A stretch of 64,000 bases of DNA, taken from Aquirufa ecclesiirivi. GTDB taxonomy: Bacteria; Bacteroidota; Bacteroidia; Cytophagales; Spirosomataceae. Positions 1 to 64,000 of the stretch are shown here, in pieces. Within the stretch, counting starts at the first letter, position 1. Every line of letters starts with the position of its first letter. Location of the stretch: positions 64,877-128,876 of the forward strand of contig NZ_JAANOP010000005.1 of the NCBI RefSeq assembly GCF_011250515.1, read 5' to 3'. The notes below the pieces were generated by a model. It did not search any database. It saw only the letters and a list, made by a program, of their open reading frames with translations, and was not told the DNA's origin. The position numbers and the translations under genes were made by a program.

Positions 1-240
1 CTGCCTTTACTTCCTCTGAACTAGTTTCTGCCTTAGGTTTAAAGCTTGGTTTAAAAGCAGGCTTGGCAGCAGGTTTAACATCTTCTGCCTTTACTTCCTC
101 TGAACTAGCTTCTGGCTTTGCTTTGAAACTTGGTTTAAAAGCTGGTTTAGCCACAGGTTTTACTTCTTCTGCCTTTACTTCCTCTGAACTAGCTTCTGGC
201 TTTGCTTTGAAACTTGGTTTAAAAGCAGGCTTGGCAGCAG
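1..240 (-). repeat. 84-base tandem repeat encoding the NuoI tail
   Basis: Near-identical units begin at 1, 85 and 169 on the + strand (each starting CTGCCTTTACTTCCTCTGAA), an exact 84-base period equal to 28 codons. The in-frame period and the substitutions (GAA/GAT, GTG/GCT codon changes) show a coding repeat within nuoI. The array may extend beyond base 1. Confidence 0.93.
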
Positions 241-859
241 CGGGAGCTTCCTCTTTTTTTGTCTCTACCGAAGAAATGGCCGCCTGTTTCAAGGCTTCTT
301 TTTCTGCCACAAACTGCTCATATAATTGTTTCTTTTCAGCTGCTTGTTCAGGATTTAAATTAGCAAAAGAAAAATTGTGCTCCTTGACATCAAATACAGA
401 GAAATCATATTCCGATGTCATGGTTAAACATTCAGTAGGACATACAGTAGTACAAAGCCCACAAAAACAGCATTTCGACATATCAATGTCAAATTTGGCT
501 GCGTATAAACGAATAGGAGAACCGTCGGAAGTATAACCAACCAAACCCGTAGCTTTGATGGGTTCTATTTCAATGCAATCCACGGGACAGACCTTGACAC
601 ATTTGTCACAGACGATACAATCGTCCATTTCATTGTGCAATTGATATCGTCCATTGACGGGGGTAGGAATTTCTTGGTGTGGATATTGTAAAGTAAAAAC
701 CCCTTCATTCGACTTGAAGTAATCTGGGTTTTGGATGTTTTGAATCGTTCTTTGTTTCCTGGCATTCCAAGCATGCTTCCATGTTAATGCCAAGCCCTTC
801 CGCGTACTTGAGATCGCGGATTTAATATTTTGAAAATAAAGGGCTAGGGACGAATTCAT
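1..859 (-). CDS. nuoI: NADH-quinone oxidoreductase subunit I, 3' end beyond window, with repeat tail
   Basis: Peripheral-arm subunit of respiratory complex I, carrying two [4Fe-4S] clusters that pass electrons toward the quinone site. Reading from the ATG at 859, two CxxCxxCxxxCP ferredoxin motifs are visible (Cys81/84/87/91 and Cys130/133/136/140, each followed by a further Cys four residues on). The conserved core ends near residue 180. From about residue 205 it runs into a Lys/Pro/Glu-rich tail made of 28-residue repeats (AKPAFKPSFKAKPEASSEEV type) that continues off the window, so the stop is not seen. NuoI proteins are usually about 160-220 residues; at least 286 are seen here. The start overlaps the stop of the upstream E1 gene as TAATG, suggesting coupled translation. 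No other nuo gene is adjacent on the visible side; nuoB/nuoC lie 57 kb away. Confidence 0.9.
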   Translation of the reverse strand, partial: MNSSLALYFQNIKSAISSTRKGLALTWKHAWNARKQRTIQNIQNPDYFKSNEGVFTLQYPHQEIPTPVNGRYQLHNEMDDCIVCDKCVKVCPVDCIEIEPIKATGLVGYTSDGSPIRLYAAKFDIDMSKCCFCGLCTTVCPTECLTMTSEYDFSVFDVKEHNFSFANLNPEQAAEKKQLYEQFVAEKEALKQAAISSVETKKEEAPAAAKPAFKPSFKAKPEASSEEVKAEEVKPVAKPAFKPSFKAKPEASSEEVKAEDVKPAAKPAFKPSFKPKAETSSEEVKA

Positions 860-3279
860 TAGAAATATATAGCTGGGAAAAGCCCTGGATCAGACTCTCG
901 CATCATTTCATAAATGGTATCAACCACATTCTCTACATTGGGCTTAGAGAAATAATCCCCATCTGAACTATAAGCAGGACGATGTGGAGGTGCTGCTAAA
1001 CAACGCGCTGGTGTGTCTAACCAAGCAAAAGCTCCTTGTTTGTCTAAGACCTCTTGCATCATATAGGCAGTTGTTCCACCAGGCATATCTTCATCCGCAA
1101 AAAGCACTCGATGTGTCTTTTGAATAGAAGCCGATATACTTTGTGTTCGATCAAATGGCAACAAAGTTTGTACATCAACAACCTCAACAGAAATACCCAT
1201 CGATGATAAGGTTTCTGATGCTTCCATTACAATGCGACACATGGAACCATAGGTTACTATAGTAATATCAGTTCCTTCTCGCAATACTTCAGGAATACCT
1301 AAGGGTACTGTAATTTCATGTAAGTTTTCTGGCATTGCTTCTTTGAGGCGATACCCATTTAAGCATTCCACCACGATACCTGGATCATCTCCTTTTAATA
1401 AGGTTCTGTACATACCCGCAGCCTGAGTCATGTTTCTAGGTACACAAAAATGTATTCCTCTCAATCCATTGATTAACACGGCCATGGGACTACCTGAATG
1501 CCAGATACCTTCCAAACGATGGCCGCGGGTTCGTAGAATCATGGGGGCTTTTTGTCCCCCTGCTGTACGGTAATGTAAACAAGCTAAATCATCTGATAAG
1601 ATAGGAAAAGGATAAAAAATGTAGTCCAAATATTGAATTTCCACAATAGGCCTCAAGCCTCGCATGGAAGCTCCAATCCCTTGACCTACAATGCTTATTT
1701 CTCGAATACCTGTATCCGTAATTTTCAAATCTCCGAATACCTCTTGCAAGCCAGCAAGCGTTTGATTGACATCCCCTATTTTACCTACGTCCTCTCCTAA
1801 TATAAATACTCTAGGATCTTCTAAAAAATGAGCAAAGCTTTTGTTCAAAATCTCTCGACCATCTACATAATTTGCCTCTTTTTTATAGATAGGTTTAACC
1901 GCATTAATTAGCAAAGGAGAATGTTGAGATTCACTAATCTGATGTGAACTAAATCTCCGACGATTTCTTTGCTCTAATTCACTTAACCACTTTCTGAGCA
2001 ATTTTACGGCTGGCCCTTGGTAGACACGAAAGGCCCGCAACGTTTTTCTTCCTGCCCGCACTAAATCACTGAATATCGGATACGGAAGCTGTTTTAATTC
2101 ATCCAAAATCGGGGATAATAAACTCCCTTCATTGGTAGATTCCATTAAATTTTGAGCTACCCGTAAAAATGCTTTTTTATCTGGTTCAATAGAAGCCATA
2201 TAAGCCGCAAAAGCTTCTTTCTGGTACTTCCTTGCTTCCAAGACCGCAGCTTCTTCTATTTCTTTTAAGGTTTCCTCACTTGCAAATCCTTGATCCAGCA
2301 CCCATTGACGAAACAATACATTACAATCCACTTCATGCTCCCAAGCTAATCGATCGGCTGACTTATAACGTTCATGAGAACCAGAAGCCGAGTGACCTTG
2401 AGGCTGGGTACATTCTATCACATGAACTAAACATGGCACAAATTCTTCACGAGCTAATCGAGCGGCTTGTTGGTAAGCCTGCATCAAACCTGGATAATCC
2501 CAAGCTTTCACTTGGATGATTTCTAAACCTTTTTCTTGATCATTTCGCTGAAAACCAGCTAATACTTTAGAAATAGACGACTTTGTGGTCTGGTATTCAA
2601 TAGGTACCGATATACCATATCCATCATCCCAAACGGAAAAGACAATAGGAATTTGTAAAACTCCGGCCGCATTGATGCATTCAAAAAACATTCCTTCAGA
2701 GGTAGATGCATCACCAATGGTGGTATAACATACTTCTTTCCCGTCTTTGGAAAACTGTTCTTTAAATTCCGCTAAATCCGCTCTAAACTGATACATTTTA
2801 GAAGCATAAGCAATTCCCAAAGAACGGGGAATTTGCATAGCAGTAGACGAAACTCCCGCTACAGAATTGTATTGATTCGTTTGATCTAGCCATTCTCCCT
2901 GCTCATCCAGCCAACGTGTAGCATGGTGATTGTTCATTTGTCGGCCCGCCGAATGAGGATCATATTGGCGATCTGGATGTCCATATAATTGAGCAAAATA
3001 CTGCGGCCAAGTTAAGTCCCCAATAGCTACTCCTATGGTTTGATCCCGATAATAACCCGAAATATAATCACCTAGTCGCATGGAGCGCGCTAGGGCTATT
3101 TGACACAATTCTTTTCCGTCGCCATAGATACCAAATTTAGCTCGACCAGAAAAAACTTCTTTTCGAACTAGAAGGCTACATTGCCTGCTGATGACTGCCA
3201 AACGGTAATCTTCCAACACTTTGTCTGGATTGAATTCAATCTCAACACGTGAAAATTGGGTTGGCTTTGGTAGAATCAA
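859..3279 (-). CDS. Fused alpha/beta E1 component of a 2-oxoacid dehydrogenase
   Basis: Thiamine-diphosphate enzyme that decarboxylates a 2-oxoacid (branched-chain type or pyruvate) and passes the acyl group to an E2 lipoyl protein in the cytosol. Residues about 30-380 match the E1 alpha fold: GDASTSEG at 189-196 followed by WDDGYGIS at 217-224 forms the ThDP/Mg motif, with Asp-Asp where Asn-Asn is usual, and GHSASGSHERY near 295-305 resembles the E1 alpha phosphorylation loop. Residues about 466-806 form the E1 beta transketolase domain (ILGEDVG at 493-499 with the catalytic Glu). E1 alpha and beta are usually separate genes; fused forms of this size are known in Bacteroidota. The start is a TTG at 3279, because the next ATG lies inside the conserved domain. 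The stop overlaps the nuoI start. No E2 or E3 gene is nearby, so the substrate stays open. Confidence 0.85.
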   Translation of the reverse strand: MILPKPTQFSRVEIEFNPDKVLEDYRLAVISRQCSLLVRKEVFSGRAKFGIYGDGKELCQIALARSMRLGDYISGYYRDQTIGVAIGDLTWPQYFAQLYGHPDRQYDPHSAGRQMNNHHATRWLDEQGEWLDQTNQYNSVAGVSSTAMQIPRSLGIAYASKMYQFRADLAEFKEQFSKDGKEVCYTTIGDASTSEGMFFECINAAGVLQIPIVFSVWDDGYGISVPIEYQTTKSSISKVLAGFQRNDQEKGLEIIQVKAWDYPGLMQAYQQAARLAREEFVPCLVHVIECTQPQGHSASGSHERYKSADRLAWEHEVDCNVLFRQWVLDQGFASEETLKEIEEAAVLEARKYQKEAFAAYMASIEPDKKAFLRVAQNLMESTNEGSLLSPILDELKQLPYPIFSDLVRAGRKTLRAFRVYQGPAVKLLRKWLSELEQRNRRRFSSHQISESQHSPLLINAVKPIYKKEANYVDGREILNKSFAHFLEDPRVFILGEDVGKIGDVNQTLAGLQEVFGDLKITDTGIREISIVGQGIGASMRGLRPIVEIQYLDYIFYPFPILSDDLACLHYRTAGGQKAPMILRTRGHRLEGIWHSGSPMAVLINGLRGIHFCVPRNMTQAAGMYRTLLKGDDPGIVVECLNGYRLKEAMPENLHEITVPLGIPEVLREGTDITIVTYGSMCRIVMEASETLSSMGISVEVVDVQTLLPFDRTQSISASIQKTHRVLFADEDMPGGTTAYMMQEVLDKQGAFAWLDTPARCLAAPPHRPAYSSDGDYFSKPNVENVVDTIYEMMRESDPGLFPAIYF

Positions 3280-3377
3280 AGGAGATTTGTTAAAATTTAC
3301 GAGGTAAAAATACGATAAAATAATCGTGAGCCAAATACTCAGTCCTTCAATTCTTCGATAAAAAATCAGTGAATTCT

Positions 3378-3408
3378 TTTGCTGAATCTTTGCTTTGTTA
3401 TAGCTTTG
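3378..3408 (+). promoter_or_regulatory. Bacteroidota-type promoter of the DUF1573 gene
   Basis: TTTG at 3378-3381, 19 bases, then TAGCTTTG at 3401-3408: a full match to the Bacteroidota -33 TTTG / -7 TAnnTTTG consensus. It lies 35 bases before the ATG at 3444 and implies a short leader of about 30 bases. Confidence 0.72.
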
Positions 3409-3443
3409 CTACACATACATTGAAAAATTTCAAACGAAAAAGC

Positions 3444-3821
3444 ATGAAAAAATTAATTGGTATTTTGGCTTTGCTAGTAGGTTTTGCATTTCAATCCAAC
3501 GCCCAAGGAGCTCTTAAATTCAAAAAAGAAAAGCACGATTTCGGTACGATTGCCGAAGGAGTTCAAGCAACATACAGCTTTGAATTCACTAACACAGGTA
3601 ATGCACCAGTGGTAATTTCCAATGTTCAGCCTTCGTGTGGATGTACTACTCCAGATTGGACTAGAGAACCCATTATGCCAGGCAAAACAGGTAAAGTAAC
3701 TGCGTCTTACAACTCAACAGGTAGACCAGGAAACTTCAGCAAAACAATTACGGTGATAAATAATGGTTCTACTTCCCAAATCATTCTGATGATTTCTGGT
3801 TCTGTGAAGCCGAAAGCTTAA
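3444..3821 (+). CDS. DUF1573 secreted protein
   Basis: Small exported protein of 125 residues. The start at 3444 gives a clear signal peptide (MKKLIGILALLVGFAF, cleavage near SNAQ-G); the frame is open 25 codons further upstream but that would bury the signal and cross the promoter. The mature part holds a single DUF1573 immunoglobulin-like domain (HDFGTIAEG, then FTNTGNAPVVI and QPSCGCTTPDW), of the ASH/MSP-like type common in Bacteroidota. The conserved SCGCT cysteine pair is present. No enzymatic residues are known for the family and its function is not established. It stands alone with its own promoter and terminator. Confidence 0.85.
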   Translation: MKKLIGILALLVGFAFQSNAQGALKFKKEKHDFGTIAEGVQATYSFEFTNTGNAPVVISNVQPSCGCTTPDWTREPIMPGKTGKVTASYNSTGRPGNFSKTITVINNGSTSQIILMISGSVKPKA

Positions 3822-3840
3822 CAGCTATTTTATCTCCAAT

Positions 3841-3874
3841 AAAAAAGTCTCCCGTTCTAACAGGAGACTTTTTT
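3841..3874. terminator. Bidirectional intrinsic terminator
   Basis: AAAAAAGTCTCC / GGAGACTTTTTT, 12-base arms with a 10-base loop. A-tract on one side and T-tract on the other, between the convergent DUF1573 gene and the cytochrome gene, so it can stop transcription from both sides. Confidence 0.9.
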
Positions 3875-3879
3875 ATGCT

Positions 3880-5745
3880 TTAGTCCCGATTAATCAGGGC
3901 ATCATTGGCTTTCTTTTGTGTTAAGCCGTTGATCCAAGAAGCAATTTTCAACACGTCTTTGGCTGGCACATGCGACATGGGAGCCATTTCCGTAGCAAAG
4001 TCTGGCCAGTTTTTAGGATTAGGCTTATAGACTAATGCCAAAATTTGCTTATCGCTGTATTTTCGTTTGGAAATATCCGTAAACGAAGGACCTATTAATT
4101 TTTCTTCCCTTGCATGGCAGGCCACACAGGTATGCTTCTTCAATAAAGCCATGGCCTCATTATCAGATATAAGCGTAGTTGTCTTAGTCTTTTCTAATTG
4201 AGAAACCTTTTTCTCAATGACCACTTTTTCTACAATCGGGTTGGTCGATGCATTTAAAACCACTTTATCTCCTGAAGGTATTTGATTTAAGGTATAATAG
4301 GCCGTTTCATGCAATAAAAGCTCGCCTGCCTCATTTTTCACCCCCGTCAATTTAAATTCATGGATGAAATATTGACGAATTTGATCCAAAACAATACGAA
4401 CTTTCTTTTTATCCGCAGAAACAACAATGCCTTTAATCGCCAAATCCTTCACATCAACGATCGGACTTCCGTATTGGTGATGGTATTTATAAATATAAGA
4501 TCTCAAAGCATAAGATGCCGCCTTTTTAACTGAGTTTACATCCACAGCCTGTGTAAAGCTAATTTCAAATCCATCCGTACGCGCCTCAATCATATTGATT
4601 TCAAATGGAGTTATTCCATTCCATACCAATCGTTGTAGGCCAAAATCATCTTTACCCGTTGAACCCCAACCTCTAGAAGTCATGCCCACGAACATACTTC
4701 CATCCAATCCAAAGCGCTCCCTCAAAATTCCCGACTGAAACCCTTCTCGGTAATTGATGCAGAAACCCTGATAAACACCATTCACTTTTTCTAAACCCAT
4801 GCGCATCACTTTAGACTGCCCTTGGTCTGCCACAAAATACTGGCCAGGGAATGGACTAAATTTACCTCCTGTCGTATCTTGTAGAATATCGGATGTCGAA
4901 ATACCCATGATAGCATGAGGAAACCAAACCGCTGGAAGCTTCAAGTTTTTTACTTTTTTAGCTGCTTCAAACATGGGTGAACCATTATCAGGAATTTCCT
5001 CCAAAGTTAGCTTAAAAGGGCTGTTGGGCTCTTTAGCCCATTTTAAACCTCCAGGATTTCCTGCAAAATCACCTTTAGCCAAATGTGTTACTCGACCCGA
5101 TCCAACCCAGTCGCCTTGATTTTCGCCATAAAAAATATCTCCCTCTTGATTGATACTATACCCTGCTGGAGAGCGTAAACCTGCCGCAAAAGGTTCTAGT
5201 TTGCCATCTGGACTAATCTTCACTAACCAACCTCGCCATTTAGAAAATTTACCTTCTCCAAAACCTACCCAAGCTAAATTCAGTGTAACCCACATATCTC
5301 CGTTCTTATCAAATACTGGGCCATAGGTATATTCATGGTAATTTCCAGAAAGTTGAAATTGATAAATCGGTTCATAACGATCGGCAACGCCATCCCGATC
5401 TGTATCTGTTACTTTGGTTAATTCTCCACGTTGTGAACAGTAAAATGCCCCATCTTTATAGGCTAAGCCTAAAATTTCATGCATTCCACTCGCAAATCGT
5501 CGATAATAGGTTTGGTGGCTATCTTTTTGATATGGATTATCAATAATCCAAATTTCTCCGCGACGGGTACTCACTCCCAAACGACCATCTGGCATGGTCG
5601 CTATACCTCCAATTTCTAAGTATATATCTTGTGGAATCGGCAAGGTTTTTATTTCATAAAAATCCTTTTCGGTTTTTGCTCCGGGATTTTGAGCCCAAGC
5701 TAAGCTTGAAATGAATAATAATAAGATGCTAACTGTATGTTTCAT
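3880..5745 (-). CDS. Secreted beta-propeller protein with C-terminal cytochrome c domain
   Basis: Exported protein of 621 residues with a signal peptide (MKHTVSILLLFISSLAWAQ). Residues about 40-400 look like the six-bladed propeller of the soluble sugar dehydrogenase/PVC-type heme-binding family (IATMPDGRLGVSTRRGEIW, AAGLRSPAG, PHAIMGISTSD). A c-type heme site CVACH is at 540-544, and Met587 or Met590 in EMAPMSH is the likely axial ligand. Expected location is the periplasm, with electrons leaving through the heme. Its start is 13 bases after the stop of the DUF1080 gene, so the two form one operon. DUF1080 proteins include 3-ketoglycoside hydrolases, so a role in oxidative glycoside breakdown is plausible, but this is inferred from the pairing. 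The substrate is unknown. Confidence 0.82.
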   Translation of the reverse strand: MKHTVSILLLFISSLAWAQNPGAKTEKDFYEIKTLPIPQDIYLEIGGIATMPDGRLGVSTRRGEIWIIDNPYQKDSHQTYYRRFASGMHEILGLAYKDGAFYCSQRGELTKVTDTDRDGVADRYEPIYQFQLSGNYHEYTYGPVFDKNGDMWVTLNLAWVGFGEGKFSKWRGWLVKISPDGKLEPFAAGLRSPAGYSINQEGDIFYGENQGDWVGSGRVTHLAKGDFAGNPGGLKWAKEPNSPFKLTLEEIPDNGSPMFEAAKKVKNLKLPAVWFPHAIMGISTSDILQDTTGGKFSPFPGQYFVADQGQSKVMRMGLEKVNGVYQGFCINYREGFQSGILRERFGLDGSMFVGMTSRGWGSTGKDDFGLQRLVWNGITPFEINMIEARTDGFEISFTQAVDVNSVKKAASYALRSYIYKYHHQYGSPIVDVKDLAIKGIVVSADKKKVRIVLDQIRQYFIHEFKLTGVKNEAGELLLHETAYYTLNQIPSGDKVVLNASTNPIVEKVVIEKKVSQLEKTKTTTLISDNEAMALLKKHTCVACHAREEKLIGPSFTDISKRKYSDKQILALVYKPNPKNWPDFATEMAPMSHVPAKDVLKIASWINGLTQKKANDALINRD

Positions 5746-5758
5746 GTTAAAATAAGGT

Positions 5759-7561
5759 TTACCAAATCACTTGATATGAAATACTATTTCCTGTTACCGG
5801 AATACGAACTTGTTGCTTTCCATTGGCAACACTTTGAACAGATTCTTGACCACCATTCCATTGAACGAAATACTGATTCCCATCTAGACTCACCAAACCC
5901 GACTGTACTTTTACTACAGAAGAACTAGTTCCTAAGACTAAATCAAAGGAAGGATTTGTTCCTTGTGCAGTCTTCCAACTGAGCGTTCTAGTCCAACCCG
6001 TTCCGGCAGAATTAGGTACTAAATGATCTTCTAACATCACATTGTTCCATTGGTACAAATAAACAGGTCTACCTTGCTGAATCCGATAGCCCTTGTACAT
6101 CCATTGACCTGTATTGACAGAATCTGGCTGTGCTTGACCACTAGTCACCAAAGGAAACTTACCGTCTAAGACTTGATTTAAGCCCAGCGGCTCGGAAGTT
6201 TGGGGCTCTCCTCTATTTTCCCACATTTGAGTAGCATTCAGGAATTTCCCTCTCCATACTTGCAAAATGGCTCCCTGATTTAAATCATAGGAATAATGAA
6301 CTCCTGATGGGTCACCTACATGAATGACATGTGTCTTTTTGACTCCTTGATGAAAAGCAAAAGAACGTTGGTAAACGGGTTCAGCATCGGCCTTAACTTC
6401 AATTAATCCTACAGCTTCTGGGTCAGGTAAAGAGGTGCGAGCGTGCAATGCCACTAGATGCGAACCAATGCGCTTGACAAATAAGCCCAATGCCCTATTC
6501 CCCCAAGAAAAATCTTTGCTAAAGCTCAGTTTAAACTGATGCTTGCCCGCACTTAATGTTTTAGCATGACTTACTCGATCTGAATACCAATAATCTCCTT
6601 GGTTCAGCACTTGTCCATCTACTTCCAAGCGGCCTTTTCCTGTCCAGTTTGTAATGAATTCATAGGAATCCGACTCTGGAACATTCAATTCGCCTTCATA
6701 CACTAACAAAAAGTCCTTTTGAACTTTGATGGTCTTTCCGGTAATTTCAGTGGCTTTACCTTTCAATAAAGGAGTGGCATTATTCGCTTGCAAATTGGTA
6801 AATGCTCCCTCGTAATATGTATAGTTCAGATTGCCTAGGCTAATTGTTGGCTTTTCGTATGTTTCATACCGTAAGTTTTTAAAAGCAATTGGACCATGAT
6901 CCCCTTGAATAGTAATGGGACCCATTGCAGCTTCTTTGTCAAACAAAGCACCACGAGTCATTCCTGAGACTTCGATGTTTTCTTGCACGACAATTCCATT
7001 CAAAATCACTTTTTTGAAAATAGCATTTTTGATTTTTTTACCATTGGCATCAAATCGAGGTGCTTGAAAATCTATTTCAATGGTCTGCCACAGCCCTGGC
7101 GCTTTACAAGCATTTTGTCGGGGAGCGTACCCTTCATACCCCTCATTTCCTTTGCCTCGAGCATCATCCCATCTTTCATAAATTCCACCACAATCGCCAA
7201 ATTTCATACGTTGTTTTTTTCCATAAGAATCCAACAATTGTACTTCATAACGGCCTTGTAAATAGATACCTGAATTCGCCCCTTTAGGGAGCATAAAATC
7301 TAGCATCAAACGTATATCGCCATGATTTAATTTAAATTTCAAATCATCTGAGCGCTTGTATTTGCCATTTCTTAAGGTGTTGACTAAGATCCCTTTCCCT
7401 GGACTCACTTGAAAGGAAGTATCCGTATAATTAGCCTTAATGGCTTGCTCGATGGTCCAATTGGTGCTGGGTTGATCAAATGCTCCCAGGTCATTGAGAG
7501 GAATCTCCTGTTGAGCCCATGTTACACAAGGCAATAACAGTAAGAGAAAAAGTTTTTTCAT
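5759..7561 (-). CDS. Secreted DUF1080 (3-keto-disaccharide hydrolase-like) protein with PA14-like region
   Basis: Exported 600-residue protein; signal peptide MKKLFLLLLLPCVTWAQ. Residues about 35-235 form a DUF1080 lectin-like jelly roll (LMLDFMLPKGANSGIYLQG; FGDCGGIYERWDDARG; TIQGDHGPIAFKNLR). Residues about 245-370 resemble a PA14 carbohydrate-binding region (YYEGAFTNL..., FLLVYEGELNVPESDSYEF). The last 200 residues are a further beta-rich domain I do not recognise. DUF1080 is known from planctomycete and Bacteroidota glycoside-degrading loci, and some members hydrolyse 3-ketoglycosides. It is first in an operon with the cytochrome c propeller protein downstream, which could supply the oxidised substrate. 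Divergent from the histidine kinase gene. Confidence 0.83.
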   Translation of the reverse strand: MKKLFLLLLLPCVTWAQQEIPLNDLGAFDQPSTNWTIEQAIKANYTDTSFQVSPGKGILVNTLRNGKYKRSDDLKFKLNHGDIRLMLDFMLPKGANSGIYLQGRYEVQLLDSYGKKQRMKFGDCGGIYERWDDARGKGNEGYEGYAPRQNACKAPGLWQTIEIDFQAPRFDANGKKIKNAIFKKVILNGIVVQENIEVSGMTRGALFDKEAAMGPITIQGDHGPIAFKNLRYETYEKPTISLGNLNYTYYEGAFTNLQANNATPLLKGKATEITGKTIKVQKDFLLVYEGELNVPESDSYEFITNWTGKGRLEVDGQVLNQGDYWYSDRVSHAKTLSAGKHQFKLSFSKDFSWGNRALGLFVKRIGSHLVALHARTSLPDPEAVGLIEVKADAEPVYQRSFAFHQGVKKTHVIHVGDPSGVHYSYDLNQGAILQVWRGKFLNATQMWENRGEPQTSEPLGLNQVLDGKFPLVTSGQAQPDSVNTGQWMYKGYRIQQGRPVYLYQWNNVMLEDHLVPNSAGTGWTRTLSWKTAQGTNPSFDLVLGTSSSVVKVQSGLVSLDGNQYFVQWNGGQESVQSVANGKQQVRIPVTGNSISYQVIW

Positions 7562-7719
7562 TTTTTTAAATTGTAGGTTTGGGTAATCTATGGTTTAATT
7601 TTTCATTCTACCGAAAAATCAATTGGCAACTTCATCGGCACAATTGGGAATATGGTAGAAAATTTATGAGAAATATAAGAATTATTAAGTTAATTTGGAT
7701 TCCATGTACCCTAAAAACG

Positions 7720-8772
7720 ATGCCAAATAAAATTTTTAGATTTAAACCCATTTTATTACATGTCATATTCTGGGCATGTTTCTTGGCCTTACCCTATTGG
7801 ATGCGACCAAGTCCTAACACCACTGACCCTCAGGCATTACAACGTTATAATTCTTGGACTTTCTTTTTTATTGCCTTTGCATTCAGTAACATTCCATTTT
7901 TCTATTTAAATACAGAAATTCTAATTCCTAAAATTTTAAAGAAAAAAGGAATCATACTATACTTGGTTTTACTTTCTATCGCTATCCCCGGTATGATCTG
8001 GGTATATTATCAATTACAAGAATTCATCATTATTTCTGATCATGTCAAAGGGCGAGGTGTCGGATTTAGAAGAGGTCCTTTTATGGGGACGATATTCCAG
8101 TTATTATTTATTGTTGCCATTGGCGTTTCGTATCGATTCTTATCGGATAATTTGAAAGAGAAAGAAATTCAAAAGGAAGAAGAAAATGAACGTCTAAAAT
8201 CTGAATTATCGTTTTTAAGATCTCAGATTAGCCCGCATTTTATGTTCAATGTATTGAACAGCATTGTTTCATTATCCAGAAGAAAGCCTGAAATGGTAGA
8301 ATCTGTGGTAGTTAAATTATCGGAGTTAATGCGTTATATGATTTACGAGACAACGGATGCCAAGGTAGCGATCAGTAAAGAGATGGTCTATTTAGAAAAT
8401 TACATTGAGTTGCAGAAAATCCGTTTTGGCAATGACATTGAAATTACTTTTAATCACAAATTGGCTGATACACCTAATTCGATTGAACCCATGTTATTGA
8501 TTCCCTTTGTGGAAAATGCGTTCAAACATGGAGTGGGTATGGTACTAAACCCCTTCATTGAAATTACGTTATTGGATGATCGGGAAAAATTGTACTTTGG
8601 TGTACGTAATAAAGTAAGTTCACAAAAAAGTGAGAAAAAAGATGATAGTTCGGGCATTGGTTTAACCAATGTAAAACGTAGATTAGAATTACTTTACCCG
8701 AATGAGCATCAATTGAAGATTACTGAAGAAGGAGAATTTTACCAGATTGAATTAGAAATCCAACACGTATAA
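7720..8772 (+). CDS. LytS-type sensor histidine kinase
   Basis: Membrane sensor of 350 residues. The start at 7720 places the first membrane segment at the N terminus; the open frame reaches 7579 but the extra 47 codons look non-coding. Four hydrophobic segments occur within residues 10-140. The His_kinase domain has the phosphoacceptor His173 in QISPHFMFN, the N box PFVENAFKHG (Asn266) and a G box GIGLTNVKRRL at 312-322. This is the architecture of LytS/YehU-like kinases, which signal to LytTR regulators. The regulator gene starts 2 bases after its stop. The ligand is unknown. It is transcribed away from the DUF1080/cytochrome operon, which it might control. Confidence 0.88.
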   Translation: MPNKIFRFKPILLHVIFWACFLALPYWMRPSPNTTDPQALQRYNSWTFFFIAFAFSNIPFFYLNTEILIPKILKKKGIILYLVLLSIAIPGMIWVYYQLQEFIIISDHVKGRGVGFRRGPFMGTIFQLLFIVAIGVSYRFLSDNLKEKEIQKEEENERLKSELSFLRSQISPHFMFNVLNSIVSLSRRKPEMVESVVVKLSELMRYMIYETTDAKVAISKEMVYLENYIELQKIRFGNDIEITFNHKLADTPNSIEPMLLIPFVENAFKHGVGMVLNPFIEITLLDDREKLYFGVRNKVSSQKSEKKDDSSGIGLTNVKRRLELLYPNEHQLKITEEGEFYQIELEIQHV

Positions 8773-8774
8773 TA

Positions 8775-9542
8775 ATGTCAGAAGAGGAATCAAACGAAAA
8801 ATTTACGGAAGTTTCTTCGACCGTTTTACGTTGTATAGCGGTGGATGATGAGAGTTTGGCATTGGATTTATTGGAAGATAACATCGCCAAAATTCCTTTT
8901 TTGAAACTAGAGGCGCGTTGTCGCAATGCCTTTGAGGCCATGGAATACTTACAAAAATCCCCTGTTGATTTAATCTTTTTGGACATTCAAATGCCAGGTT
9001 TAACAGGAGTTCAATTTTTGGAAGGATTGACTCAAAAACCGATGGTGATTTTTGTAACGGCCTATCAGCAATACGCCATTGAAGGATTTAATTTGGATGT
9101 GGTTGATTATGTATTGAAGCCTATTTCATTTGAACGATTCCTCAAGGCGACTAATAAGGCTTTGGATTTTTATAAGAGTAAAAGTTCTACCCGCCAACAA
9201 AGTTCAGATACCACTAAATTAGAATACATTTTTATCCATGCGGATTATTCGTTAATGAAAATCATGTTGGATGATATTTTATACATTGAAGGCTTGAAAG
9301 ACTATATCAAGATTCATTTAAAAACGCAGAAGTTCCCAGTTGTTTGTCGGATGACCATGAAGTCAATTGAAGAGAAACTCCCATCCACAGATTTTCTTCG
9401 GATACATAAATCATTTATTGTTTCCTTGAAAAAAGTGGAATCTATCCGTAACCAAAAAATAAAGATTGGGGAAAATCACATCCCATTGAGTGAAAACTAT
9501 GCGGAGCATTTTTATCAAACCATTGGTTATCAAAAACAGTAA
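8775..9542 (+). CDS. LytTR-family response regulator
   Basis: Transcription regulator of 255 residues, cognate to the kinase just upstream (2-base gap). The receiver domain has the acidic pair Asp24/Asp25, phosphoacceptor Asp70 in FLDIQMPG, and Lys115 in VLKPIS. A LytTR DNA-binding domain follows at about 150-250 (IFIHADYSLMKIMLDDILYI, RIHKSFIV), characteristic of the LytR/AlgR family that binds direct repeats upstream of target promoters. The first 17 residues before VLRCIAVDDE are an extra acidic stretch; ATG at 8775 is the only ATG before the receiver core. Target genes cannot be read from the window. Confidence 0.9.
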   Translation: MSEEESNEKFTEVSSTVLRCIAVDDESLALDLLEDNIAKIPFLKLEARCRNAFEAMEYLQKSPVDLIFLDIQMPGLTGVQFLEGLTQKPMVIFVTAYQQYAIEGFNLDVVDYVLKPISFERFLKATNKALDFYKSKSSTRQQSSDTTKLEYIFIHADYSLMKIMLDDILYIEGLKDYIKIHLKTQKFPVVCRMTMKSIEEKLPSTDFLRIHKSFIVSLKKVESIRNQKIKIGENHIPLSENYAEHFYQTIGYQKQ

Positions 9543-9603
9543 TCTGGTAAAAATGTAGTGCTTAATTCTCTTTGGGTCATCCTGCATTCCTCAGTAAAAA
9601 ATG

Positions 9604-9611
9604 TAACTTTG
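9604..9611 (+). promoter_or_regulatory. Probable -7 promoter box of the flippase gene
   Basis: TAACTTTG matches TAnnTTTG exactly, 20 bases before the ATG at 9632. No clear TTTG lies 18-21 bases upstream, so only the -7 element is supported. Confidence 0.45.
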
Positions 9612-9631
9612 GTTTTTGGTAACATCAACCT

Positions 9632-11134
9632 ATGTCTATACTTAAAAAATTAGCAGGCGAAACCCTTTCTTACGGATTCAGCACCATTCTTGGTCGTTCG
9701 CTCAATTTTTTACTGGTATTTGTACATACTTGGGCATTTTTGCCAGCTGAATTAGGGATTAATGTCAAGCTTTATGGTTATATGGCCATTGCCAACATTG
9801 TCTACACTTATGGCATGGAAACGGCTTATTTTCGTTTTGCGAAAGAGGCTCCTCAAAAATATTACAACCTGATTTTATCTGCGATCATCGTTACCTCAGG
9901 TCTATTTACTTTGATCTTATTTCTCTTTTCTGACCCACTGATGGCGCAATTAGGCTATGCTGGGAAAGGAGTCTTTTTAAAGTGGTTGGCATTGATTTTG
10001 GCTATAGATGCTATCACGGCTATTCCCTTTGCCAAATTACGTTTGGAGCAAAAAATCAAGCGATTTGTGTTAGCTAAAATTATATCGATTTTAATCAATG
10101 TGGGCTTAAACCTCGTTTTTTTAGTAGGTTTAAAACCGCTGCATGATGGCATTTGGGGTGACATTGGGCCACAATTTTTACGCGATTTATACGATCCCTC
10201 CATTGGTGCCGGTTATATATTCATGGCCAACTTAATTGCAAATGCTAGTTTATTTTATTGGTTAGGAGCTGAATTTAAGGCATATCGCTGGGAATGGAAC
10301 TGGAAAGAATTTACCTCCTTGTGGGTCTATTCATATCCCATTATGTTCATGAGCTTAGCGGCTATGTTCAATGTCATGTTTGATCGATTATTACTGGAAG
10401 AATACTTACCTGAAGGCTTTTATCCAGGGCAAACCTCCCAAGATGCCTTGGGGATTTATGGCAATTGTTATAAACTTTCAGTCTTTATGAGTTTGGCTAT
10501 TCAGGCTTTTAAATATTCCGCAGAACCCTTTTTCCTGGGAAAGAAAAATCATACCAATAACAAAGAGAATTTAGCTTTAGTGACCCATTGGTTTGTCATT
10601 GTTTGTACCATATTGTGGGTGGGGGTTTCTTCAAATCTCTTTTGGATACAGCAATTATTTTTGAAAAAGTCCATTTACTGGGAGGGTATTGGCGTGGTCC
10701 CTATATTATTATTGGCAAACCTCTTTTTGGGCATATATTATACTCAATCGGTTTGGTTCAAGCAGACGAATAAAACCTATATAGGAACGATCATCACCTT
10801 GGTAGGATTGGCTGTTACGGTGGCGGGTAATATTTATTGGATCCCCTCGTATGGCTACATGGCTTGTGCTTGGTCATTTCTTCTTTCCAGTGTCATCATG
10901 ACCTTGATGTGTTATATAGGAGGGCAGTATTTTGACCCAACTCCCTATCGCTGGATGGAGGCATTAGTCTATATAAGTTTAGGGGCATTGGCCATTTATT
11001 CTGGTAAGTATTTAAGTCAAATTTCTATACCTCTGTTCTTTACCCAAAATGCAGGATTATGTGTACTTTTAGCATATCTGCTGGTGAAGGAATTTCAGTG
11101 GAAAGGTGGGAAGCCTAAGATAAAAAACAATTAA
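9632..11134 (+). CDS. Polysaccharide/lipid-linked oligosaccharide flippase (MATE/Wzx-like)
   Basis: Integral membrane protein of 500 residues with about 12-14 hydrophobic segments and the N-terminal pattern of polysaccharide biosynthesis (RfbX/Wzx) proteins: LAGETLSYGFSTILGRSLNF, then FRFAKEAPQKYYN and FAKLRLEQKIKRFVLAK. Such proteins move lipid-linked sugars, or lipid II in the MurJ branch, across the inner membrane. It is followed 13 bases later by the coiled-coil/zapA/rny genes. In related genomes this protein often accompanies cell-division or wall genes, so lipid II or O-antigen units are both possible substrates; the sequence does not decide. Confidence 0.85.
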   Translation: MSILKKLAGETLSYGFSTILGRSLNFLLVFVHTWAFLPAELGINVKLYGYMAIANIVYTYGMETAYFRFAKEAPQKYYNLILSAIIVTSGLFTLILFLFSDPLMAQLGYAGKGVFLKWLALILAIDAITAIPFAKLRLEQKIKRFVLAKIISILINVGLNLVFLVGLKPLHDGIWGDIGPQFLRDLYDPSIGAGYIFMANLIANASLFYWLGAEFKAYRWEWNWKEFTSLWVYSYPIMFMSLAAMFNVMFDRLLLEEYLPEGFYPGQTSQDALGIYGNCYKLSVFMSLAIQAFKYSAEPFFLGKKNHTNNKENLALVTHWFVIVCTILWVGVSSNLFWIQQLFLKKSIYWEGIGVVPILLLANLFLGIYYTQSVWFKQTNKTYIGTIITLVGLAVTVAGNIYWIPSYGYMACAWSFLLSSVIMTLMCYIGGQYFDPTPYRWMEALVYISLGALAIYSGKYLSQISIPLFFTQNAGLCVLLAYLLVKEFQWKGGKPKIKNN

Positions 11135-11147
11135 TTTTCATTGATTC

Positions 11148-11477
11148 ATGAAGCAAGACATTAAAATGCAATACTTGAACCTTCGACTAAAACTTAGTCA
11201 GATGGTTACTCGTTTGCAGGAAAATGAAGGCACGATTCGTGAATTAAAGGAGCAACTACAATTTGCCCAAGACAAGTTAGATCTCAAAATGGAGGAGCTG
11301 AACAAGTCGCAACGGCGATTAAAAGAATTGGAGAAAAACTTTAAAAAATCAGATAAAATTGTTAAAATTGTAGTTAATACAGATAACACAGCGGTACCGA
11401 CTGCTGAACTGAAGGAAAAGTTAGACGAATATATCGTAAAAATAGATCAGTGTATTGAGCAATTGCGTCAACCATGA
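11148..11477 (+). CDS. Small coiled-coil protein preceding ZapA
   Basis: 109 residues, cytosolic, no signal or membrane segment. Residues about 8-70 are a continuous heptad-rich coiled coil (LQENEGTIRELKEQLQ, ELNKSQRRLKELEKNF); the C terminus has a second short helix. It overlaps zapA by 4 bases (ATGA) and is conserved in position before zapA in Bacteroidota. ZapB in other bacteria is also a short coiled coil that bridges ZapA to the chromosome, so a ZapB-like partner role is reasonable but not shown. I do not recognise a named family. Confidence 0.8.
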   Translation: MKQDIKMQYLNLRLKLSQMVTRLQENEGTIRELKEQLQFAQDKLDLKMEELNKSQRRLKELEKNFKKSDKIVKIVVNTDNTAVPTAELKEKLDEYIVKIDQCIEQLRQP

Positions 11478-11764
11478 GCCAAAACCTACCATGTAACCTG
11501 ATATTGGGCATTCAAACTATCGCGATGAAGGTTGAACCACAAGAGGAAGCATGTGTTAGGAATGCAGCAAATTTGGTTAATAGAATGGTTAAATACTATG
11601 AACAACAGACAAATAGTTCAGACCCAAGTGCTGTGATGGCTTTGGTCGCTTTGGATTTAGCCATGTGTGGCATTAAATTTGATGAGCAGCATCGTTCATT
11701 AGAATCCAACATCCTGAATGAAAACAAGCAATTGTTAGAATTGACTGAAATTTACGCCATATAA
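11474..11764 (+). CDS. zapA: Cell division protein ZapA
   Basis: 96 residues, normal for ZapA, which binds FtsZ and cross-links its filaments at the division ring. The N-terminal part is the beta-hairpin/alpha head and the C-terminal half is helical (CVRNAANLVNRMVKYYEQQ; AVMALVALDLAMCGIKFDEQ), as in Bacteroidota ZapA. Its ATG overlaps the upstream coiled-coil stop (ATGA) and rny follows 56 bases later; this gene order supports the assignment more than sequence motifs, since ZapA has few invariant residues. Confidence 0.85.
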   Translation: MSQNLPCNLILGIQTIAMKVEPQEEACVRNAANLVNRMVKYYEQQTNSSDPSAVMALVALDLAMCGIKFDEQHRSLESNILNENKQLLELTEIYAI

Positions 11765-11820
11765 CCCCTTTTTCTTGATTCAGTAAGTACGGAGCCAATG
11801 TAAATAAACCCACAGGTTCC

Positions 11821-13398
11821 ATGATAATAGAAATAGTTATAGCCATCGTTTTTTTAGCAGGTGGTGTATTTACTGGAAAAATATTCTTTTCTAAAGTAAA
11901 TAAAAACATAGAGGATGATGCCAAAAGAAAGGCAGAAGATATCCTCAAAAATGCAGAAATCTCTGCCGAAAATCTCAAAAAAGACCGAATGTTAGAGGCT
12001 AAGGAAAACTTCCTTCGCTTACGTGCTGAATTTGAAGAAGATACCCAAAACAAAAAAGGTATTTTGGTAGAAAATGAGCAAAAATTGCGTGAAAAAGAAC
12101 GACAATTGGCTCAACAACAAGAGCAACAGAGGCAAGCAGATCAAGAGCTCCAATCTCAAAAGCAAAGCTTGCAATCCAAAGAAGAAAATTACCGTAAGAA
12201 ATTAGAGGATGTTGAGAAAAAGCGAGTAGAAGCTGAGGCTATGTTAGCTAATCAGATTAGTCAATTGGAAAAAATTGCAGGTTTATCTGCTGATGAGGCA
12301 CGCCAACAAATCATGGACGCGTTAAAAGCTGAAGCTGAAAGTAAGGCAAGTTCCTTGGTAAAACAAGCGATCGAAGAAGCCAAATTAACGGCAACAAAAG
12401 AAGCTAAAAAGGTCGTTATTGAAACGATCCAGCGTACAGCTGCTGAAAATGCAATTGAAAACTGTGTATCTGTTTTCAACATTGAGTCGGATGACGTTAA
12501 GGGAAAAATCATTGGTCGTGAGGGTCGAAATATCCGTGCACTAGAAGCAGCAACAGGTGTAGAGTTCATCGTGGATGATACTCCTGAGGCTATTATCATT
12601 TCGGGCTTTGATCCTGTGCGTAGGGAGATTGCCCGTTTATCTTTGCACCGTTTGGTTCAAGATGGTCGTATTCACCCGGCTCGCATTGAGGAGGTAGTGA
12701 ATAAGACTAAAAAGAATATTGAAGATGAGATCATTGAAATCGGTGAAAAAACGGTGATTGATTTAGGGATTCATGGTTTACATCCCGAGTTAATCAAGAT
12801 GATTGGACGCATGCGTTTCCGTTCTTCGTATGGTCAAAACCTATTGCAACACTCCCGTGAAGTCGCCAAATTATGTGCTACTATGGCGGCTGAATTAGGC
12901 TTAAATGCTAAGTTAGCCAAGCGAGCAGGTTTATTACATGATATTGGAAAAGTATGGCATGAAGAGCCTGAATTACCTCACGCTTTGTTGGGTATGGAGC
13001 TGGCTCAAAAATACAAGGAACATCCAGAAGTTTGTAATGCCATAGGTGCTCACCATGATGAGATTGAAATGACATCCATGATTTCGCCTATTATTCAGGT
13101 TTGTGATGCTATTTCAGGTTCTAGACCTGGAGCTCGCCGAGAAATGATGGAGTCTTATATGAAGCGCTTGCGTGACTTAGAAGCCTTAGCTACATCTTTT
13201 GATGGTGTTCAAAAATGCTATGCAATTCAAGCCGGCCGTGAATTACGAATTATGGTTGACTCGGAAAACGTGAGTGATGAAAAGGCATCAAATCTTTCTT
13301 TTGATATTTCTCAAAAAATAGAAAAGGAAATGCAATATCCAGGACAAATTAAGGTAACGGTTATTCGTGAAATGCGTGCCGTTAATTTTGCCAAATAA
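11821..13398 (+). CDS. rny: Ribonuclease Y
   Basis: Membrane-anchored endoribonuclease that starts mRNA decay, 525 residues (typical about 520). One N-terminal membrane segment ([18 protein letters not shown]), then a long charged coiled coil to about residue 200, a KH RNA-binding domain at about 220-285 ([15 protein letters not shown]), and an HD phosphohydrolase domain at about 335-435 with the metal-binding LLHDIGK near residue 373 and GAHHDE further on. All expected catalytic residues are visible. The zapA-rny spacer of 56 bases is too short for a 6S RNA gene, which some Bacteroidota carry near here. Confidence 0.97.
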
Positions 13399-13475
13399 AA
13401 ACCAAACGATTGATTATTTCATTTAAAAATCAGTTTAATGATTGGTTTATGGACTGAATTCGAGTAGTTTTACCC

Positions 13476-13508
13476 AACGCTGTCAAGGTTTAAAACCTTG
13501 ACAGCGTT
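13476..13508. terminator. Long inverted repeat after rny, probable terminator
   Basis: Perfect 16-base arms (AACGCTGTCAAGGTTT and its complement) around a single A, followed by AGATTTTTA. It lies between rny and the GNAT gene and could end rny transcripts. It shares TTGACA and AGGTTT-type parts with the inverted repeat at 40489-40521, so it may also be a dispersed palindromic repeat. Confidence 0.7.
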
Positions 13509-13537
13509 AGATTTTTAGCCCCATTTTTAAATTTAAC

Positions 13538-13966
13538 ATGGAAATCCGAAGTCCTCAAAATTCAGAAGAATGGGAAGCTTATTTTCAGCTTCGATTCAAG
13601 GTTTTACGAGAACCTTGGAATCAAGCTTTAGGTACAGAACATCTCTCTGATGACCCGACTGCCATCCATGTTTTTGCTATTGAAAATAATCAAGTATTAG
13701 GAGTAGCCAGAATGCATGAATCAAGTCCCCAACAAGGGCAAGTTCGTTGTGTAGCTGTAGCAAGTTCACACCAAGGTCGAGGGATTGGAAAACTTCTGAT
13801 GAATTTTTTAGAGCAGAAGGCGACAGAAAACAATTGGAAAGAAATCATATTGGAAGCACGTGAAAATGCGGTACCATTCTATAGCAACTTAGGCTATATT
13901 ATAGAAAAGGAATCGTATCTATTATTTGGGGAAATTCAACATTATACAATGAAGAAGGTCATCTAA
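13538..13966 (+). CDS. GNAT family N-acetyltransferase
   Basis: Acetyl-CoA-dependent N-acetyltransferase of 142 residues, a single GNAT domain. The acetyl-CoA pyrophosphate loop is visible as HQGRGIGKLL at 78-87, preceded by the beta4 strand VRCVAVASS, and the C-terminal PFYSNLGY motif typical of the fold at about 111-118. The substrate is unknown; the ElaA-like start (AYFQLRFKVLREPWNQ) is common among small bacterial members. It stands alone between the rny repeat and the transposase gene. Confidence 0.87.
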   Translation: MEIRSPQNSEEWEAYFQLRFKVLREPWNQALGTEHLSDDPTAIHVFAIENNQVLGVARMHESSPQQGQVRCVAVASSHQGRGIGKLLMNFLEQKATENNWKEIILEARENAVPFYSNLGYIIEKESYLLFGEIQHYTMKKVI

Positions 13967-14163
13967 AACCAGTATTTAATTCCCTTTCAGTATTTCCCGA
14001 TCGTTTAATCACAAAGTACATTCTTCCATTTCTCTTGATAAATTAATGTCTAAAATTCCAAATAATTGATTTGTTTTCAATCAAAAGAATTTTCTATTTC
14101 TCATTATCAAAAAGTAGATTGTAAAATCTTATTGTTTTCATGAAATTGAATTAATTAAAATTC

Positions 14164-14562
14164 ATGAACATGTCGGACTCGTTGATTCAAATTTATATAC
14201 ATGCAGTATGGGCAACAAAAAAAAGAGAACCATTTATTTTACCTGAATTAAAAGCCCCCTTATTTAAGCACATTGAGCAGGAGTTGGATAAAATGAATTG
14301 TCAGCTTCTCATCATCAATTCCATGCCAGATCACATTCATTGCCTATTTTCAATTTGCTCCACAAAATCAATTTCTTACATCATTAAACAGATAAAAGGT
14401 AGTAGTTCAAGGTTTATCAATTTACAATATTCCTTACCTACAAAACTGGAATGGCAGATTGGTTATGTGGCATTTTCAGTCTCAAAAGTGGCTTTGAATA
14501 AAGTATATAATTACATAAAATACCAACATGTTCGCCATGGATTTAAATCCATGGCTCATTAA
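14164..14562 (+). CDS. IS200-like Y1 transposase, RAYT (REP-associated) type
   Basis: HUH single-strand nuclease of 132 residues. The HUH motif is His57-Ile-His59 in MPDHIHCLF; the nucleophile is probably Tyr117 in YNYIKYQ, with Gln121 and His125 at the spacings usual for the family; FSVSK before it matches the conserved GAFSVS region. The family is usually about 150 residues with an acidic helix after the QxxxH motif. Here that helix is missing and the last seven residues (GFKSMAH) plus the stop are encoded by the first palindromic unit of the adjacent repeat array. So either the gene was trimmed when the repeat arrived, or the short form works. No flanking insertion-sequence ends or accessory gene are seen. 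RAYTs are known to act on REP palindromes, which fits the array. Confidence 0.85.
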   Translation: MNMSDSLIQIYIHAVWATKKREPFILPELKAPLFKHIEQELDKMNCQLLIINSMPDHIHCLFSICSTKSISYIIKQIKGSSSRFINLQYSLPTKLEWQIGYVAFSVSKVALNKVYNYIKYQHVRHGFKSMAH

Positions 14563-15211
14563 TAAAAAAGGCCGGGAGTTTAACTCCAAGAACAAAGTAC
14601 ACAATTAATTTATTCCAGCATGTTCGCCATGGATTTAAATCCATGGCTCATTAATAAAAAAGGCCGAGAGTTTAACACTCTCTGAATAAAGTACACAATT
14701 CATATATTCCAGCATGTTTGCCATGGATTTAAATCCATGGCTCATAAGAAAAAAAGGCCGAGAGTTTAACACTCTCTGAATAAAGCACATAGTTCATTTA
14801 TTCCAGCTTGTTCGCCATGGATTTAAATCCATGGCTCATAAATAAAAAAGGCCGGGAGTTTAACACTCTCTGAATAAAGCACACAGTTCATTTATTCCAG
14901 CTTGTTTGCCATGGATTTAAATCCATGGCTCATAAATAAAAAAGGCCGGGAGTTTGACACTCTCTGAATAAAGCACACAGTTCATTTATTCCAGCTTGTT
15001 CGCCATGGATTTAAATCCATGGCTGATAAATAAAAAAGGCCGGGAGTTTAACACTCTCTGAATAAAGCACACAGTTCTTTTATTCCAGCATGTTCGCCAT
15101 GGATTTAAATCCATGGCTCATAAATAAAAAAGGCCGGGAGTTTGACACTCTTTAAATAAAGAACAAAATTCATATGTGCCAACTTGTTCGCCATGGATTT
15201 AAATCCATGGC
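14534..15211. repeat. Eight-unit tandem palindromic array (REP/BIME-like), 94-base period
   Basis: A perfect 22-base palindrome with arms GCCATGGATTT occurs at 14534, 14626, 14720, 14814, 14908, 15002, 15096 and 15190: one spacing of 92 and six of 94. Each 94-base unit also has AATAAAAAAGGCCG, a second hairpin (GAGAGT ttaac ACTCTC or a variant), and a weaker inverted pair GAATAAA...TTTATTC. TGTTCG or TGTTTG precedes every palindrome. The units are 90% or more alike, implying recent tandem amplification. It fills nearly the whole 708-base gap between the transposase and bioB; I see no gene in it. Confidence 0.95.
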
Positions 15212-15225
15212 TGATAAATAAAAAA

Positions 15226-15247
15226 GGCCGGGATTTAAATCCCGGCC
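15226..15247 (-). terminator. bioB terminator, palindromic end of the array
   Basis: A perfect 22-base palindrome with arms GGCCGGGATTT lies 24 bases past the bioB stop. Read on the minus strand it is followed by TTTTTTATTTA, a textbook intrinsic terminator. It shares the ATTTAAAT core and the flanking AATAAAAAAGGCCG with the repeat units. Confidence 0.85.
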
Positions 15248-15270
15248 TCCTGTTTTCTTACCAATATTTC

Positions 15271-16290
15271 TTAATGCGTATGTTCCAACCCTTGCGCACT
15301 AGGTATCTGATTGAACTCAATACCTTGCTTCTTGGCATCCTTAAAAGCCTCTTTCGGTTTAATACTCAAAATCTGAAATAATTCAGCATCCGAATTAGCA
15401 TCTGGATTGGGTGTCGTCAATAATACATCTCCTGAAAATATCGAATTTGCTCCGGCCATAAAACAAAAAGCTTGACCTTCATAATTCAATTCCAATCTAC
15501 CTGCTGATAAACGAACCGCAGAACGAGGCATGATAATTCTAGCCGTAGCTATCACTCGAACCAATTCCCAAACTGAGGCTGTCTTTTGATTTTCAAACGG
15601 AGTCCCTTCTACTGGCACCAAATTGTTTACTGGAACAGATTCTGGGTGCTCTGGCAAATTGGCTAACGTCAATAACATCCCAATACGATCATCCACACTT
15701 TCTCCCATACCAATAATTCCACCTGAACATACCGAAATTTTTGCCTTACGAACATTTCCTAATGTCTCTAAACGATCATCATAGGTCCGCGTAGTAATCA
15801 CATCATCATAATACTCTTCACTCGTATCAATATTATGGTTATAAGCATATAATCCTGCTTCTTTTAATCGCTCAGCTTGTTGCTCGCTCAACATGCCCAA
15901 CGTACAACAAACCTCCATGCCAAGCGAATTCACCCCCTTTACCATGTCAATCACTTTATCAAAATCTGAATTATCTCTCACTTCTCTCCAAGCCGCACCC
16001 ATACAAAAACGAGAACTCCCATTTTCTTTAGCCCGCAATGCAGCTTCAATAACCTCATTGTAAGGTAGCAACTTGTGAACTTTCACATTGGTGTGGTAAC
16101 GAGCTGCCTGAGAACAATAGGAACAATCTTCTGGACAACCACCCGTTTTAATAGATAACAAAGTACTAATCTGCACTTCATTGGGATCATGATATTGGCG
16201 ATGTACAGTTGCCGCTTGATATACCAAGTCTAAAAATGGCTGATTAAAAATGGCCTCCACCTCGGCACGGGTCCAATTAGTACGAATCAT
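15271..16290 (-). CDS. bioB: Biotin synthase
   Basis: Radical SAM enzyme of 339 residues that inserts sulfur into dethiobiotin, the last step of biotin synthesis. The radical SAM cluster motif is Cys52-xxx-Cys56-xx-Cys59 in [12 protein letters not shown]; the auxiliary [2Fe-2S] ligands are represented by [16 protein letters not shown] and SVCSGG, and the arginine of RLSAGR is present. Length and motifs are fully normal. The ATG at 16290 is 49 bases after the sppA stop and has its own -7 box. No other bio genes are in the window. Confidence 0.97.
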
Positions 16291-16305
16291 AATTTAAATT
16301 TTACT

Positions 16306-16313
16306 CAAAGATA
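16306..16313 (-). promoter_or_regulatory. Probable -7 promoter box of bioB
   Basis: TATCTTTG on the minus strand matches TAnnTTTG, 15 bases before the bioB ATG, implying a very short leader. No good -33 TTTG is at the right distance. Confidence 0.45.
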
Positions 16314-16339
16314 CTTTGAAAATCTTTTAACACGAAACA

Positions 16340-18115
16340 CTATTCCAATTCCATCATATAAGGCAACATCGTTAAAAAGCCTTCACGCTTCTTCAAACGA
16401 TCTAATTCAAAGACCGATTTTGCCCAAGGTAAGTTTGATTTTGCCCAACGCATCTCCATCGCTTCTGAAGAAGTAGCAGACTCTAACAGACTATCAAAAA
16501 ACGATTTCGCTTTTGGATAAACGGCTACTTTATATTCCCCTGCTTTTAATTTTGATTTTTGAGCAGCTAGTTCTATGGCCTTATCCAACCCTCCTAACTC
16601 ATCTACTAAACCTATTTTCTTAGCTTGCTCTCCCGTCCAAACGCGACCGCCAGCAATCGATTTCAATTTTTCCAAAGACATTTTTCTTCCAGCGGCTGCT
16701 TTGCTGGTAAAACTCTCATAGCCTTCATTCACCATATTCTGAATAATGGATTTCTCAAAATCACTTAATTTACCTGCAGAGTTTAAGAAATGAGAATGTT
16801 CATGGGTATTCACGTGGTCTTGGCTTATACCTAATTTATTCTTAAAGAAATTTTCCAAATTTAACCATTGAGCAAATATGCCAATGGAACCCGTAATCGT
16901 AGTAGGTTGAGCCACAATAGCATCAGCTCCCATTGCCATGTAATATCCTCCTGAGGCAGCATAATTCGACATAGATGCAATGACAGGTTTTACTTTTTTT
17001 GCCAACAAGATCTCCCTCCACATAATATCAGAAGCCAATGAGGAACCTCCTGGTGAATCAATTCGCAATACAATAGCTTTCACCGATGAATTATCTCTCA
17101 ACTTGCGAAGCTCCTTCACAAAATCATCCGATCCAATGGACCCTTCTCCTCCACGCGTTCCTACAATCTCTCCTTCTGCAACTAAAATGGCGATCTTCTT
17201 CGTGCCTTCCACCTCTGGAATTGGGTTTTTAGCATGTAGATAGTCTGACATTTTCACCATAGTCAACTTCTCCTTGTCACCAATTTTTACCGCTTTCTTT
17301 AAAAGTGATTCAAACTGATCCCAATAACTCAATTTTAACATACCTAATTTCTCTGCTTTGTTTGGATTCATCGCTTGTAAACTATCAGCAATACGGTCTA
17401 AACGAGGTACAGAAATACCTTTACTTTGGGAAATCTTACTGAATATGACTTGGTTGATCGAACGAATGAACGACAGACTTTGCTCCTTACTTTCGGGACT
17501 CATATCTTCACGAATAAAAGGCTCTACAGCTGATTTATACGTTCCAACTCGAAACACCAAAGGTTCTATTTCCAACTTATCAAAAGCCTTTTTATAGAAC
17601 ATATATTGAACCGAAATTCCATTAAAATCCAATAAACCTGCCGGATTTAAATACAATTGGTTCGAAACAGATGCCAAATAATAAGCCTTTTCAGAATATG
17701 AATTAGAATATGCATATACAAACTTGCCTGACTTCTTAAATTTCTCTAAAGCATCGCGTATTTCAGATAACTGCGCATAACCCGCTATGGGAAAACTTAC
17801 ATCTAAATAAACGCCTTTGATTTTATCATCAACACGCGCTCTTTCCAAGGCTGATATAATCTGAATAAGTCCAATTTTTTCTGTACTAGAAAAAAACGGA
17901 TTGGGAAAATCTGAAAAAGGATTATCCTCGTTCGAAGCATTCTCAGCCATCGGTCGATTTAGGTCCAATTTCAAAATGGAATTTTCTTTAAGTTCATATT
18001 CTGAATCAGAAGAACTCATGGCGGAACCTATCCCAGCCACTAGAAAAATGCTTACCAGCAGAAATAAAAACATTCCTACAATGGTTGCCAGTGTGTATTT
18101 AACAAATTGCCACAT
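16340..18115 (-). CDS. sppA: Signal peptide peptidase SppA, 67K type
   Basis: Inner-membrane serine protease of 591 residues that degrades cleaved signal peptides; two tandem ClpP-like domains as in E. coli SppA. A membrane anchor is at residues 8-30. The catalytic dyad is Lys194 (VGTYKSAVEP) in the N-terminal domain and Ser388 (YAASGGYYMA) in the C-terminal domain, preceded by the oxyanion motif DSPGGS at 353-358. All key residues are intact. It is upstream of bioB on the same strand; co-transcription is possible, but bioB appears to have its own promoter. Confidence 0.95.
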   Translation of the reverse strand: MWQFVKYTLATIVGMFLFLLVSIFLVAGIGSAMSSSDSEYELKENSILKLDLNRPMAENASNEDNPFSDFPNPFFSSTEKIGLIQIISALERARVDDKIKGVYLDVSFPIAGYAQLSEIRDALEKFKKSGKFVYAYSNSYSEKAYYLASVSNQLYLNPAGLLDFNGISVQYMFYKKAFDKLEIEPLVFRVGTYKSAVEPFIREDMSPESKEQSLSFIRSINQVIFSKISQSKGISVPRLDRIADSLQAMNPNKAEKLGMLKLSYWDQFESLLKKAVKIGDKEKLTMVKMSDYLHAKNPIPEVEGTKKIAILVAEGEIVGTRGGEGSIGSDDFVKELRKLRDNSSVKAIVLRIDSPGGSSLASDIMWREILLAKKVKPVIASMSNYAASGGYYMAMGADAIVAQPTTITGSIGIFAQWLNLENFFKNKLGISQDHVNTHEHSHFLNSAGKLSDFEKSIIQNMVNEGYESFTSKAAAGRKMSLEKLKSIAGGRVWTGEQAKKIGLVDELGGLDKAIELAAQKSKLKAGEYKVAVYPKAKSFFDSLLESATSSEAMEMRWAKSNLPWAKSVFELDRLKKREGFLTMLPYMMELE

Positions 18116-18208
18116 ATCTATTTATTTTTTGCGAATTTGGTGTCAATACATAACAATCCATCACAAATTATGTTCAAAGGAATATTCTCACAAACAACGG
18201 GGATATGA

Positions 18209-18826
18209 CTATCCGAAGTTTTTACGGTAATCTTCTCTAGATTGACGAATCACTTCATGCGCCACCTCTCTACCATACACATCATCAATATCCACAGCTA
18301 AAGAACTCGTCTCACCTGGTAACATTTTGTAAGTCCAAAAATAATGCCTCAATCGTTGAACAATGTCCTTAGGTGCATCAGAAATATCTCTCCATTTACC
18401 ATAAATTGGGTCATCTTTTAACACGGCAATTATTTTATCATCAGCCTCTCCTTTATCAATCATACGAATTCCCCCAATAGGAATCGCTTGACATAAAATA
18501 TCGCCATGTGTGATGGCACGTTCGGACAACACACAAATATCTAAGGGATCACCATCACCTTGTAAAATGTCTTTTCCAGAGTATTTTCTGGCCAACTCCG
18601 CAATTCCTTCAGCGCAATACGTTTGAGGTAAAAAGCCATATAAGGCTGGAACTATATTGGAAAACTTTTGAGGACGATCAATCTTCAAATAGCCTGTTTG
18701 TTTGTCTATTTCATATTTAACGGTGTCCGTCGGTACAATTTCAATAAAAGCCGTTACCAATTCAGGCATTTGATCTCCAATTTGAATTCCGTGCCAAGGG
18801 TGTGCCTTAAAGAAGTTTCTATTCAT
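18209..18826 (-). CDS. ppa: Inorganic pyrophosphatase, family I
   Basis: Soluble Mg-dependent enzyme of 205 residues that hydrolyses pyrophosphate from biosynthetic reactions. Visible signature: GDGDPLDICVL near residues 96-106 with the metal-binding aspartates, the substrate-binding YGFLPQTYC region, and DKGEADDKIIAV with further metal ligands. The N-terminal NFFKAHPWHGI is typical of the longer Bacteroidota form. Single gene, divergent from def, with a likely -7 box at 18870-18877. Confidence 0.95.
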   Translation of the reverse strand: MNRNFFKAHPWHGIQIGDQMPELVTAFIEIVPTDTVKYEIDKQTGYLKIDRPQKFSNIVPALYGFLPQTYCAEGIAELARKYSGKDILQGDGDPLDICVLSERAITHGDILCQAIPIGGIRMIDKGEADDKIIAVLKDDPIYGKWRDISDAPKDIVQRLRHYFWTYKMLPGETSSLAVDIDDVYGREVAHEVIRQSREDYRKNFG

Positions 18827-18869
18827 GGTATTTTTTCTGGGTTAAATTGCTACTCAGGTTTTAATCCTA

Positions 18870-18877
18870 CAAAATTA
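18870..18877 (-). promoter_or_regulatory. Probable -7 promoter box of ppa
   Basis: TAATTTTG on the minus strand fits TAnnTTTG, 44 bases before the ppa ATG. A CTG, not TTG, lies about 19 bases upstream, so the -33 element is weak. Confidence 0.42.
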
Positions 18878-18982
18878 CAAAAAATATGCTGAAAACAGTC
18901 CTGTTTAGACATTCCAAAGCACAAAGGTTTAGCGGGCATTCCATTTAATTTAGTTAAATTCGCAGTTTGAATTCCATTGACC

Positions 18983-19555
18983 ATGATATATCCCATCATA
19001 CCTTACGGTGACCCTGTCTTAAGGAAGATAGCCAAAGACATTGAACCAGGCAGTATTGATTTAATTGCTTTAGCCGAAGACATGTTTGAAACCATGTATG
19101 CGGCAAGTGGAGTAGGTTTAGCCGCTCCTCAAATCGGCAAAGATATTCGCCTATTTGTGGTGGATGGTCGTCCCATGAATGAAGGAGAAGAAGAGGAAGA
19201 TATAGATTCCTCATTAATTGATTTCAAAAAAGTATTCGTCAACCCAACCATCGTAGATGAAACTGGAGAAGAATGGGGATTTGAAGAAGGTTGTCTCTCC
19301 ATCCCAGGTATTAGAGGGGAAGTATGGCGACCAGAATATGTCAAAATCCATTATTATACAGAACACTGGGAAGAAAAAGAAGAAGTATTTGAAGGCTTAG
19401 CCGCTCGAATCATTCAACACGAATATGACCATATCGAAGGTATCCTTTTCACCGACCACTTAAATGTGGTCAAAAAGCGCCTGATCAAAAATAAATTAAC
19501 GGATATCACCCGCGGAAAAGTTTCTGTGGATTATAAAATGAAATTCCCTAGGTAA
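18983..19555 (+). CDS. def: Peptide deformylase
   Basis: Fe/Zn hydrolase of 190 residues that removes the formyl group from nascent proteins. The three motifs are intact: GVGLAAPQIG, EGCLSIPG and QHEYDHIEG with the metal ligands Cys, His, His and catalytic Glu. ATG 18983 (MIYPIIPYGDPVLRK) matches the usual family start; an in-frame TTG two codons earlier is possible but less likely. An acidic insertion (NEGEEEEDIDSSL) before the second motif is typical of Bacteroidota. pheT starts 6 bases after the stop, so the two are co-transcribed. Confidence 0.95.
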   Translation: MIYPIIPYGDPVLRKIAKDIEPGSIDLIALAEDMFETMYAASGVGLAAPQIGKDIRLFVVDGRPMNEGEEEEDIDSSLIDFKKVFVNPTIVDETGEEWGFEEGCLSIPGIRGEVWRPEYVKIHYYTEHWEEKEEVFEGLAARIIQHEYDHIEGILFTDHLNVVKKRLIKNKLTDITRGKVSVDYKMKFPR

Positions 19556-19561
19556 TCGAAT

Positions 19562-21997
19562 ATGAAGATTTCAACAACTTGGCTTAACGATTTTATAGAC
19601 TTATCACAACTGCCTCAACAAGGTAGCCCGGATGAACTGGATGTCTTGTTAACCAATACAGGATTAGAAGTAGAAGGCATTGAAGCACATGATCAAATTC
19701 CTGGTGGATTAAAAGGCTTTGTGGTGGGTGAAGTCATCAGCTGTGAAAAATTCCAAGTCAAAGAAAAAACATTGAGTGCCACTACGGTTGACGTAGGACA
19801 GGAAGAATTACTTCAAATTGTATGTGGAGCTGCTAATGTAGCCCAAGGTCAAAAAGTAATTGTTGCCACTCCAGGTACCACTTTGTTTGACAAAGAGGGT
19901 AAGCCTGTTTTTACCATTGAAAAAAGAAAAGTATACGGTCAAGTATCCGAAGGGATGATTTGTGCCGAAGATGAAATAGGCATTGGAGATTCACATGATG
20001 GCATTTTGGTTTTAGAAACACAACTAGCTAACGGAACACCTGCTACTACTTATTTCAACATTCAATCGGACTTAGTACTTGAAATCGGCCTTACACCTAA
20101 CCGTGCAGATGCTGCTTCTCACTGGGGGGTGGCTAGGGATATACGTGCTGTAAGTGGATTAGACATCAAATTACCCAATGTTAGTTCCTTCCAAGAAAGT
20201 GATAATACCTATCCCATTCAAGTTCAAATTGAAGACGAAGGATGTACGCGTTTTTGCGGTATAAGTATAGATCAAGTCAAAGTGGGTCCATCTCCAGAAT
20301 GGCTTAAAGATCGTTTGCAAGCGATTGGTTTACGTCCTATCAATAACATTGTCGACATCACCAATTTCATTTGTCACGGCTTAGGCCAACCCATGCATGC
20401 TTATGATTGGAAGCAAATTAATGGTCAAAAACTATTCGTCAAATCTTTAGCTGCAGGAACTCCATTCACTACCTTAGATGGCATTGAACGGCAATTAGAT
20501 GGAGAAGAAATCATGATTTGTGATGCCGATGGACCAATAGGCTTAGCAGGTATCATGGGTGGTTCTAATTCCAGCATACAAGAAAACACAAGCCGAGTAT
20601 TTTTGGAAGTGGCGCATTTTAGACCTGAACGCATCCGTAAATCATCTCAAGTTCATGGCCTAAAAACAGATGCTTCCTTCCGATTTGAACGAGGTACTGA
20701 TATTGAAGCAAAATTACTGGCCTTACAATATGCTACTATCTTGATTCAAGAATTGGCCGGTGGAAAAGTAGCTTCTCAATTAATAGATTACTACCCCAAC
20801 CAACCTGAGTTGGCACATATCGACATGACCTATGAGCGCATTCATTCCATCATGGGAATTGAATTAGCGCCTGAGCGTGTTCAAGAAATTTTAGTAGCCC
20901 TGGATTTTAAATTAAGCCATGTAAGCCCTTCTGGTTTCACGGCCATCGCACCTGCCTATCGAGTAGATGTCACCAGAGAAGCGGATGTCATTGAAGAAAT
21001 TTTGCGAATCCATGGATTGGATAATATCCCATTGTCTGAGCATTTAAGTGCTCATTTCATTTCAGAATTTCCAGCGCTGGATAAAGAGAAAGTCCAACAA
21101 ACTATTGGGCATCAATTGGCAGCCAAAGGATTTCAAGAAATCATTAGCAATTCCCTAACCAAAGCTGAGTTTCATACTTGGATTGAAAAGGATTTAAGCT
21201 TTGAATCTGTTGAGATTTTAAATAAACTATCCGAAGATCTAGGCGTCATGCGTCAGCACATGGTGTTTCATGGATTAGAGGCCTTGGCACATAACATCAA
21301 CCGTCGCCAGAAGGATTTAAAATTAGTAGAGTTTGGTAAAACCTACCATAAAAAAGGAGCCAAATACATCGAGAAGCGCCATGCTACTTTATATGCTACA
21401 GGTTTATGGCAGGGGGAAACATGGGATCATGCTCCACAAAAAACGCAATTGTACCATTTGTTTCAAGTGTGTAAAGCAGTTATGCAACACTTAGGCAACA
21501 AGCCGTTTGACACAGAGGTCATTGAAGGCTCTTCTGTATATGCCTATGGATTACGCATTTCGGTACAAAAGAAAAGTTGCCTAGAACTTGGTATGATTCA
21601 TCCGAATTTAGCCGAGAAATTTGATGTAAAACAAGATGTTTTCATGGCAGATTTCGACTGGGATTATTGGGTAAAACAGGAGAAAACAGATTTTGTTTAC
21701 CAAGAAATTACTAAGTTCCCAGAGGTCCGTCGTGATTTGTCTTTAGTTATTAATAAAGAAGTGAGTTTCCAATCGATTCAACGAGTAGCAGAACAAACAG
21801 AAAAAAACATCTTGAAACAAGTTGCCCTATTTGATGTCTATGAAGGCAAAAATTTAGGTGAAGGCAAGAAATCCTATTCCATTAGTTTCATCTTACAAGA
21901 TGAAAATCAAACCTTGACCGACAAGGTGATTGACTCCACCATGGAGCGATTCATTCAACGATTTGAGAAGGAATTAGGGGCTATCATACGCAAGTAA
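19562..21997 (+). CDS. pheT: Phenylalanyl-tRNA synthetase beta subunit
   Basis: 811-residue beta subunit of the (alpha-beta)2 enzyme charging tRNA-Phe. Domains in order: N-terminal B1, an OB-fold tRNA-binding region at about 45-155 (GFVVGEVISCEKF, KVIVATPGTTLF), B3/B4 editing domain around 210-390 (NNIVDITNF, RFERGTD), B5 around 410-480, catalytic-like core, and a C-terminal FDX-ACB anticodon-binding domain (KFPEVRRDLSLVI, about 715-811). Length is normal. pheS is not in the window. It is second in an operon with def, and a 44-base perfect palindrome follows the stop. Confidence 0.97.
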   Translation: MKISTTWLNDFIDLSQLPQQGSPDELDVLLTNTGLEVEGIEAHDQIPGGLKGFVVGEVISCEKFQVKEKTLSATTVDVGQEELLQIVCGAANVAQGQKVIVATPGTTLFDKEGKPVFTIEKRKVYGQVSEGMICAEDEIGIGDSHDGILVLETQLANGTPATTYFNIQSDLVLEIGLTPNRADAASHWGVARDIRAVSGLDIKLPNVSSFQESDNTYPIQVQIEDEGCTRFCGISIDQVKVGPSPEWLKDRLQAIGLRPINNIVDITNFICHGLGQPMHAYDWKQINGQKLFVKSLAAGTPFTTLDGIERQLDGEEIMICDADGPIGLAGIMGGSNSSIQENTSRVFLEVAHFRPERIRKSSQVHGLKTDASFRFERGTDIEAKLLALQYATILIQELAGGKVASQLIDYYPNQPELAHIDMTYERIHSIMGIELAPERVQEILVALDFKLSHVSPSGFTAIAPAYRVDVTREADVIEEILRIHGLDNIPLSEHLSAHFISEFPALDKEKVQQTIGHQLAAKGFQEIISNSLTKAEFHTWIEKDLSFESVEILNKLSEDLGVMRQHMVFHGLEALAHNINRRQKDLKLVEFGKTYHKKGAKYIEKRHATLYATGLWQGETWDHAPQKTQLYHLFQVCKAVMQHLGNKPFDTEVIEGSSVYAYGLRISVQKKSCLELGMIHPNLAEKFDVKQDVFMADFDWDYWVKQEKTDFVYQEITKFPEVRRDLSLVINKEVSFQSIQRVAEQTEKNILKQVALFDVYEGKNLGEGKKSYSISFILQDENQTLTDKVIDSTMERFIQRFEKELGAIIRK

Positions 21998-22019
21998 TTT
22001 CCCAAACATCTTTTATGTA

Positions 22020-22063
22020 AATTATAAGTTTACTGATAAAATTTTATCAGTAAACTTATAATT
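22020..22063. repeat. Perfect 44-base palindrome downstream of pheT
   Basis: Each half is 22 bases (left half begins AATTATAAGTTTACTG) with no loop and no mismatch. It is about 84% AT and lacks a T tract, so it is a poor intrinsic terminator. It starts 22 bases past the pheT stop. It could be a cruciform, an operator, a dispersed repeat or an RNA-level hairpin. Confidence 0.9.
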
Positions 22064-22171
22064 GATTTAACCCCTATTGTTATATCAATAAAATAGATAC
22101 TTTGGCATTGAAAAAGAATGACACTCGGTCAGCTTGGATAATCATTACTTAATACTAAAACCTCTAATACA

Positions 22172-22579
22172 TTGAATACCGTTCTCTATTTCCATAAAAT
22201 ACCAGCCTACTTTACTCATATCATACCTACCAAATTGGAAGTTGATGGTATTAAATTCCCATTACAAGATGAAATTTCTTTGTGGGCCTTATCCAAAAGC
22301 TACGGCCATTTCAAATTGCGATTAGTATTTTTTGGACTAATCAAATCAAAAGCATTGATTATACCCGCAAATAACAAGTCCATTCACCTGAAAGTAGCAT
22401 TAATGCGGCATAAAATTCCCCGTTTCACCTTGGCTATCATGGCGATTGGTTTCCCAATGGTTTATAAAATCAATTCCCAATTCATGGCCTATGCCTTTCT
22501 CATCTTTTCTCCAATTACCTATATGATGGATGCATTAACCCATCTTGTAGAAATCCAAGAAACAAATCCCCCTGCCTAA
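22172..22579 (+). CDS. Hypothetical small membrane protein
   Basis: 135 residues, family not recognised. The start is a TTG at 22172; no ATG is available between the upstream in-frame stop and the body. It begins with a short region (LEVDGIKFPLQDEISLWALS) and has two or three hydrophobic stretches (LRLVFFGL; FTLAIMAIGFPMVYKI; FMAYAFLIFSPITYMM), suggesting a membrane protein. The composition and codons look like real coding sequence and it is followed by a good terminator, but homology cannot be tested here. It may be the last gene of the def-pheT unit or independent. Confidence 0.6.
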   Translation: MNTVLYFHKIPAYFTHIIPTKLEVDGIKFPLQDEISLWALSKSYGHFKLRLVFFGLIKSKALIIPANNKSIHLKVALMRHKIPRFTLAIMAIGFPMVYKINSQFMAYAFLIFSPITYMMDALTHLVEIQETNPPA

Positions 22580-22589
22580 ACCCACAAAA

Positions 22590-22611
22590 AAAGGGAGCCT
22601 TAGCTCCCTTT
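22590..22611. terminator. Bidirectional intrinsic terminator
   Basis: AAAGGGAGC / GCTCCCTTT, 9-base arms with a CTTA loop, with A and T tracts on both sides. It sits between the convergent small membrane protein gene and ffh. Confidence 0.9.
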
Positions 22612-22633
22612 CTACCTATAATTCTCATGAAGC

Positions 22634-23968
22634 TTAGCGCTTCATCATATTGGCCATGTTAGGCATTTTCATCTTACCATCTTGCACCTTATTCATCATG
22701 CGCATCATCTTACGCATATCTTCAAATTGCTTCAAAAGATTATTCACCTGCTGGATCGACGTTCCCGAACCTACTGCAATACGGTTCTTACGAGAAGGAT
22801 TCAATATATCTGGATTTTGACGCTCCTTCAACGTCATAGATTGAATGATCGCTTCAATTGGTTTAAATGAATCATTGGAAATATCGACATCCTTCACAGC
22901 TTGACCCATGCCTGGAACCATGCCCATCAAATCCTTGATATTTCCCATCTTCTTGATTTGCTGCAACTGCGCATAAAAATCTTCAAATGAGAAATTATTC
23001 TGACGAATCTTCTTATTCAATCGAGCTGCCTCATCTTCATCAAATGCCTGCTGCGCTCTTTCTACCAAAGAAAGTACGTCGCCCATACCCAAAATACGGT
23101 TCGCCATACGATCAGGATAAAACTGATCTAAAGCCTCCATCTTTTCTCCAGTAGAAATAAACTTGATAGGCTTTTCTACCACCTGACGGATAGACAATGC
23201 CGCTCCACCTCGTGAATCACCATCCAATTTGGTCAATACCACCCCATCAAAATCCAAACGGTCATTGAATGTTTTGGCTGTATTTACCGCATCTTGACCC
23301 GTCATGGAATCCACCACAAACAATATTTCCGTTGGCTTAATCGCTGCTTTTACCGCTGCTATTTCATTCATCATCGCTTCATCCACAGCCAAACGACCAG
23401 CGGTATCCACAATCACGACTTTCTTACCCATTTTACGGGCATAAGACAAAGCATTCTCTGCTATGCTAACCGCATTTTTATTTTCAGGTTCCGCATACAC
23501 CTCTACCCCAACTTGCTCACCCAACACTTTCAACTGATCAATCGCCGCAGGACGGTAAATATCACAGGCAACTAACAAAACCTGACGACCTCCCTTTTTA
23601 ATGTATTGAGCTAATTTTCCAGAGAAAGTGGTCTTACCCGAACCTTGAAGACCCGCAATTAACACCACAGAAGGATCGCCCTTAAGATTGATTTCTTGTT
23701 TTTGTCCACCCATCAATTGAGTCAACTCCTCATGCACAATCTTTACCAACAATTGACCAGGTTCTACCGAAATCAAAATCTTTTGACCCAAAGCCTGCTC
23801 CTTAATTCGATCAGTGATTTCCTTGGCAACTTTATAGTTCACGTCGGCATCCATCAAGGCTCTTCTAATTTCCTTCACAGTTGCCGCTACATTGACATCC
23901 GTAATTCGACCATTCCCCTTCAGGGTACGCATGGCAGAGTTTAACTTTGAACTTAAATTCTCAAACAT
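22634..23968 (-). CDS. ffh: Signal recognition particle protein Ffh
   Basis: SRP54 homologue of 444 residues that binds 4.5S RNA and signal sequences and delivers ribosomes to FtsY. N domain to about 85, then the G domain with P loop GLQGSGKTTFSG, DTAGR, and TKLDGDSRGG; the C-terminal M domain (from about 300) is methionine-rich and ends in MMRMMNKVQDGKMKMPNMAN. All GTPase motifs are intact and the length is normal. Single gene, followed by purU upstream on the same strand. Confidence 0.97.
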   Translation of the reverse strand: MFENLSSKLNSAMRTLKGNGRITDVNVAATVKEIRRALMDADVNYKVAKEITDRIKEQALGQKILISVEPGQLLVKIVHEELTQLMGGQKQEINLKGDPSVVLIAGLQGSGKTTFSGKLAQYIKKGGRQVLLVACDIYRPAAIDQLKVLGEQVGVEVYAEPENKNAVSIAENALSYARKMGKKVVIVDTAGRLAVDEAMMNEIAAVKAAIKPTEILFVVDSMTGQDAVNTAKTFNDRLDFDGVVLTKLDGDSRGGAALSIRQVVEKPIKFISTGEKMEALDQFYPDRMANRILGMGDVLSLVERAQQAFDEDEAARLNKKIRQNNFSFEDFYAQLQQIKKMGNIKDLMGMVPGMGQAVKDVDISNDSFKPIEAIIQSMTLKERQNPDILNPSRKNRIAVGSGTSIQQVNNLLKQFEDMRKMMRMMNKVQDGKMKMPNMANMMKR

Positions 23969-24022
23969 AATATTGAATCGATTAAAAAAAGGGAATGCAA
24001 TTTACGCTTTTTCAAGCAAAAA

Positions 24023-24856
24023 TTATTCAAATAATATGGTCTTGTTTTGATGAATAAATACTCTATCCTCTAAAACCAAACGCAAAGCCTTTGCCAAGAC
24101 AATTTTTTCCACATCTTTTCCAGCCTTGGACATATCTTTGGCTGAATAGGTATGATTGACGGGAACAATTTCCTGACAAATAATCGGACCTTCATCCAAA
24201 TCGTCTGTCACAAAATGAGCCGTAGCTCCAATAATCTTTACTCCCCGATCAAATGCCTGCTGATATGGTCTAGCCCCAATAAAAGCCGGCAAAAAGGAAT
24301 GATGGATATTGATCAGCTTCCCTTTATGTTTCAAAGAGAATTGCGGTGTTAGAATCCGCATGTATTTGGCCAAAACAATTAAATCAGGTAGATAATATTC
24401 GATTTGCTGATTGAGCAACACCTCATGGGCTTCCCTTTCCAAACCGCCAGCCGATATAAAATGAAAGGGTACTTGAAATTGTTGGCATAAAGAAGCTAAA
24501 TCTTCGTGATTTCCAATCACGGCATCAACCTTAAAATTCAGATCTTGATATTGATACTTAATTAATAATTCCCCCAAACAATGGTGCTCTTTAGTCACTA
24601 AAATTAGCACCCGCTTTTGCTTCGGCGGAATGATTTCCACTTCTGCTTGCTTGGGTAACATGGAAATTAATCGCTCCTGAACCAAGACTAAATCGCATGG
24701 ACCAGTAAAGGAGATACGCATGAAAAAACGATCCGAACCCTCATCCACAAACTCATTGGTTTGAGTTACATTAACCAATTGTTCGTACAAGATGCCCGTA
24801 ATTTTATGAACCAAACCCTTCTCATCCCTACAAGCAATTTTAATAATCGTCTCCAT
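24023..24856 (-). CDS. purU: Formyltetrahydrofolate deformylase
   Basis: Cytosolic enzyme of 277 residues that hydrolyses 10-formyl-THF to THF and formate, supplying formate for purine synthesis and balancing one-carbon pools. An N-terminal ACT domain (residues about 1-80, KIACRDEKGLVHKIT) precedes a formyltransferase-like domain with IHHSFLPAFIGARPY, then ATAHFVTDDLDEGPII containing the catalytic His and Asp. The ACT domain separates it from PurN and Fmt. Divergent from icd. Confidence 0.93.
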   Translation of the reverse strand: METIIKIACRDEKGLVHKITGILYEQLVNVTQTNEFVDEGSDRFFMRISFTGPCDLVLVQERLISMLPKQAEVEIIPPKQKRVLILVTKEHHCLGELLIKYQYQDLNFKVDAVIGNHEDLASLCQQFQVPFHFISAGGLEREAHEVLLNQQIEYYLPDLIVLAKYMRILTPQFSLKHKGKLINIHHSFLPAFIGARPYQQAFDRGVKIIGATAHFVTDDLDEGPIICQEIVPVNHTYSAKDMSKAGKDVEKIVLAKALRLVLEDRVFIHQNKTILFE

Positions 24857-24879
24857 GAAAAATTTATTCGTAAATTCTT

Positions 24880-24887
24880 CAAATTTA
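24880..24887 (-). promoter_or_regulatory. Possible -7 promoter box of purU
   Basis: TAAATTTG on the minus strand fits TAnnTTTG, 24 bases before the purU ATG. No -33 match. Confidence 0.38.
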
Positions 24888-24921
24888 GCCCGAAATAATG
24901 GAGTAAAAAAGATTTAGTCTT

Positions 24922-24929
24922 TACCTTTG
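24922..24929 (+). promoter_or_regulatory. Probable -7 promoter box of icd
   Basis: TACCTTTG matches TAnnTTTG exactly. It predicts a leader of about 57 bases before the ATG at 24993. The -33 element is not obvious. Confidence 0.5.
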
Positions 24930-24992
24930 CAGGATTATCAAGACGTAGTCTGGTAATTTTAAGAACGTAACATCATATACTTGTATTAAACA

Positions 24993-26225
24993 ATGGAAAA
25001 AATTAAAGTAGCTAACCCGGTCGTAGAACTTGACGGCGATGAAATGACCCGAATCATTTGGAAATTCATCAAGGATAAATTGATCTTACCTTATTTAGAT
25101 GTAGATATTAAATACTATGACTTAGGTGTAGAATACCGTGATGAAACCAATGACCAAGTAACGATTGAGGCTGCTGAAGCCATCAAGAAATATGGTGTAG
25201 GTATCAAATGTGCTACCATCACTCCTGATGAAGCTCGTGTAACTGAATTTGATTTAAAACAAATGTGGAAGTCGCCAAACGGTACTATCCGCAATATCTT
25301 GGATGGAACGGTATTTAGAGAGCCAATCGTATGTGCCAATGTGCCTCGTTTAGTTCCTAACTGGACTGCTCCTATCATGATTGGTCGTCACGCTTTTGGA
25401 GATCAATACCGTGCAACGGACTTTGTTACTAAAGGAAAAGGTAAATTAACGGTTACTTTCACTCCAGAAGATGGTGGTGATGCTCAGACTTTTGAAGTGT
25501 ATAACTTTAAAGGCGATGGTGTAGCTTTAACCATGTACAACACAGATGAGTCTATCCGTGGTTTTGCTCACTCTTGCTTTAACATGGCTTTGAGCAAAGG
25601 CTGGCCGCTTTACTTATCTACGAAGAACACCATCTTGAAAAAATACGATGGTCGTTTCAAAGATATCTTTGAAGAAATCTTCCAAGCAGATTACAAGGCT
25701 CAATTCGATGCCAAAGGTATTGTTTATGAGCACCGTCTAATTGATGACATGGTAGCTTCTGCTTTAAAATGGAATGGTAATTTTGTTTGGGCTTGTAAGA
25801 ACTACGATGGCGATGTTCAGTCGGATACAGTAGCTCAAGGTTTTGGTTCATTAGGTTTAATGACTTCTGTCTTGATTACTCCAGATGGTAAAGTAATGGA
25901 AGCAGAAGCGGCTCACGGAACAGTGACTCGTCACTACCGTGATCACCAAGCTGGAAAACCAACTTCTACCAACCCAATCGCTTCCATCTTTGCTTGGACA
26001 CGTGGTTTAGAGTTCCGTGGTAAATTGGATAACAACCAGGCTTTGATTAATTTCTGCCAAACCTTAGAAAAAGTTTGCGTAGCAACAGTGGAATCTGGTA
26101 AAATGACAAAAGATTTAGCGGTATGTATCCATGGAAACAAAGTTCAACATGGTGAGCATTACTTATACACAGAAGAATTCTTAACGGCTTTAGATGAAAA
26201 TTTAAAAGCGGCTTTAGGAAAATAA
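24993..26225 (+). CDS. icd: NADP-dependent isocitrate dehydrogenase, dimeric eukaryote-like type
   Basis: TCA-cycle enzyme of 410 residues converting isocitrate to 2-oxoglutarate with NADP. It belongs to the subfamily resembling mitochondrial/cytosolic NADP-IDH rather than the E. coli type: [13 protein letters not shown] at the N terminus, [19 protein letters not shown] with the isocitrate-binding residues, and [17 protein letters not shown] near residue 305. The isocitrate-contact arginines and metal aspartates (LIDDMVA) are present. Single gene with its own promoter and terminator. Confidence 0.97.
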
Positions 26226-26248
26226 ACTTTCTTATTGTGATATCATTC

Positions 26249-26282
26249 AAATGCCTCTCGAATATTCGAGGGGCATTTTTTT
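26249..26282 (+). terminator. Intrinsic terminator after icd
   Basis: ATGCCTCTCGAAT pairs with ATTCGAGGGGCAT (one G-T wobble) and is followed by seven T residues, 24 bases past the icd stop. Confidence 0.92.
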
Positions 26283-26293
26283 GAGCACAATTT

Positions 26294-28429
26294 TTATTTA
26301 ACGATAACGACCCCCTTTGTAAAAACCTGCCCTTCAGATTTCAAGACCAATTGATATTTACCCGAATGTATACCGCTAAGATTCATCGTATAAACTCCAT
26401 CTTGACTGATTTTCCCTTGTAAAGCCACGCGCCCATCTATCGTATAAAGGTAATATTCCGCTCCAGCTAATGTGGCGATACTTTCAATACTGATGTTATC
26501 AATGGCGGGATTGGGAAATACAGAAAGTCCTCCATCATCTGGCAAAGTGTAATCATATTCCACCTTTGGACTAAGACAAGTCAACGAATTACTGTATTTT
26601 TTAGCAATCTGTAAACTATATTTTCCCGAGGTTTTTAGTCGCAATAAACCTGACTTTTCTGCCAAAAGGCTTCCATTCTTTTCCCATGAATACCCGATAT
26701 TGGAATCCATATTGGTACTAGTTGCCTTTAACATATACGAACCGAATACCTCCATGGTAGCCGTTGGTACAGGTAAGGATTGAACTTGCACTTTGTTAGA
26801 ATACTCAGAGCTACAAGCATCCGCATCATGGGCCTTTACTTGGTAAAGCCCTGAATTTTTAACAACTATACTATTTCCTTGAATGCCATTTGACCATGAA
26901 TAAATAAGGCCTACTCCTGCTTGCATCTTCAATTCAACAGACTGACCTTCACAAAAGAGAGAATCGCCCATAACTAGAATAGTAGGTTTAGATGGCAGAG
27001 GTAAGCTTTTGAATGCTAAGCTGGGCATACTAAATTGATTACCCAAATCATCTTCTAATATTGCCGAATATTGACCTGATGTCAACAACTGCTTTTTCAA
27101 TAAATTTCCAACATTTCCTGAAGAAGTATTATACCAAGTGATTTTTTTGAAATTTGTCGTTAAATCGAGTGATAATTCATTGTTAGGTCCACAAGCCAAT
27201 TGGATGTTTGGCATGGCTTTGGATGAAATAGGAAATTTAATGGCGTCCAATTGACTGGATATTTTCTGAAACCATAAATCGGCTAAAGTGACGTAGGCTC
27301 CTCGCGAAAAGTGAATACAATCCGATTTCCTAGGAATCTCCACATTTTCCGTATTAGGACCAGAATACAAAAATGGAATTCCACTAGAAGTTACCATATC
27401 CTTTTGAGCCTGTACGATTCCCGCATCCCAAATAGTGGGCGTACATGTCCCATCCGATAGCTGAACTGAAACGGAAGTAGCCTCTGAAATCAGCCAAGGC
27501 ACATCCATCCCTGTATGCCTTCTTAAGGTATTTATTAACTCAATGAAATAATTTTTATACTCTGCGGCAGGTGTTTTATGAAAGGCATCATTCTCCCCTT
27601 GATGCCAAAGGATAGCCCTTACACCATTTTTTTGACCATATATTTCCACGGCTCTCCTTAAATTAGCATAAGGAAATCCCTTGGGATAATAGATACTAGG
27701 AGCCCATTGATTAGCTGTTAGAACACCCCGTGAAGATTCAGCCCAATTCTTAATTCCTGTTCCCACCCAAGCTGTATTATAAAAACAAACAGGCACATTG
27801 TACTTTTTCACCAAAGAATCTCCCAATATTGGCCAGTAAAAATTAGAAAGCCCCATAGGTCCAATCGTCACAGTAGAATCAATCTTCCGAAACTCGGTCA
27901 TGGGAAAATCTAAATTATGCTCTCCTATGTATTTATAATTAGGGCTTGGATTATATTCTTTGAAAAAGTTGTAGAAATTAGCAGCTATCACCCGATCATC
28001 GATCGCCTGAGTATCATTGGGTTTTCTAAATGTACCTTCTGCATTAGATTGACCGGAAATAATAAAATTTTCTCCAACCCCAACACGACCTAAGCTCGTA
28101 CTATCTTTAATTTGTTGATTTAAGACTGTGCGTATTTTTAATTGATACCAGCCTCCTTTAGCGACGATATTTCCTTGAAAAACACCCCCTTTAGGCTTCG
28201 CATCTAAGGTAAACCAATCAAGCGTTTGACCTTGATTTGCTTGAACAGGAACCAATTTAGCTTGAACATGATCAATATTACCTGCATAGTTCCCCAACAC
28301 AGAAAATGTGGCTTCATTGACGTTATTACGCTGAAAGACTTGACGGAAATGAGGATAAGAAATACTGACTTGCGCCTGAACAGCTTGTACGCAAAGACCT
28401 ATCAATAAGAGCAGTATACTTTTCTTCAT
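26294..28429 (-). CDS. Secreted SGNH/sialate O-acetylesterase-like protein with T9SS type A tail
   Basis: Exported protein of 711 residues. Signal peptide MKKSILLLLIGLCVQAVQA. Residues about 95-390 are an SGNH hydrolase domain of the carbohydrate-esterase/sialate O-acetylesterase type: nucleophile in IISGQSNAEG, then ILWHQGENDA, and DCIHFSRGAY with the catalytic His. Residues about 400-625 are Ig-like or PKD-like repeats (CEGQSVELK..., LIYSWSNG). The last 75 residues (LSVFPNPAIDNISIE...) are a type A sorting domain that sends the protein through type IX secretion to the cell surface. It probably removes acetyl groups from glycans; the substrate is not known. Confidence 0.85.
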   Translation of the reverse strand: MKKSILLLLIGLCVQAVQAQVSISYPHFRQVFQRNNVNEATFSVLGNYAGNIDHVQAKLVPVQANQGQTLDWFTLDAKPKGGVFQGNIVAKGGWYQLKIRTVLNQQIKDSTSLGRVGVGENFIISGQSNAEGTFRKPNDTQAIDDRVIAANFYNFFKEYNPSPNYKYIGEHNLDFPMTEFRKIDSTVTIGPMGLSNFYWPILGDSLVKKYNVPVCFYNTAWVGTGIKNWAESSRGVLTANQWAPSIYYPKGFPYANLRRAVEIYGQKNGVRAILWHQGENDAFHKTPAAEYKNYFIELINTLRRHTGMDVPWLISEATSVSVQLSDGTCTPTIWDAGIVQAQKDMVTSSGIPFLYSGPNTENVEIPRKSDCIHFSRGAYVTLADLWFQKISSQLDAIKFPISSKAMPNIQLACGPNNELSLDLTTNFKKITWYNTSSGNVGNLLKKQLLTSGQYSAILEDDLGNQFSMPSLAFKSLPLPSKPTILVMGDSLFCEGQSVELKMQAGVGLIYSWSNGIQGNSIVVKNSGLYQVKAHDADACSSEYSNKVQVQSLPVPTATMEVFGSYMLKATSTNMDSNIGYSWEKNGSLLAEKSGLLRLKTSGKYSLQIAKKYSNSLTCLSPKVEYDYTLPDDGGLSVFPNPAIDNISIESIATLAGAEYYLYTIDGRVALQGKISQDGVYTMNLSGIHSGKYQLVLKSEGQVFTKGVVIVK

Positions 28430-28492
28430 AGATGAAAATTAGATTGCTAATTTAGGGATATATTCCAAAAATCACATCGCCATAAAATAAGA

Positions 28493-28523
28493 AAGTCGTA
28501 CCAGATTAAATCTGATACGACTT
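28493..28523 (-). terminator. Terminator of the rpsF-rpsR-rplI operon
   Basis: 15-base arms with one mismatch (AAGTCGTACCAGATT versus AATCTGATACGACTT); on the minus strand it is followed by a T-rich stretch (TTCTTATTTTATG). It lies 22 bases past the rplI stop. Confidence 0.82.
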
Positions 28524-28545
28524 CCCACCAAATACTATTTATTTC

Positions 28546-28989
28546 TTATTCAGAAACAACAGAGAAAGTTACTTTGTGCTTCACTTCTTTGTGTAAATCC
28601 AAAGTAGCTGCGTAATCACCAATGGTTTTCACTTCACTATCGAATGAGATTTTCTTACGATCAACATCGAATCCTTTTTCTTTCAACATTTCTGAGATTT
28701 GAAGACTAGTTACGCGACCAAAGATTTTACCGCTATCACCAGTTTTAGCAACAATCGTTAAATTCATGTCACCAATAGCTGCAGCTAAATCAGTAGCATC
28801 TTGACGAATTTTTTCCACTTTATGTGCCGCTTGCTTGATATTTTCAGCCAAGACTTTGCGGTTGGACGGTGTTGCCATCATAGCAAAACCTTGTGGAATT
28901 AGGTAGTTACGACCATAACCTGGTTTCACAACCACGACATCGTTCTTGTAGCCTAATCCAGCAATATCCGTTTTTAATATTATTTCCAT
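28546..28989 (-). CDS. rplI: 50S ribosomal protein L9
   Basis: 147 residues. The N-terminal 23S rRNA-binding domain has the conserved pattern LKTDIAGLGYKNDVVVVKPGYGRNYLIPQG, followed by the long connecting helix and the C-terminal domain ending KVTFSVVSE. Third gene of the rpsF-rpsR-rplI operon, 38 bases after rpsR. Normal length. Confidence 0.98.
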   Translation of the reverse strand: MEIILKTDIAGLGYKNDVVVVKPGYGRNYLIPQGFAMMATPSNRKVLAENIKQAAHKVEKIRQDATDLAAAIGDMNLTIVAKTGDSGKIFGRVTSLQISEMLKEKGFDVDRKKISFDSEVKTIGDYAATLDLHKEVKHKVTFSVVSE

Positions 28990-29027
28990 TTTTGTATAAA
29001 ATCAAATGTTATTAGGATGTACCTGGT

Positions 29028-29279
29028 CTATTTTAAACCGTCAGCTACATATGGCATTAAAGCCAAGTGACGTGATCTTTTTACTGCTTGCGCAACTTTA
29101 CGTTGAAATTTCAACGAAGTACCAGTAATACGACGAGGCAAGATTTTTCCTTGCTCGTTCACTAACTTTAATAAGTAATCTGGATTTTTAAAATCAATGT
29201 ATTTAATACCCGATTTCTTAAATCGGCAATATTTTTTACGATTACTATTTTTATCTACAGGTTCGTTTACAAGTGTCAT
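29028..29279 (-). CDS. rpsR: 30S ribosomal protein S18
   Basis: 83 residues. Conserved KKYCRFKKSGIKYIDFKNPDYL and GKILPRRITGTSLKFQRK sections; S18 binds next to S6 on the 30S platform. Starts 1 base after the rpsF stop, consistent with coupled S6/S18 synthesis. No priB gene lies between them. Confidence 0.98.
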   Translation of the reverse strand: MTLVNEPVDKNSNRKKYCRFKKSGIKYIDFKNPDYLLKLVNEQGKILPRRITGTSLKFQRKVAQAVKRSRHLALMPYVADGLK

Positions 29280-29280
29280 C

Positions 29281-29643
29281 TTATGCTTCTGTTTTTTCTG
29301 GTTTTCTACCTACTAAACCTTTTCTCTTTTTCTCATTATACGCAACCGCGTGCTTGTCTAAGGCTAATGTCAAGAAGCGAATAACCTTCTCATCACGCTT
29401 GTATTCAAGTTCAAGCTTAGCAATTAATGCTGGTGCCGCTAAAAATTCAAAAATCTGGTAATAACCTGTGTGCTTGTTCTGGATTGGGTAAGCCAACTTG
29501 CGTAAGCCCCATGCATCTTCATGAACAATTTGTGCACCGTTATCTACCAACACTTTCTTGAATTTTTCAACGGCGTCCTTTGTCTGTTGTTCAGACAAAA
29601 CGGGAGTTAAAATGAACACCGTCTCATAGTTTTTTAATTCCAT
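29281..29643 (-). CDS. rpsF: 30S ribosomal protein S6
   Basis: 120 residues. [19 protein letters not shown] at the start and [22 protein letters not shown] in the middle identify S6; the C terminus is a short basic tail. First gene of the operon with rpsR and rplI; a two-element Bacteroidota promoter is at 29681-29710. Confidence 0.98.
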
Positions 29644-29680
29644 AAAAAATTGTTGTTAGTAAAAAATTAAAATTGGACTG

Positions 29681-29710
29681 CAAAAGTATCAAAAATACTT
29701 CACAATCAAA
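29681..29710 (-). promoter_or_regulatory. Bacteroidota-type promoter of the rpsF operon
   Basis: On the minus strand: TTTG (29710-29707), 18 bases, then TACTTTTG (29688-29681), matching the -33/-7 consensus. It predicts a leader of about 30 bases before the rpsF ATG. Confidence 0.65.
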
Positions 29711-29730
29711 AACTTGTAAGAAATAATTGC

Positions 29731-30708
29731 TTATTTAACTTCGAATGTCCCGAGCCCAATGAGGAAACCTTCCGCATATAACTCAATTTCATGCTTTCCT
29801 TCTCGATAAGGAACAGAACGAGCATAAATGAATTCCACCGACTGGTGATTATTTTCATAAAAAATGCGCTGCTTTGCCGTGTAAGACAGCTCTTTACCTT
29901 TAAAACTCAAAGTTCCCGAACCCAGTGAATAATCCGACAAGGTTTGACCCGTCGGTTCTATGATGCGCAAATAAATGGTTTTAACTTCTTTAGAGGCTAA
30001 TGGATTTTCTTGTAGATGGAAAATCACACGAATCTTATCAATCTTCTTGGATTTATGAATCCCCACTTCCTTTCCTCGAGAAGAAATGGCGTAGACATTC
30101 ACCCCTTCGGCCCTTAAGGCTGCCGCCACTGAAACCTTTTCGACCAACTCTTGATTTCTAACTTCTAAGATACGTGAACGCTCACTCAGTTCTCTTTGCT
30201 TGACACCAAACGTTTCAGATGAATCTTTTAAGGCTTTTTGAACATTGGACAAACCGTCCTGCAATAATTTTGCTTCTCGACTCAATGAATCATTTCTTGC
30301 TAATAAAAACGAATTCTCTCTTCTTAATTTCTTGATTTCTTGATCTTTCAATCCCAATAAACGCAAATAATAGGCCAACTTCTGTTTAAAATCAGCCTCA
30401 TTCATTTTAGGATTTTCAGCTAATTCCTTTTTATCACCCAATATTTGCTCACGGGCCACCTCTAGCTCACTCACCCGACCACCTAATTTCTTGATTTGAA
30501 TCATGCGCAATTGCAATTGCTTGGAGATTGAATCCAGCTGCTCACTAGCACTTTCCGCAAACTTTCCTTCTGTTTTTCCCAAGGAAAATAGCTGGATTTG
30601 ATAATGCTCACACACCCAAAGCCCGCTCATTATAAGAAGAAGCAAAGAAAGCACTCCAATAACCCGCTGCTGACCCTTTTCCTTGGAACTCATAGTATCT
30701 GACTCCAT
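29731..30708 (-). CDS. Single-pass membrane coiled-coil protein, function unknown
   Basis: 325 residues from the ATG at 30708; an open frame 12 codons longer would need a TTG. A short cytosolic N terminus is followed by one membrane segment (VIGVLSLLLLIMSGLWV), a coiled coil from about residue 50 to 200 (SKQLQLRMIQIKKLGG, QEIKKLRRENSFLLARND), and a C-terminal globular beta domain from about 200 (NVYAISSRGKEVG...IDKIRVIFHLQENPL) ending GTFEVK. I do not recognise the family. The layout resembles periplasmic or envelope scaffold proteins, but no function can be named. It is upstream of rpsF on the same strand with an 87-base gap and a separate rpsF promoter. Confidence 0.75.
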   Translation of the reverse strand: MESDTMSSKEKGQQRVIGVLSLLLLIMSGLWVCEHYQIQLFSLGKTEGKFAESASEQLDSISKQLQLRMIQIKKLGGRVSELEVAREQILGDKKELAENPKMNEADFKQKLAYYLRLLGLKDQEIKKLRRENSFLLARNDSLSREAKLLQDGLSNVQKALKDSSETFGVKQRELSERSRILEVRNQELVEKVSVAAALRAEGVNVYAISSRGKEVGIHKSKKIDKIRVIFHLQENPLASKEVKTIYLRIIEPTGQTLSDYSLGSGTLSFKGKELSYTAKQRIFYENNHQSVEFIYARSVPYREGKHEIELYAEGFLIGLGTFEVK

Positions 30709-30819
30709 GTTCAAATTTTTCTGGTAAGAGCTGACGTATATCAAACTCCTAGAATCAAAAATAATAAATTAATTTTACTTTTATTTTTTTCTTCATTCAA
30801 TCTTTAACAAATTTCCAAC

Positions 30820-31497
30820 ATGTCCATCGCACAACATATTTCAGAGATTCAAGCCCAATTGAAATTTAGTTCTGCGAAACTCATAGCAGTAACCAAAACC
30901 CGCAGTATCGATGAACTGAAAGCCACTTACGATGCAAGCATACTCGATTTTGGGGAAAACAGGGTTCAAGAAATGGTGGAAAAGCAAAGTCAATTACCAA
31001 CCGATATCCGTTGGCATCAAATTGGCCATCTGCAAACCAATAAAGTAAAATACATTGCGCCCTTTGTTCATTTGATTCATTCCGTGGACTCTTTTCGCCT
31101 ATTAAAAGAGATTGATGCTCAAGGAAAAAAACTAGGGCGCATCATTCCCTGCCTTTTTCAAATGTACATTGCGCAAGAAGAAAGTAAATTTGGACTTGAT
31201 AAAGGCGAGTTATTGAGTATACTAGCTAGTCCTGAATTTGCCGAATTGCAACACATTAAAATACTAGGCTTAATGGGAATGGCCAGTTTTACCGACAATG
31301 AAGCTCAAGTCGCCGCTGAATTTCAAGCATTGCATGATGTATTCATCGAACTACAAACCCAACAAACAGCGTATAACACAGGCCTTGTAACGTGGCAAGA
31401 ATTATCCATGGGCATGTCGGGGGATTACCTCCTAGCCGCTAAGTTAGGATCTACCATGGTTCGGGTGGGCTCAGCGATTTACGGAGCTCGTTCTTGA
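30820..31497 (+). CDS. yggS: YggS-family pyridoxal phosphate homeostasis protein
   Basis: Cytosolic PLP-binding protein of 225 residues, an alanine-racemase-like TIM barrel. The PLP lysine is in AVTKTR near residue 26; ENRVQEM, WHQIGHLQTNK and SMGMSGDY are the family signatures. YggS proteins are not enzymes in the usual sense; they buffer PLP and affect amino-acid pools. Its 3' end overlaps the convergent BatA gene by 27 bases. Confidence 0.93.
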   Translation: MSIAQHISEIQAQLKFSSAKLIAVTKTRSIDELKATYDASILDFGENRVQEMVEKQSQLPTDIRWHQIGHLQTNKVKYIAPFVHLIHSVDSFRLLKEIDAQGKKLGRIIPCLFQMYIAQEESKFGLDKGELLSILASPEFAELQHIKILGLMGMASFTDNEAQVAAEFQALHDVFIELQTQQTAYNTGLVTWQELSMGMSGDYLLAAKLGSTMVRVGSAIYGARS

Positions 31498-33504
31498 GGA
31501 TCGACTATTCCAAAGCACTAAGGCCATTTCTACCAAAAAGAAAAATAATGCTAAACCAAAGCAATATAAAGCCCAGCTCGTACGTGGATAATCTTCCCCT
31601 AAACCCGTTGGAACTTCTTGGCTTATACTAACTTGTTTCTGATCGGCATAATGCTCTTCCAATTCCTTTTTTGAATACGTGGCCAATTGACTGAATTCTT
31701 TGGGATAATTCAATGCTAATGTAGCCAAGGTTTTTCCTCCAATTTGCGCCTCGATAAAACCATTGGCTCCCGACCTAAGATCCTGCATCATGGCCTGAGG
31801 AATACGGCACAACCACGATTTACCCAACCAATTTTGTTCAGGAATAAAGTTTTTCCCTTGCTTTCGCCAGTTTAACAAACTTTTCTCGGAAGATTGATAT
31901 ACAAAATCAGCACTGGCTTTGATTTCAATTCCTTGAGAACTAATTCGTTGATGTAATACGGGACTCATACCACTGGATAAGACCATTTCATGCCAAACAG
32001 GTAAAAATAAACCATGTTTATTAAATCCATCTTGTGGAGCTACTACATGGGATGAAAACAAAAATACTGTCCCCTGGCCCACTTTCAATTTCTCTAAAAA
32101 GGGCTTCCCATTCATCCAAGAAATAAGTACTTCATTTCCTGGATTCCATTCCCACAAAGGCTTGGATGTCCATAACTTAGCCGCATTATTCAAGGACTTT
32201 TTAGCTAAAATCTCCTGAAAAAAAGATTGTCGGGAAGAAACTTGCTGAACCGGTAACTCCGAAGTGGAGGTTTGTACCAACTGCTTACCTGTACCAGCCA
32301 AAAAGCGATTTAGATCTTGTAGAATGGCTTCATTGGGACTATTATTTGGAATTATTGCCAAGGAATGTCCTTGACTGACCCAAGTATTCAATGCCTTCCA
32401 ATCCGTGGCTGTCCTATCTTCAACACCCACCAAACATACAAAAGCATCCTCTGGTAAGTGAGCGGGTAATATTTCCGAAGCTTGAATGGATTTGAACTCA
32501 AAAAATTCCTCTTTCTCAAATACCTTCTCTAGATTTTGAGCATTCCCAACCACATAAATTTTACGTGCTGCGGAACTTTGTAACATAAAATAAAAATTAT
32601 TGTCAAATGCTACGGGATCATCCGACAATAGTTTAGCCCGATACACGCCTGATTTAGTCAAAGAAAATGGGAACCTGAGCTCACTTGATTCCGCTGGCTC
32701 CAAAGTGACCGACTGAGTCGCCATCATAAAATCATTCAAATACAGGGATATTTGTCTTTTATTGGCAGCTTGAGTGCCTCCATTTTTCAGACGAACAATT
32801 AATTCATAACTGGTATTGGGGCGAATGAACTTATTGGATAAATATACACTATCGACAAAAACATTATCCAAATTTATCGCTGGAAACGGCTGTAACACGT
32901 AAGTCCCTTTGTTGGGAAAACTAGGTAATGTTTTATTTTTGGGAAAGTTAGAAAACCAATACAGTGATGGCTCCTGCTGATTTTCTTCCGCTATTTGCTG
33001 GGAATGTGTCACAATTTGTGATGCCTTGATTGGTTCCAAACCGGGCCCTCGTTGATTCCAATGTTCCCTGATTTGAGGCCAAGCTTTTGGTTCAAAATCT
33101 TGGCTTTCAAAATCATTAAAAAATAAATGCGCTTGTCCATTTGGACTAGCAGGTAGACTTGTCGATTTCGCTAAAAAAGCCTTTCTGGCTACCAAAACTT
33201 GGGCGGGACTATTATCTACATAGAGGATCAATTTTGACTTAGCATTCCGTTGGAAGGATATTGGGCCCAAAGGATTAGCGAATCCCAAAATCAAAAAAAA
33301 TAAACTCAGCAATCGGGCCAAAAGGAGCCAGAATTTTTGAACCTGCTTTAAGCCCTTTCCTTCTTGGTGAATCTTTTCTAACCAACTTAAATCCGAATAA
33401 TACAAAACCTTGGCTGCCTTTTTGTGGTAAAAATGCATCCAAAGGGGTATGATCAATCCCAATAAGGCCCATAAATACATGGGATGGGCAAAATGAATAT
33501 TCAT
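31471..33504 (-). CDS. BatA-domain membrane protein
   Basis: 677 residues. An N-terminal BatA/aerotolerance-type region with two membrane helices (YLWALLGLIIPLWMHFYHKK; FWLLLARLLSLFFLILGFAN) is followed by a large extracytoplasmic part (beta sandwiches, and a Rossmann-like region around 310-390 with CLVGVEDRTATDW) and a final membrane helix near residue 650 (WALYCFGLALFFFLVEM). Proteins with this layout are common in Bacteroidota and often sit near Bat/MoxR loci; their function is unknown. No von Willebrand MIDAS motif is evident. Its 3' end overlaps yggS. Confidence 0.85.
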   Translation of the reverse strand: MNIHFAHPMYLWALLGLIIPLWMHFYHKKAAKVLYYSDLSWLEKIHQEGKGLKQVQKFWLLLARLLSLFFLILGFANPLGPISFQRNAKSKLILYVDNSPAQVLVARKAFLAKSTSLPASPNGQAHLFFNDFESQDFEPKAWPQIREHWNQRGPGLEPIKASQIVTHSQQIAEENQQEPSLYWFSNFPKNKTLPSFPNKGTYVLQPFPAINLDNVFVDSVYLSNKFIRPNTSYELIVRLKNGGTQAANKRQISLYLNDFMMATQSVTLEPAESSELRFPFSLTKSGVYRAKLLSDDPVAFDNNFYFMLQSSAARKIYVVGNAQNLEKVFEKEEFFEFKSIQASEILPAHLPEDAFVCLVGVEDRTATDWKALNTWVSQGHSLAIIPNNSPNEAILQDLNRFLAGTGKQLVQTSTSELPVQQVSSRQSFFQEILAKKSLNNAAKLWTSKPLWEWNPGNEVLISWMNGKPFLEKLKVGQGTVFLFSSHVVAPQDGFNKHGLFLPVWHEMVLSSGMSPVLHQRISSQGIEIKASADFVYQSSEKSLLNWRKQGKNFIPEQNWLGKSWLCRIPQAMMQDLRSGANGFIEAQIGGKTLATLALNYPKEFSQLATYSKKELEEHYADQKQVSISQEVPTGLGEDYPRTSWALYCFGLALFFFLVEMALVLWNSRSSRTSSVNR

Positions 33505-33521
33505 ATCCTCTAAAATACAAA

Positions 33522-33547
33522 AAATCCCAATCGCTTGATTGGGATTT
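33522..33547 (-). terminator. Intrinsic terminator after greA
   Basis: AAATCCCAATC / GATTGGGATTT, 11-base arms with a GCTT loop; on the minus strand it ends in TTTTTTG. It lies 22 bases past the greA stop and before the BatA gene. Confidence 0.92.
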
Positions 33548-33568
33548 CAAGATTTGAATGTGATTATA

Positions 33569-34042
33569 TTAACGAGTAAGGGAAATAATTTCAAATTCCA
33601 TTTTACCTGCTGGTGCCTGGATTTCAGCTAAATCCCCCACTTTCTTACCCAACAATCCTTTACCAAATGGTGAGGATGCCGAAATTTTCCCTGCCCTCAA
33701 ATCAGCCTCTTCTTCTGAAACAATCGTATAAGTTACGACAGCACCTGATTTGGTATTCTTAATTTGAACAATGGAATAGATAGACACCTTGGATAAATCA
33801 ATGGTCGATTCATCTAACACACGTGCATTGGCTACAATTTCTTCCATTTTGGAAATCTTCAACTCCAACAATCCTTGAGCATCTTTAGCAGCATCGTATT
33901 CAGCATTTTCACTTAAATCACCTTTATCACGCGCTTCAGCAATTTGCTTGGCCATATCGGATCTACCTTGAATCTTCAAGTGATGCAATTCCGCCTTTAA
34001 CTTATCTAGGGCTTCTGCAGTGTAATATTGTAACTTTGCCAT
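33569..34042 (-). CDS. greA: Transcription elongation factor GreA
   Basis: 157 residues, normal for GreA, which enters the RNA polymerase secondary channel and stimulates cleavage of backtracked RNA. The N-terminal coiled coil carries GDLSENAEYDAAK with the acidic tip residues, and the C-terminal FKBP-like domain has SPFGKGLLGKKVGD. Intact. Transcribed divergently from fmt; a hairpin with a T-rich 3' side lies in its leader. Confidence 0.96.
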   Translation of the reverse strand: MAKLQYYTAEALDKLKAELHHLKIQGRSDMAKQIAEARDKGDLSENAEYDAAKDAQGLLELKISKMEEIVANARVLDESTIDLSKVSIYSIVQIKNTKSGAVVTYTIVSEEEADLRAGKISASSPFGKGLLGKKVGDLAEIQAPAGKMEFEIISLTR

Positions 34043-34078
34043 ATGCTTTATTAATTCTAAAGGGTGATAAAAACAAAA

Positions 34079-34101
34079 TAGAACGGCCTCCGACCGTTCT
34101 A
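34079..34101 (-). promoter_or_regulatory. Terminator-like hairpin in the greA leader
   Basis: TAGAACGG / CCGTTCTA arms with a 7-base loop. On the minus strand it is followed by TTTTGTTTTTATC, so it looks like an intrinsic terminator placed 37 bases before the greA ATG and downstream of a likely promoter. It may attenuate greA. Confidence 0.6.
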
Positions 34102-34186
34102 CTTAATTTATTCGTAGTTTTGTTTCGGATTCGTTCCTAAAATAAATATTTTATAAATAACACGTAATTCGGTTTATTTTGCCTTG

Positions 34187-34219
34187 CAAAGGTAATTAAA
34201 AAGCTGAGAGATTCCCAAA
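34187..34219 (-). promoter_or_regulatory. Likely promoter of greA
   Basis: On the minus strand TTTG (34219-34216), 21 bases, TACCTTTG (34194-34187). A good -7 match with a slightly long spacer. It predicts a leader of about 140 bases containing the hairpin at 34079-34101. Confidence 0.52.
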
Positions 34220-34254
34220 TCATTTCGAATATCCGAATTATTGACCAATTACAT

Positions 34255-35172
34255 ATGCGCATTGTATTTTTTGGAACTCCTGATTTTGCTGTTGCTAGCC
34301 TTGAAGCTTTAATGGACGCTAATTTTACGGTTGCAGCCGTAGTGACAGCCCCTGATAAACCTGCAGGTAGAGGCCAACAAATTCAAGCTTCCCCGGTGAA
34401 AATATTTGCTGAAAGTAAAAATTTACCTGTCTTACAACCCCTCAAATTAAAAGATCCCGAATTCCTAGAAGAGCTAAAGTCATATCAAGCTGACTTACAG
34501 GTGATTGTTGCATTTCGCATGCTACCTGAATCTGTTTGGAACATGCCGCCTTTGGGGACCTTTAATCTCCATGCGTCGCTTTTACCCAATTACCGAGGTG
34601 CAGCTCCCATCCACTGGGCAGTCATTAACGGTGAAACAGAAACAGGTGTCACTACATTTTTCTTACAGCATGAAATCGACACAGGAGATTTATTATTTCA
34701 AGAAAAAGAAGCGATTTCGCCTGTAGACACTACTGGAGATTTATATGAGCGTTTGATGAAAAAAGGAGCTCAACTTGTCGTAAAAACGGCCAAGGCTATT
34801 CAAGACCATACGATTCAAGCACAGCCACAAATCATGACGGGTGATATGAAGCCCGCTCCGAAATTACACCGAGCTACCGGGGAAGTCCATTGGTCAAAAA
34901 CAGGTAAAGAAATTGTCAATTTAGTGCGTGGAATGCATCCTTTCCCAGGATCACATACGCAGTTTCAAGGTAAAAACTGCAAACTAATTCATATAGAATT
35001 TCATCCTGAAATAATACCTGATTTAGGTATTGGCGTTTGGGATTCAGACCAAAAGACCTATTTAAGGGTAGGATGTGCCGACGGCTACATTCAGATTTTG
35101 GAATGGCAAATGGAAGGGAAAAAGCGGATGAAAATAGCTGATTTTTTAAGAGGTTATTCTTTTACATTTTAG
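34255..35172 (+). CDS. fmt: Methionyl-tRNA formyltransferase
   Basis: 305-residue enzyme that formylates initiator Met-tRNA using 10-formyl-THF. The formyltransferase domain has FGTPDFAVASL at the N terminus, then NLHASLLPNYRGAAPIHW with the catalytic Asn/His and HEIDTGDLLF with the catalytic Asp; the C-terminal domain (from about 210) contacts tRNA. Works with the deformylase encoded at 18983. Its stop overlaps the convergent M15 peptidase gene by 11 bases. Confidence 0.97.
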   Translation: MRIVFFGTPDFAVASLEALMDANFTVAAVVTAPDKPAGRGQQIQASPVKIFAESKNLPVLQPLKLKDPEFLEELKSYQADLQVIVAFRMLPESVWNMPPLGTFNLHASLLPNYRGAAPIHWAVINGETETGVTTFFLQHEIDTGDLLFQEKEAISPVDTTGDLYERLMKKGAQLVVKTAKAIQDHTIQAQPQIMTGDMKPAPKLHRATGEVHWSKTGKEIVNLVRGMHPFPGSHTQFQGKNCKLIHIEFHPEIIPDLGIGVWDSDQKTYLRVGCADGYIQILEWQMEGKKRMKIADFLRGYSFTF

Positions 35173-36160
35173 CTTGAGGCTTCCAACGACCTAAAGGAAA
35201 AAAATACCCATTGTTTCCGCGCTGCACATAAGCCCATTGCTCTTTTACATTCACATGAATTCTAGGTTTGGGATTTTGCTGATAGCTTTCCATCCAATAA
35301 CGTGCACTTTCTGGAATGGGTCGCGCTATTTCACATAGACATGGCTGCATCATGCGAAATTCATTCATGGCTTCCAATAAATCACGCGTGTCCTGAACTA
35401 AATCTACCCGACTAAGATTCGCTTTTTGAATATAAATTTGTTCATAATTACTTTTAAAATGCTCAAACTCAAATGCCAAATTGGGATGCTGTCGAAGTAA
35501 TGCAGCAGAGTTCTTGAAGGCTTGAATGTGACCTAAGTCGGGGAATCCTACAAAATCGCCCCCCCAATAAAGTCCGAGATCCTTGGCGATAGCACCCATT
35601 TTATCATACATGATACCTCGTTTCAAATACCGCTTCTTCCGGTATATGGCCACGTCGGCAGCTAGGCTAAAATTATGCATGGACAAAGCTATCTTAGATC
35701 GACCTCGTTTTTGCAAGGATAATTGCTGTTTTAATGAGCGTGTTTCCGAAGAATAGCGCATGGCATACTGCCGAAACTTGAATTTAGTATGTAAACTATC
35801 CTTCAAAGATTTAAATAAACGTATATCGTCCTCCAATTCCAATGCCCAAAATGCAGTAAGATCAGGCTTGTCAATCAGAACACGTTGAGCTAAATATTCA
35901 TCCACCGAATCATTCATCCGAAAAGTACTATCCGACTGAAATGTCTTCTCCGTTCGAATGCCTTGTGCATCTTCGAGAATGAGAGTTAAATTTTGATATG
36001 GTTCAAGGTTTGAGATACTATCTTGTTGGGAAAACATCCAGACCAAATCTTTCCATTGAAGGCTGTCTAATCGAGAAGTTTGACAAGTTCTTATTGGGGA
36101 TTGCGAATACGCAGCACAGGAAATAATGCTCAGAAATACGAGAATTAGTGCTTTCCGCAT
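35162..36160 (-). CDS. Secreted M15-family (VanY/endolysin-like) peptidase
   Basis: 332 residues with a signal peptide (MRKALILVFLSIISCAAYSQ). Residues about 150-220 match the M15C metallopeptidase core: SMHNFSLAADV gives zinc ligands His162 and Asp169, and LYWGGDFVGFPDLGH gives the WGGD motif and the third ligand His211. The family cleaves peptide bonds in peptidoglycan, such as L-Ala-D-Glu or D-Ala-D-Ala. The first 140 residues are unassigned. It ends the purK-purE-LysM operon, 10 bases after the LysM gene, which supports a cell-wall role. Confidence 0.75.
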   Translation of the reverse strand: MRKALILVFLSIISCAAYSQSPIRTCQTSRLDSLQWKDLVWMFSQQDSISNLEPYQNLTLILEDAQGIRTEKTFQSDSTFRMNDSVDEYLAQRVLIDKPDLTAFWALELEDDIRLFKSLKDSLHTKFKFRQYAMRYSSETRSLKQQLSLQKRGRSKIALSMHNFSLAADVAIYRKKRYLKRGIMYDKMGAIAKDLGLYWGGDFVGFPDLGHIQAFKNSAALLRQHPNLAFEFEHFKSNYEQIYIQKANLSRVDLVQDTRDLLEAMNEFRMMQPCLCEIARPIPESARYWMESYQQNPKPRIHVNVKEQWAYVQRGNNGYFFPLGRWKPQAKM

Positions 36161-36170
36161 GAAAAGGAAA

Positions 36171-36824
36171 TTAATGTAAAGGAATAATCAGCTGTTCTCC
36201 ACGTAAAGTAAGATCTTGATCTTTATGGTTTACTTCCATCAATGATTTTTTGGAAACTCCATATTTCTCAGCTACCACGCGAAGGACATCACCTGGACCT
36301 ACAGTATGAATAGTTTGAATTTTGACGTTTAACTTGGTTATTCCCACCTTGATTCCATTAGGATCTACTCCAGGATTAAGAGCTTTCAGCTGGTCTGGTT
36401 TAAGTCCAAAACGATTGGCAATACCAAAAAATGTTTCCCCTTTTTCAACCGTATAAGCATGACTTTTCCCTCCTACATTTTTCAAAGATTCTGCCTCAGG
36501 TACTTTTTCTGCTTCGGCTTCCTTTTTTTGAGCTTCTAAATCTTGTTGGGCCGAGACGGCGGAATCTCCTTGGTCACTTGAAGCTACGGTTGTTTCCGAA
36601 TCATCCGTGGAATCAATGATAATGGGAGTAGGATCATCTAATAAAGTTTCATCCTCTTCCATTTTTAGCTTTTCTGCTTTCACCAACTCTTCGGAAGTAG
36701 GGCTTAAAAAATGTTCATAGCCCACCAATAGTAATCCTGCCAAGGTGGCTAACAAGATCAACAACGTGATGAATGGAAGCTTGGCGGTGGAACTATCTTT
36801 GATGAATGAAAAAGGATTTTTCAT
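36171..36824 (-). CDS. Membrane-anchored double LysM protein
   Basis: 217 residues. One membrane segment at about 18-36 (FITLLILLATLAGLLLVGY), an acidic linker to about 115, then two LysM domains: HAYTVEKGETFFGIANRFG at about 121-168 and IHTVGPGDVLRVVAEKYG at about 172-217. LysM domains bind the glycan strands of peptidoglycan, so the protein probably tethers the membrane to the wall or positions a partner such as the adjacent M15 peptidase. It starts 3 bases after the purE stop. Confidence 0.88.
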   Translation of the reverse strand: MKNPFSFIKDSSTAKLPFITLLILLATLAGLLLVGYEHFLSPTSEELVKAEKLKMEEDETLLDDPTPIIIDSTDDSETTVASSDQGDSAVSAQQDLEAQKKEAEAEKVPEAESLKNVGGKSHAYTVEKGETFFGIANRFGLKPDQLKALNPGVDPNGIKVGITKLNVKIQTIHTVGPGDVLRVVAEKYGVSKKSLMEVNHKDQDLTLRGEQLIIPLH

Positions 36825-36827
36825 GTA

Positions 36828-37316
36828 TTATGACAAATTGGATTTTGTTTTTTGGCTCATTTCAGCCACTTTTTCAATTAAATCTTGCTTGTATGTGAGC
36901 AATTTTTGAGCTAATGTTTCATCTGAAATGGCCAACATTTGAACGGCTAAAATTCCCGCATTTTTGGAGGCATTCAATGCCACCGTGGCTACGGGAACCC
37001 CATTGGGCATTTGTAATATGGACAAAACTGAATCCCATCCATCAATGGAATTGGATGATTTCACTGGAACGCCAATTACTGGTAATATGGTAGCTGAAGC
37101 AACCATTCCTGGCAAATGTGCCGCTCCACCAGCACCAGCGATGATGACTTGAACACCCCGTTCTTTGGCAGTTTGTGCATACTGAAGCATTTTAACTGGA
37201 GTACGGTGAGCAGATACAATATCTACTTCATAAGCTACTCCAAATTCCTTGCAGATTTCGATTGCATCTTGCATAACCGAAAGATCTGAACTACTTCCCA
37301 TGATGATTCCTACCAT
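36828..37316 (-). CDS. purE: N5-CAIR mutase
   Basis: 162-residue enzyme that converts N5-carboxyaminoimidazole ribonucleotide to CAIR in purine synthesis. [16 protein letters not shown] at the N terminus, VSAHRTP with the catalytic His, and [15 protein letters not shown] are all diagnostic of class I PurE. It follows purK by 12 bases; the pair acts in sequence. Confidence 0.97.
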
Positions 37317-37328
37317 ATCTATTGCTGC

Positions 37329-38462
37329 TTAACTAATAACACGAATGATTTTTCTTACTTGATTGGCTTTTTCCTCTACTTCTTCTCGACTATCTCCTAT
37401 AATACTGACGTGCCCCATTTTGCGAAATGGTTTCGTTATTTTTTTCCCATATAAAAATGGATAAACGCCTGGAATAGCTAATGCTTCGGACAAACCTGCA
37501 TATTTTACCTTTCCTGTATATCCAGCTTCCCCTAAGAGATTCAACATCCCAGCAAATACCGTGGTAGAAGTGTCCCCCAAAGGCAAACCAGCGATGGCTC
37601 TTAAATGCTGCTCATATTGTGAAGTTGCATTGGCTCGTATCGTTTGATGACCCGAATTATGCGGACGAGGGGCTATTTCATTGATTAGGACTTGTCCGTC
37701 TTTAGTCAGAAACATTTCCACGGCCAATAAACCCACCATTTTCATTTCTTGAATTAATCGAGTAGCGATGTCTACTGCTTGGGCTTCGATTTCTTTGGAA
37801 ATAGCGGCTGGTGAAATTAAAAACTCGACCAAATTTTGAACTGGATGAAAAACCATTTCCACGGCTGGAAAGGCCTTCACTTCTCCATGTATATTTCTAG
37901 CCACGATAACGGCTAATTCTTTTTCAAAATCAACTGCCTTTTCCAATAAACCAGGAGCGTCAAATCCTTCCGCAATTTGTGAAGCATTCGCAATCAATTG
38001 AACTCCTTTCCCATCATATCCTCCTTTACCCAGCTTTTGATAGGCTGGCAAAAAATCAAGATGCTGATTTATTTCATCCCTCGACTCAATCAATCGGAAG
38101 TCGGCCGTAGGAAATCCATATTGTTGAAAAAACTGCTTTTGGGTTCTTTTATCCTGAATCATGCGCAACAAATGAGGCTGAGGATACACCTGTTTCCCTT
38201 CGGAGGCTAATTTCTCTAAAGCATCAATATTGACATGTTCTATCTCGATACTGATTAAATCTTGCGACTGACCAAATTGATAGACGGTATCAAAATCTTG
38301 AAATGACCCTTGTGTAAATTCATGTGCCAACCGATGGCAAGGCGCTTCAGGATCTGGATCAAGGCAGGAAATCTGGAAATCCAAATCGATGCCTGCTTGC
38401 AAAAGCATGCGGCCTAACTGTCCTCCTCCTAATAATCCAATTTTTGGCAAGTCCTGATACAT
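37329..38462 (-). CDS. purK: N5-carboxyaminoimidazole ribonucleotide synthase
   Basis: 377-residue ATP-grasp enzyme making N5-CAIR from AIR, bicarbonate and ATP, the substrate of PurE. GLLGGGQLGRMLLQAG at the N terminus, KLGKGGYDGKGV at the ATP site, and INEIAPRPHNSGHQTI with metal ligands are visible. First gene of an operon with purE, the LysM protein and the M15 peptidase. Confidence 0.97.
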   Translation of the reverse strand: MYQDLPKIGLLGGGQLGRMLLQAGIDLDFQISCLDPDPEAPCHRLAHEFTQGSFQDFDTVYQFGQSQDLISIEIEHVNIDALEKLASEGKQVYPQPHLLRMIQDKRTQKQFFQQYGFPTADFRLIESRDEINQHLDFLPAYQKLGKGGYDGKGVQLIANASQIAEGFDAPGLLEKAVDFEKELAVIVARNIHGEVKAFPAVEMVFHPVQNLVEFLISPAAISKEIEAQAVDIATRLIQEMKMVGLLAVEMFLTKDGQVLINEIAPRPHNSGHQTIRANATSQYEQHLRAIAGLPLGDTSTTVFAGMLNLLGEAGYTGKVKYAGLSEALAIPGVYPFLYGKKITKPFRKMGHVSIIGDSREEVEEKANQVRKIIRVIS

Positions 38463-38500
38463 AAATTCCTTTCGAATGGATAAAATTACGGCTTTTGTTT

Positions 38501-38508
38501 TACCTTTG
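38501..38508 (+). promoter_or_regulatory. Probable -7 promoter box of the DUF6580 gene
   Basis: TACCTTTG matches TAnnTTTG exactly, 47 bases before the ATG at 38556. No TTTG at the usual -33 distance. Confidence 0.48.
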
Positions 38509-38555
38509 GAAATTATTTTCCTAGTCCAAATTAGATTCTTTCAAATTTTAAGATA

Positions 38556-39140
38556 ATGTCGAAAAGAACGCTTACCCTCATTTGCATTTTATTGCTAGCT
38601 GTAGCTAGCCGACTTTTAATATTAGCAGGACCAGCGTGGGCTAATTTTTCGCCGATTACATCCATGGCCTTATTTGCTGGAGCTTATTTTAGCAGCAAAT
38701 CTCAATCTATTTCTTGGACTATTTTAAGTATTTGGCTGGCTAACTTAGTTTTAAATAACTTAGTTTACCCTCAATACTACGATGGTTTCTCCTTCGGCTT
38801 TGCTCCTATCCACATGTCGCTTTTTGTGGGGATTTCTTTATTAGGAACCTATATGTTGAAAAACAAAATCACTGCATTAAACTTCCTGACTTCCAATTTA
38901 GCGGCAGTTATTGGCTTCTTTTTACTATCCAACTTCGCTGTTTGGGTGAACATGCCCAGCCTAGGTTCGGCGGTGGTAGGTGACGAATTAGTGTACTCGA
39001 AAGATTGGAATGGCTTAATGCAATGCTATGCCATGGGATTGCCTTTCCTGAAAAACAGTTTGGTAAGTCAATTCCTATTTTCAGGAATTTTCTTTGGAGG
39101 ATTTGAATTACTAAAAAAACAAGTTCCCGCATTACGATAG
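38556..39140 (+). CDS. DUF6580 family membrane protein
   Basis: 194 residues with about five hydrophobic segments (LTLICILLLAVASRLLIL; ISWTILSIWLANLVLN; IHMSLFVGISLLGTYML; AAVIGFFLLSNFAVWV). The ANFSPITSMALFAGAYF stretch and the W-xx-P/Y pattern are typical of DUF6580, which resembles S components of ECF vitamin transporters. No ECF ATPase is nearby. Substrate unknown. Single gene with its own promoter. Confidence 0.8.
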   Translation: MSKRTLTLICILLLAVASRLLILAGPAWANFSPITSMALFAGAYFSSKSQSISWTILSIWLANLVLNNLVYPQYYDGFSFGFAPIHMSLFVGISLLGTYMLKNKITALNFLTSNLAAVIGFFLLSNFAVWVNMPSLGSAVVGDELVYSKDWNGLMQCYAMGLPFLKNSLVSQFLFSGIFFGGFELLKKQVPALR

Positions 39141-39179
39141 GCATGAGCAAGCATGAATAGCCTGCCCATGCTAGGTCAT

Positions 39180-40451
39180 TTATTCGTTTTTGTACACCTT
39201 ACCTTCTTTCATCACAAATTTCACTCGGCTCATTGACTGAATGGTTTCTGCAGGATTCCCTTCTACCGCAATGATGTCAGCCCATTTACCCGGTTCAATG
39301 GATCCTAACATATCACTTTGTCCCAATAAATCAGCTGCATTGACGGTTGCGGATTGAATGGTTTCTAGTGCGGGCATACCTGCTTCATGCATCAATTCAA
39401 ATTCACGGGCATTTTTGCCATGGCCAAATACCCCGGCATCCGTCCCAAAGGCAATTTTCACCCCTGCCTTGTAAGCTCTACCAAAAGTAGACTGAATCAT
39501 GGGACCGATAGCCAAAGCTTTCAAACGAACCATTTCTGGATAATAATTGGGAATTTTGGCTGAATCAGCGGTAGATCGACCAGCTATAACGGTAGGCACA
39601 TAATAAGTCCCATGCTTTTTCATCAATTCCATAATTTCCTCCGTCATATAAGTTCCATGTTCGATGGAGCTTACTCCCCCTAAAACGGCACGTTTGATGC
39701 CTTCTGCACCATGGGCATGAGCCGCTACTTTAAAGCCATAATCTTTAGCTGTTTGCACTATGGCCTGCACTTCTTCTACAGTAAATTGAGCACCCATACC
39801 ATCTTTGGCATAGCTCAAAACCCCTCCAGTAGAAGCAATTTTAATGACATCTGAACCTTCTTTGTAGCGTTGTCTAACTGCTTTACGAGCATCATCAACT
39901 CCATTGACAATACCTTCTTCCGGACCTAAATCTTTGGTATAATATTGGTTTACGCCATTGGTTCCATCCATATGACCTCCTGTGGTAGATATGGCTACAC
40001 CAGCTGCAAATATTCTTGGACCTTCTACTAAGCCATTATTGATGGCATTTCTCAAACTGATACTTATTAATCCTCCCAAATCCCGAACCGTGGTAAAACC
40101 TGCCATCAGGTTTTTCTTTCCAAAGACCAAAGCTTGGTAAGCTTGATCACCAGGATTTTTCACAAATCGGTCTAAATAGGCATTGGGGTTGGTTTCACTT
40201 CGTAAATGAACGTGCATATCGATTAAACCCGGCATCACGGTTTTACTTTTCAAATCAATGACTTGATCACCCTTCTCTGGATTGATAAAACCGGATGAAA
40301 CACTGACAATCTTTTTTCCCTGAACGGTAATGGACATTTTAGGTAAGACCTTCAATGTTTTCACATCAATTAAATTACCACAATGAATGATGGTTTTTTG
40401 AGCTAGTATAGGCTGAACTGCCCACAATAGAATAAGTAAGATTTTTTTCAT
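39180..40451 (-). CDS. Secreted amidohydrolase (imidazolonepropionase/prolidase-like)
   Basis: 423 residues from the ATG at 40451, chosen because it gives a signal peptide (MKKILLILLWAVQPILAQ); a longer frame to 40517 runs into the inverted repeat. The metal-dependent hydrolase fold is shown by LIDMHVHLR (HxH), the probable carboxylated Lys in DVIKIASTGG, AHAHG, SIEHGT, and FGTDAG. It is probably periplasmic. Substrates of related enzymes include Xaa-Pro dipeptides and N-acyl amino acids; this one is not assignable. It follows aroA at 120 bases. Confidence 0.85.
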   Translation of the reverse strand: MKKILLILLWAVQPILAQKTIIHCGNLIDVKTLKVLPKMSITVQGKKIVSVSSGFINPEKGDQVIDLKSKTVMPGLIDMHVHLRSETNPNAYLDRFVKNPGDQAYQALVFGKKNLMAGFTTVRDLGGLISISLRNAINNGLVEGPRIFAAGVAISTTGGHMDGTNGVNQYYTKDLGPEEGIVNGVDDARKAVRQRYKEGSDVIKIASTGGVLSYAKDGMGAQFTVEEVQAIVQTAKDYGFKVAAHAHGAEGIKRAVLGGVSSIEHGTYMTEEIMELMKKHGTYYVPTVIAGRSTADSAKIPNYYPEMVRLKALAIGPMIQSTFGRAYKAGVKIAFGTDAGVFGHGKNAREFELMHEAGMPALETIQSATVNAADLLGQSDMLGSIEPGKWADIIAVEGNPAETIQSMSRVKFVMKEGKVYKNE

Positions 40452-40488
40452 AGGATGTTGATTTAGCAATTTCACCCTTGTCGTGCGT

Positions 40489-40521
40489 AGATTTGACAAC
40501 CTTCCAAAGGTTGTCAAATCT
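40489..40521. repeat. Inverted repeat upstream of the amidohydrolase gene
   Basis: Perfect 15-base arms (AGATTTGACAACCTT and its complement) with a 3-base loop. It is 50 bases after the aroA stop, so it may terminate aroA, but it lacks a T tract. Similar in make-up to the repeat at 13476-13508. Confidence 0.75.
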
Positions 40522-40571
40522 AAGTGAAAAAGGATAAAATCGTACTATCTAGATCAAGAAATCCAAAATAC

Positions 40572-41813
40572 TTATTCCTTGGAATCCAATATTTTATCTA
40601 CATGAGACCAAAAGCTTGGATACGATTTAGCCACTACACCTGGTTCATGAATAACTATTTCAGATAACAGTCCTAGCGGAGCAAAAGCCATGGCCATGCG
40701 GTGATCATCATAGGTTTCAAATTCGGGAGCAACTTGCTCATGCATGGTCAAGGCACCCGATAATTCATATTTCAAACAGGGTTCCACCTCGACTAAATTT
40801 CCTCCAATCTTCTTTAGTTCTTGTTGTAATGCCAACACGCGATCCGTCTCTTTTACCTTCAAGGACTCAATCCCCGTTAATGTTAAATGTATGTTTTTGG
40901 CTGTAGCCACCACACAAATAGTTTGAGCTAAGTCGGGACAATCAGTAAAATCCCATGCCAAACTTGGTTTAGCTTCGCATTTGGTCAATAAAAATCCTCT
41001 ACCCGTATAGGTACTTTTCACGCCCATTTCGGCCATGATATGTTGAATAGCCGAATCGCCTTGCAGTGAATTCTCTTTCAAACCTAATAATTCCAAGGAT
41101 GCATCTTCAAAGGGCGATAAAGCAACCATGGAATACCAATAACTGGCTCCAGACCAATCTGATTCTACAGCAAAGGGATTCACTTGATAACTTTGTGCGG
41201 GTATATTGATCAACGATTTATACCAATCTGCCTCCGCTTGAATACCAAAATGTTTCATTTGAGCCAAAGTCATTTCAACATAAGGTTTTGAACCCAATGA
41301 ACCCGTAATAGTCAATTCCAAACCGTCTGGCAACAAGGGAGCTAACATCAAAATAGCAGATATAAACTGCGAACTTACGTCTCCCCGAATGGATAAATTC
41401 CGATTCCCCGCATAGCTAAAGCCATTCAATTGCATGGGCGGATAACCTTCTTTATTCAGGTAATTGATATCTGCTCCTAAGCCTCTTAAAGCATCAACCA
41501 AAATACCAATCGGACGCTCACACATACGCGGTGTACCTGTCATTTTTTTCTTTTGGCCCTTAATAGCATAATAGGCAGTCAAAAAACGCATGGTCGTACC
41601 TGCATCTAATACATCAGCCACCTCCCCATTTTCTGACAATAAGCGAATCATGGTTTGGGTATCTCTCGCTTCCGCCAAATTCGAAACATTGGATAATGCT
41701 CCACCTGCTAAGGCATTGATGATCAAAGCACGATTACTTTCCGACTTAGAAGCCGGTAATGGTATGATTTCTTGAAAAGATTTGTTTCTTGGGAATAGGC
41801 GAATTTGACTCAA
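40572..41813 (-). CDS. aroA: 5-enolpyruvylshikimate-3-phosphate synthase
   Basis: 413-residue enzyme of the shikimate pathway, joining PEP and shikimate-3-phosphate. ASKSESNRALI at the S3P site, LDAGTTMRFLTAYYA, SQFISAIL, DWSGASYW and YDDHRMAMAFAPL are visible. It starts at a TTG (41813), 13 bases after mraY. The start is supported because MSQIRLFP sits right before the substrate motif. An aromatic pathway gene behind mraY is unusual. Confidence 0.95.
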   Translation of the reverse strand: MSQIRLFPRNKSFQEIIPLPASKSESNRALIINALAGGALSNVSNLAEARDTQTMIRLLSENGEVADVLDAGTTMRFLTAYYAIKGQKKKMTGTPRMCERPIGILVDALRGLGADINYLNKEGYPPMQLNGFSYAGNRNLSIRGDVSSQFISAILMLAPLLPDGLELTITGSLGSKPYVEMTLAQMKHFGIQAEADWYKSLINIPAQSYQVNPFAVESDWSGASYWYSMVALSPFEDASLELLGLKENSLQGDSAIQHIMAEMGVKSTYTGRGFLLTKCEAKPSLAWDFTDCPDLAQTICVVATAKNIHLTLTGIESLKVKETDRVLALQQELKKIGGNLVEVEPCLKYELSGALTMHEQVAPEFETYDDHRMAMAFAPLGLLSEIVIHEPGVVAKSYPSFWSHVDKILDSKE

Positions 41814-41826
41814 AACTAGGTAGCGC

Positions 41827-43038
41827 TTAGCGCAATTTTAAAGTGACAAGTGAGATAACAGCTAAAATAATACCCACAATTAAGAATCGGATAACAATTT
41901 TAGCTTCATGGTAATTTTTCTTTTGAAAATGGTGGTGCAGAGGTGACATCAAAAAGACGCGCCTCCCCTCTCCATATTTTCGTTTGGTATACTTAAAATA
42001 AGCCACTTGAATAATAACGGACATATTTTCTACTAAAAAGATTCCACATAATACGGGGATCAACATCTCTTTACGGATAACAATGGCCAGCGTTGCAATT
42101 ACTCCGCCCAACATTAAACTTCCTGTATCTCCCATAAAAACCTGAGCTGGATAGGCATTGTACCATAAAAATCCAATGCAAGCTCCTACGAAAGCCGCAC
42201 AAAAAATAGCTAGCTCTCCCGAATTGGGGATGAACATGACATTCAAATATTGAGAGAAAACTTTATTTCCAGATACATAAGCCAAAATAGCCAGGGTCAA
42301 ACCGATAATCACGGAAGTCCCTGCTGCCAATCCATCTAATCCATCAGTAATATTGGCTCCATTGGAAACCGCCGTAATAATGAAAATAACGACCAAGACA
42401 TAGACTACCCAAACATAATGATCTGGGATAAAGTCGGGCAATAACATGTTGTAGTCGAACTGGTTATTCTTCAAAAAAGGAACTGTGGTCATCAATGACT
42501 TATGATCTGTATAAGATTGCAAGGTAGTCCCGTCTGCTAATACACTTACTTTGGAAAATAGTCTAACTTTGATGTGCTCATTGAAATACATCGTTAAGCC
42601 AACAATAATCCCTAGTCCAATCTGACCAACTATTTTAAAACGGCCCGACAAGCCATCTTTGTTCTTTTTAAATACTTTAATGTAATCATCTGCAAAACCC
42701 ACCGCACCTAACCAGATAGCAGAAGTCAATAACAGTACAATATATACGTTGGTTATTTTAGCAAAAAGCAAGGTGGGGATAATCAAAGATAATAAAATGA
42801 TAAAGCCTCCCATGGTCGGGGTACCTTTTTTTTGCATTTGACCTTCCAATCCCAAATCACGAATTTCCTCTCCAATTTGAAGCCTTTGCAATCGATAAAT
42901 GACGGCCTTCCCCCAAATAGCCGCAATCCCCAAGGAGGTGATGATTGCCAAAAATACCCGAAACGAAATATATTGAAATACCCCTGCTCCCGGAATGTTC
43001 CATTGCTTGTCTAGGTAATCAAAAAGGTAATACAACAT
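41827..43038 (-). CDS. mraY: Phospho-MurNAc-pentapeptide transferase
   Basis: 403-residue inner-membrane enzyme that makes lipid I from UDP-MurNAc-pentapeptide and undecaprenyl phosphate. ATG 43038 ([13 protein letters not shown]) is the normal Bacteroidota start; the frame extends 11 codons more from a TTG. About ten membrane segments; motifs [49 protein letters not shown] and MSPLHHHFQ with the catalytic Asp residues are present. Follows murE at 62 bases. Confidence 0.97.
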
Positions 43039-43100
43039 ATTCCTGAAATTTGGATTAGATACTAAAAACAAAAATGCAAAATTTTACATCGATGTACAAA

Positions 43101-44561
43101 TTAATTCAAAGCCTCAAATGCTTCCTGAATGACTTGTTTATCGTCAAAATCATATTTAACGCCTTGGATGTCTTGGTAGGTCTCATGCCCTTTTCCTGCT
43201 ACTAAAATAATATCTCCAGGACTTGCTAAATGCTGAATGGCATAAAATATACCCTCTTTCCGATCGACCAACCTCGTCATTTTCACTTTATCTTCTTCAC
43301 TTAATCCCGCTTCCATTTGATCTAAAATCAATTCAGGATCTTCCTTTCTGGGATTATCGGAGGTAAGTACAAAAGCATCCGAGAACTTAGCCGCTAAGGC
43401 CGCCATGATAGGTCTTTTCCCGGAATCACGGTTCCCACCACAACCCACAACAGTGATGATTTTTTGATTTTTTGACCGAATTGCCTGAATGGTTTTCAAC
43501 ACATTTTCTAAGGCATCAGGCGTATGAGCATAGTCAACGATGGCCATTTTATGATGACTACCGGCCATTTGCTCAAATCTTCCAGGAGCTGTTTTCAAGC
43601 TAGACACTTGAATCAAGACCTCGATTGGGTCTTCCCCTAAAATGATGGCTGTCGAATAAATGGCCAATAAATTATATGCATTGAATGTCCCAATCAACTG
43701 AGCATGAAGATGCTGTCCATTCATCTCTAATTGCAATCCCGACAATCCATTGCTGATAATCTTGGCTTTAAAATCAGCCGCATTCAATAATCCGTACGTG
43801 TATTTCTTAGCTTTGGTATTTTGCAACATCACCATCCCCCGCTTATCATCTACATTCGTTAAGGCAAAAGCGGAAGCAGGAAGAGCATCAAAAAAACCTT
43901 TTTTAGCCGCTATATAGGCATCAAATGTCTCATGAAAATCTAGGTGATCTCGAGTTATGTTGGAGAATATGGCTCCACAAAACTGTACTCCAAAAATGCG
44001 TTTTTGAACAACAGCATGAGAGCTTACTTCCATGAATACATGGCTGCAACCCTCCTCCTTCATTTCTCTCAATAAAGCTTGGAGGCTTAATGCATCTGGC
44101 GTTGTGTGGGTAGCTGGAATTATCCGATCTTCGATCTTGTTTTGTACCGTTGAAATTAAACCGCAGCGATGTCCTAATTTGCGAAAAAGCTCAAATAATA
44201 AGGTAACGCTCGTTGTTTTACCATTGGTCCCCGTAATACCAACCAATTTCAATTCTTTGGATGGATGACCATAAAACTCTGCTGCCGCTAAAGCCAAGGC
44301 CTCATTACTATCCTTCACTTGAACACAAATCACATCGGAGGGAATCGATGAGGGTAATTGCTCCACGACCCAGGCCTTACATCCTTGCTCATACACTTGG
44401 GGCAAAAATTGGTGGCCATCTACTTGGGTGCCTCGCAATGCAAAAAACAAGGAACCTGCTTGTGCTTTTCTTGAATCAAAACACAACATCCCAACCGACT
44501 GATCTTCACCTGTTAGTTGAACAACAGGAATCGATTGAAATAAGGTCTGAACAGATGCCAT
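43101..44561 (-). CDS. murE: UDP-MurNAc-tripeptide synthetase
   Basis: 486-residue cytosolic ligase adding the third amino acid (normally meso-DAP) to UDP-MurNAc-L-Ala-D-Glu. N-terminal UDP-binding domain, ATP site GITGTNGKTTSVTLL, VMEVSSHAV with a catalytic region, and C-terminal TSDNPRKEDP, whose DNPR motif is that of DAP-adding enzymes. Starts 1 base after the ftsI stop. Confidence 0.97.
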   Translation of the reverse strand: MASVQTLFQSIPVVQLTGEDQSVGMLCFDSRKAQAGSLFFALRGTQVDGHQFLPQVYEQGCKAWVVEQLPSSIPSDVICVQVKDSNEALALAAAEFYGHPSKELKLVGITGTNGKTTSVTLLFELFRKLGHRCGLISTVQNKIEDRIIPATHTTPDALSLQALLREMKEEGCSHVFMEVSSHAVVQKRIFGVQFCGAIFSNITRDHLDFHETFDAYIAAKKGFFDALPASAFALTNVDDKRGMVMLQNTKAKKYTYGLLNAADFKAKIISNGLSGLQLEMNGQHLHAQLIGTFNAYNLLAIYSTAIILGEDPIEVLIQVSSLKTAPGRFEQMAGSHHKMAIVDYAHTPDALENVLKTIQAIRSKNQKIITVVGCGGNRDSGKRPIMAALAAKFSDAFVLTSDNPRKEDPELILDQMEAGLSEEDKVKMTRLVDRKEGIFYAIQHLASPGDIILVAGKGHETYQDIQGVKYDFDDKQVIQEAFEALN

Positions 44562-44562
44562 G

Positions 44563-46692
44563 CTACTGAAGTTGAATTTGTAATAATAGATTTTTTCTGG
44601 TGGGACTTCCAGCTGGTACAGATTGACTGACCACCGTACCTAAACCATTGGCTTTCACTTTAAGTCCTCTATTTTCCAATGTGAAAATTGCGTCTCTTAA
44701 ATTCATCCCCACTACATTGGGAACGGTTTTGGCTGGAAAACTTAAAGGAGTGTTTTCCACCAATTGCTTATCCATTTTAAACTGTAACCAACTACCATCT
44801 TCTTCTACTTTGGGCAAACCAAAATTGGAATACAAAATGGATTGATCCATAGGATGAACCGTATGGCTCAAGGAGGCTTTGTTTAATGAATCAGGGATGG
44901 TACCTGCTAATTTACGATGCAACTTCATGTCGCGTAAATAAATATTATCTGAAATTTCCCTAAAAACAGGGGCTGTTACTTGCCTAGCATACGTGGCTTC
45001 CGCATGTCCTTGCGGATTATCAATCGATACTAAAATGGTGTATTTAGGTTTTTTAACAGGAAAATACCCAATAAACGAAGTATAATATTTACCTGGAATA
45101 TAACGCCCATTGATGATTCTCTGAGCAGTACCCGTTTTACCAGCTATTCCGTACGAAGTACCTTTAATGTTATTTGCGGTTCCTTTGGTCACGACTCCCT
45201 CCAGCATACTTTGAATTTTTTCTAGAGTCTTGGGCGAACATAAAGGAGTTTGATCTCTTACTTGACTGGCACGATAATCAATCACCACTTCATCTGCTCG
45301 GGTAGCTTTACTGACAATGATTGGCTGTACCCAGTAGCCATTATTGGCAATCGCATTGTAAAAGGATATTAGCTGCAAAGGAGAATACTGCGTAGAATAA
45401 CCTACCGAAGACCAAAGCAATTGAAAAGCATCCCATTTGGCAGGAACAGGGAAATTCGGCCTAGGATTAGGTTGAATTTGAAAATGTAATGACTCGATTA
45501 AATGAAACTTTCTCAAATAATCATAAAATTTGGCTGGCTTCGAGGCAAATACTTTTTTCATGAGCACCATGGTTCCTACGTTGGAAGAACTTTCGATCAC
45601 TTGGGCTACCGAAATGGTTCCCATGGGATGAGAATCCGACATGGTTCCATTGTAGTGATGGTATTTTCCATTTCCAGTTGAAACGGGCATATCCAAAGGC
45701 AAATCTGCCTCTTCTAACATGGCCATCATAGAGGGTAATTTGAAAACAGAGCCCGGGTCTCTTGCTTCTCGAATGGCGTAATTAAAGCTCTCTGAATATC
45801 CTGTGGGAGAATTCGCATTCTTAGATAAATTGGAAATGGCTTTAATTTCCCCGGTCGTTGTTTCCATCACAATCACTACCCCATAATCTCCTTCATAGGT
45901 GGTCATGGCTTTCATCAGTGCTGTTTCAACAATATCTTGTATGTTGATATCCAGAGTTGAATAGATATCCAAACCTGGCTTAGGAACAGATTCTTCTCCT
46001 CCTTCTACTGGTCGCCAAGTATTTTTATCCATCTTTTCAAATAGCCCTTTACCCGGTGTTCCTTTCAACTCTGCATTAAAACTTCCTTCAATACCTACCG
46101 CTACTTTATCTTTTAAATAACCCACAGTACGGTAAGCCATTTGCCCGAAAGGAGCATAGCGTACATTAACTTTATCAAAAACAATCCCCGTTTTAGTGGC
46201 TTCGCCTAAATTAAATAAAGGAAACTTGGCGACTTTCTTGCGCTCTTGAAAATCGAGTAAACGGTTGTTTAGTAGTAAGTAGTTTTTACCATTCTTTTTC
46301 GCAGAAACAATCTTATTCTTGTATTCTTCTGCCGTATGATCCTGAAAAAAATTCGCTAATGCATTGGCTAGCTCATCGATATGCTCCTTAAATTTTTGCT
46401 CTGAGGTGGCATTTCGATTGTACACTGAAGGATCAAGACCGAGCCGGTATTTAGGCAAAGATGTGGCCAATAAACTACCATCATCCGAATAAATGTTACC
46501 ACGGGTTGCATCTACACTTCTTTCTTTGATGTAGGTATTGAATACGTCATTTCGCAAGGTGTCGCCATTGATAAAAACGATCTTATATAAATTGAAAACC
46601 AACACGACAAAGAGCATGATCACCACAACGAAAAAGAGGATGAAACGCTTCGTGATAATCTCGCGTATATTTTGTCTTTTTACCTTTGCCAT
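44563..46692 (-). CDS. ftsI: Peptidoglycan transpeptidase FtsI-type PBP with PASTA domain
   Basis: 709-residue class B penicillin-binding protein for septal wall synthesis. One membrane anchor at about 18-40, dimerisation domain, transpeptidase with nucleophile Ser315 and Lys318 (SVFK), Ser-Ser-Asn at 369-371, and KTGT at 519-522. A single PASTA domain ends the protein at about 655-709 (VPNVVGMNLRDAIFTLENRG), which is common in Bacteroidota and Gram-positives but absent in E. coli FtsI. Follows the FtsL-like gene by 3 bases. Confidence 0.95.
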   Translation of the reverse strand: MAKVKRQNIREIITKRFILFFVVVIMLFVVLVFNLYKIVFINGDTLRNDVFNTYIKERSVDATRGNIYSDDGSLLATSLPKYRLGLDPSVYNRNATSEQKFKEHIDELANALANFFQDHTAEEYKNKIVSAKKNGKNYLLLNNRLLDFQERKKVAKFPLFNLGEATKTGIVFDKVNVRYAPFGQMAYRTVGYLKDKVAVGIEGSFNAELKGTPGKGLFEKMDKNTWRPVEGGEESVPKPGLDIYSTLDINIQDIVETALMKAMTTYEGDYGVVIVMETTTGEIKAISNLSKNANSPTGYSESFNYAIREARDPGSVFKLPSMMAMLEEADLPLDMPVSTGNGKYHHYNGTMSDSHPMGTISVAQVIESSSNVGTMVLMKKVFASKPAKFYDYLRKFHLIESLHFQIQPNPRPNFPVPAKWDAFQLLWSSVGYSTQYSPLQLISFYNAIANNGYWVQPIIVSKATRADEVVIDYRASQVRDQTPLCSPKTLEKIQSMLEGVVTKGTANNIKGTSYGIAGKTGTAQRIINGRYIPGKYYTSFIGYFPVKKPKYTILVSIDNPQGHAEATYARQVTAPVFREISDNIYLRDMKLHRKLAGTIPDSLNKASLSHTVHPMDQSILYSNFGLPKVEEDGSWLQFKMDKQLVENTPLSFPAKTVPNVVGMNLRDAIFTLENRGLKVKANGLGTVVSQSVPAGSPTRKNLLLQIQLQ

Positions 46693-46695
46693 ATA

Positions 46696-47085
46696 CTAGT
46701 CGCTGTTTTTGCCATCTTTAGTTTGATCCATTACGACTTTCGTAGGAGGCGTTAGGCTTAATTCCAACGCATATTTTTTCATGGCTATGGCCAAATAGCT
46801 TTGCTTACCTATCTTCATAAATTCCGCTTTTTGAGTAGTATAGTCCGCACGAATCTCTTCCAATTCTGCCTTGGTTTTGGCTATCTGATGGATTTTCCCA
46901 TCGGCTAACATGGAATAATAAATATATACTAGGATCAAAAATGCTACAAAACCTATGCGAAAAACCAATTTAACAGGCAGTTCACCACCTGTTAGCGGAT
47001 CCATATTGAACAACAGGTCCAGTATCCCTTCTTTTGGAACGGAGGTTTTAGGCGCTTGCTCAGTATCAGAAACTTGTTTGGCCAT
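46696..47085 (-). CDS. FtsL-like division protein
   Basis: 129 residues: cytosolic N terminus, one membrane segment at about 42-62 (LVFRIGFVAFLILVYIYYSM), then a short coiled coil (KTKAELEEIRADYTTQKAE). This size, topology and the position between rsmH and ftsI fit the FtsL-like proteins of Bacteroidota, which form a bridge with FtsB/FtsQ in the divisome. Sequence alone is weak, so the assignment rests on context. Starts 1 base after rsmH. Confidence 0.82.
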   Translation of the reverse strand: MAKQVSDTEQAPKTSVPKEGILDLLFNMDPLTGGELPVKLVFRIGFVAFLILVYIYYSMLADGKIHQIAKTKAELEEIRADYTTQKAEFMKIGKQSYLAIAMKKYALELSLTPPTKVVMDQTKDGKNSD

Positions 47086-47086
47086 A

Positions 47087-48001
47087 TTATAATTTAGCTG
47101 CGATTCTCAATTTTGCACTTCTTGAACGTGGATTTCTTTTTAATTCATCTTCGGATGCCGTAATAGGTTTCCGAATGACCGATTCTACTGGTTTGTGTAC
47201 GACTCCAAACAAATCTTTGTCTTCCTTCCCGTGGCAATCTCCTGTTCGAATGAAATTTTTTACCAATCGGTCTTCCAAAGAATGAAATGCCAGTACTACT
47301 AACCTTCCGCCTGGAGACAATAAAGTAGCTGCTTGTTCTAAAAATTCTTCAATGACCGCCAGTTCTTGATTTACCTCAATGCGCACCGCTTGAAACGCTT
47401 GAGCAAAGTACTTAAACTCGCGTGATCTTGGAGCTAATTTAGCCAATATTTCTTTGAATTCCGACGTCGTTTTTAGGCCTTTTTGAGTCCTCGCTTGTAC
47501 AACAGCTTGGGCTAATGTTCGTGCATTTTTTATCTCTCCGTACATGCCAAAAATCTTTTGCAAGTTTTCTGCTGAATAGGAATTTAACACTTCAGCCGCA
47601 TCGGTGGAGGCTGAAGGCCCCATACGCATATCCAAGGGTCCATCAAATCGAGTAGAAAAACCACGTTCGGCGGCATCTAATTGAAAGGATGATACGCCAA
47701 AATCGGCCATAATGCCATCCACTTCCTTGATACCATGTATCCGTAAATATTTCTGAATATGCCTAAAATTGGCAGTAATCAACTCCAGGCGATCATCGTC
47801 GATTTTCTCTGCTTGTCGCCAAGCATCCGGATCCTGATCAAAGGCAAATAAACGTCCATTGGGTCCTAATTTTTCTAAAATAGCACGGGAATGGCCTCCT
47901 CCTCCAAAAGTTACATCCACATAAATGCCGTCTGGCTTGATGGCTAATCCATCGATGCACTCATGCAACAAAACGGAGGTATGGTAAGGGTTCTCGATCA
48001 T
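47087..48001 (-). CDS. rsmH: 16S rRNA (cytosine-1402-N4)-methyltransferase
   Basis: 304-residue SAM-dependent methyltransferase that modifies the 30S decoding centre. HTSVLLHECIDGL at the N terminus, VDVTFGGGGHSRAIL at the SAM site, DFGVSSFQLD, and LVVLAFHSLEDRLVK with NPRSRSAKLR near the end are diagnostic. First gene of a partial dcw cluster; no mraZ is upstream, where the next gene is divergent. Confidence 0.97.
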   Translation of the reverse strand: MIENPYHTSVLLHECIDGLAIKPDGIYVDVTFGGGGHSRAILEKLGPNGRLFAFDQDPDAWRQAEKIDDDRLELITANFRHIQKYLRIHGIKEVDGIMADFGVSSFQLDAAERGFSTRFDGPLDMRMGPSASTDAAEVLNSYSAENLQKIFGMYGEIKNARTLAQAVVQARTQKGLKTTSEFKEILAKLAPRSREFKYFAQAFQAVRIEVNQELAVIEEFLEQAATLLSPGGRLVVLAFHSLEDRLVKNFIRTGDCHGKEDKDLFGVVHKPVESVIRKPITASEDELKRNPRSRSAKLRIAAKL

Positions 48002-48016
48002 AGGGTCTATTCAAAA

Positions 48017-48024
48017 CAAATTTA
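48017..48024 (-). promoter_or_regulatory. Possible -7 promoter box of the rsmH operon
   Basis: TAAATTTG on the minus strand, 16 bases before the rsmH ATG. A TTG at 48051-48049 is 24 bases away, longer than usual. Confidence 0.42.
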
Positions 48025-48097
48025 CAAATTATCCTTTGGCCATTTCATCAATTTTCGAAATTGTCAGCATTTTTTTTAAAGCCGCCAAGCTTTGTCC

Positions 48098-48105
48098 TAT
48101 CTTTG
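48098..48105 (+). promoter_or_regulatory. Probable -7 promoter box of the thioredoxin-like gene
   Basis: TATCTTTG matches TAnnTTTG exactly, 21 bases before the ATG at 48126. A run of T but no TTTG is at -33. Confidence 0.48.
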
Positions 48106-48125
48106 CACACAAGCATTTCAACATC

Positions 48126-49361
48126 ATGACCATACGCTATTTATTATTAGCTTTTCTTTCTTTCTTTTTGATAGGAAATATAGCCGCTCAATCAAGATCT
48201 AATCCACACATGGGCCCCTGGAGAGCCGAGCTTCGTTCTCAAGGAGGAGGTCTTCCTTTTAACCTCAGTGTAGCTCCAGGTAAAAAGAAAAATACCTTTT
48301 CCATTAAAGTAATCAATGGCTCAGAAAGCTTTCTCTTAGGGGAATCCTTTTTTCGAGGCGATTCCTTAGTTATACCCTTCGATCTATATGATTCAGAAAT
48401 TGTAGCCCGTTTAGAAGGTTCACAAAAAATGTCAGGTTACTGGATCAAAAAAAGAAATGGAAAATTTGTCAATCAGCTTCCCTTTTCCGCTAACTATGGC
48501 TCCAAGGAACGATTCACATCACTTAAAGCTCCAAGCGTCAACGTTAGTGGCACCTGGAATGTAGATATTTCTGTCGATGATAAACATACCCCAAGTGTAG
48601 GTGTTTTCAAACAAGTAGGAAACAAGGTAACTGGTTCCATTTTACAGACCTCAGGTGATTATCGTTTTTTACAAGGGAACGTATCAGGAGATAGCTTATT
48701 GGTGAGCTATTTTGATGGCAGTTTTGTCTTACTATTCAAAACCAAAGTAAGCGGAAAAGAAATCAAAGGAACCTTATTTTCTGGATTTGCTACCAAAAAA
48801 GAATTCAAAGGAATTTTAGACCCCAAAGCCAGCTTACCCGATTTGAAAAAATTAACCTTTTTAAAACCCGGATACGAGCGTTTAAATTTCAATCTACCCA
48901 CCCCAAAAGCTGAAACTATTAGCTTACAAGATGAACGATTCAAGAACAAGGTAGTCATCGTGGAAATCATGGGGTCATGGTGCCCTAATTGCATTGATGA
49001 AGCTCGCTTCCTAGCCCCATTTTATACCAAAAACAAAGCAAAAGGTGTGGAAGTCATTGGCGTTTCCTTTGAATACTCCCCTGAAATGTCTGTTTCTGGT
49101 CCCAAAATTGAAAATTTCAAAAAGAAAATTGGCATTGAGTATCCCATTGTCTTTGGAGGTGTCCCAGAAGATGAAACCATTGCTCGGGTTTTCCCTATGT
49201 TGAATAAGTTTAATGGTTACCCAACAACTTTTATCATCGATAAAAAAGGGAAAGTCCGAGAAATACATACAGGTTTTTCAGGACCAGGAACGGGTTTATA
49301 TTATACGGATTGGGTTCAAGAATTTGAAAAAACTATCCAAAACCTACTGGCTGAGAAATAA
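48126..49361 (+). CDS. Secreted TlpA-like thioredoxin-fold protein
   Basis: 411 residues from ATG 48126, which gives a signal peptide (MTIRYLLLAFLSFFLIGNIAA); the open frame starts 30 codons earlier but crosses the promoter. Residues about 25-250 are an unassigned beta-rich region of lipocalin/DUF-like appearance. The C-terminal 150 residues are a TlpA/AhpC-type thioredoxin domain with active site Cys286-Pro-Asn-Cys289 (GSWCPNC) and the cis-Pro region YPTTFIIDKKGK. Likely a periplasmic thiol reductase, as in Bacteroidota TlpA proteins; the partner is unknown. The stop overlaps the next start (TAATG). Confidence 0.85.
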   Translation: MTIRYLLLAFLSFFLIGNIAAQSRSNPHMGPWRAELRSQGGGLPFNLSVAPGKKKNTFSIKVINGSESFLLGESFFRGDSLVIPFDLYDSEIVARLEGSQKMSGYWIKKRNGKFVNQLPFSANYGSKERFTSLKAPSVNVSGTWNVDISVDDKHTPSVGVFKQVGNKVTGSILQTSGDYRFLQGNVSGDSLLVSYFDGSFVLLFKTKVSGKEIKGTLFSGFATKKEFKGILDPKASLPDLKKLTFLKPGYERLNFNLPTPKAETISLQDERFKNKVVIVEIMGSWCPNCIDEARFLAPFYTKNKAKGVEVIGVSFEYSPEMSVSGPKIENFKKKIGIEYPIVFGGVPEDETIARVFPMLNKFNGYPTTFIIDKKGKVREIHTGFSGPGTGLYYTDWVQEFEKTIQNLLAEK

Positions 49362-50071
49362 TGGCATCTTTTAAATATTTGCTTCTAGTTGGCCTCTTTT
49401 TCTTTGGGAGGGAACATGCCAGTTTCGGACAAGAAAAGAAAAGCAGCAAGCTGAAGCCATGGATAGCTCCTTTGAGTTTAACCTTAGGTGGACTTGCGTT
49501 TTATAACCAAAGCGCTCACGATAAACAGCTGACTTGGTATCATGAAAACTACCACACATTTCACAGCTCTGCGGATGATTTCTTACAGTACAGCCCTACC
49601 CTTATTCAAATCGGGGCTAGGTTATTAGGAGCTAAGGCGCAGCACAAAGGCAAAGAGCAGTTGGGTTTATTCCTTGTAGGAACAGGCATCTATGTCATCA
49701 GTACTCAAGGTTTAAAACGTATTATCAATGAAACTCGTCCCAATGGCTCGGAACATTCCTTTCCATCTGGCCACACAGCCACCGCATTTTTCGGCGCTAC
49801 CGTTTTAGCAAAAGAGTTAGGCAAAGAGTATCCTTGGTTAGCTATAACAGGTTATACCTTGGCCGCAGGTACTGGCTACCTTCGTTTAGCCAATAATGAA
49901 CATTGGCTGAGTGATGTCTTGGTGGGAGCCGGCATTGGTATAGCTTCAGCAGAAATAGCATATTGTATTTATCCGAAACTGAAAGAGCGTTTTGCTAAAT
50001 CTCAAGCCTTTCAATGGGAGCCTAGAATAGCCCCCAATTATTATGCAGCTAGCTTTAGCTACCATTTCTAA
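49361..50071 (+). CDS. PAP2 superfamily phosphatase
   Basis: 236-residue membrane phosphatase with a signal or anchor (FKYLLLVGLFFFG). The three PAP2 motifs are present: KRIINETRPNG (KxxxxxxRP), SFPSGHTA (PSGH) and LRLANNEHWLSDVLVG (RxxxxxHxxxD). Substrates could be undecaprenyl pyrophosphate, phosphatidic acid or lipid A phosphates. Shares the TAATG overlap with the thioredoxin-like gene and is followed by nhaA at 26 bases. Confidence 0.88.
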   Translation: MASFKYLLLVGLFFFGREHASFGQEKKSSKLKPWIAPLSLTLGGLAFYNQSAHDKQLTWYHENYHTFHSSADDFLQYSPTLIQIGARLLGAKAQHKGKEQLGLFLVGTGIYVISTQGLKRIINETRPNGSEHSFPSGHTATAFFGATVLAKELGKEYPWLAITGYTLAAGTGYLRLANNEHWLSDVLVGAGIGIASAEIAYCIYPKLKERFAKSQAFQWEPRIAPNYYAASFSYHF

Positions 50072-50097
50072 ATTACATCCACTCATTTGTTTAATGT

Positions 50098-51234
50098 ATG
50101 AAGGTTAGTAAACTATTTAAAGAATTTGTTGAAAGCGAAAAATCAAGTGGTATTATCTTGATTTTTTGTACCCTTTTCTCCTTGTATGTGACCAATTCAG
50201 AATGGGGAAATGCCTACCATCATCTTTGGAAAACAGATGTATTGGGCCATTCATTGGAACATTGGATTAATGATGGCTTAATGACCATCTTTTTTCTTTT
50301 GGTTGGTTTAGAATTAGAAAGAGAAATCTACATCGGAGAATTATCCAAAATCAAAGAGGCCTCTTTTCCCATCATTGGGGCTTTAGGTGGCATGATTGTC
50401 CCTGTGATCATTTATACTATTTTTAATTACGGCACAGAAACCATTTCAGGAAGCGCTATTCCCATGTCCACAGACATCGCTTTTGCCTTGGGTATCTTAT
50501 CCCTTTTAGGAAACAAAGTACCATTATCACTCAAGATATTTTTAACGGCTTTGGCAGTGATTGACGATCTTGGGGCCATTGTGATCATTGGAACTTTTTA
50601 TTCTAATGGACTGAATTGGACCAATTTATTGCTATCGTTAGGCACCTTTGCCTTGTTAGGTGGCTTAAATTTTGCCAAAATACGTTCCATTCCATTGTAC
50701 CTTTTGGGTGGCATAGCCATGTGGTATTTTATGGGACAATCAGGTGTGCACCCAACCATCACGGGAGTTTTATTGGCCTTCGCTATTCCTTTTGACAAAG
50801 GGGATCATATTTCCATTTCCACTAAAATTCAGCACTTTTTGCATAAGCCTGTCAGCTTTGGAATTTTACCCGTTTTTGCTTTAGCCAACACCGCGATCAT
50901 CTTAAATACAGATACGACAAGCAAACTACTAGAAACCTACAGTTTGGGTATTTTCACGGGCTTGAGCTTAGGTAAGCCCATTGGTATATTTCTATTTTGT
51001 TTGATTGCTTCTCGATTAGGGATCAGCAAATTACCCAAAGATTTATCTTGGGCTTCCATCGTTGGAGTAGGTTTTTTAGGTGGAATTGGATTTACCATGT
51101 CCATTTTCATTACCAACTTATCATTTAATCAAGCATCCATCGTGGACGTTTCCAAGTTCAGTATTTTATTGGCTTCCTTGGTTTCCGCGATCATCGGATT
51201 TAGTATATTGAGCAAATCCCTAAAACAGAAATAG
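50098..51234 (+). CDS. nhaA: Na+/H+ antiporter NhaA
   Basis: 378-residue inner-membrane antiporter exporting Na+ (or Li+) in exchange for two protons. The essential aspartates are Asp126 (MSTDIAF) and the pair Asp156-Asp157 (LAVIDDLGAI), matching E. coli Asp133 and Asp163/164. LVGLELEREI near residue 70 and GIGFTMSIFI near the end are family signatures. Slightly shorter than usual. Last of a three-gene unit with a terminator behind it. Confidence 0.96.
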   Translation: MKVSKLFKEFVESEKSSGIILIFCTLFSLYVTNSEWGNAYHHLWKTDVLGHSLEHWINDGLMTIFFLLVGLELEREIYIGELSKIKEASFPIIGALGGMIVPVIIYTIFNYGTETISGSAIPMSTDIAFALGILSLLGNKVPLSLKIFLTALAVIDDLGAIVIIGTFYSNGLNWTNLLLSLGTFALLGGLNFAKIRSIPLYLLGGIAMWYFMGQSGVHPTITGVLLAFAIPFDKGDHISISTKIQHFLHKPVSFGILPVFALANTAIILNTDTTSKLLETYSLGIFTGLSLGKPIGIFLFCLIASRLGISKLPKDLSWASIVGVGFLGGIGFTMSIFITNLSFNQASIVDVSKFSILLASLVSAIIGFSILSKSLKQK

Positions 51235-51265
51235 TTACCTAAGTCTGCTGAATCCATTGGGCATA

Positions 51266-51296
51266 AAAAAAGGTTAGCTATTCGGCTAACCTTTTT
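51266..51296. terminator. Bidirectional intrinsic terminator
   Basis: AAAAAGGTTAGC / GCTAACCTTTTT with a 6-base loop and A/T tracts on both sides, between the convergent nhaA and aminotransferase genes. Confidence 0.92.
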
Positions 51297-51314
51297 CTTT
51301 ATAAAGAAATAAGC

Positions 51315-52517
51315 TTATTTCAATTTAGCTACGGCATTTTTAATGCGCTCGCAAGCTTCTTCTAATTGCTCATCAGCAGCAGCAGTAGATATACGCATAC
51401 AATTCGGCGCTCCGAAACCTGAACCTGCTACGGTAGCTACAAAAGCCTCTTGCAATAACCAGTTACAGAAATCATCAGAATCATTGATGGTTGTTTTTCC
51501 ATCTGATTTACCATAGAAGTAGGAAATATCAGGGAAAGCATAAAATGCACCATCTGGCATGTTTACTTTAAATCCTTCAATCTCACGTAATTTACCAACG
51601 ACCAATTTACGGCGACGGTCATAGGCGGCTTTCATTTCATAAGCATGATCCAATGTCCCATTAAATGCAGCTACTGCGGCTTTTTGAGCAATGGAGTTCG
51701 TGCCAGAAGTTACCTGACCTTGTAATTTCTCGACGCCATCAGCAATCCATTTGGCTGCAGCAATGAATCCAATTCTCCAACCTGTCATGGCGTGACCTTT
51801 GGCAACTCCATTAACGGTGATGACACGGTCTTTAATTTCAGGAATTGAACCGATGGAGAAATGACCTCCCTGAGTAAAGTTGATATACTCATATATTTCA
51901 TCTGCCAACACAAAGATGCGCTCATGGCGAGCCACTACATTGGCGATATCGCGTAATTCAGATTCGGTATAAACAGATCCTGTAGGATTATTTGGCGAAG
52001 CAAACATCACCATTTTAGTCTTAGGTGTAATCGCTGCTTCAAATTGCTCAGATGTTACTTTGAAATTGTTTTCAAATGAACCTTGTACAATCACAGATGT
52101 GCCTTCGGCTAATTTGACCATCTCCGAATAAGAAACCCAATAAGGAGAGAAAATGATAACCTCATCACCTGGATCGATTAATGCAGCAATGGCATTAGCT
52201 AAGGAATGCTTCGCACCTGTAGAAACAACGATGTTTTCAGAAGCCCACTCTAATCCATTATCACGTTTCAATTTGTTGGCAATGGCCATACGTAAATCTG
52301 GATAACCAGCTACCGGGGAATATCCATGAAAACCATCATCAATGGCTTTCTTGGCAGCCTCACAGATGTGAGCAGGAGTTTTGAAGTCTGGCTCTCCAAC
52401 GGATAAACTGATAACTTTATGACCTTGGGCGGCTAATTCACGTGCTTTTTTAGTCATTCCCAAGGTGGAAGACTCTTCTAAAGCTTGAATTCGTTGAGCT
52501 AATAATGATGATGACAT
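51315..52517 (-). CDS. Class I PLP-dependent aminotransferase (aspartate aminotransferase Ib-like)
   Basis: 400-residue cytosolic aminotransferase. PLP-binding Lys240 lies in VNGVAKGHAMTGWR; SVGEPDFKTP, GYSPVAGYPDLR, SPNNPTG and VLADEIYEY are signatures of the subgroup Ib aspartate aminotransferases (AspB/AspC-like), which convert aspartate and 2-oxoglutarate to oxaloacetate and glutamate. Related enzymes use prephenate or other acids, so the exact substrate is not fixed and no symbol is given. Confidence 0.92.
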   Translation of the reverse strand: MSSSLLAQRIQALEESSTLGMTKKARELAAQGHKVISLSVGEPDFKTPAHICEAAKKAIDDGFHGYSPVAGYPDLRMAIANKLKRDNGLEWASENIVVSTGAKHSLANAIAALIDPGDEVIIFSPYWVSYSEMVKLAEGTSVIVQGSFENNFKVTSEQFEAAITPKTKMVMFASPNNPTGSVYTESELRDIANVVARHERIFVLADEIYEYINFTQGGHFSIGSIPEIKDRVITVNGVAKGHAMTGWRIGFIAAAKWIADGVEKLQGQVTSGTNSIAQKAAVAAFNGTLDHAYEMKAAYDRRRKLVVGKLREIEGFKVNMPDGAFYAFPDISYFYGKSDGKTTINDSDDFCNWLLQEAFVATVAGSGFGAPNCMRISTAAADEQLEEACERIKNAVAKLK

Positions 52518-52552
52518 AGTAGATAATCAATGCTAATTTTACAATTCGAACG

Positions 52553-52560
52553 CAAAATTA
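52553..52560 (-). promoter_or_regulatory. Possible -7 promoter box of the aminotransferase gene
   Basis: TAATTTTG on the minus strand, 36 bases before the ATG. No -33 match. Confidence 0.4.
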
Positions 52561-52627
52561 CCCTTTTCTAAATGGAATAACTAATCATTTCTTGATAAAT
52601 CAATTGACCAAATGATCAAAAGGTAGA

Positions 52628-54457
52628 TTATTTGGCATGACTTAATTTGGCATAAAGTCCCTTCGAATCACGCATTAATTCCTCATGCGTACCCCTTTCC
52701 ATAATCTTTCCTTTTTGCACCACCAATATCTGATCCGCATGCTGAATAGTACTCAATCGGTGCGCAATCACCAACACCGTTCTATTCTTCATCAGGTTCG
52801 TTAAAGCTGCCTGAACTAATTTCTCGGATTCATTATCAAGCGCACTAGTTGCTTCATCCAAAATCAGAATGGGTGGGTTTTTCAATACTGCCCTCGCAAT
52901 GGAAATCCGCTGACGTTGCCCCCCCGACAATTTTGAACCTCGATCCCCAATGTGTGCCTGATAGCCTTCTGGATTAGCCATGATAAAATCATGGGCATTG
53001 GCTATTTTAGCGGCTTCTTCTACCTCTTCCTGACTAGCTTCGGTACCAAAGGCAATGTTATTAAATATCGTATCGTTAAACAAAACGGATTCTTGCGTCA
53101 CAATACCCATCATAGACCGCAAATCCTCTAATGGTACTTGCTTAATGGGCACCTCATCAATCAGAATTTGACCCGAACTGGGATCATAAAAACGAGGCAA
53201 TAAATCCGCCAACGTTGATTTTCCTCCTCCTGATGGCCCAACCAAAGCAATGGTTTTCCCTTTGGGAATCTCAAAACTGACATGATCCAAAACGAGTTTA
53301 TCCTTTTGATATGCAAAATTCACTTGATCAAAAACAATGCGGTGAACCAATTCCTTCTTAGAAATAATCGGTTCCTCGGCTACAATAATTGGTTGAGTAT
53401 CCAAGATCTCAATAATACGGTCCGCACTAGCCACTCCTCGCTGAATACCGCTGAATGCATCGGCTATGGCCTTGGCTGGTCGCATGACCTGCGAAAAAGT
53501 AGCAATAAAAGCAATGAATGTCGATGCGCTTAATTCTCCTTCTCCTGAAATCACCAAGGTCCCCCCGTAAAGCAATATTCCCGTAACAACTAAAACTCCC
53601 AAACTTTCCGATACAGGAGACGTTAACTCTTGCCGGAATACCATCTTCAACAAGGAATGCCGGTATTTCCCATTTTCTTGCTGGAATCGTTGATCCATCA
53701 TAGGCTCTGCCCGAAAGGCCTTCACCACGCGCATGGCTCCAAAAGTCTCGTCCAATAAGCTAATCAAGCCACTTAAATGCTGTTGTACTTCACCAGCTGC
53801 TCGTCGTAATCTTCGGGTAATGGTGGCGATAACTCCTCCAGATAGGGGAAGTATCATCAAGGAAAACAAGGTCAATTTGCCCGACATACTGGCCAAAAAG
53901 ACAAAAAATAAGACCAAGGAAAAGATCTCTTTGAATGTGGCGGTAAAGGCCCGACCAATACTATTTTCCACCTCCTGAACGTCCGTGGTCAAGCGCGACA
54001 TCAAGTTACCTTTCTTCCTTTCACTGAAATAACTCAAATCCAAACGAATGGCTCGCTCAAATACCGCCTGCCGCAGAGAAGCGATGGTATCCGCCTCCAC
54101 GGTTTTTAAAACTCGTTGAGAAAAATAACGAAAGATATTGGACAAAATCACAGAAACCATAATGGCTCCACAAGCATATTGCAAGGCGCCAATTCTTCCA
54201 TATTGCTCGAGCGCTCCATAGAAATAATGGTTAAAAGCAAAGGAGAAATAATTGGGTGAAAAAGTAAATTCAGGTAGATTTCTGTATAAAGCTATATTGT
54301 CTGTCGCTGCTTGATTAAAAAGCACATTTAACAGCGGAATCAACAAGGTAAAATTTAAGATTCCAAATAAGCTCGCCAAGAATGAAAATCCAAAGTAGGG
54401 AAATACATACTTCCGAATGGAAACGGCATAGCTAAGTAGTCGGAGATAGGTTTTCAA
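52628..54457 (-). CDS. ABC exporter, fused permease and ATPase (MsbA-like)
   Basis: 609-residue half-transporter. Six membrane segments within residues about 15-330 form an ABC type IV exporter domain. The ATPase has Walker A GPSGGGKST, signature LSGGQRQRISIARA, Walker B ILILDEATSALD, and the H loop VIAHRLS, all intact. Such homodimers flip lipids, lipid A (MsbA) or drugs. It begins at a TTG (54457); no earlier ATG is in frame. The glycosyltransferase next door is divergent, so a surface-glycan role is possible but unproved. Confidence 0.9.
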   Translation of the reverse strand: MKTYLRLLSYAVSIRKYVFPYFGFSFLASLFGILNFTLLIPLLNVLFNQAATDNIALYRNLPEFTFSPNYFSFAFNHYFYGALEQYGRIGALQYACGAIMVSVILSNIFRYFSQRVLKTVEADTIASLRQAVFERAIRLDLSYFSERKKGNLMSRLTTDVQEVENSIGRAFTATFKEIFSLVLFFVFLASMSGKLTLFSLMILPLSGGVIATITRRLRRAAGEVQQHLSGLISLLDETFGAMRVVKAFRAEPMMDQRFQQENGKYRHSLLKMVFRQELTSPVSESLGVLVVTGILLYGGTLVISGEGELSASTFIAFIATFSQVMRPAKAIADAFSGIQRGVASADRIIEILDTQPIIVAEEPIISKKELVHRIVFDQVNFAYQKDKLVLDHVSFEIPKGKTIALVGPSGGGKSTLADLLPRFYDPSSGQILIDEVPIKQVPLEDLRSMMGIVTQESVLFNDTIFNNIAFGTEASQEEVEEAAKIANAHDFIMANPEGYQAHIGDRGSKLSGGQRQRISIARAVLKNPPILILDEATSALDNESEKLVQAALTNLMKNRTVLVIAHRLSTIQHADQILVVQKGKIMERGTHEELMRDSKGLYAKLSHAK

Positions 54458-54527
54458 TGAGAATCTTTCTTAAATTTAGGCCAAATTACTACAATTTCTT
54501 AAACTTATCAGAATTCATAGCCTTTCA

Positions 54528-55469
54528 ATGCCCTCCAAACAGAATAACAACAAGATGTTCCCCTTGATTTCCATCGTCATGGCTTGTTACCAAGGTGAGA
54601 AATTTATAGAAGAACAGATTCAAAGTCACCTAAACCAAGATTATCCACATCTAGAATTTATCTATTTGGACGATGCCTCCACCGATGCTACTTGGACTAT
54701 ACTTCAATCCCTAGCTCAGCAGGATCCCCGAATTAACATTTTCCAAAATGAGAAAAACTTAGGTTATGTTGGAAGTTTTGAAAAAGCAATTCAATTAGCC
54801 CAAGGAGAATGGATTGCCCTTTCTGACCAAGATGACATCTGGGAAAAACAAAAAATAAGTCGGTTATTTCATGCCATGGGTTCCCATTCATTGATATATG
54901 CTGATTCACAACTCATTGACAATCAAGGAAATGAACTACCACAAAGAATGTCTGACTTAAAAAACCAAATTCCATATACCTCACCCCTGATGTATACTTT
55001 TGGTGCTTGGGCCCCAGGCCACAGCATGTTATTTCAAAAATCCATATTGACACATGCTTTTCCTTTTCCTAGATTTGTTTCCCATGACTATTACATTGGC
55101 TTTGTAGCAACCTGCTATCAAGGCAGTACTTATTTGCCTGAAATCTTAGTTCAATACCGCCAACACGATCAAAATGCCATAGGTGCTAACTTAAAAAAAG
55201 CCCCAAAGCACTATGTTACCAGAAAGCAGCGTGACCTTCGTATACAGCAACGCGTTCAACTATTGGCTGAACTTTGCCCGGCAGAAAAAGCCTTAGAAAA
55301 ACAAGTACTAAGGAATCTAGCTCATGATTTCAGTTCCACTAGCCTTCTTGCTAGAATCCGAAGAACATGCCTAGTCATGAAATACCGAGATTTGATGTTG
55401 GCCTACAAAAAAAAAGGAGCTTTCGCCAAATGGCTTTATCCTTTTAAATTACTTTTTACCATCTATTAG
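54528..55469 (+). CDS. Family 2 glycosyltransferase
   Basis: 313 residues. GT-A fold: ISIVMACYQGEKFIEEQI at the N terminus, LDDASTDAT with the first nucleotide-binding Asp, and ALSDQDDIW as the DxD metal motif near residue 104. The rest (HDYYIGFVA; VQYRQHDQN) is the pattern of rhamnosyl-type or O-antigen transferases. Donor and acceptor unknown. Cytosolic face of the membrane. Its 3' end overlaps the convergent glycosyltransferase by 4 bases. Confidence 0.9.
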   Translation: MPSKQNNNKMFPLISIVMACYQGEKFIEEQIQSHLNQDYPHLEFIYLDDASTDATWTILQSLAQQDPRINIFQNEKNLGYVGSFEKAIQLAQGEWIALSDQDDIWEKQKISRLFHAMGSHSLIYADSQLIDNQGNELPQRMSDLKNQIPYTSPLMYTFGAWAPGHSMLFQKSILTHAFPFPRFVSHDYYIGFVATCYQGSTYLPEILVQYRQHDQNAIGANLKKAPKHYVTRKQRDLRIQQRVQLLAELCPAEKALEKQVLRNLAHDFSSTSLLARIRRTCLVMKYRDLMLAYKKKGAFAKWLYPFKLLFTIY

Positions 55470-56359
55470 ACTTTGAAGCGCAGACTGAACCGATAATACC
55501 AATTTTTGAGATGAACCCAAAATGGGATGTACCGTTTTTTTAGTCGCCCATTAAATGGCTTTCCTCTTTGTAAATAGTATTTGGAGAAAGTCCCCGAACT
55601 CATTCCCCAAGTCCGAATAAATTGAAAATATCCTTTATTTTGCTTCACTCGTTTAACAGAAATAGAACCAAAATGGTACACTCTACTACGGGCGACTCCT
55701 TTGAATAATCGCACGCCTGCTTGCCATAATTTCATGGAGAAATCAGGGTCTGAATACATGCCTGGAGAAAATTCTACACTGTAACCTCCTACTAGATCCC
55801 AAAGATCTTTGTGTACTACATTGGGCGGCCATGTACTTCCTTGCCAATCATTTTTCTCCCAAGTGTTCCACTCTTTCAGTAATCGCTCCTCCTCAAAAGT
55901 TTCTAGGTTATAGCCATAAGGCTGTTCAATCGAACAATTACTTTGAGCACGAGGCTCAATCATGGTGGCTGAAATAAAGAAATAATGATCTGGACAAACC
56001 AACACTTCCTCTTGCAATATTCCATCCCAATTGGGTAGCACATACATGTCGTCATTGAGATACAACAAGTAATCCGCCGTAGCCAATTTTCGCATGGCAT
56101 TCATGGCATAACATACCCCCACGTTTTCTTCACTGTAAGAATAGGCAATATCACCCTGCTCCTTAATCCACTCCAAAGAGCCATCAGACCCTTGATTGAG
56201 GTGTACTACTAATTGATATGATGTAGTAGCATGCTGACGAATACTTCGGATGCAATTCTGAAGAAATGCCAAATTATTCCATGTCGGTATTAGGATAGAA
56301 AAAAAAGGCTTGGTCTGCGAAGCTTCCTGCGGGAAATAAGAGATTTTCTCTTCCATCAT
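55466..56359 (-). CDS. Family 2 glycosyltransferase
   Basis: 297 residues. FFSILIPTWNNLAFLQNCI and LLYLNDDMYVLPNWD (DDM as the DxD-type metal motif) show a GT-A family 2 enzyme; SPGMYSDPDFSMKLW is the acceptor-side signature. It could be involved in surface polysaccharide or glycoprotein decoration. It overlaps the upstream glycosyltransferase stop as ATGA and shares an operon with nuoB/nuoC. Confidence 0.88.
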   Translation of the reverse strand: MMEEKISYFPQEASQTKPFFSILIPTWNNLAFLQNCIRSIRQHATTSYQLVVHLNQGSDGSLEWIKEQGDIAYSYSEENVGVCYAMNAMRKLATADYLLYLNDDMYVLPNWDGILQEEVLVCPDHYFFISATMIEPRAQSNCSIEQPYGYNLETFEEERLLKEWNTWEKNDWQGSTWPPNVVHKDLWDLVGGYSVEFSPGMYSDPDFSMKLWQAGVRLFKGVARSRVYHFGSISVKRVKQNKGYFQFIRTWGMSSGTFSKYYLQRGKPFNGRLKKRYIPFWVHLKNWYYRFSLRFKV

Positions 56360-57234
56360 GAGATTATTCGGTAGTTTTTATATTCCCCTATCCGCCTACC
56401 TGTCCAATCTTCAATTTGCTGCAATACCTTTCTGCGTAAGTTCATGCGCTTTCTCAATTCCTTAGGATCCACATGAAAAGGCCAATTTTGTTGAGCTACT
56501 CTAGCTTGCATGACTAGGGGATGTGTCCCTTCAAAAAGAGTTAAACGCTCCGCATTTCCATAATCAAACTGATAATCCTGAGGAACATTCGCTTCCAACC
56601 AAGCATCGTCATGGTAAAACTGCGTGAAATTTCTCACTTTATTATTGAGCCCTTGTGGTGGCTTAACCCAACCATAATGAAAAATATGAGCTGGGATAAG
56701 CTTCACTTTTATCTTTTTCCCCGCTTTTCTAAATCCTTGAGCATCTTTATACGAATGTACATCAGGGTGATATTTCACAACCCTAATTTCCCTACGATAC
56801 CATCTTCTTGACACCGCGACATGGTTGTAAGACCCATAAAAATGGCGGTAATGAAACAACAGTCCTTCCACCCCAGCATCTTGTACATACTGCTCCATGG
56901 ATTGTTTAATGATAGGCAAATCCATTTCATGCACACATTCATCCCCTTGAATATAAAATGCCCAATCCGTATCAGGAGAAATAGCCGCATAGGCCTTATC
57001 TGTTTCCAAGGCAAAAGTTCGTCCACCTTCACGTTGGCTATCATCCCAAACCGTTTCTATAATTCGTATTTTGGGGGATGGAATGCTTTGAATTAAGTCC
57101 AACGTATCATCTTCTGACTTGCCTACAGCTACCACAAATTCATCACAAATGGGCAGTATGGAAGTAATGGCCTCCACAATGGCATAATCGTTTTTGATGG
57201 CATTCCGAATGAAAGTAAAGCCTGCTATTTTCAT
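56356..57234 (-). CDS. Glycosyltransferase family 2-like protein
   Basis: 292 residues. GFTFIRNAIKNDYAIVEA at the start and CDEFVVAVGKSEDDTLDLI are typical of a small family 2 branch; the metal motif seems to be FYIQGDECVHE (GDE in place of DxD). The C-terminal half (VKLIPAHIFHYGW) is the accompanying conserved region. The substrate is unknown. It starts 4 bases after the nuoC stop, an unusual neighbour for a complex I gene. Confidence 0.82.
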   Translation of the reverse strand: MKIAGFTFIRNAIKNDYAIVEAITSILPICDEFVVAVGKSEDDTLDLIQSIPSPKIRIIETVWDDSQREGGRTFALETDKAYAAISPDTDWAFYIQGDECVHEMDLPIIKQSMEQYVQDAGVEGLLFHYRHFYGSYNHVAVSRRWYRREIRVVKYHPDVHSYKDAQGFRKAGKKIKVKLIPAHIFHYGWVKPPQGLNNKVRNFTQFYHDDAWLEANVPQDYQFDYGNAERLTLFEGTHPLVMQARVAQQNWPFHVDPKELRKRMNLRRKVLQQIEDWTGRRIGEYKNYRIIS

Positions 57235-57238
57235 CAGA

Positions 57239-57730
57239 CTAATATTTTACTTGAATACCATGGTAGGTGTCGGGTTCTTCATAATCCTTCCTCAAAGGAT
57301 GTCCTTTCCAATCCTCAGGAAGCAATATTCTTCTTAAATCAGGATGGCCTGTAAATTTCACACCTACCAAATCAAAGGCTTCTCTTTCATGCCAATCGGC
57401 TGTTTTCCAAATATGCGAAACCGTAGGTACTTCAGGCAAAGAGCCATCTGCCAATAAACGTGGCACTAGCACCCGAAGGTGAAAGGTTATATGATTGGGG
57501 ATGGAATATAGCGTATATATCAATTCCAAATCCCCTGATGAAGGACCTTGATCGATGGCAGTTAAACAAGAAAGTGAATCAAAATAGGATTCAGGACTCC
57601 GCCAAAGTAAATCACACACAGAAACCAAATCTTCTACCTCTAAAGTAACCCGACTATTCGCCTCTTCGAAGTTCAGACCTTTACCTAAACTTTGTTCGAT
57701 GAGTTCTTTAATATGCAGTACTGCATTCAT
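57239..57730 (-). CDS. nuoC: NADH-quinone oxidoreductase subunit C
   Basis: 163-residue 30-kDa subunit of complex I. TADWHEREAFDLVGVKFTGH and RRILLPEDWKGHPLRKDY are the two family signatures. Separate from nuoD, which is fused to nuoC in E. coli and is not seen here. Follows nuoB by 10 bases. Confidence 0.95.
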   Translation of the reverse strand: MNAVLHIKELIEQSLGKGLNFEEANSRVTLEVEDLVSVCDLLWRSPESYFDSLSCLTAIDQGPSSGDLELIYTLYSIPNHITFHLRVLVPRLLADGSLPEVPTVSHIWKTADWHEREAFDLVGVKFTGHPDLRRILLPEDWKGHPLRKDYEEPDTYHGIQVKY

Positions 57731-57740
57731 GCGAGTCTAT

Positions 57741-58253
57741 TTATGAGATGGCTTCCAAAATACGGGCAGGAACAACCAAACTTTCTTGTTGAATTTTCTC
57801 TTGTAATTTTATGATGCCACCTAATAAGGCTTCAGGTCTTGGTGGACATCCTGGCACATACACGTCCACGGGAATTATCCGATCCACTCCTTTTACCACA
57901 TGGTAACCATGATCCCAATAGGGTCCACCACAGTTGGAACAAGAACCCATGGAAATCACATACCTTGGCTCAGGCATTTGCTCATACAAACGACGAATTC
58001 GATCGGCCATTTTGAAGGTAACCGTTCCTGCTACAATCATCACATCCGACTGTCGAGGGGAAGGCCGAGGAAAAACACCAAAACGATCTAAATCATAACC
58101 CGAGGCAAAAGCCTGCATCATTTCGATCGCACAACAAGCCAAACCAAAGCTCATGGGCCACAAAGAACTAGCTCTAGCCCAGTTGAGCAAATCCTCGACT
58201 TGGCTAATGACAAATCCTTCTGACTGAAACTGTTGGTCTAATAAGCTTTTCAT
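57741..58253 (-). CDS. nuoB: NADH-quinone oxidoreductase subunit B
   Basis: 170-residue subunit holding the N2 [4Fe-4S] cluster beside the quinone site. Tandem Cys in [11 protein letters not shown], then [17 protein letters not shown] and [14 protein letters not shown] supply the cluster ligands; all four cysteines are present. Starts 3 bases after the CHU_C protein stop, an unusual arrangement because nuoA normally precedes nuoB. Confidence 0.96.
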
Positions 58254-58256
58254 ATA

Positions 58257-58991
58257 TTATCTAACAATGGTCAAATTACCATAAATCGTACCATATTCCT
58301 CACTCGGTGTAATGCGGTACATATAGGTTCCAGAGGGCAAATCCTTCCCATTAAATTTCCCTTTAAAGGGTTTTTCTTCATATTGATAACCCGTACTTTC
58401 AAAAACAGGTTGACCCCATCGATCAAAAATTACGATACTGGCATCTGGATAATTGTATAAATAATCAATAAACCATTCATCATTCGTATCATCCGAATTG
58501 GGAGTAATGGCATTGTAAGGATGTATTTTAACTAAAATAACCACGTCTATGGTAGCAAAACTTTGACATGCTAAACCCGTAGTAGCATCTTTCCCAACTC
58601 CAGTAATAAAATACGTCAAAGTAAAGCTTGTTCCCTCTAAATCTTGATGGCTTTGAATGATTTTCTGAATATCAAAAGATGTATTCAGTCGAGTGGTATC
58701 ACTAATCCCAATTTCTTGACCACGATTTGTTCCCGCTAAAGTCCATGTCCATTTGATATCCGCATTTTGTGCGCCATTGACAGGAATAGGAATGGGATCA
58801 GGATAAGGTTCCCCTTTTAAACGATTAGGAGAAAAGACCACCACTTTTTTTTCAGTGGCTACCCACACTGGACATTGAGCCCAAGAAGGAATATTCGTTC
58901 CTAACAAAAAGAGAAGCAACAATACATGCTTCACACGAGTTAAAGAAGAGTATTTTAATCTAGAAATTAATAAAGTGTTTGTTAAAAACAT
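58257..58991 (-). CDS. Secreted protein with gliding-motility C-terminal (CHU_C) domain
   Basis: 244 residues. A hydrophobic signal segment (HVLLLLFLLGTNIPSWAQ) follows a 22-residue N terminus; a GTG at 58934 is an alternative start giving a shorter signal. The last 85 residues (AITPNSDDTNDEWFI, VIFDRWGQPVFES, GTYMYRI) are the CHU_C type B sorting domain used by type IX secretion. The middle is a short PKD/Ig-like region. It is likely exported and possibly cell-surface attached. It heads the unit that includes nuoB, with a 3-base gap. Confidence 0.85.
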   Translation of the reverse strand: MFLTNTLLISRLKYSSLTRVKHVLLLLFLLGTNIPSWAQCPVWVATEKKVVVFSPNRLKGEPYPDPIPIPVNGAQNADIKWTWTLAGTNRGQEIGISDTTRLNTSFDIQKIIQSHQDLEGTSFTLTYFITGVGKDATTGLACQSFATIDVVILVKIHPYNAITPNSDDTNDEWFIDYLYNYPDASIVIFDRWGQPVFESTGYQYEEKPFKGKFNGKDLPSGTYMYRITPSEEYGTIYGNLTIVR

Positions 58992-59054
58992 AAAGCTTAA
59001 AAAATTCTCCCTAAGGTTTTGTAAATATACCTAAATTCACAAAATTTTTATGGA

Positions 59055-61154
59055 ATGCCCATGACCCATTTTTTTGAAACAGATTTAGCTTTGCTACGGG
59101 GCATCACCCCCGCGAGGCTTAGCCTGCTTCAAACTGAATTAGGTCTATTCACCTATGGCGACTTAATTCAGTACTTTCCCTTTCGTTACGAAGACCGAAC
59201 TGCCTTGTATCCGATTGACCAAATTACGGAACAAATGGAGCATGCCCAGTTTGTGGGGCGTATTCGTTACAAAGAAAAAATCGGTCAAGGACCCAAACAA
59301 AGACTCGTGGCTCAATGTTGCGATGAATCAGGCTGCATTGAGCTAGTCTGGTTTCAAGGTGTTAAATGGCTTGAAAAAACCTTAACGCCTGGAGTGGATT
59401 ATTTATTTTATGGCAAGCCCACTAGCTTCAATGGACAAATCCAAATTACCCACCCAGAAATGGAAGTTTATAAGGGCAAAACCCAAAATGACATCTATTT
59501 CCATCCTGTTTATTCCTTAACTGAAAAATTAAGAAAAAAATACATTGACAGTAAAGTGATTGCCCAATTGCAAAAAAATGTCTTGCAAGTGGCCTTCCCT
59601 TACATTCGAGAAACGCTTCCTACAGAAATAATCCAACAATTTAAACTCATTTCCAAGCAAGAAGCCCTATACCACATACATTTACCCCAATCTGAAAATT
59701 GGTTACATCAGGCCAAAAGACGCTTGAAATTTGAAGAGCTATTTTATAACCAACTCCGATTAATCAAACAAAATCTAGTCAGGAAAACCGCTTTCCCCGG
59801 TCAAATTTTTTCATCAGCTGCCCTATTAACCAATTTCTATCAAAATCACATGCCCTTTGAATTGACCAATGCGCAGAAAAAAGTGATTCGAGAAATTTTT
59901 CAAGACATGAAATCGGGGCAGCAAATGAACCGACTTCTACAAGGGGATGTTGGCTCTGGCAAAACCATTGTCGCTTTTATTGCCATGCTATTGGCTATTG
60001 ATAATGGAACTCAAGCCTGCCTGATGGCTCCAACTGAGATATTGGCAGATCAGCATTACCAAGGACTAAAGAAATTTGCTGATATATTGGACATACAAAT
60101 TGCCAAGTTAACAGGCTCAACTAAGAAGAAAGATCGTCAAGTTTTACATGAAGATTTAGCTTCCGGGAAATTACAAATTTTGGTGGGGACCCATGCCATC
60201 TTTGAAGATGTAGTGCAATTTCACAATTTGGGATTATGCATTATTGACGAACAACACCGTTTTGGGGTAGCTCAACGCGCCAAACTTTGGGATAAAAACA
60301 AACAGACTCACCCACATGTCATGGTGATGACAGCCACTCCTATCCCGCGTACTTTGGCCATGACGCTGTATGGGGATTTAGATATTTCCATCATCGATGA
60401 AATGCCCGCAGGAAGAAAGGCTATTCAAACCATTCATCGCTATGATAGCCATCGGCTACAGGTTTTCGGCTTTATTCAAAATGAATTAAGCAAAGGTCGG
60501 CAGGTATACATCGTCTATCCACTAATTGAAGAATCCGAAAAAATGGATTTCAAAGATTTGATGGATGGCTTTGAAAGTATTTCCAGAGCTTTTCCTGAAG
60601 TACCCTTGGGAATTCTCCATGGCAAAATGAAATCAGCCGATAAAGATTTTGAAATGGCCCGCTTTGTTAAAAATGAAACTAAAATCATGGTGGCAACCAC
60701 CGTTATTGAGGTAGGGGTCAATGTCCCCAATGCCAGCATCATGATCATTGAAAGTGCGGAAAGATTTGGATTAGCACAACTTCATCAGCTCAGAGGCCGA
60801 GTTGGGCGAGGAGCAGAGCAGAGTTATTGTATTTTAATGACCGGCTACAAATTAAGTGCTGATACCAAAAAAAGGGTTGAAACAATGGTAAGAACCAACA
60901 ATGGTTTTGAGATTGCAGAAGTAGACTTACAATTAAGAGGCCCTGGAGATTTAGGAGGTACGCGTCAAAGTGGTGCGATAGATCTCATGATAGCAGACCT
61001 AGCCAAAGATGGTGAAATATTAAAAGTTGCTAGAGAAACTGCCCAGAAAATTTTAGATGAAGACCCCCAATTAATGCTCCCCAATCACCAGATGATTCGT
61101 GAACAAGTAGCTCATCAGCGTAGAGACACCACCAACTGGGCTAAAATTAGCTAG
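59055..61154 (+). CDS. recG: ATP-dependent DNA helicase RecG
   Basis: 699-residue helicase that remodels stalled forks and branched DNA. N-terminal wedge/OB domain (to about 250), then the two helicase domains: Walker A QGDVGSGKTIVAF, DEQH box IIDEQHRFGVAQ, TATPIPRTLAM, and in domain 2 TTVIEVGVNVPNA and QLRGRVGRG. Length and all motifs are normal. An ATG 6 bases downstream (59061) is an equally possible start. Confidence 0.97.
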   Translation: MPMTHFFETDLALLRGITPARLSLLQTELGLFTYGDLIQYFPFRYEDRTALYPIDQITEQMEHAQFVGRIRYKEKIGQGPKQRLVAQCCDESGCIELVWFQGVKWLEKTLTPGVDYLFYGKPTSFNGQIQITHPEMEVYKGKTQNDIYFHPVYSLTEKLRKKYIDSKVIAQLQKNVLQVAFPYIRETLPTEIIQQFKLISKQEALYHIHLPQSENWLHQAKRRLKFEELFYNQLRLIKQNLVRKTAFPGQIFSSAALLTNFYQNHMPFELTNAQKKVIREIFQDMKSGQQMNRLLQGDVGSGKTIVAFIAMLLAIDNGTQACLMAPTEILADQHYQGLKKFADILDIQIAKLTGSTKKKDRQVLHEDLASGKLQILVGTHAIFEDVVQFHNLGLCIIDEQHRFGVAQRAKLWDKNKQTHPHVMVMTATPIPRTLAMTLYGDLDISIIDEMPAGRKAIQTIHRYDSHRLQVFGFIQNELSKGRQVYIVYPLIEESEKMDFKDLMDGFESISRAFPEVPLGILHGKMKSADKDFEMARFVKNETKIMVATTVIEVGVNVPNASIMIIESAERFGLAQLHQLRGRVGRGAEQSYCILMTGYKLSADTKKRVETMVRTNNGFEIAEVDLQLRGPGDLGGTRQSGAIDLMIADLAKDGEILKVARETAQKILDEDPQLMLPNHQMIREQVAHQRRDTTNWAKIS

Positions 61155-61166
61155 TCTAGATCTTCT

Positions 61167-61736
61167 TTAGTTGAGATTGGGATCATCAGGATAAGTAGAT
61201 AGCACTCGATAATCTCCCCCTTTGTCAAAAAGCACTTTTCTCCATAAATTCAATGTGGGCTCATCAAAGACATATTCGGCTTTGGCAGGATGAAGCATCC
61301 AAGCATTGGATTTTACTTCTCTTTCCAACTGGCCTGCTCCCCAACCTGAATAACCAATGAAAAACTTAATTTCATCAAAAGAAATTTCCCCTCCAACCAC
61401 TAATTCTATCGCTCTTTCAAAATTTCCTGACCAAAATATTCCCTCTCCAATTTCCATCCCATCAGGAATTAAATCTGGCCTTCGATGAACAAACTGCATG
61501 ATGGTTGGGTCAACAGGGCCGCCAGAATAAAGCGGTACATCTTCCATCACCTTCTCGTCCATATACGAATCCAGCACAATTTCTTGCCTTTGATTTAACA
61601 CCAATCCAAAAGAATGTGAGGAAGAATGTTCACATAATAATACCACGGAACGATGAAAAGAAGGATCCTCCAAAAATGGTTCAGAAACCAATAACATACC
61701 TGGTTTTAATTCCAATGGAGCATTTTTCTTAGGCAT
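61167..61736 (-). CDS. YqgE/AlgH family protein
   Basis: 189 residues from ATG 61736, chosen as the family normally starts just before LKPGMLLVSEPFL; the open frame extends 18 codons earlier without an obvious initiator context. ALVL-type motifs SFGLVLNQRQ, YSGGPVD and GYSGWGAGQLEREV identify the DUF179 family. Function not established; some homologues affect alginate or regulatory processes. Convergent with recG (12-base gap) and divergent from folK. Confidence 0.9.
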   Translation of the reverse strand: MPKKNAPLELKPGMLLVSEPFLEDPSFHRSVVLLCEHSSSHSFGLVLNQRQEIVLDSYMDEKVMEDVPLYSGGPVDPTIMQFVHRRPDLIPDGMEIGEGIFWSGNFERAIELVVGGEISFDEIKFFIGYSGWGAGQLEREVKSNAWMLHPAKAEYVFDEPTLNLWRKVLFDKGGDYRVLSTYPDDPNLN

Positions 61737-61750
61737 AAAAAAGAAATTTG

Positions 61751-61758
61751 TAAGTTTG
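61751..61758 (+). promoter_or_regulatory. Possible -7 promoter box of folK
   Basis: TAAGTTTG matches TAnnTTTG, 18 bases before the ATG at 61777. It supports the shorter folK start. No -33 match. Confidence 0.42.
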
Positions 61759-61776
61759 TTAGAAATGAAATTGACC

Positions 61777-62265
61777 ATGGCCACCAACATTTACCTCTCT
61801 TTGGGAGGCAATCTAGGAAATACCCTTGAAATTTTTAAAAATGTCTATCCAATTCTTGAAAAAAAAATAGGGCCTATACTTCATTTTTCATCCTTATATC
61901 AAACAAAAGCCTGGGGAAACACACAGCAAGCTGACTTTTTAAACCAAGTGCTTGAATTAAGCACAGATCTTAATCCACAAGAATTAATTACTCAATTATT
62001 AGGTATTGAATCCGAGCTAGGCCGAGTGAGGAAACAATCATGGGAAGCTAGAATCATCGACTTGGATATTTTATTTTACGGAAATCAAATTGTCCAAGAA
62101 AGTAATTTACAAATCCCTCATCCCTTTTTGCCTCTACGAAAATTTGTTTTAATTCCTTTGGCCGAAATAGCCCCCAATCTAATTCACCCTATCATACAGA
62201 AAAGCATTGCTACCCTGCTGATTGATTGTCCTGATAGTTCGGAAGTAAAGCAATTGGAATTATAG
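61777..62265 (+). CDS. folK: HPPK, 6-hydroxymethyl-7,8-dihydropterin pyrophosphokinase
   Basis: 162 residues from the ATG at 61777 (MATNIYLSLGGNLGN), the usual family start; TTG 61756 and ATG 61765 are in frame but overlap a likely -7 box. LSLGGNLGN, YQTKAWGNTQQADFLNQ, and WEARIIDLDILFYG with the Mg-binding Asp pair are diagnostic, as is IPHPFLPLRKFVLIPLAE. Makes the pterin pyrophosphate for folate. Its 3' end overlaps the convergent hydroxylase by 6 bases. Confidence 0.94.
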   Translation: MATNIYLSLGGNLGNTLEIFKNVYPILEKKIGPILHFSSLYQTKAWGNTQQADFLNQVLELSTDLNPQELITQLLGIESELGRVRKQSWEARIIDLDILFYGNQIVQESNLQIPHPFLPLRKFVLIPLAEIAPNLIHPIIQKSIATLLIDCPDSSEVKQLEL

Positions 62266-62904
62266 GTTTTCCTGAACCTTATTCTTATCCATGGTATCCA
62301 TCGTACCAAATACATAATCCCAAATAGGTGAAGAAACACCAAACACTGCATTCCCATCTTTATAATGGTGAACAGCATGGTTTACCCAAAGCATTTTAAA
62401 ATAATTTTTGGGAGGAGGATAGGCATGAACACAATAATGCACCAATAAATAGGAAGCATATCCCCAGATAAAGCCCGGAAAAAACGCAAATGCATAATTG
62501 TTGAGCGCAAAATAAGACATGGAAAAGAGCATACCTACCACTAGGATCGCTATGATTGGAGGCATGGCTAAGCGTGTCTTATCTTTAGGATACTCATGAT
62601 GAACACCATGTGCGATATACTGAAATTTGGACCTAGCCTCCGTTGTTGGTTCTATGTGGTAAATACTGCGATGCACCCAGTATTCGATGAAAGTAAATCC
62701 AAAAAATCCCACTAAAAATAGGCTTAAAATAACCATATTATCCAATACCGCATACGTAAAGGCAAAATATAATAGCACCATGCCTGTTAAGAAAAATAGG
62801 CTAACAGGAATAGCTATGTGTGTTCTTGACAATTTCTCCAAAATTGGATTTTCAAATAATTGCTTAGAACCCGAATGTTTGGGACGTATGTTTTGTTTTT
62901 CCAT
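62260..62904 (-). CDS. Fatty acid hydroxylase / sterol desaturase family protein
   Basis: 214-residue membrane di-iron enzyme. Four hydrophobic segments and the His clusters EYWVHRSIYH, AHGVHHEYPKD, HYCVHAYPP and NHAVHHYKDG. It most resembles fatty acid 2-hydroxylases, which in Bacteroidota act on sphingolipid or ornithine-lipid acyl chains. Substrate unproven. Preceded by a good promoter that lies in the 3' end of bshA. Confidence 0.86.
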   Translation of the reverse strand: MEKQNIRPKHSGSKQLFENPILEKLSRTHIAIPVSLFFLTGMVLLYFAFTYAVLDNMVILSLFLVGFFGFTFIEYWVHRSIYHIEPTTEARSKFQYIAHGVHHEYPKDKTRLAMPPIIAILVVGMLFSMSYFALNNYAFAFFPGFIWGYASYLLVHYCVHAYPPPKNYFKMLWVNHAVHHYKDGNAVFGVSSPIWDYVFGTMDTMDKNKVQENL

Positions 62905-62963
62905 ATCTCGAATTTTTAGGAAAAAATCGGAATTGAATTGATAGTAGACTTAGGCTTTACACG

Positions 62964-62994
62964 CAAAATTAACAGAAACTATTCGCTATCCAAA
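62964..62994 (-). promoter_or_regulatory. Bacteroidota-type promoter of the fatty acid hydroxylase gene
   Basis: On the minus strand TTTG (62994-62991), 19 bases, then TAATTTTG (62971-62964): a full consensus match. The -33 element lies inside the last codons of bshA. It predicts a leader of about 55 bases. Confidence 0.68.
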
Positions 62995-64000
62995 AGATTC
63001 TGAGTAGGGAATTTCCAACTTTGGCTAATAACCCTTTGATAATAGCTTTCGTAGATTGGAAGTATTTTCTCTATATCAAATAACTTGGCTCTCTCTAAAG
63101 AATTCTTCTTCATTTGGGTCAACAAAGCTTCGTCTGAAAGTAGTTTAATGGTATTTTTGGCCATATCATCGATATCGCCTATTTCACTTACATAGCCTGT
63201 TTCGCCATGTATATTCACTTCTGTAATACCGCCCGCGTTGGATGAAATTACTGGAACTTCACATGCCATGGCTTCTAATGCGGCTAATCCAAAGCTCTCT
63301 TTTTCGGAGGTTAAAAAGAATACATCTGCTAAGGAAAGGGCCTCTTCAATGGTATCCAATTTTCCTAAAAATCGGACATCCCCTTGTACTCCTAAATCAC
63401 GGCACAAGGCTTCAATCGCCGACCGTTCTGGACCATCACCTACCAATAATAATTTGGAAGGAATTACTTTTCTGACTTTTTCAAATACATGAATGATGTC
63501 TTCTATTCTTTTTACTTTCCGGAAATTGGAGGTATGCATCAATAGCTTTTCACCATGTGGACAAATCGCTATCTTGAAATGTTCCTTGGCTTGTTTTTTA
63601 AAGCGCTTGAGGTCAATGAAATTTGGAATAACTTCAATCGCACTTAAAATTTCAAATTCCGCATAGGTATCATTCCTTAGACTTTCTGACACCGCAGTAA
63701 CTCCGTCCGACTCATTGATAGAAAAAGTAACAACGGGTTCAAAAGAAGGATCTCTACCTACGAGCGTAATATCAGTACCATGCAAGGTCGTAATTACAGG
63801 AACGTGGATTCCTTTGTATTTTAATATTTGTTTCGCTAAATATGCTGCCGATGCATGCGGAATGGCATAATGCACATGCAATAAATCCAGTTTTTCATTG
63901 ATGGTAACATCCACCATTTTACTAGCCAATGCCGACTCATAAGGTAAGTACTGAAACAAGGGATAGGAAGCTACACTTACCTCATGGTAGAAAATATTCT
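62979..64000 (-). CDS. bshA: N-acetyl-alpha-D-glucosaminyl L-malate synthase, 5' end beyond window
   Basis: First enzyme of bacillithiol synthesis: joins UDP-GlcNAc and L-malate. About 340 residues are visible, from FYHEVSVASYPLFQY at the window edge; the start codon lies outside. A GT4 fold is shown by HVHYAIPHASAAYLA, TTLHGTDITLVGRDPSF, LMHTSNFRKVKR, LLLVGDGPE, and the nucleotide-sugar site EKESFGLAALEAMAC. The family is about 375-380 residues. It implies the cell makes bacillithiol as a thiol buffer. Other bsh genes are not in the window. Confidence 0.95.
   Translation of the reverse strand, partial: NIFYHEVSVASYPLFQYLPYESALASKMVDVTINEKLDLLHVHYAIPHASAAYLAKQILKYKGIHVPVITTLHGTDITLVGRDPSFEPVVTFSINESDGVTAVSESLRNDTYAEFEILSAIEVIPNFIDLKRFKKQAKEHFKIAICPHGEKLLMHTSNFRKVKRIEDIIHVFEKVRKVIPSKLLLVGDGPERSAIEALCRDLGVQGDVRFLGKLDTIEEALSLADVFFLTSEKESFGLAALEAMACEVPVISSNAGGITEVNIHGETGYVSEIGDIDDMAKNTIKLLSDEALLTQMKKNSLERAKLFDIEKILPIYESYYQRVISQSWKFPTQNLLDSE

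Follow-up and report, generated by a model that had tools for sequence, protein, structure and literature searches.

A tandem array of REP-like hairpins beside a putative TnpA_Y1 subclass 1.2 gene in Aquirufa ecclesiirivi, and palindromes that accompany such genes in Bacteroidota

The 64,000-nt stretch of Aquirufa ecclesiirivi DNA that we analysed (hereafter, the window) contains a tandem array of eight palindrome-bearing units, located between a gene for a Y1/HUH transposase and bioB. Taking the anatomy of the array together with comparisons within the genus and across Bacteroidota, we consider it probable that the array arose by head-to-tail multiplication of a REP-like hairpin belonging to the neighbouring nuclease, a single-copy protein of the TnpA_Y1 subclass 1.2 type.

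The features of the region are collected in Table 1. Eight copies of a perfect 22-base palindrome, GCCATGGATTTAAATCCATGGC (P1), follow one another between 14534 and 15211 at a spacing of 92 bases once and then of 94 bases six times, exactly as the first-pass annotation of this DNA had reported, and TRF agrees with it. The 64-kb window holds ten perfect 22-nt palindromes, nine of which lie inside the array region, and 20 mononucleotide shuffles of the window yielded one altogether; the tenth is located outside the array, at 22031. When folded as RNA, the array stretch gave z = -14 against 20 shuffles. The elements that had been described for each unit besides P1, i.e., a GAATAAA/TTTATTC pair, a second hairpin and AAAAAAGGCCG, are all present and vary between units. 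Unit 1 is shorter by two bases, ACTCTTT is found in unit 7, and in unit 8 an intact palindrome, GGCCGGGATTTAAATCCCGGCC (P2), replaces the second hairpin. P2, the ninth palindrome of the array region, differs from P1, and on the minus strand TTTTTTATTT comes after it. In units 1 to 7, the second hairpin (GGGAGTTTAACACTCTC and variants) occupies the same place as P2 does in the last unit. Its sequence resembles that of a decayed bioB-side P2, from which we infer descent, and the whole unit looks like P1, a spacer, a decayed P2 and ~35 bases. The P1 units of the window, judged by their flanks, all have one orientation, such that there are no inverse pairs among them.

Table 1. Coordinates of the array, its palindromes and the flanking genes in the 64-kb window
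Feature	Position	Strand	Basis or remark
Y1/HUH transposase, 132 aa, subclass-1.2-like	14164..14562	+	Pfam Y1_Tnp 2.8e-25
Tandem array, entire	14523..15238	none	TRF, period 94, 92% matches
P1 palindrome, unit 1	14534..14555	none	within 3′ end of transposase ORF
P1 palindrome, unit 2	14626..14647	none	
P1 palindrome, unit 3	14720..14741	none	
P1 palindrome, unit 4	14814..14835	none	
P1 palindrome, unit 5	14908..14929	none	
P1 palindrome, unit 6	15002..15023	none	
P1 palindrome, unit 7	15096..15117	none	
P1 palindrome, unit 8	15190..15211	none	
Second hairpin, unit 1	14575..14587	none	terminator scan
Second hairpin, unit 2	14666..14682		terminator scan
Second hairpin, unit 3	14760..14776		terminator scan
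Second hairpin, unit 4	14854..14870		placed by offset from units
Second hairpin, unit 5	14948..14964		placed by offset from units
Second hairpin, unit 6	15042..15058		placed by offset from units
Second hairpin, unit 7	15136..15152		placed by offset from units
P2 palindrome	15226..15247	-	terminator scan; ~23 bases past bioB stop
bioB, convergent neighbour	15271..16290	-	NCBIfam TIGR00433 398.6 bits

Units 4–6 are only 2–4 of 94 bases apart from one another, in agreement with the recent tandem growth that had been proposed, and unit 7 shows 10–14 differences from units 2–6. Since the inner units 4–6 are the most alike and units 1 and 7 are deviant, the recent growth would have taken place in the middle of the array. 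The copy number comes from an assembly, in which collapse or expansion could shift the count. It is true that the repeats are short, near-identical and part of a 36-contig assembly, yet the units carry distinct substitutions and independent assemblies have differing unit numbers at the same site, and we regard an assembly artefact as highly improbable. An Rfam scan of the window gave no matches at gathering thresholds, and promoter-like sites between 13900 and 15400 were not in excess (5, against a shuffle mean of 6.8). Elsewhere in the window, TRF found 84-bp and 24-bp tandem repeats, at 1–240 and 46598–46643.

The terminator scan called P2 on both strands, with a T tail that is longer on the minus strand and weaker on the plus strand, and gave no match at the P1 hairpins. 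P2 with the TTTTTTATTT that follows it on the minus strand is likely to be the intrinsic terminator of bioB, and the role in termination that had been suggested for the array would hold, by its pattern, for this last hairpin.

The end of the transposase ORF falls in the stretch of the first palindrome and the array thus starts inside the gene; the C-terminal codons (HGFKSMAH*) largely consist of the first palindrome with its flank. The protein had initially been taken for a RAYT, an assignment that the models do not bear out, as it scores 71.2 bits with the NCBIfam IS200 model (cut-off 55) and 45.8 bits with REP_Tyr_transpos, below the cut-off of 80. Its motifs are DHIH, WQ and YIKYQHVRH. The class-2 motif Y---NP is absent (YIKYQ, not YxxNP), and the Y motif of the protein agrees with the signature Y---Q--HH in part, with RH in place of HH. 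With an AlphaFold (AF2) model of the transposase (pLDDT 88), Foldseek gave E-values of ~1e-10 for the TnpA of ISDra2 and IS608 and 6e-7 for the REP transposase 4er8; the TM-scores to the query are alike for all three (0.66–0.72), and consequently the fold alone cannot part IS200-branch from REP-branch classes. By its sequence, the protein fits the subclass 1.2 type of TnpA_Y1 on the IS200 branch, and not a class-2 RAYT. Two more Y1 proteins are encoded in the same genome (C36:75937 and 78103), in 178-codon open frames with weaker matches, and probably represent another subclass. In the sections of the survey that defines it that we consulted, subclass 1.2 is described by DH[IV]H, WQ and Y---Q--HH, by low copy number and by its occurrence in Bacteroidetes and Cyanobacteria (Quentin et al., 2018; PMC6006769). 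Table 1 of that survey gives REP as "no" for subclass 1.2, and typical IS200 terminal structures are said there to be generally missing. As described in those sections, the REP search followed a GTAG/GTGG rule in genomes encoding TnpA_REP, so that most of the hairpins beside subclass 1.2 genes that we describe below would escape it.

A search of named genomes for relatives of the transposase gave at least 592 pattern matches, of which at least 582 were confirmed, and the best 80 loci were used. Among 79 of these relatives (the 80 loci minus the frameshifted L098; 4 of the 79 have in-frame stops), DH[IV]H is found in 77, WQ in 78 and Y---Q--HH in 71 (best 80 of at least 582). We accepted as palindromes those that are perfect, with an arm of at least 9, a loop of at most 2 and at least 4 G/C per arm. 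Such a palindrome lies within 250 bp of the gene at 68 of the 74 loci with both flanks (best 80 of at least 582 relatives); of 1070 control windows (250 bp each, taken from the same loci at a distance of 800 bp or more), 10 contain one. In the same best 80 of at least 582, palindromes within 250 bp occur upstream at 43/76 loci, downstream at 52/78 and on both sides at 23/74. A typical one is CCCACGGTTTAAACCGTGGG. The link between a Y1/HUH nuclease gene and REP-like palindromes, which the first-pass annotation had drawn for the window, is thereby seen beside subclass 1.2 genes in many genera. The genes described here share with subclass 1.2 in the consulted sections of the survey the motif signature, the low copy number and the occurrence in Bacteroidetes, and the 68 loci speak against its entry of no REP, not against the class of the protein (PMC6006769). 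At many of the named Bacteroidota loci (e.g., L137 and L149) there is also a second small palindrome, AAACCGTTTTAACGGTTT, separated from the main palindrome by ~30–50 bp.

Within 600 bp of tnpA at the best 80 of at least 582 loci, there are 171 even-centred perfect palindromes (odd-centred ones were left out of this count). The centre is TTAA in 69 of them, TTCA/TTTA or their complements in 101, and something else in one. The 101 asymmetric palindromes can be read for polarity: on the TT[C/T]A strand, the 5′ tag of the 10-bp stem is ATAG in 57 and GTAG in 6 (best 80 of at least 582), and on the opposite strand these tags occur 2 and 0 times, respectively. GTAG and GTGG taken together amount to 6 of the 101, versus 57 for ATAG. 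When one palindrome is counted per locus, ATAG is found in 18/38 and GTAG in 4/38. On the far side, GCTA stands at the expected end in 62 of 101 and at the other in one (23 versus 1 of 38 with one per locus). The asymmetric hairpins beside subclass 1.2 genes are strand-polar. Furthermore, where two asymmetric palindromes lie within 130 bp of each other in these other Bacteroidota, 46 of 53 pairs have opposite orientation.

For dispersal, we looked at 40 regions from the genome-wide pattern matches listed for seven genomes, with some gene-adjacent ones omitted. Among these matches listed, five regions have no palindrome by the rule of the script, and there are 28 asymmetric copies, in which GCTA[TC] is on the expected side only in 18, on the wrong side only in 2, on both in 1 and on neither in 7; in two of the seven genomes (G296 and G127) the best transposase matches are weaker (~1e-44 and ~1e-41) and may be of another subclass. 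Apart from ATAG in place of GTAG, the tag, loop, dispersal and inverted pairs are those of REPs and BIMEs, which suggests that subclass 1.2 genes of Bacteroidota are often accompanied by a REP-like hairpin family of their own. The place of the protein on the IS200 branch and the palindromes on both sides of the gene at 23 loci would also be consistent with the palindromes being the ends of a decayed IS200-type insertion sequence. We regard this as distinctly unlikely, given that each Aquirufa carrier has one copy of the transposase in one orthologous place, that hairpins are located far from any gene copy, and that the inverted pairs are BIME-like.

The window array, read as a member of such a REP-like family, cannot be oriented by its own loop, as the TTAA loop of P1 is symmetric and leaves polarity unreadable; we therefore took the orientation from homology with G016, in which asymmetric P1 copies at the same site have CTAT, CTAG or CTGG on the expected side. 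On the minus strand, the tags of the window P1 units are TGAG in 6/8 and TCAG in 2/8 units, which is not ATAG and keeps the final AG alone, a point against membership in the family. The first-pass annotation had proposed TGTTCG/TGTTTG as the place of the cleavage tetranucleotide; by homology, the tag is more likely TGAG/TCAG, in the position of ATAG on the other strand. The best reading of the sequence is that the window array would be an amplified, partly decayed member of the REP-like hairpin family.

For genome-wide counts we used the pattern CCNNGGTTNNAACCNNGG (50 of 80 loci, 49 named carrier genomes). It occurs in 38 of the 49 named carrier genomes (best 80 of at least 582), with 360 copies, and a reversed control gave 4 copies in 4 of the same 49 genomes. 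In a sample of the class, the pattern is found in 67 of 296 genomes (Fisher p = 1.8e-13 for 38/49 versus 67/296, the named set not being a random sample). The reversed control is found in ~50 of the 296 genomes, counted by eye, and many of the 67 matches are therefore due to chance. Several of the 11 named genomes that lack the pattern have gene-side palindromes with other cores or stems. With a transposase match of E <= 1e-53, a cut chosen after the table had been seen, the pattern is present in 11 of 14 genomes versus 56 of 282 others. Co-occurrence with the loose A1 profile (157/296 genomes) was uninformative and was discarded; the profile likely takes in other Y1 classes. We also set aside, as strong support, the clustering of core types on the transposase tree: with all labels, it requires 31 changes versus 43.5 in shuffles (0/200 as low), and it is carried by the two cores GTTTAAAC and GTTGAAAC only, with GTTAAAAC unclustered (107/500), on a tree that is poorly resolved (43/76 inner branches open) and in which near relatives share whole loci.

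The transposase is carried by 5 of the 37 genomes compared in the genus (G000, which is the genome of the window, and G016, G018, G021 and G025), in a single copy at one orthologous place; that of G025 is interrupted and in two pieces. Copies of GGATTTAAATCC number 25 in G000, 11 in G016, 6 in G018, 8 in G021 and 8 in G025, versus 0–4 in the other 32 genomes (Mann-Whitney p = 1.3e-4, uncorrected for kinship). Two lone GGATTTAAATCC matches, on C11 and C31 (270716), were dropped as REPs; both fall within long ORFs, and the palindrome scan gave no extension of either. We obtained the 3′ side of bioB (site A) for 30 of 38 genomes. P2-type and P1-type palindromes are present there in 5/5 carriers and in 0/25 non-carriers examined, two of which show only 30 and 136 bases. 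P1 copies number 8 in G000, 5 in G016, 2 in G025 and 1 each in G018 and G021. An ordinary terminator occupies this site in G005 (bioB 96% identical, 99% complete), which is the non-carrier nearest to them. At site B, which lies on a different contig and next to a gene for 480 aa, palindromes are present in 4/5 carriers and in 0/25 non-carriers examined, three of which show 18, 82 and 264 bases; G025 and G005 have the host terminator alone. As the five carriers are close relatives, the contrast at sites A and B may reflect one evolutionary event. Within the site B intergenic region, ATCTATTTAACATAATATAAATTATATAACA is almost unchanged in the six species in which the region was compared (L021, L194, L200, L206, L242 and L245), whether carriers or not.

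Outside the five carriers, three MAGs in which no copy of the transposase was detected have matches to the count pattern, namely G011 with 19, G003 with 7 and G023 with 5 (23/36 congeners covered; completeness 84%, 71% and 86%, respectively). Among the matches listed, those of G011 and G023 (L193, L207 and L208) include CCCAGGTTAAAACCTGGG-type palindromes, and G003 contributes a count only; the four G011/G023 palindromes read with their flanks have the tags CTAA, ATAA, TTAG and ATAA. These palindromes, possibly relics of a lost system, count against the reading of the hairpins as partners of the nuclease. The carriers G021 and G018 have just 1 and 4 pattern matches, so that the pattern is no clean measure within Aquirufa.

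The first-pass annotation had proposed a search for the 94-base unit elsewhere in the genome and in transposase-bearing relatives. The exact unit is confined to one locus: the window array in full has no other match in the genome, and with the whole array as a 738-base DNA query, the only matches elsewhere are short, the best ones being palindromes. The palindrome family does recur, in three more arrays of the same genome (56-bp units on C36, 73-bp on C33, and 67/68-bp with at least 15 palindromes on C31), and in relatives, at site A in four other species and at site B in three. Spacers and unit lengths differ from site to site. In the C36 array (L021:4509–5056), the two arms of the stem change together (CCTAGG, CCCGGG, CCTTGG, CCTGGG), with 7/9 perfect, while the spacers are near-identical, as if one arm had been copied from the other.

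Sites A–E (A–D in the genome of the window, E in G025) are all between convergent ORFs, as they would be if the hairpins were bidirectional intrinsic terminators of convergent gene ends that were tandemly duplicated, with the transposase as a bystander. The pattern of P2, the T tracts into which the site C hairpins of G018 and G021 continue, and site B of G018, where a palindrome occupies the expected terminator position and an ordinary terminator was not seen, would all be in keeping with this. However, in G000, G016 and G021 the host terminator of site B and the palindromes stand apart from each other, and in G025 and G005 this terminator is found without palindromes. Unlike the other Aquirufa arrays, that of G016:C2 (L195 ~4900–5110), with CCGAGATTAAAATCTCGG at 47/48-bp spacing, lies between divergent ORFs. 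In addition, palindromes to either side of the transposase gene are seen in many genera, and the strand-specific ATAG tag and the loop rule would be left unexplained. We therefore consider it unlikely that the hairpins are nothing but duplicated terminators, and prefer to read them as REP-like.

REP-like hairpins could nonetheless have multiplied passively, through replication slippage or unequal exchange among the 94-base direct repeats, and the nuclease would then have had no part in it. This is quite plausible to us, with a chance a little short of even. The repeats are direct, the inner units 4–6 are the most alike and unit 7 is deviant, as unequal exchange would give, and spacer and unit length are particular to each site. 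Moreover, the gene of G025 is frameshifted, with its HUH residues still readable, and the genome has a 4 x 100-bp array. On the other hand, arrays are longest in the two species whose HUH motif and frame are intact, in a comparison of five related species with not all sites read in each: at the sites read, arrays have 5 or more units in G000 and G016 and at most 4 in G018, G021 and G025. The first histidine is changed to arginine in G018 and G021, and G018 also has Q changed to I in the Y motif. G018, G021 and G025 keep their hairpins despite the damaged transposase, which counts against the hairpins belonging to the nuclease.

Under the reading that we favour, amplification of a hairpin that belongs to the nuclease, subclass 1.2 genes of Bacteroidota would have a hairpin partner with a 5′ tag that is mostly ATAG, a ~10-bp stem and a TT[A/C/T]A loop, read on one strand. 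We know of no biochemistry for TnpA_Y1 subclass 1.2. By analogy with class-2 TnpA_REP and its GTAG REPs, the nuclease would probably bind the hairpin as single-stranded DNA and cut beside it. In the Aquirufa lineage, hairpins would have settled mainly at convergent gene ends, where some may double as terminators, and at the window locus, P1 with the P2 copy and ~35 bases would have been multiplied head to tail to eight. More tentatively, there might be a second REP system on the IS200 branch, in which subclass 1.2 was domesticated across Bacteroidota with ATAG-tagged TT[A/C/T]A hairpins, in parallel to RAYT/REP, and in which an intact nuclease lengthens arrays in Aquirufa, mostly at convergent 3′ ends, and so rewrites terminators; we think this wider proposal possible, with the chances somewhat against it.

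The resemblance to the REPtron (class-2 TnpA_REP/RAYT with GTAG/GTGG REPs and BIMEs/REPINs) lies in the low-copy Y1/HUH gene, the palindromes both gene-side and dispersed, the 5′ tag, the polarity and the inverted pairs. It differs in that the protein here is of the IS200 branch (Y---Q--HH, not Y---NP), the tag is mostly ATAG, the palindromes are perfect and have no built-in loop, and the window units run head to tail where those of the REPtron are inverted. Of what defines a REP, we found the short palindrome, several dispersed copies and at least one copy near the gene, and not the GTAG/GTGG 5′ tag. The IS200/IS605 elements IS608 and ISDra2 have the nearest solved structures by sequence and Foldseek E-value and share hairpin recognition; in contrast to them, the Aquirufa genomes searched have no dispersed identical gene-bearing copies. 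The TnpA_REP of Marinomonas requires a T-T-N-A loop, as established by SELEX and mutation, which is the rule seen naturally in the Bacteroidota hairpins; the consulted sections of that study name E. coli, Stenotrophomonas and Marinomonas as the sources of the enzymes tested (PMC8266576). BIME-2, as described in the sections consulted, is likewise a tandem array of REP-bearing units, with its REPs in opposite orientation, whereas the window units all have the same one (PMC2817692). A long regular array had been thought less ordinary for REPs. Caution is needed here, as tandem reiteration of REPs with their flanking DNA is described for GTAG families in the main text of an earlier study (BMC Genomics 2013, 14:522; PMC3733652), and the array form itself is thus not new. 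The same text reports CGTC-tagged repeats from Bacteroidetes, whereas the tag here is ATAG in 57/101 asymmetric palindromes, with CGTC on the other strand in 3/101; none of the six Bacteroidota genus names that we looked for occurs in that main text (PMC3733652). In the literature searched, which was open-access work other than bioRxiv preprints, we found among the papers listed no description of the hairpin family or of its link to subclass 1.2, and the core string ACGGTTTAAACCGT was not found in that literature.

These hairpins bear on the questions of how REPs originated and what domesticated single-strand transposases do. If a subclass that is listed as having no REP did have a REP-like partner, the system would reach further within a major phylum, and the rules for tag and loop could be set side by side for two branches of the enzyme family. 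The natural series of unit numbers at a single site (1, 1, 2, 5 and 8), where some species have kept HUH and others have lost it, makes enzyme-driven growth directly testable.

Upstream of the array, a 33-nt palindrome, AACGCTGTCAAGGTTTAAAACCTTGACAGCGTT, lies at 13476–13508 of the window, between a GNAT ORF and a 525-aa ORF that we take to be RNase Y. The other four carriers have a copy or near-copy of it upstream of the transposase, one is likewise present in the transposase-free G005, and a few others have variants; it is therefore independent of the transposase.
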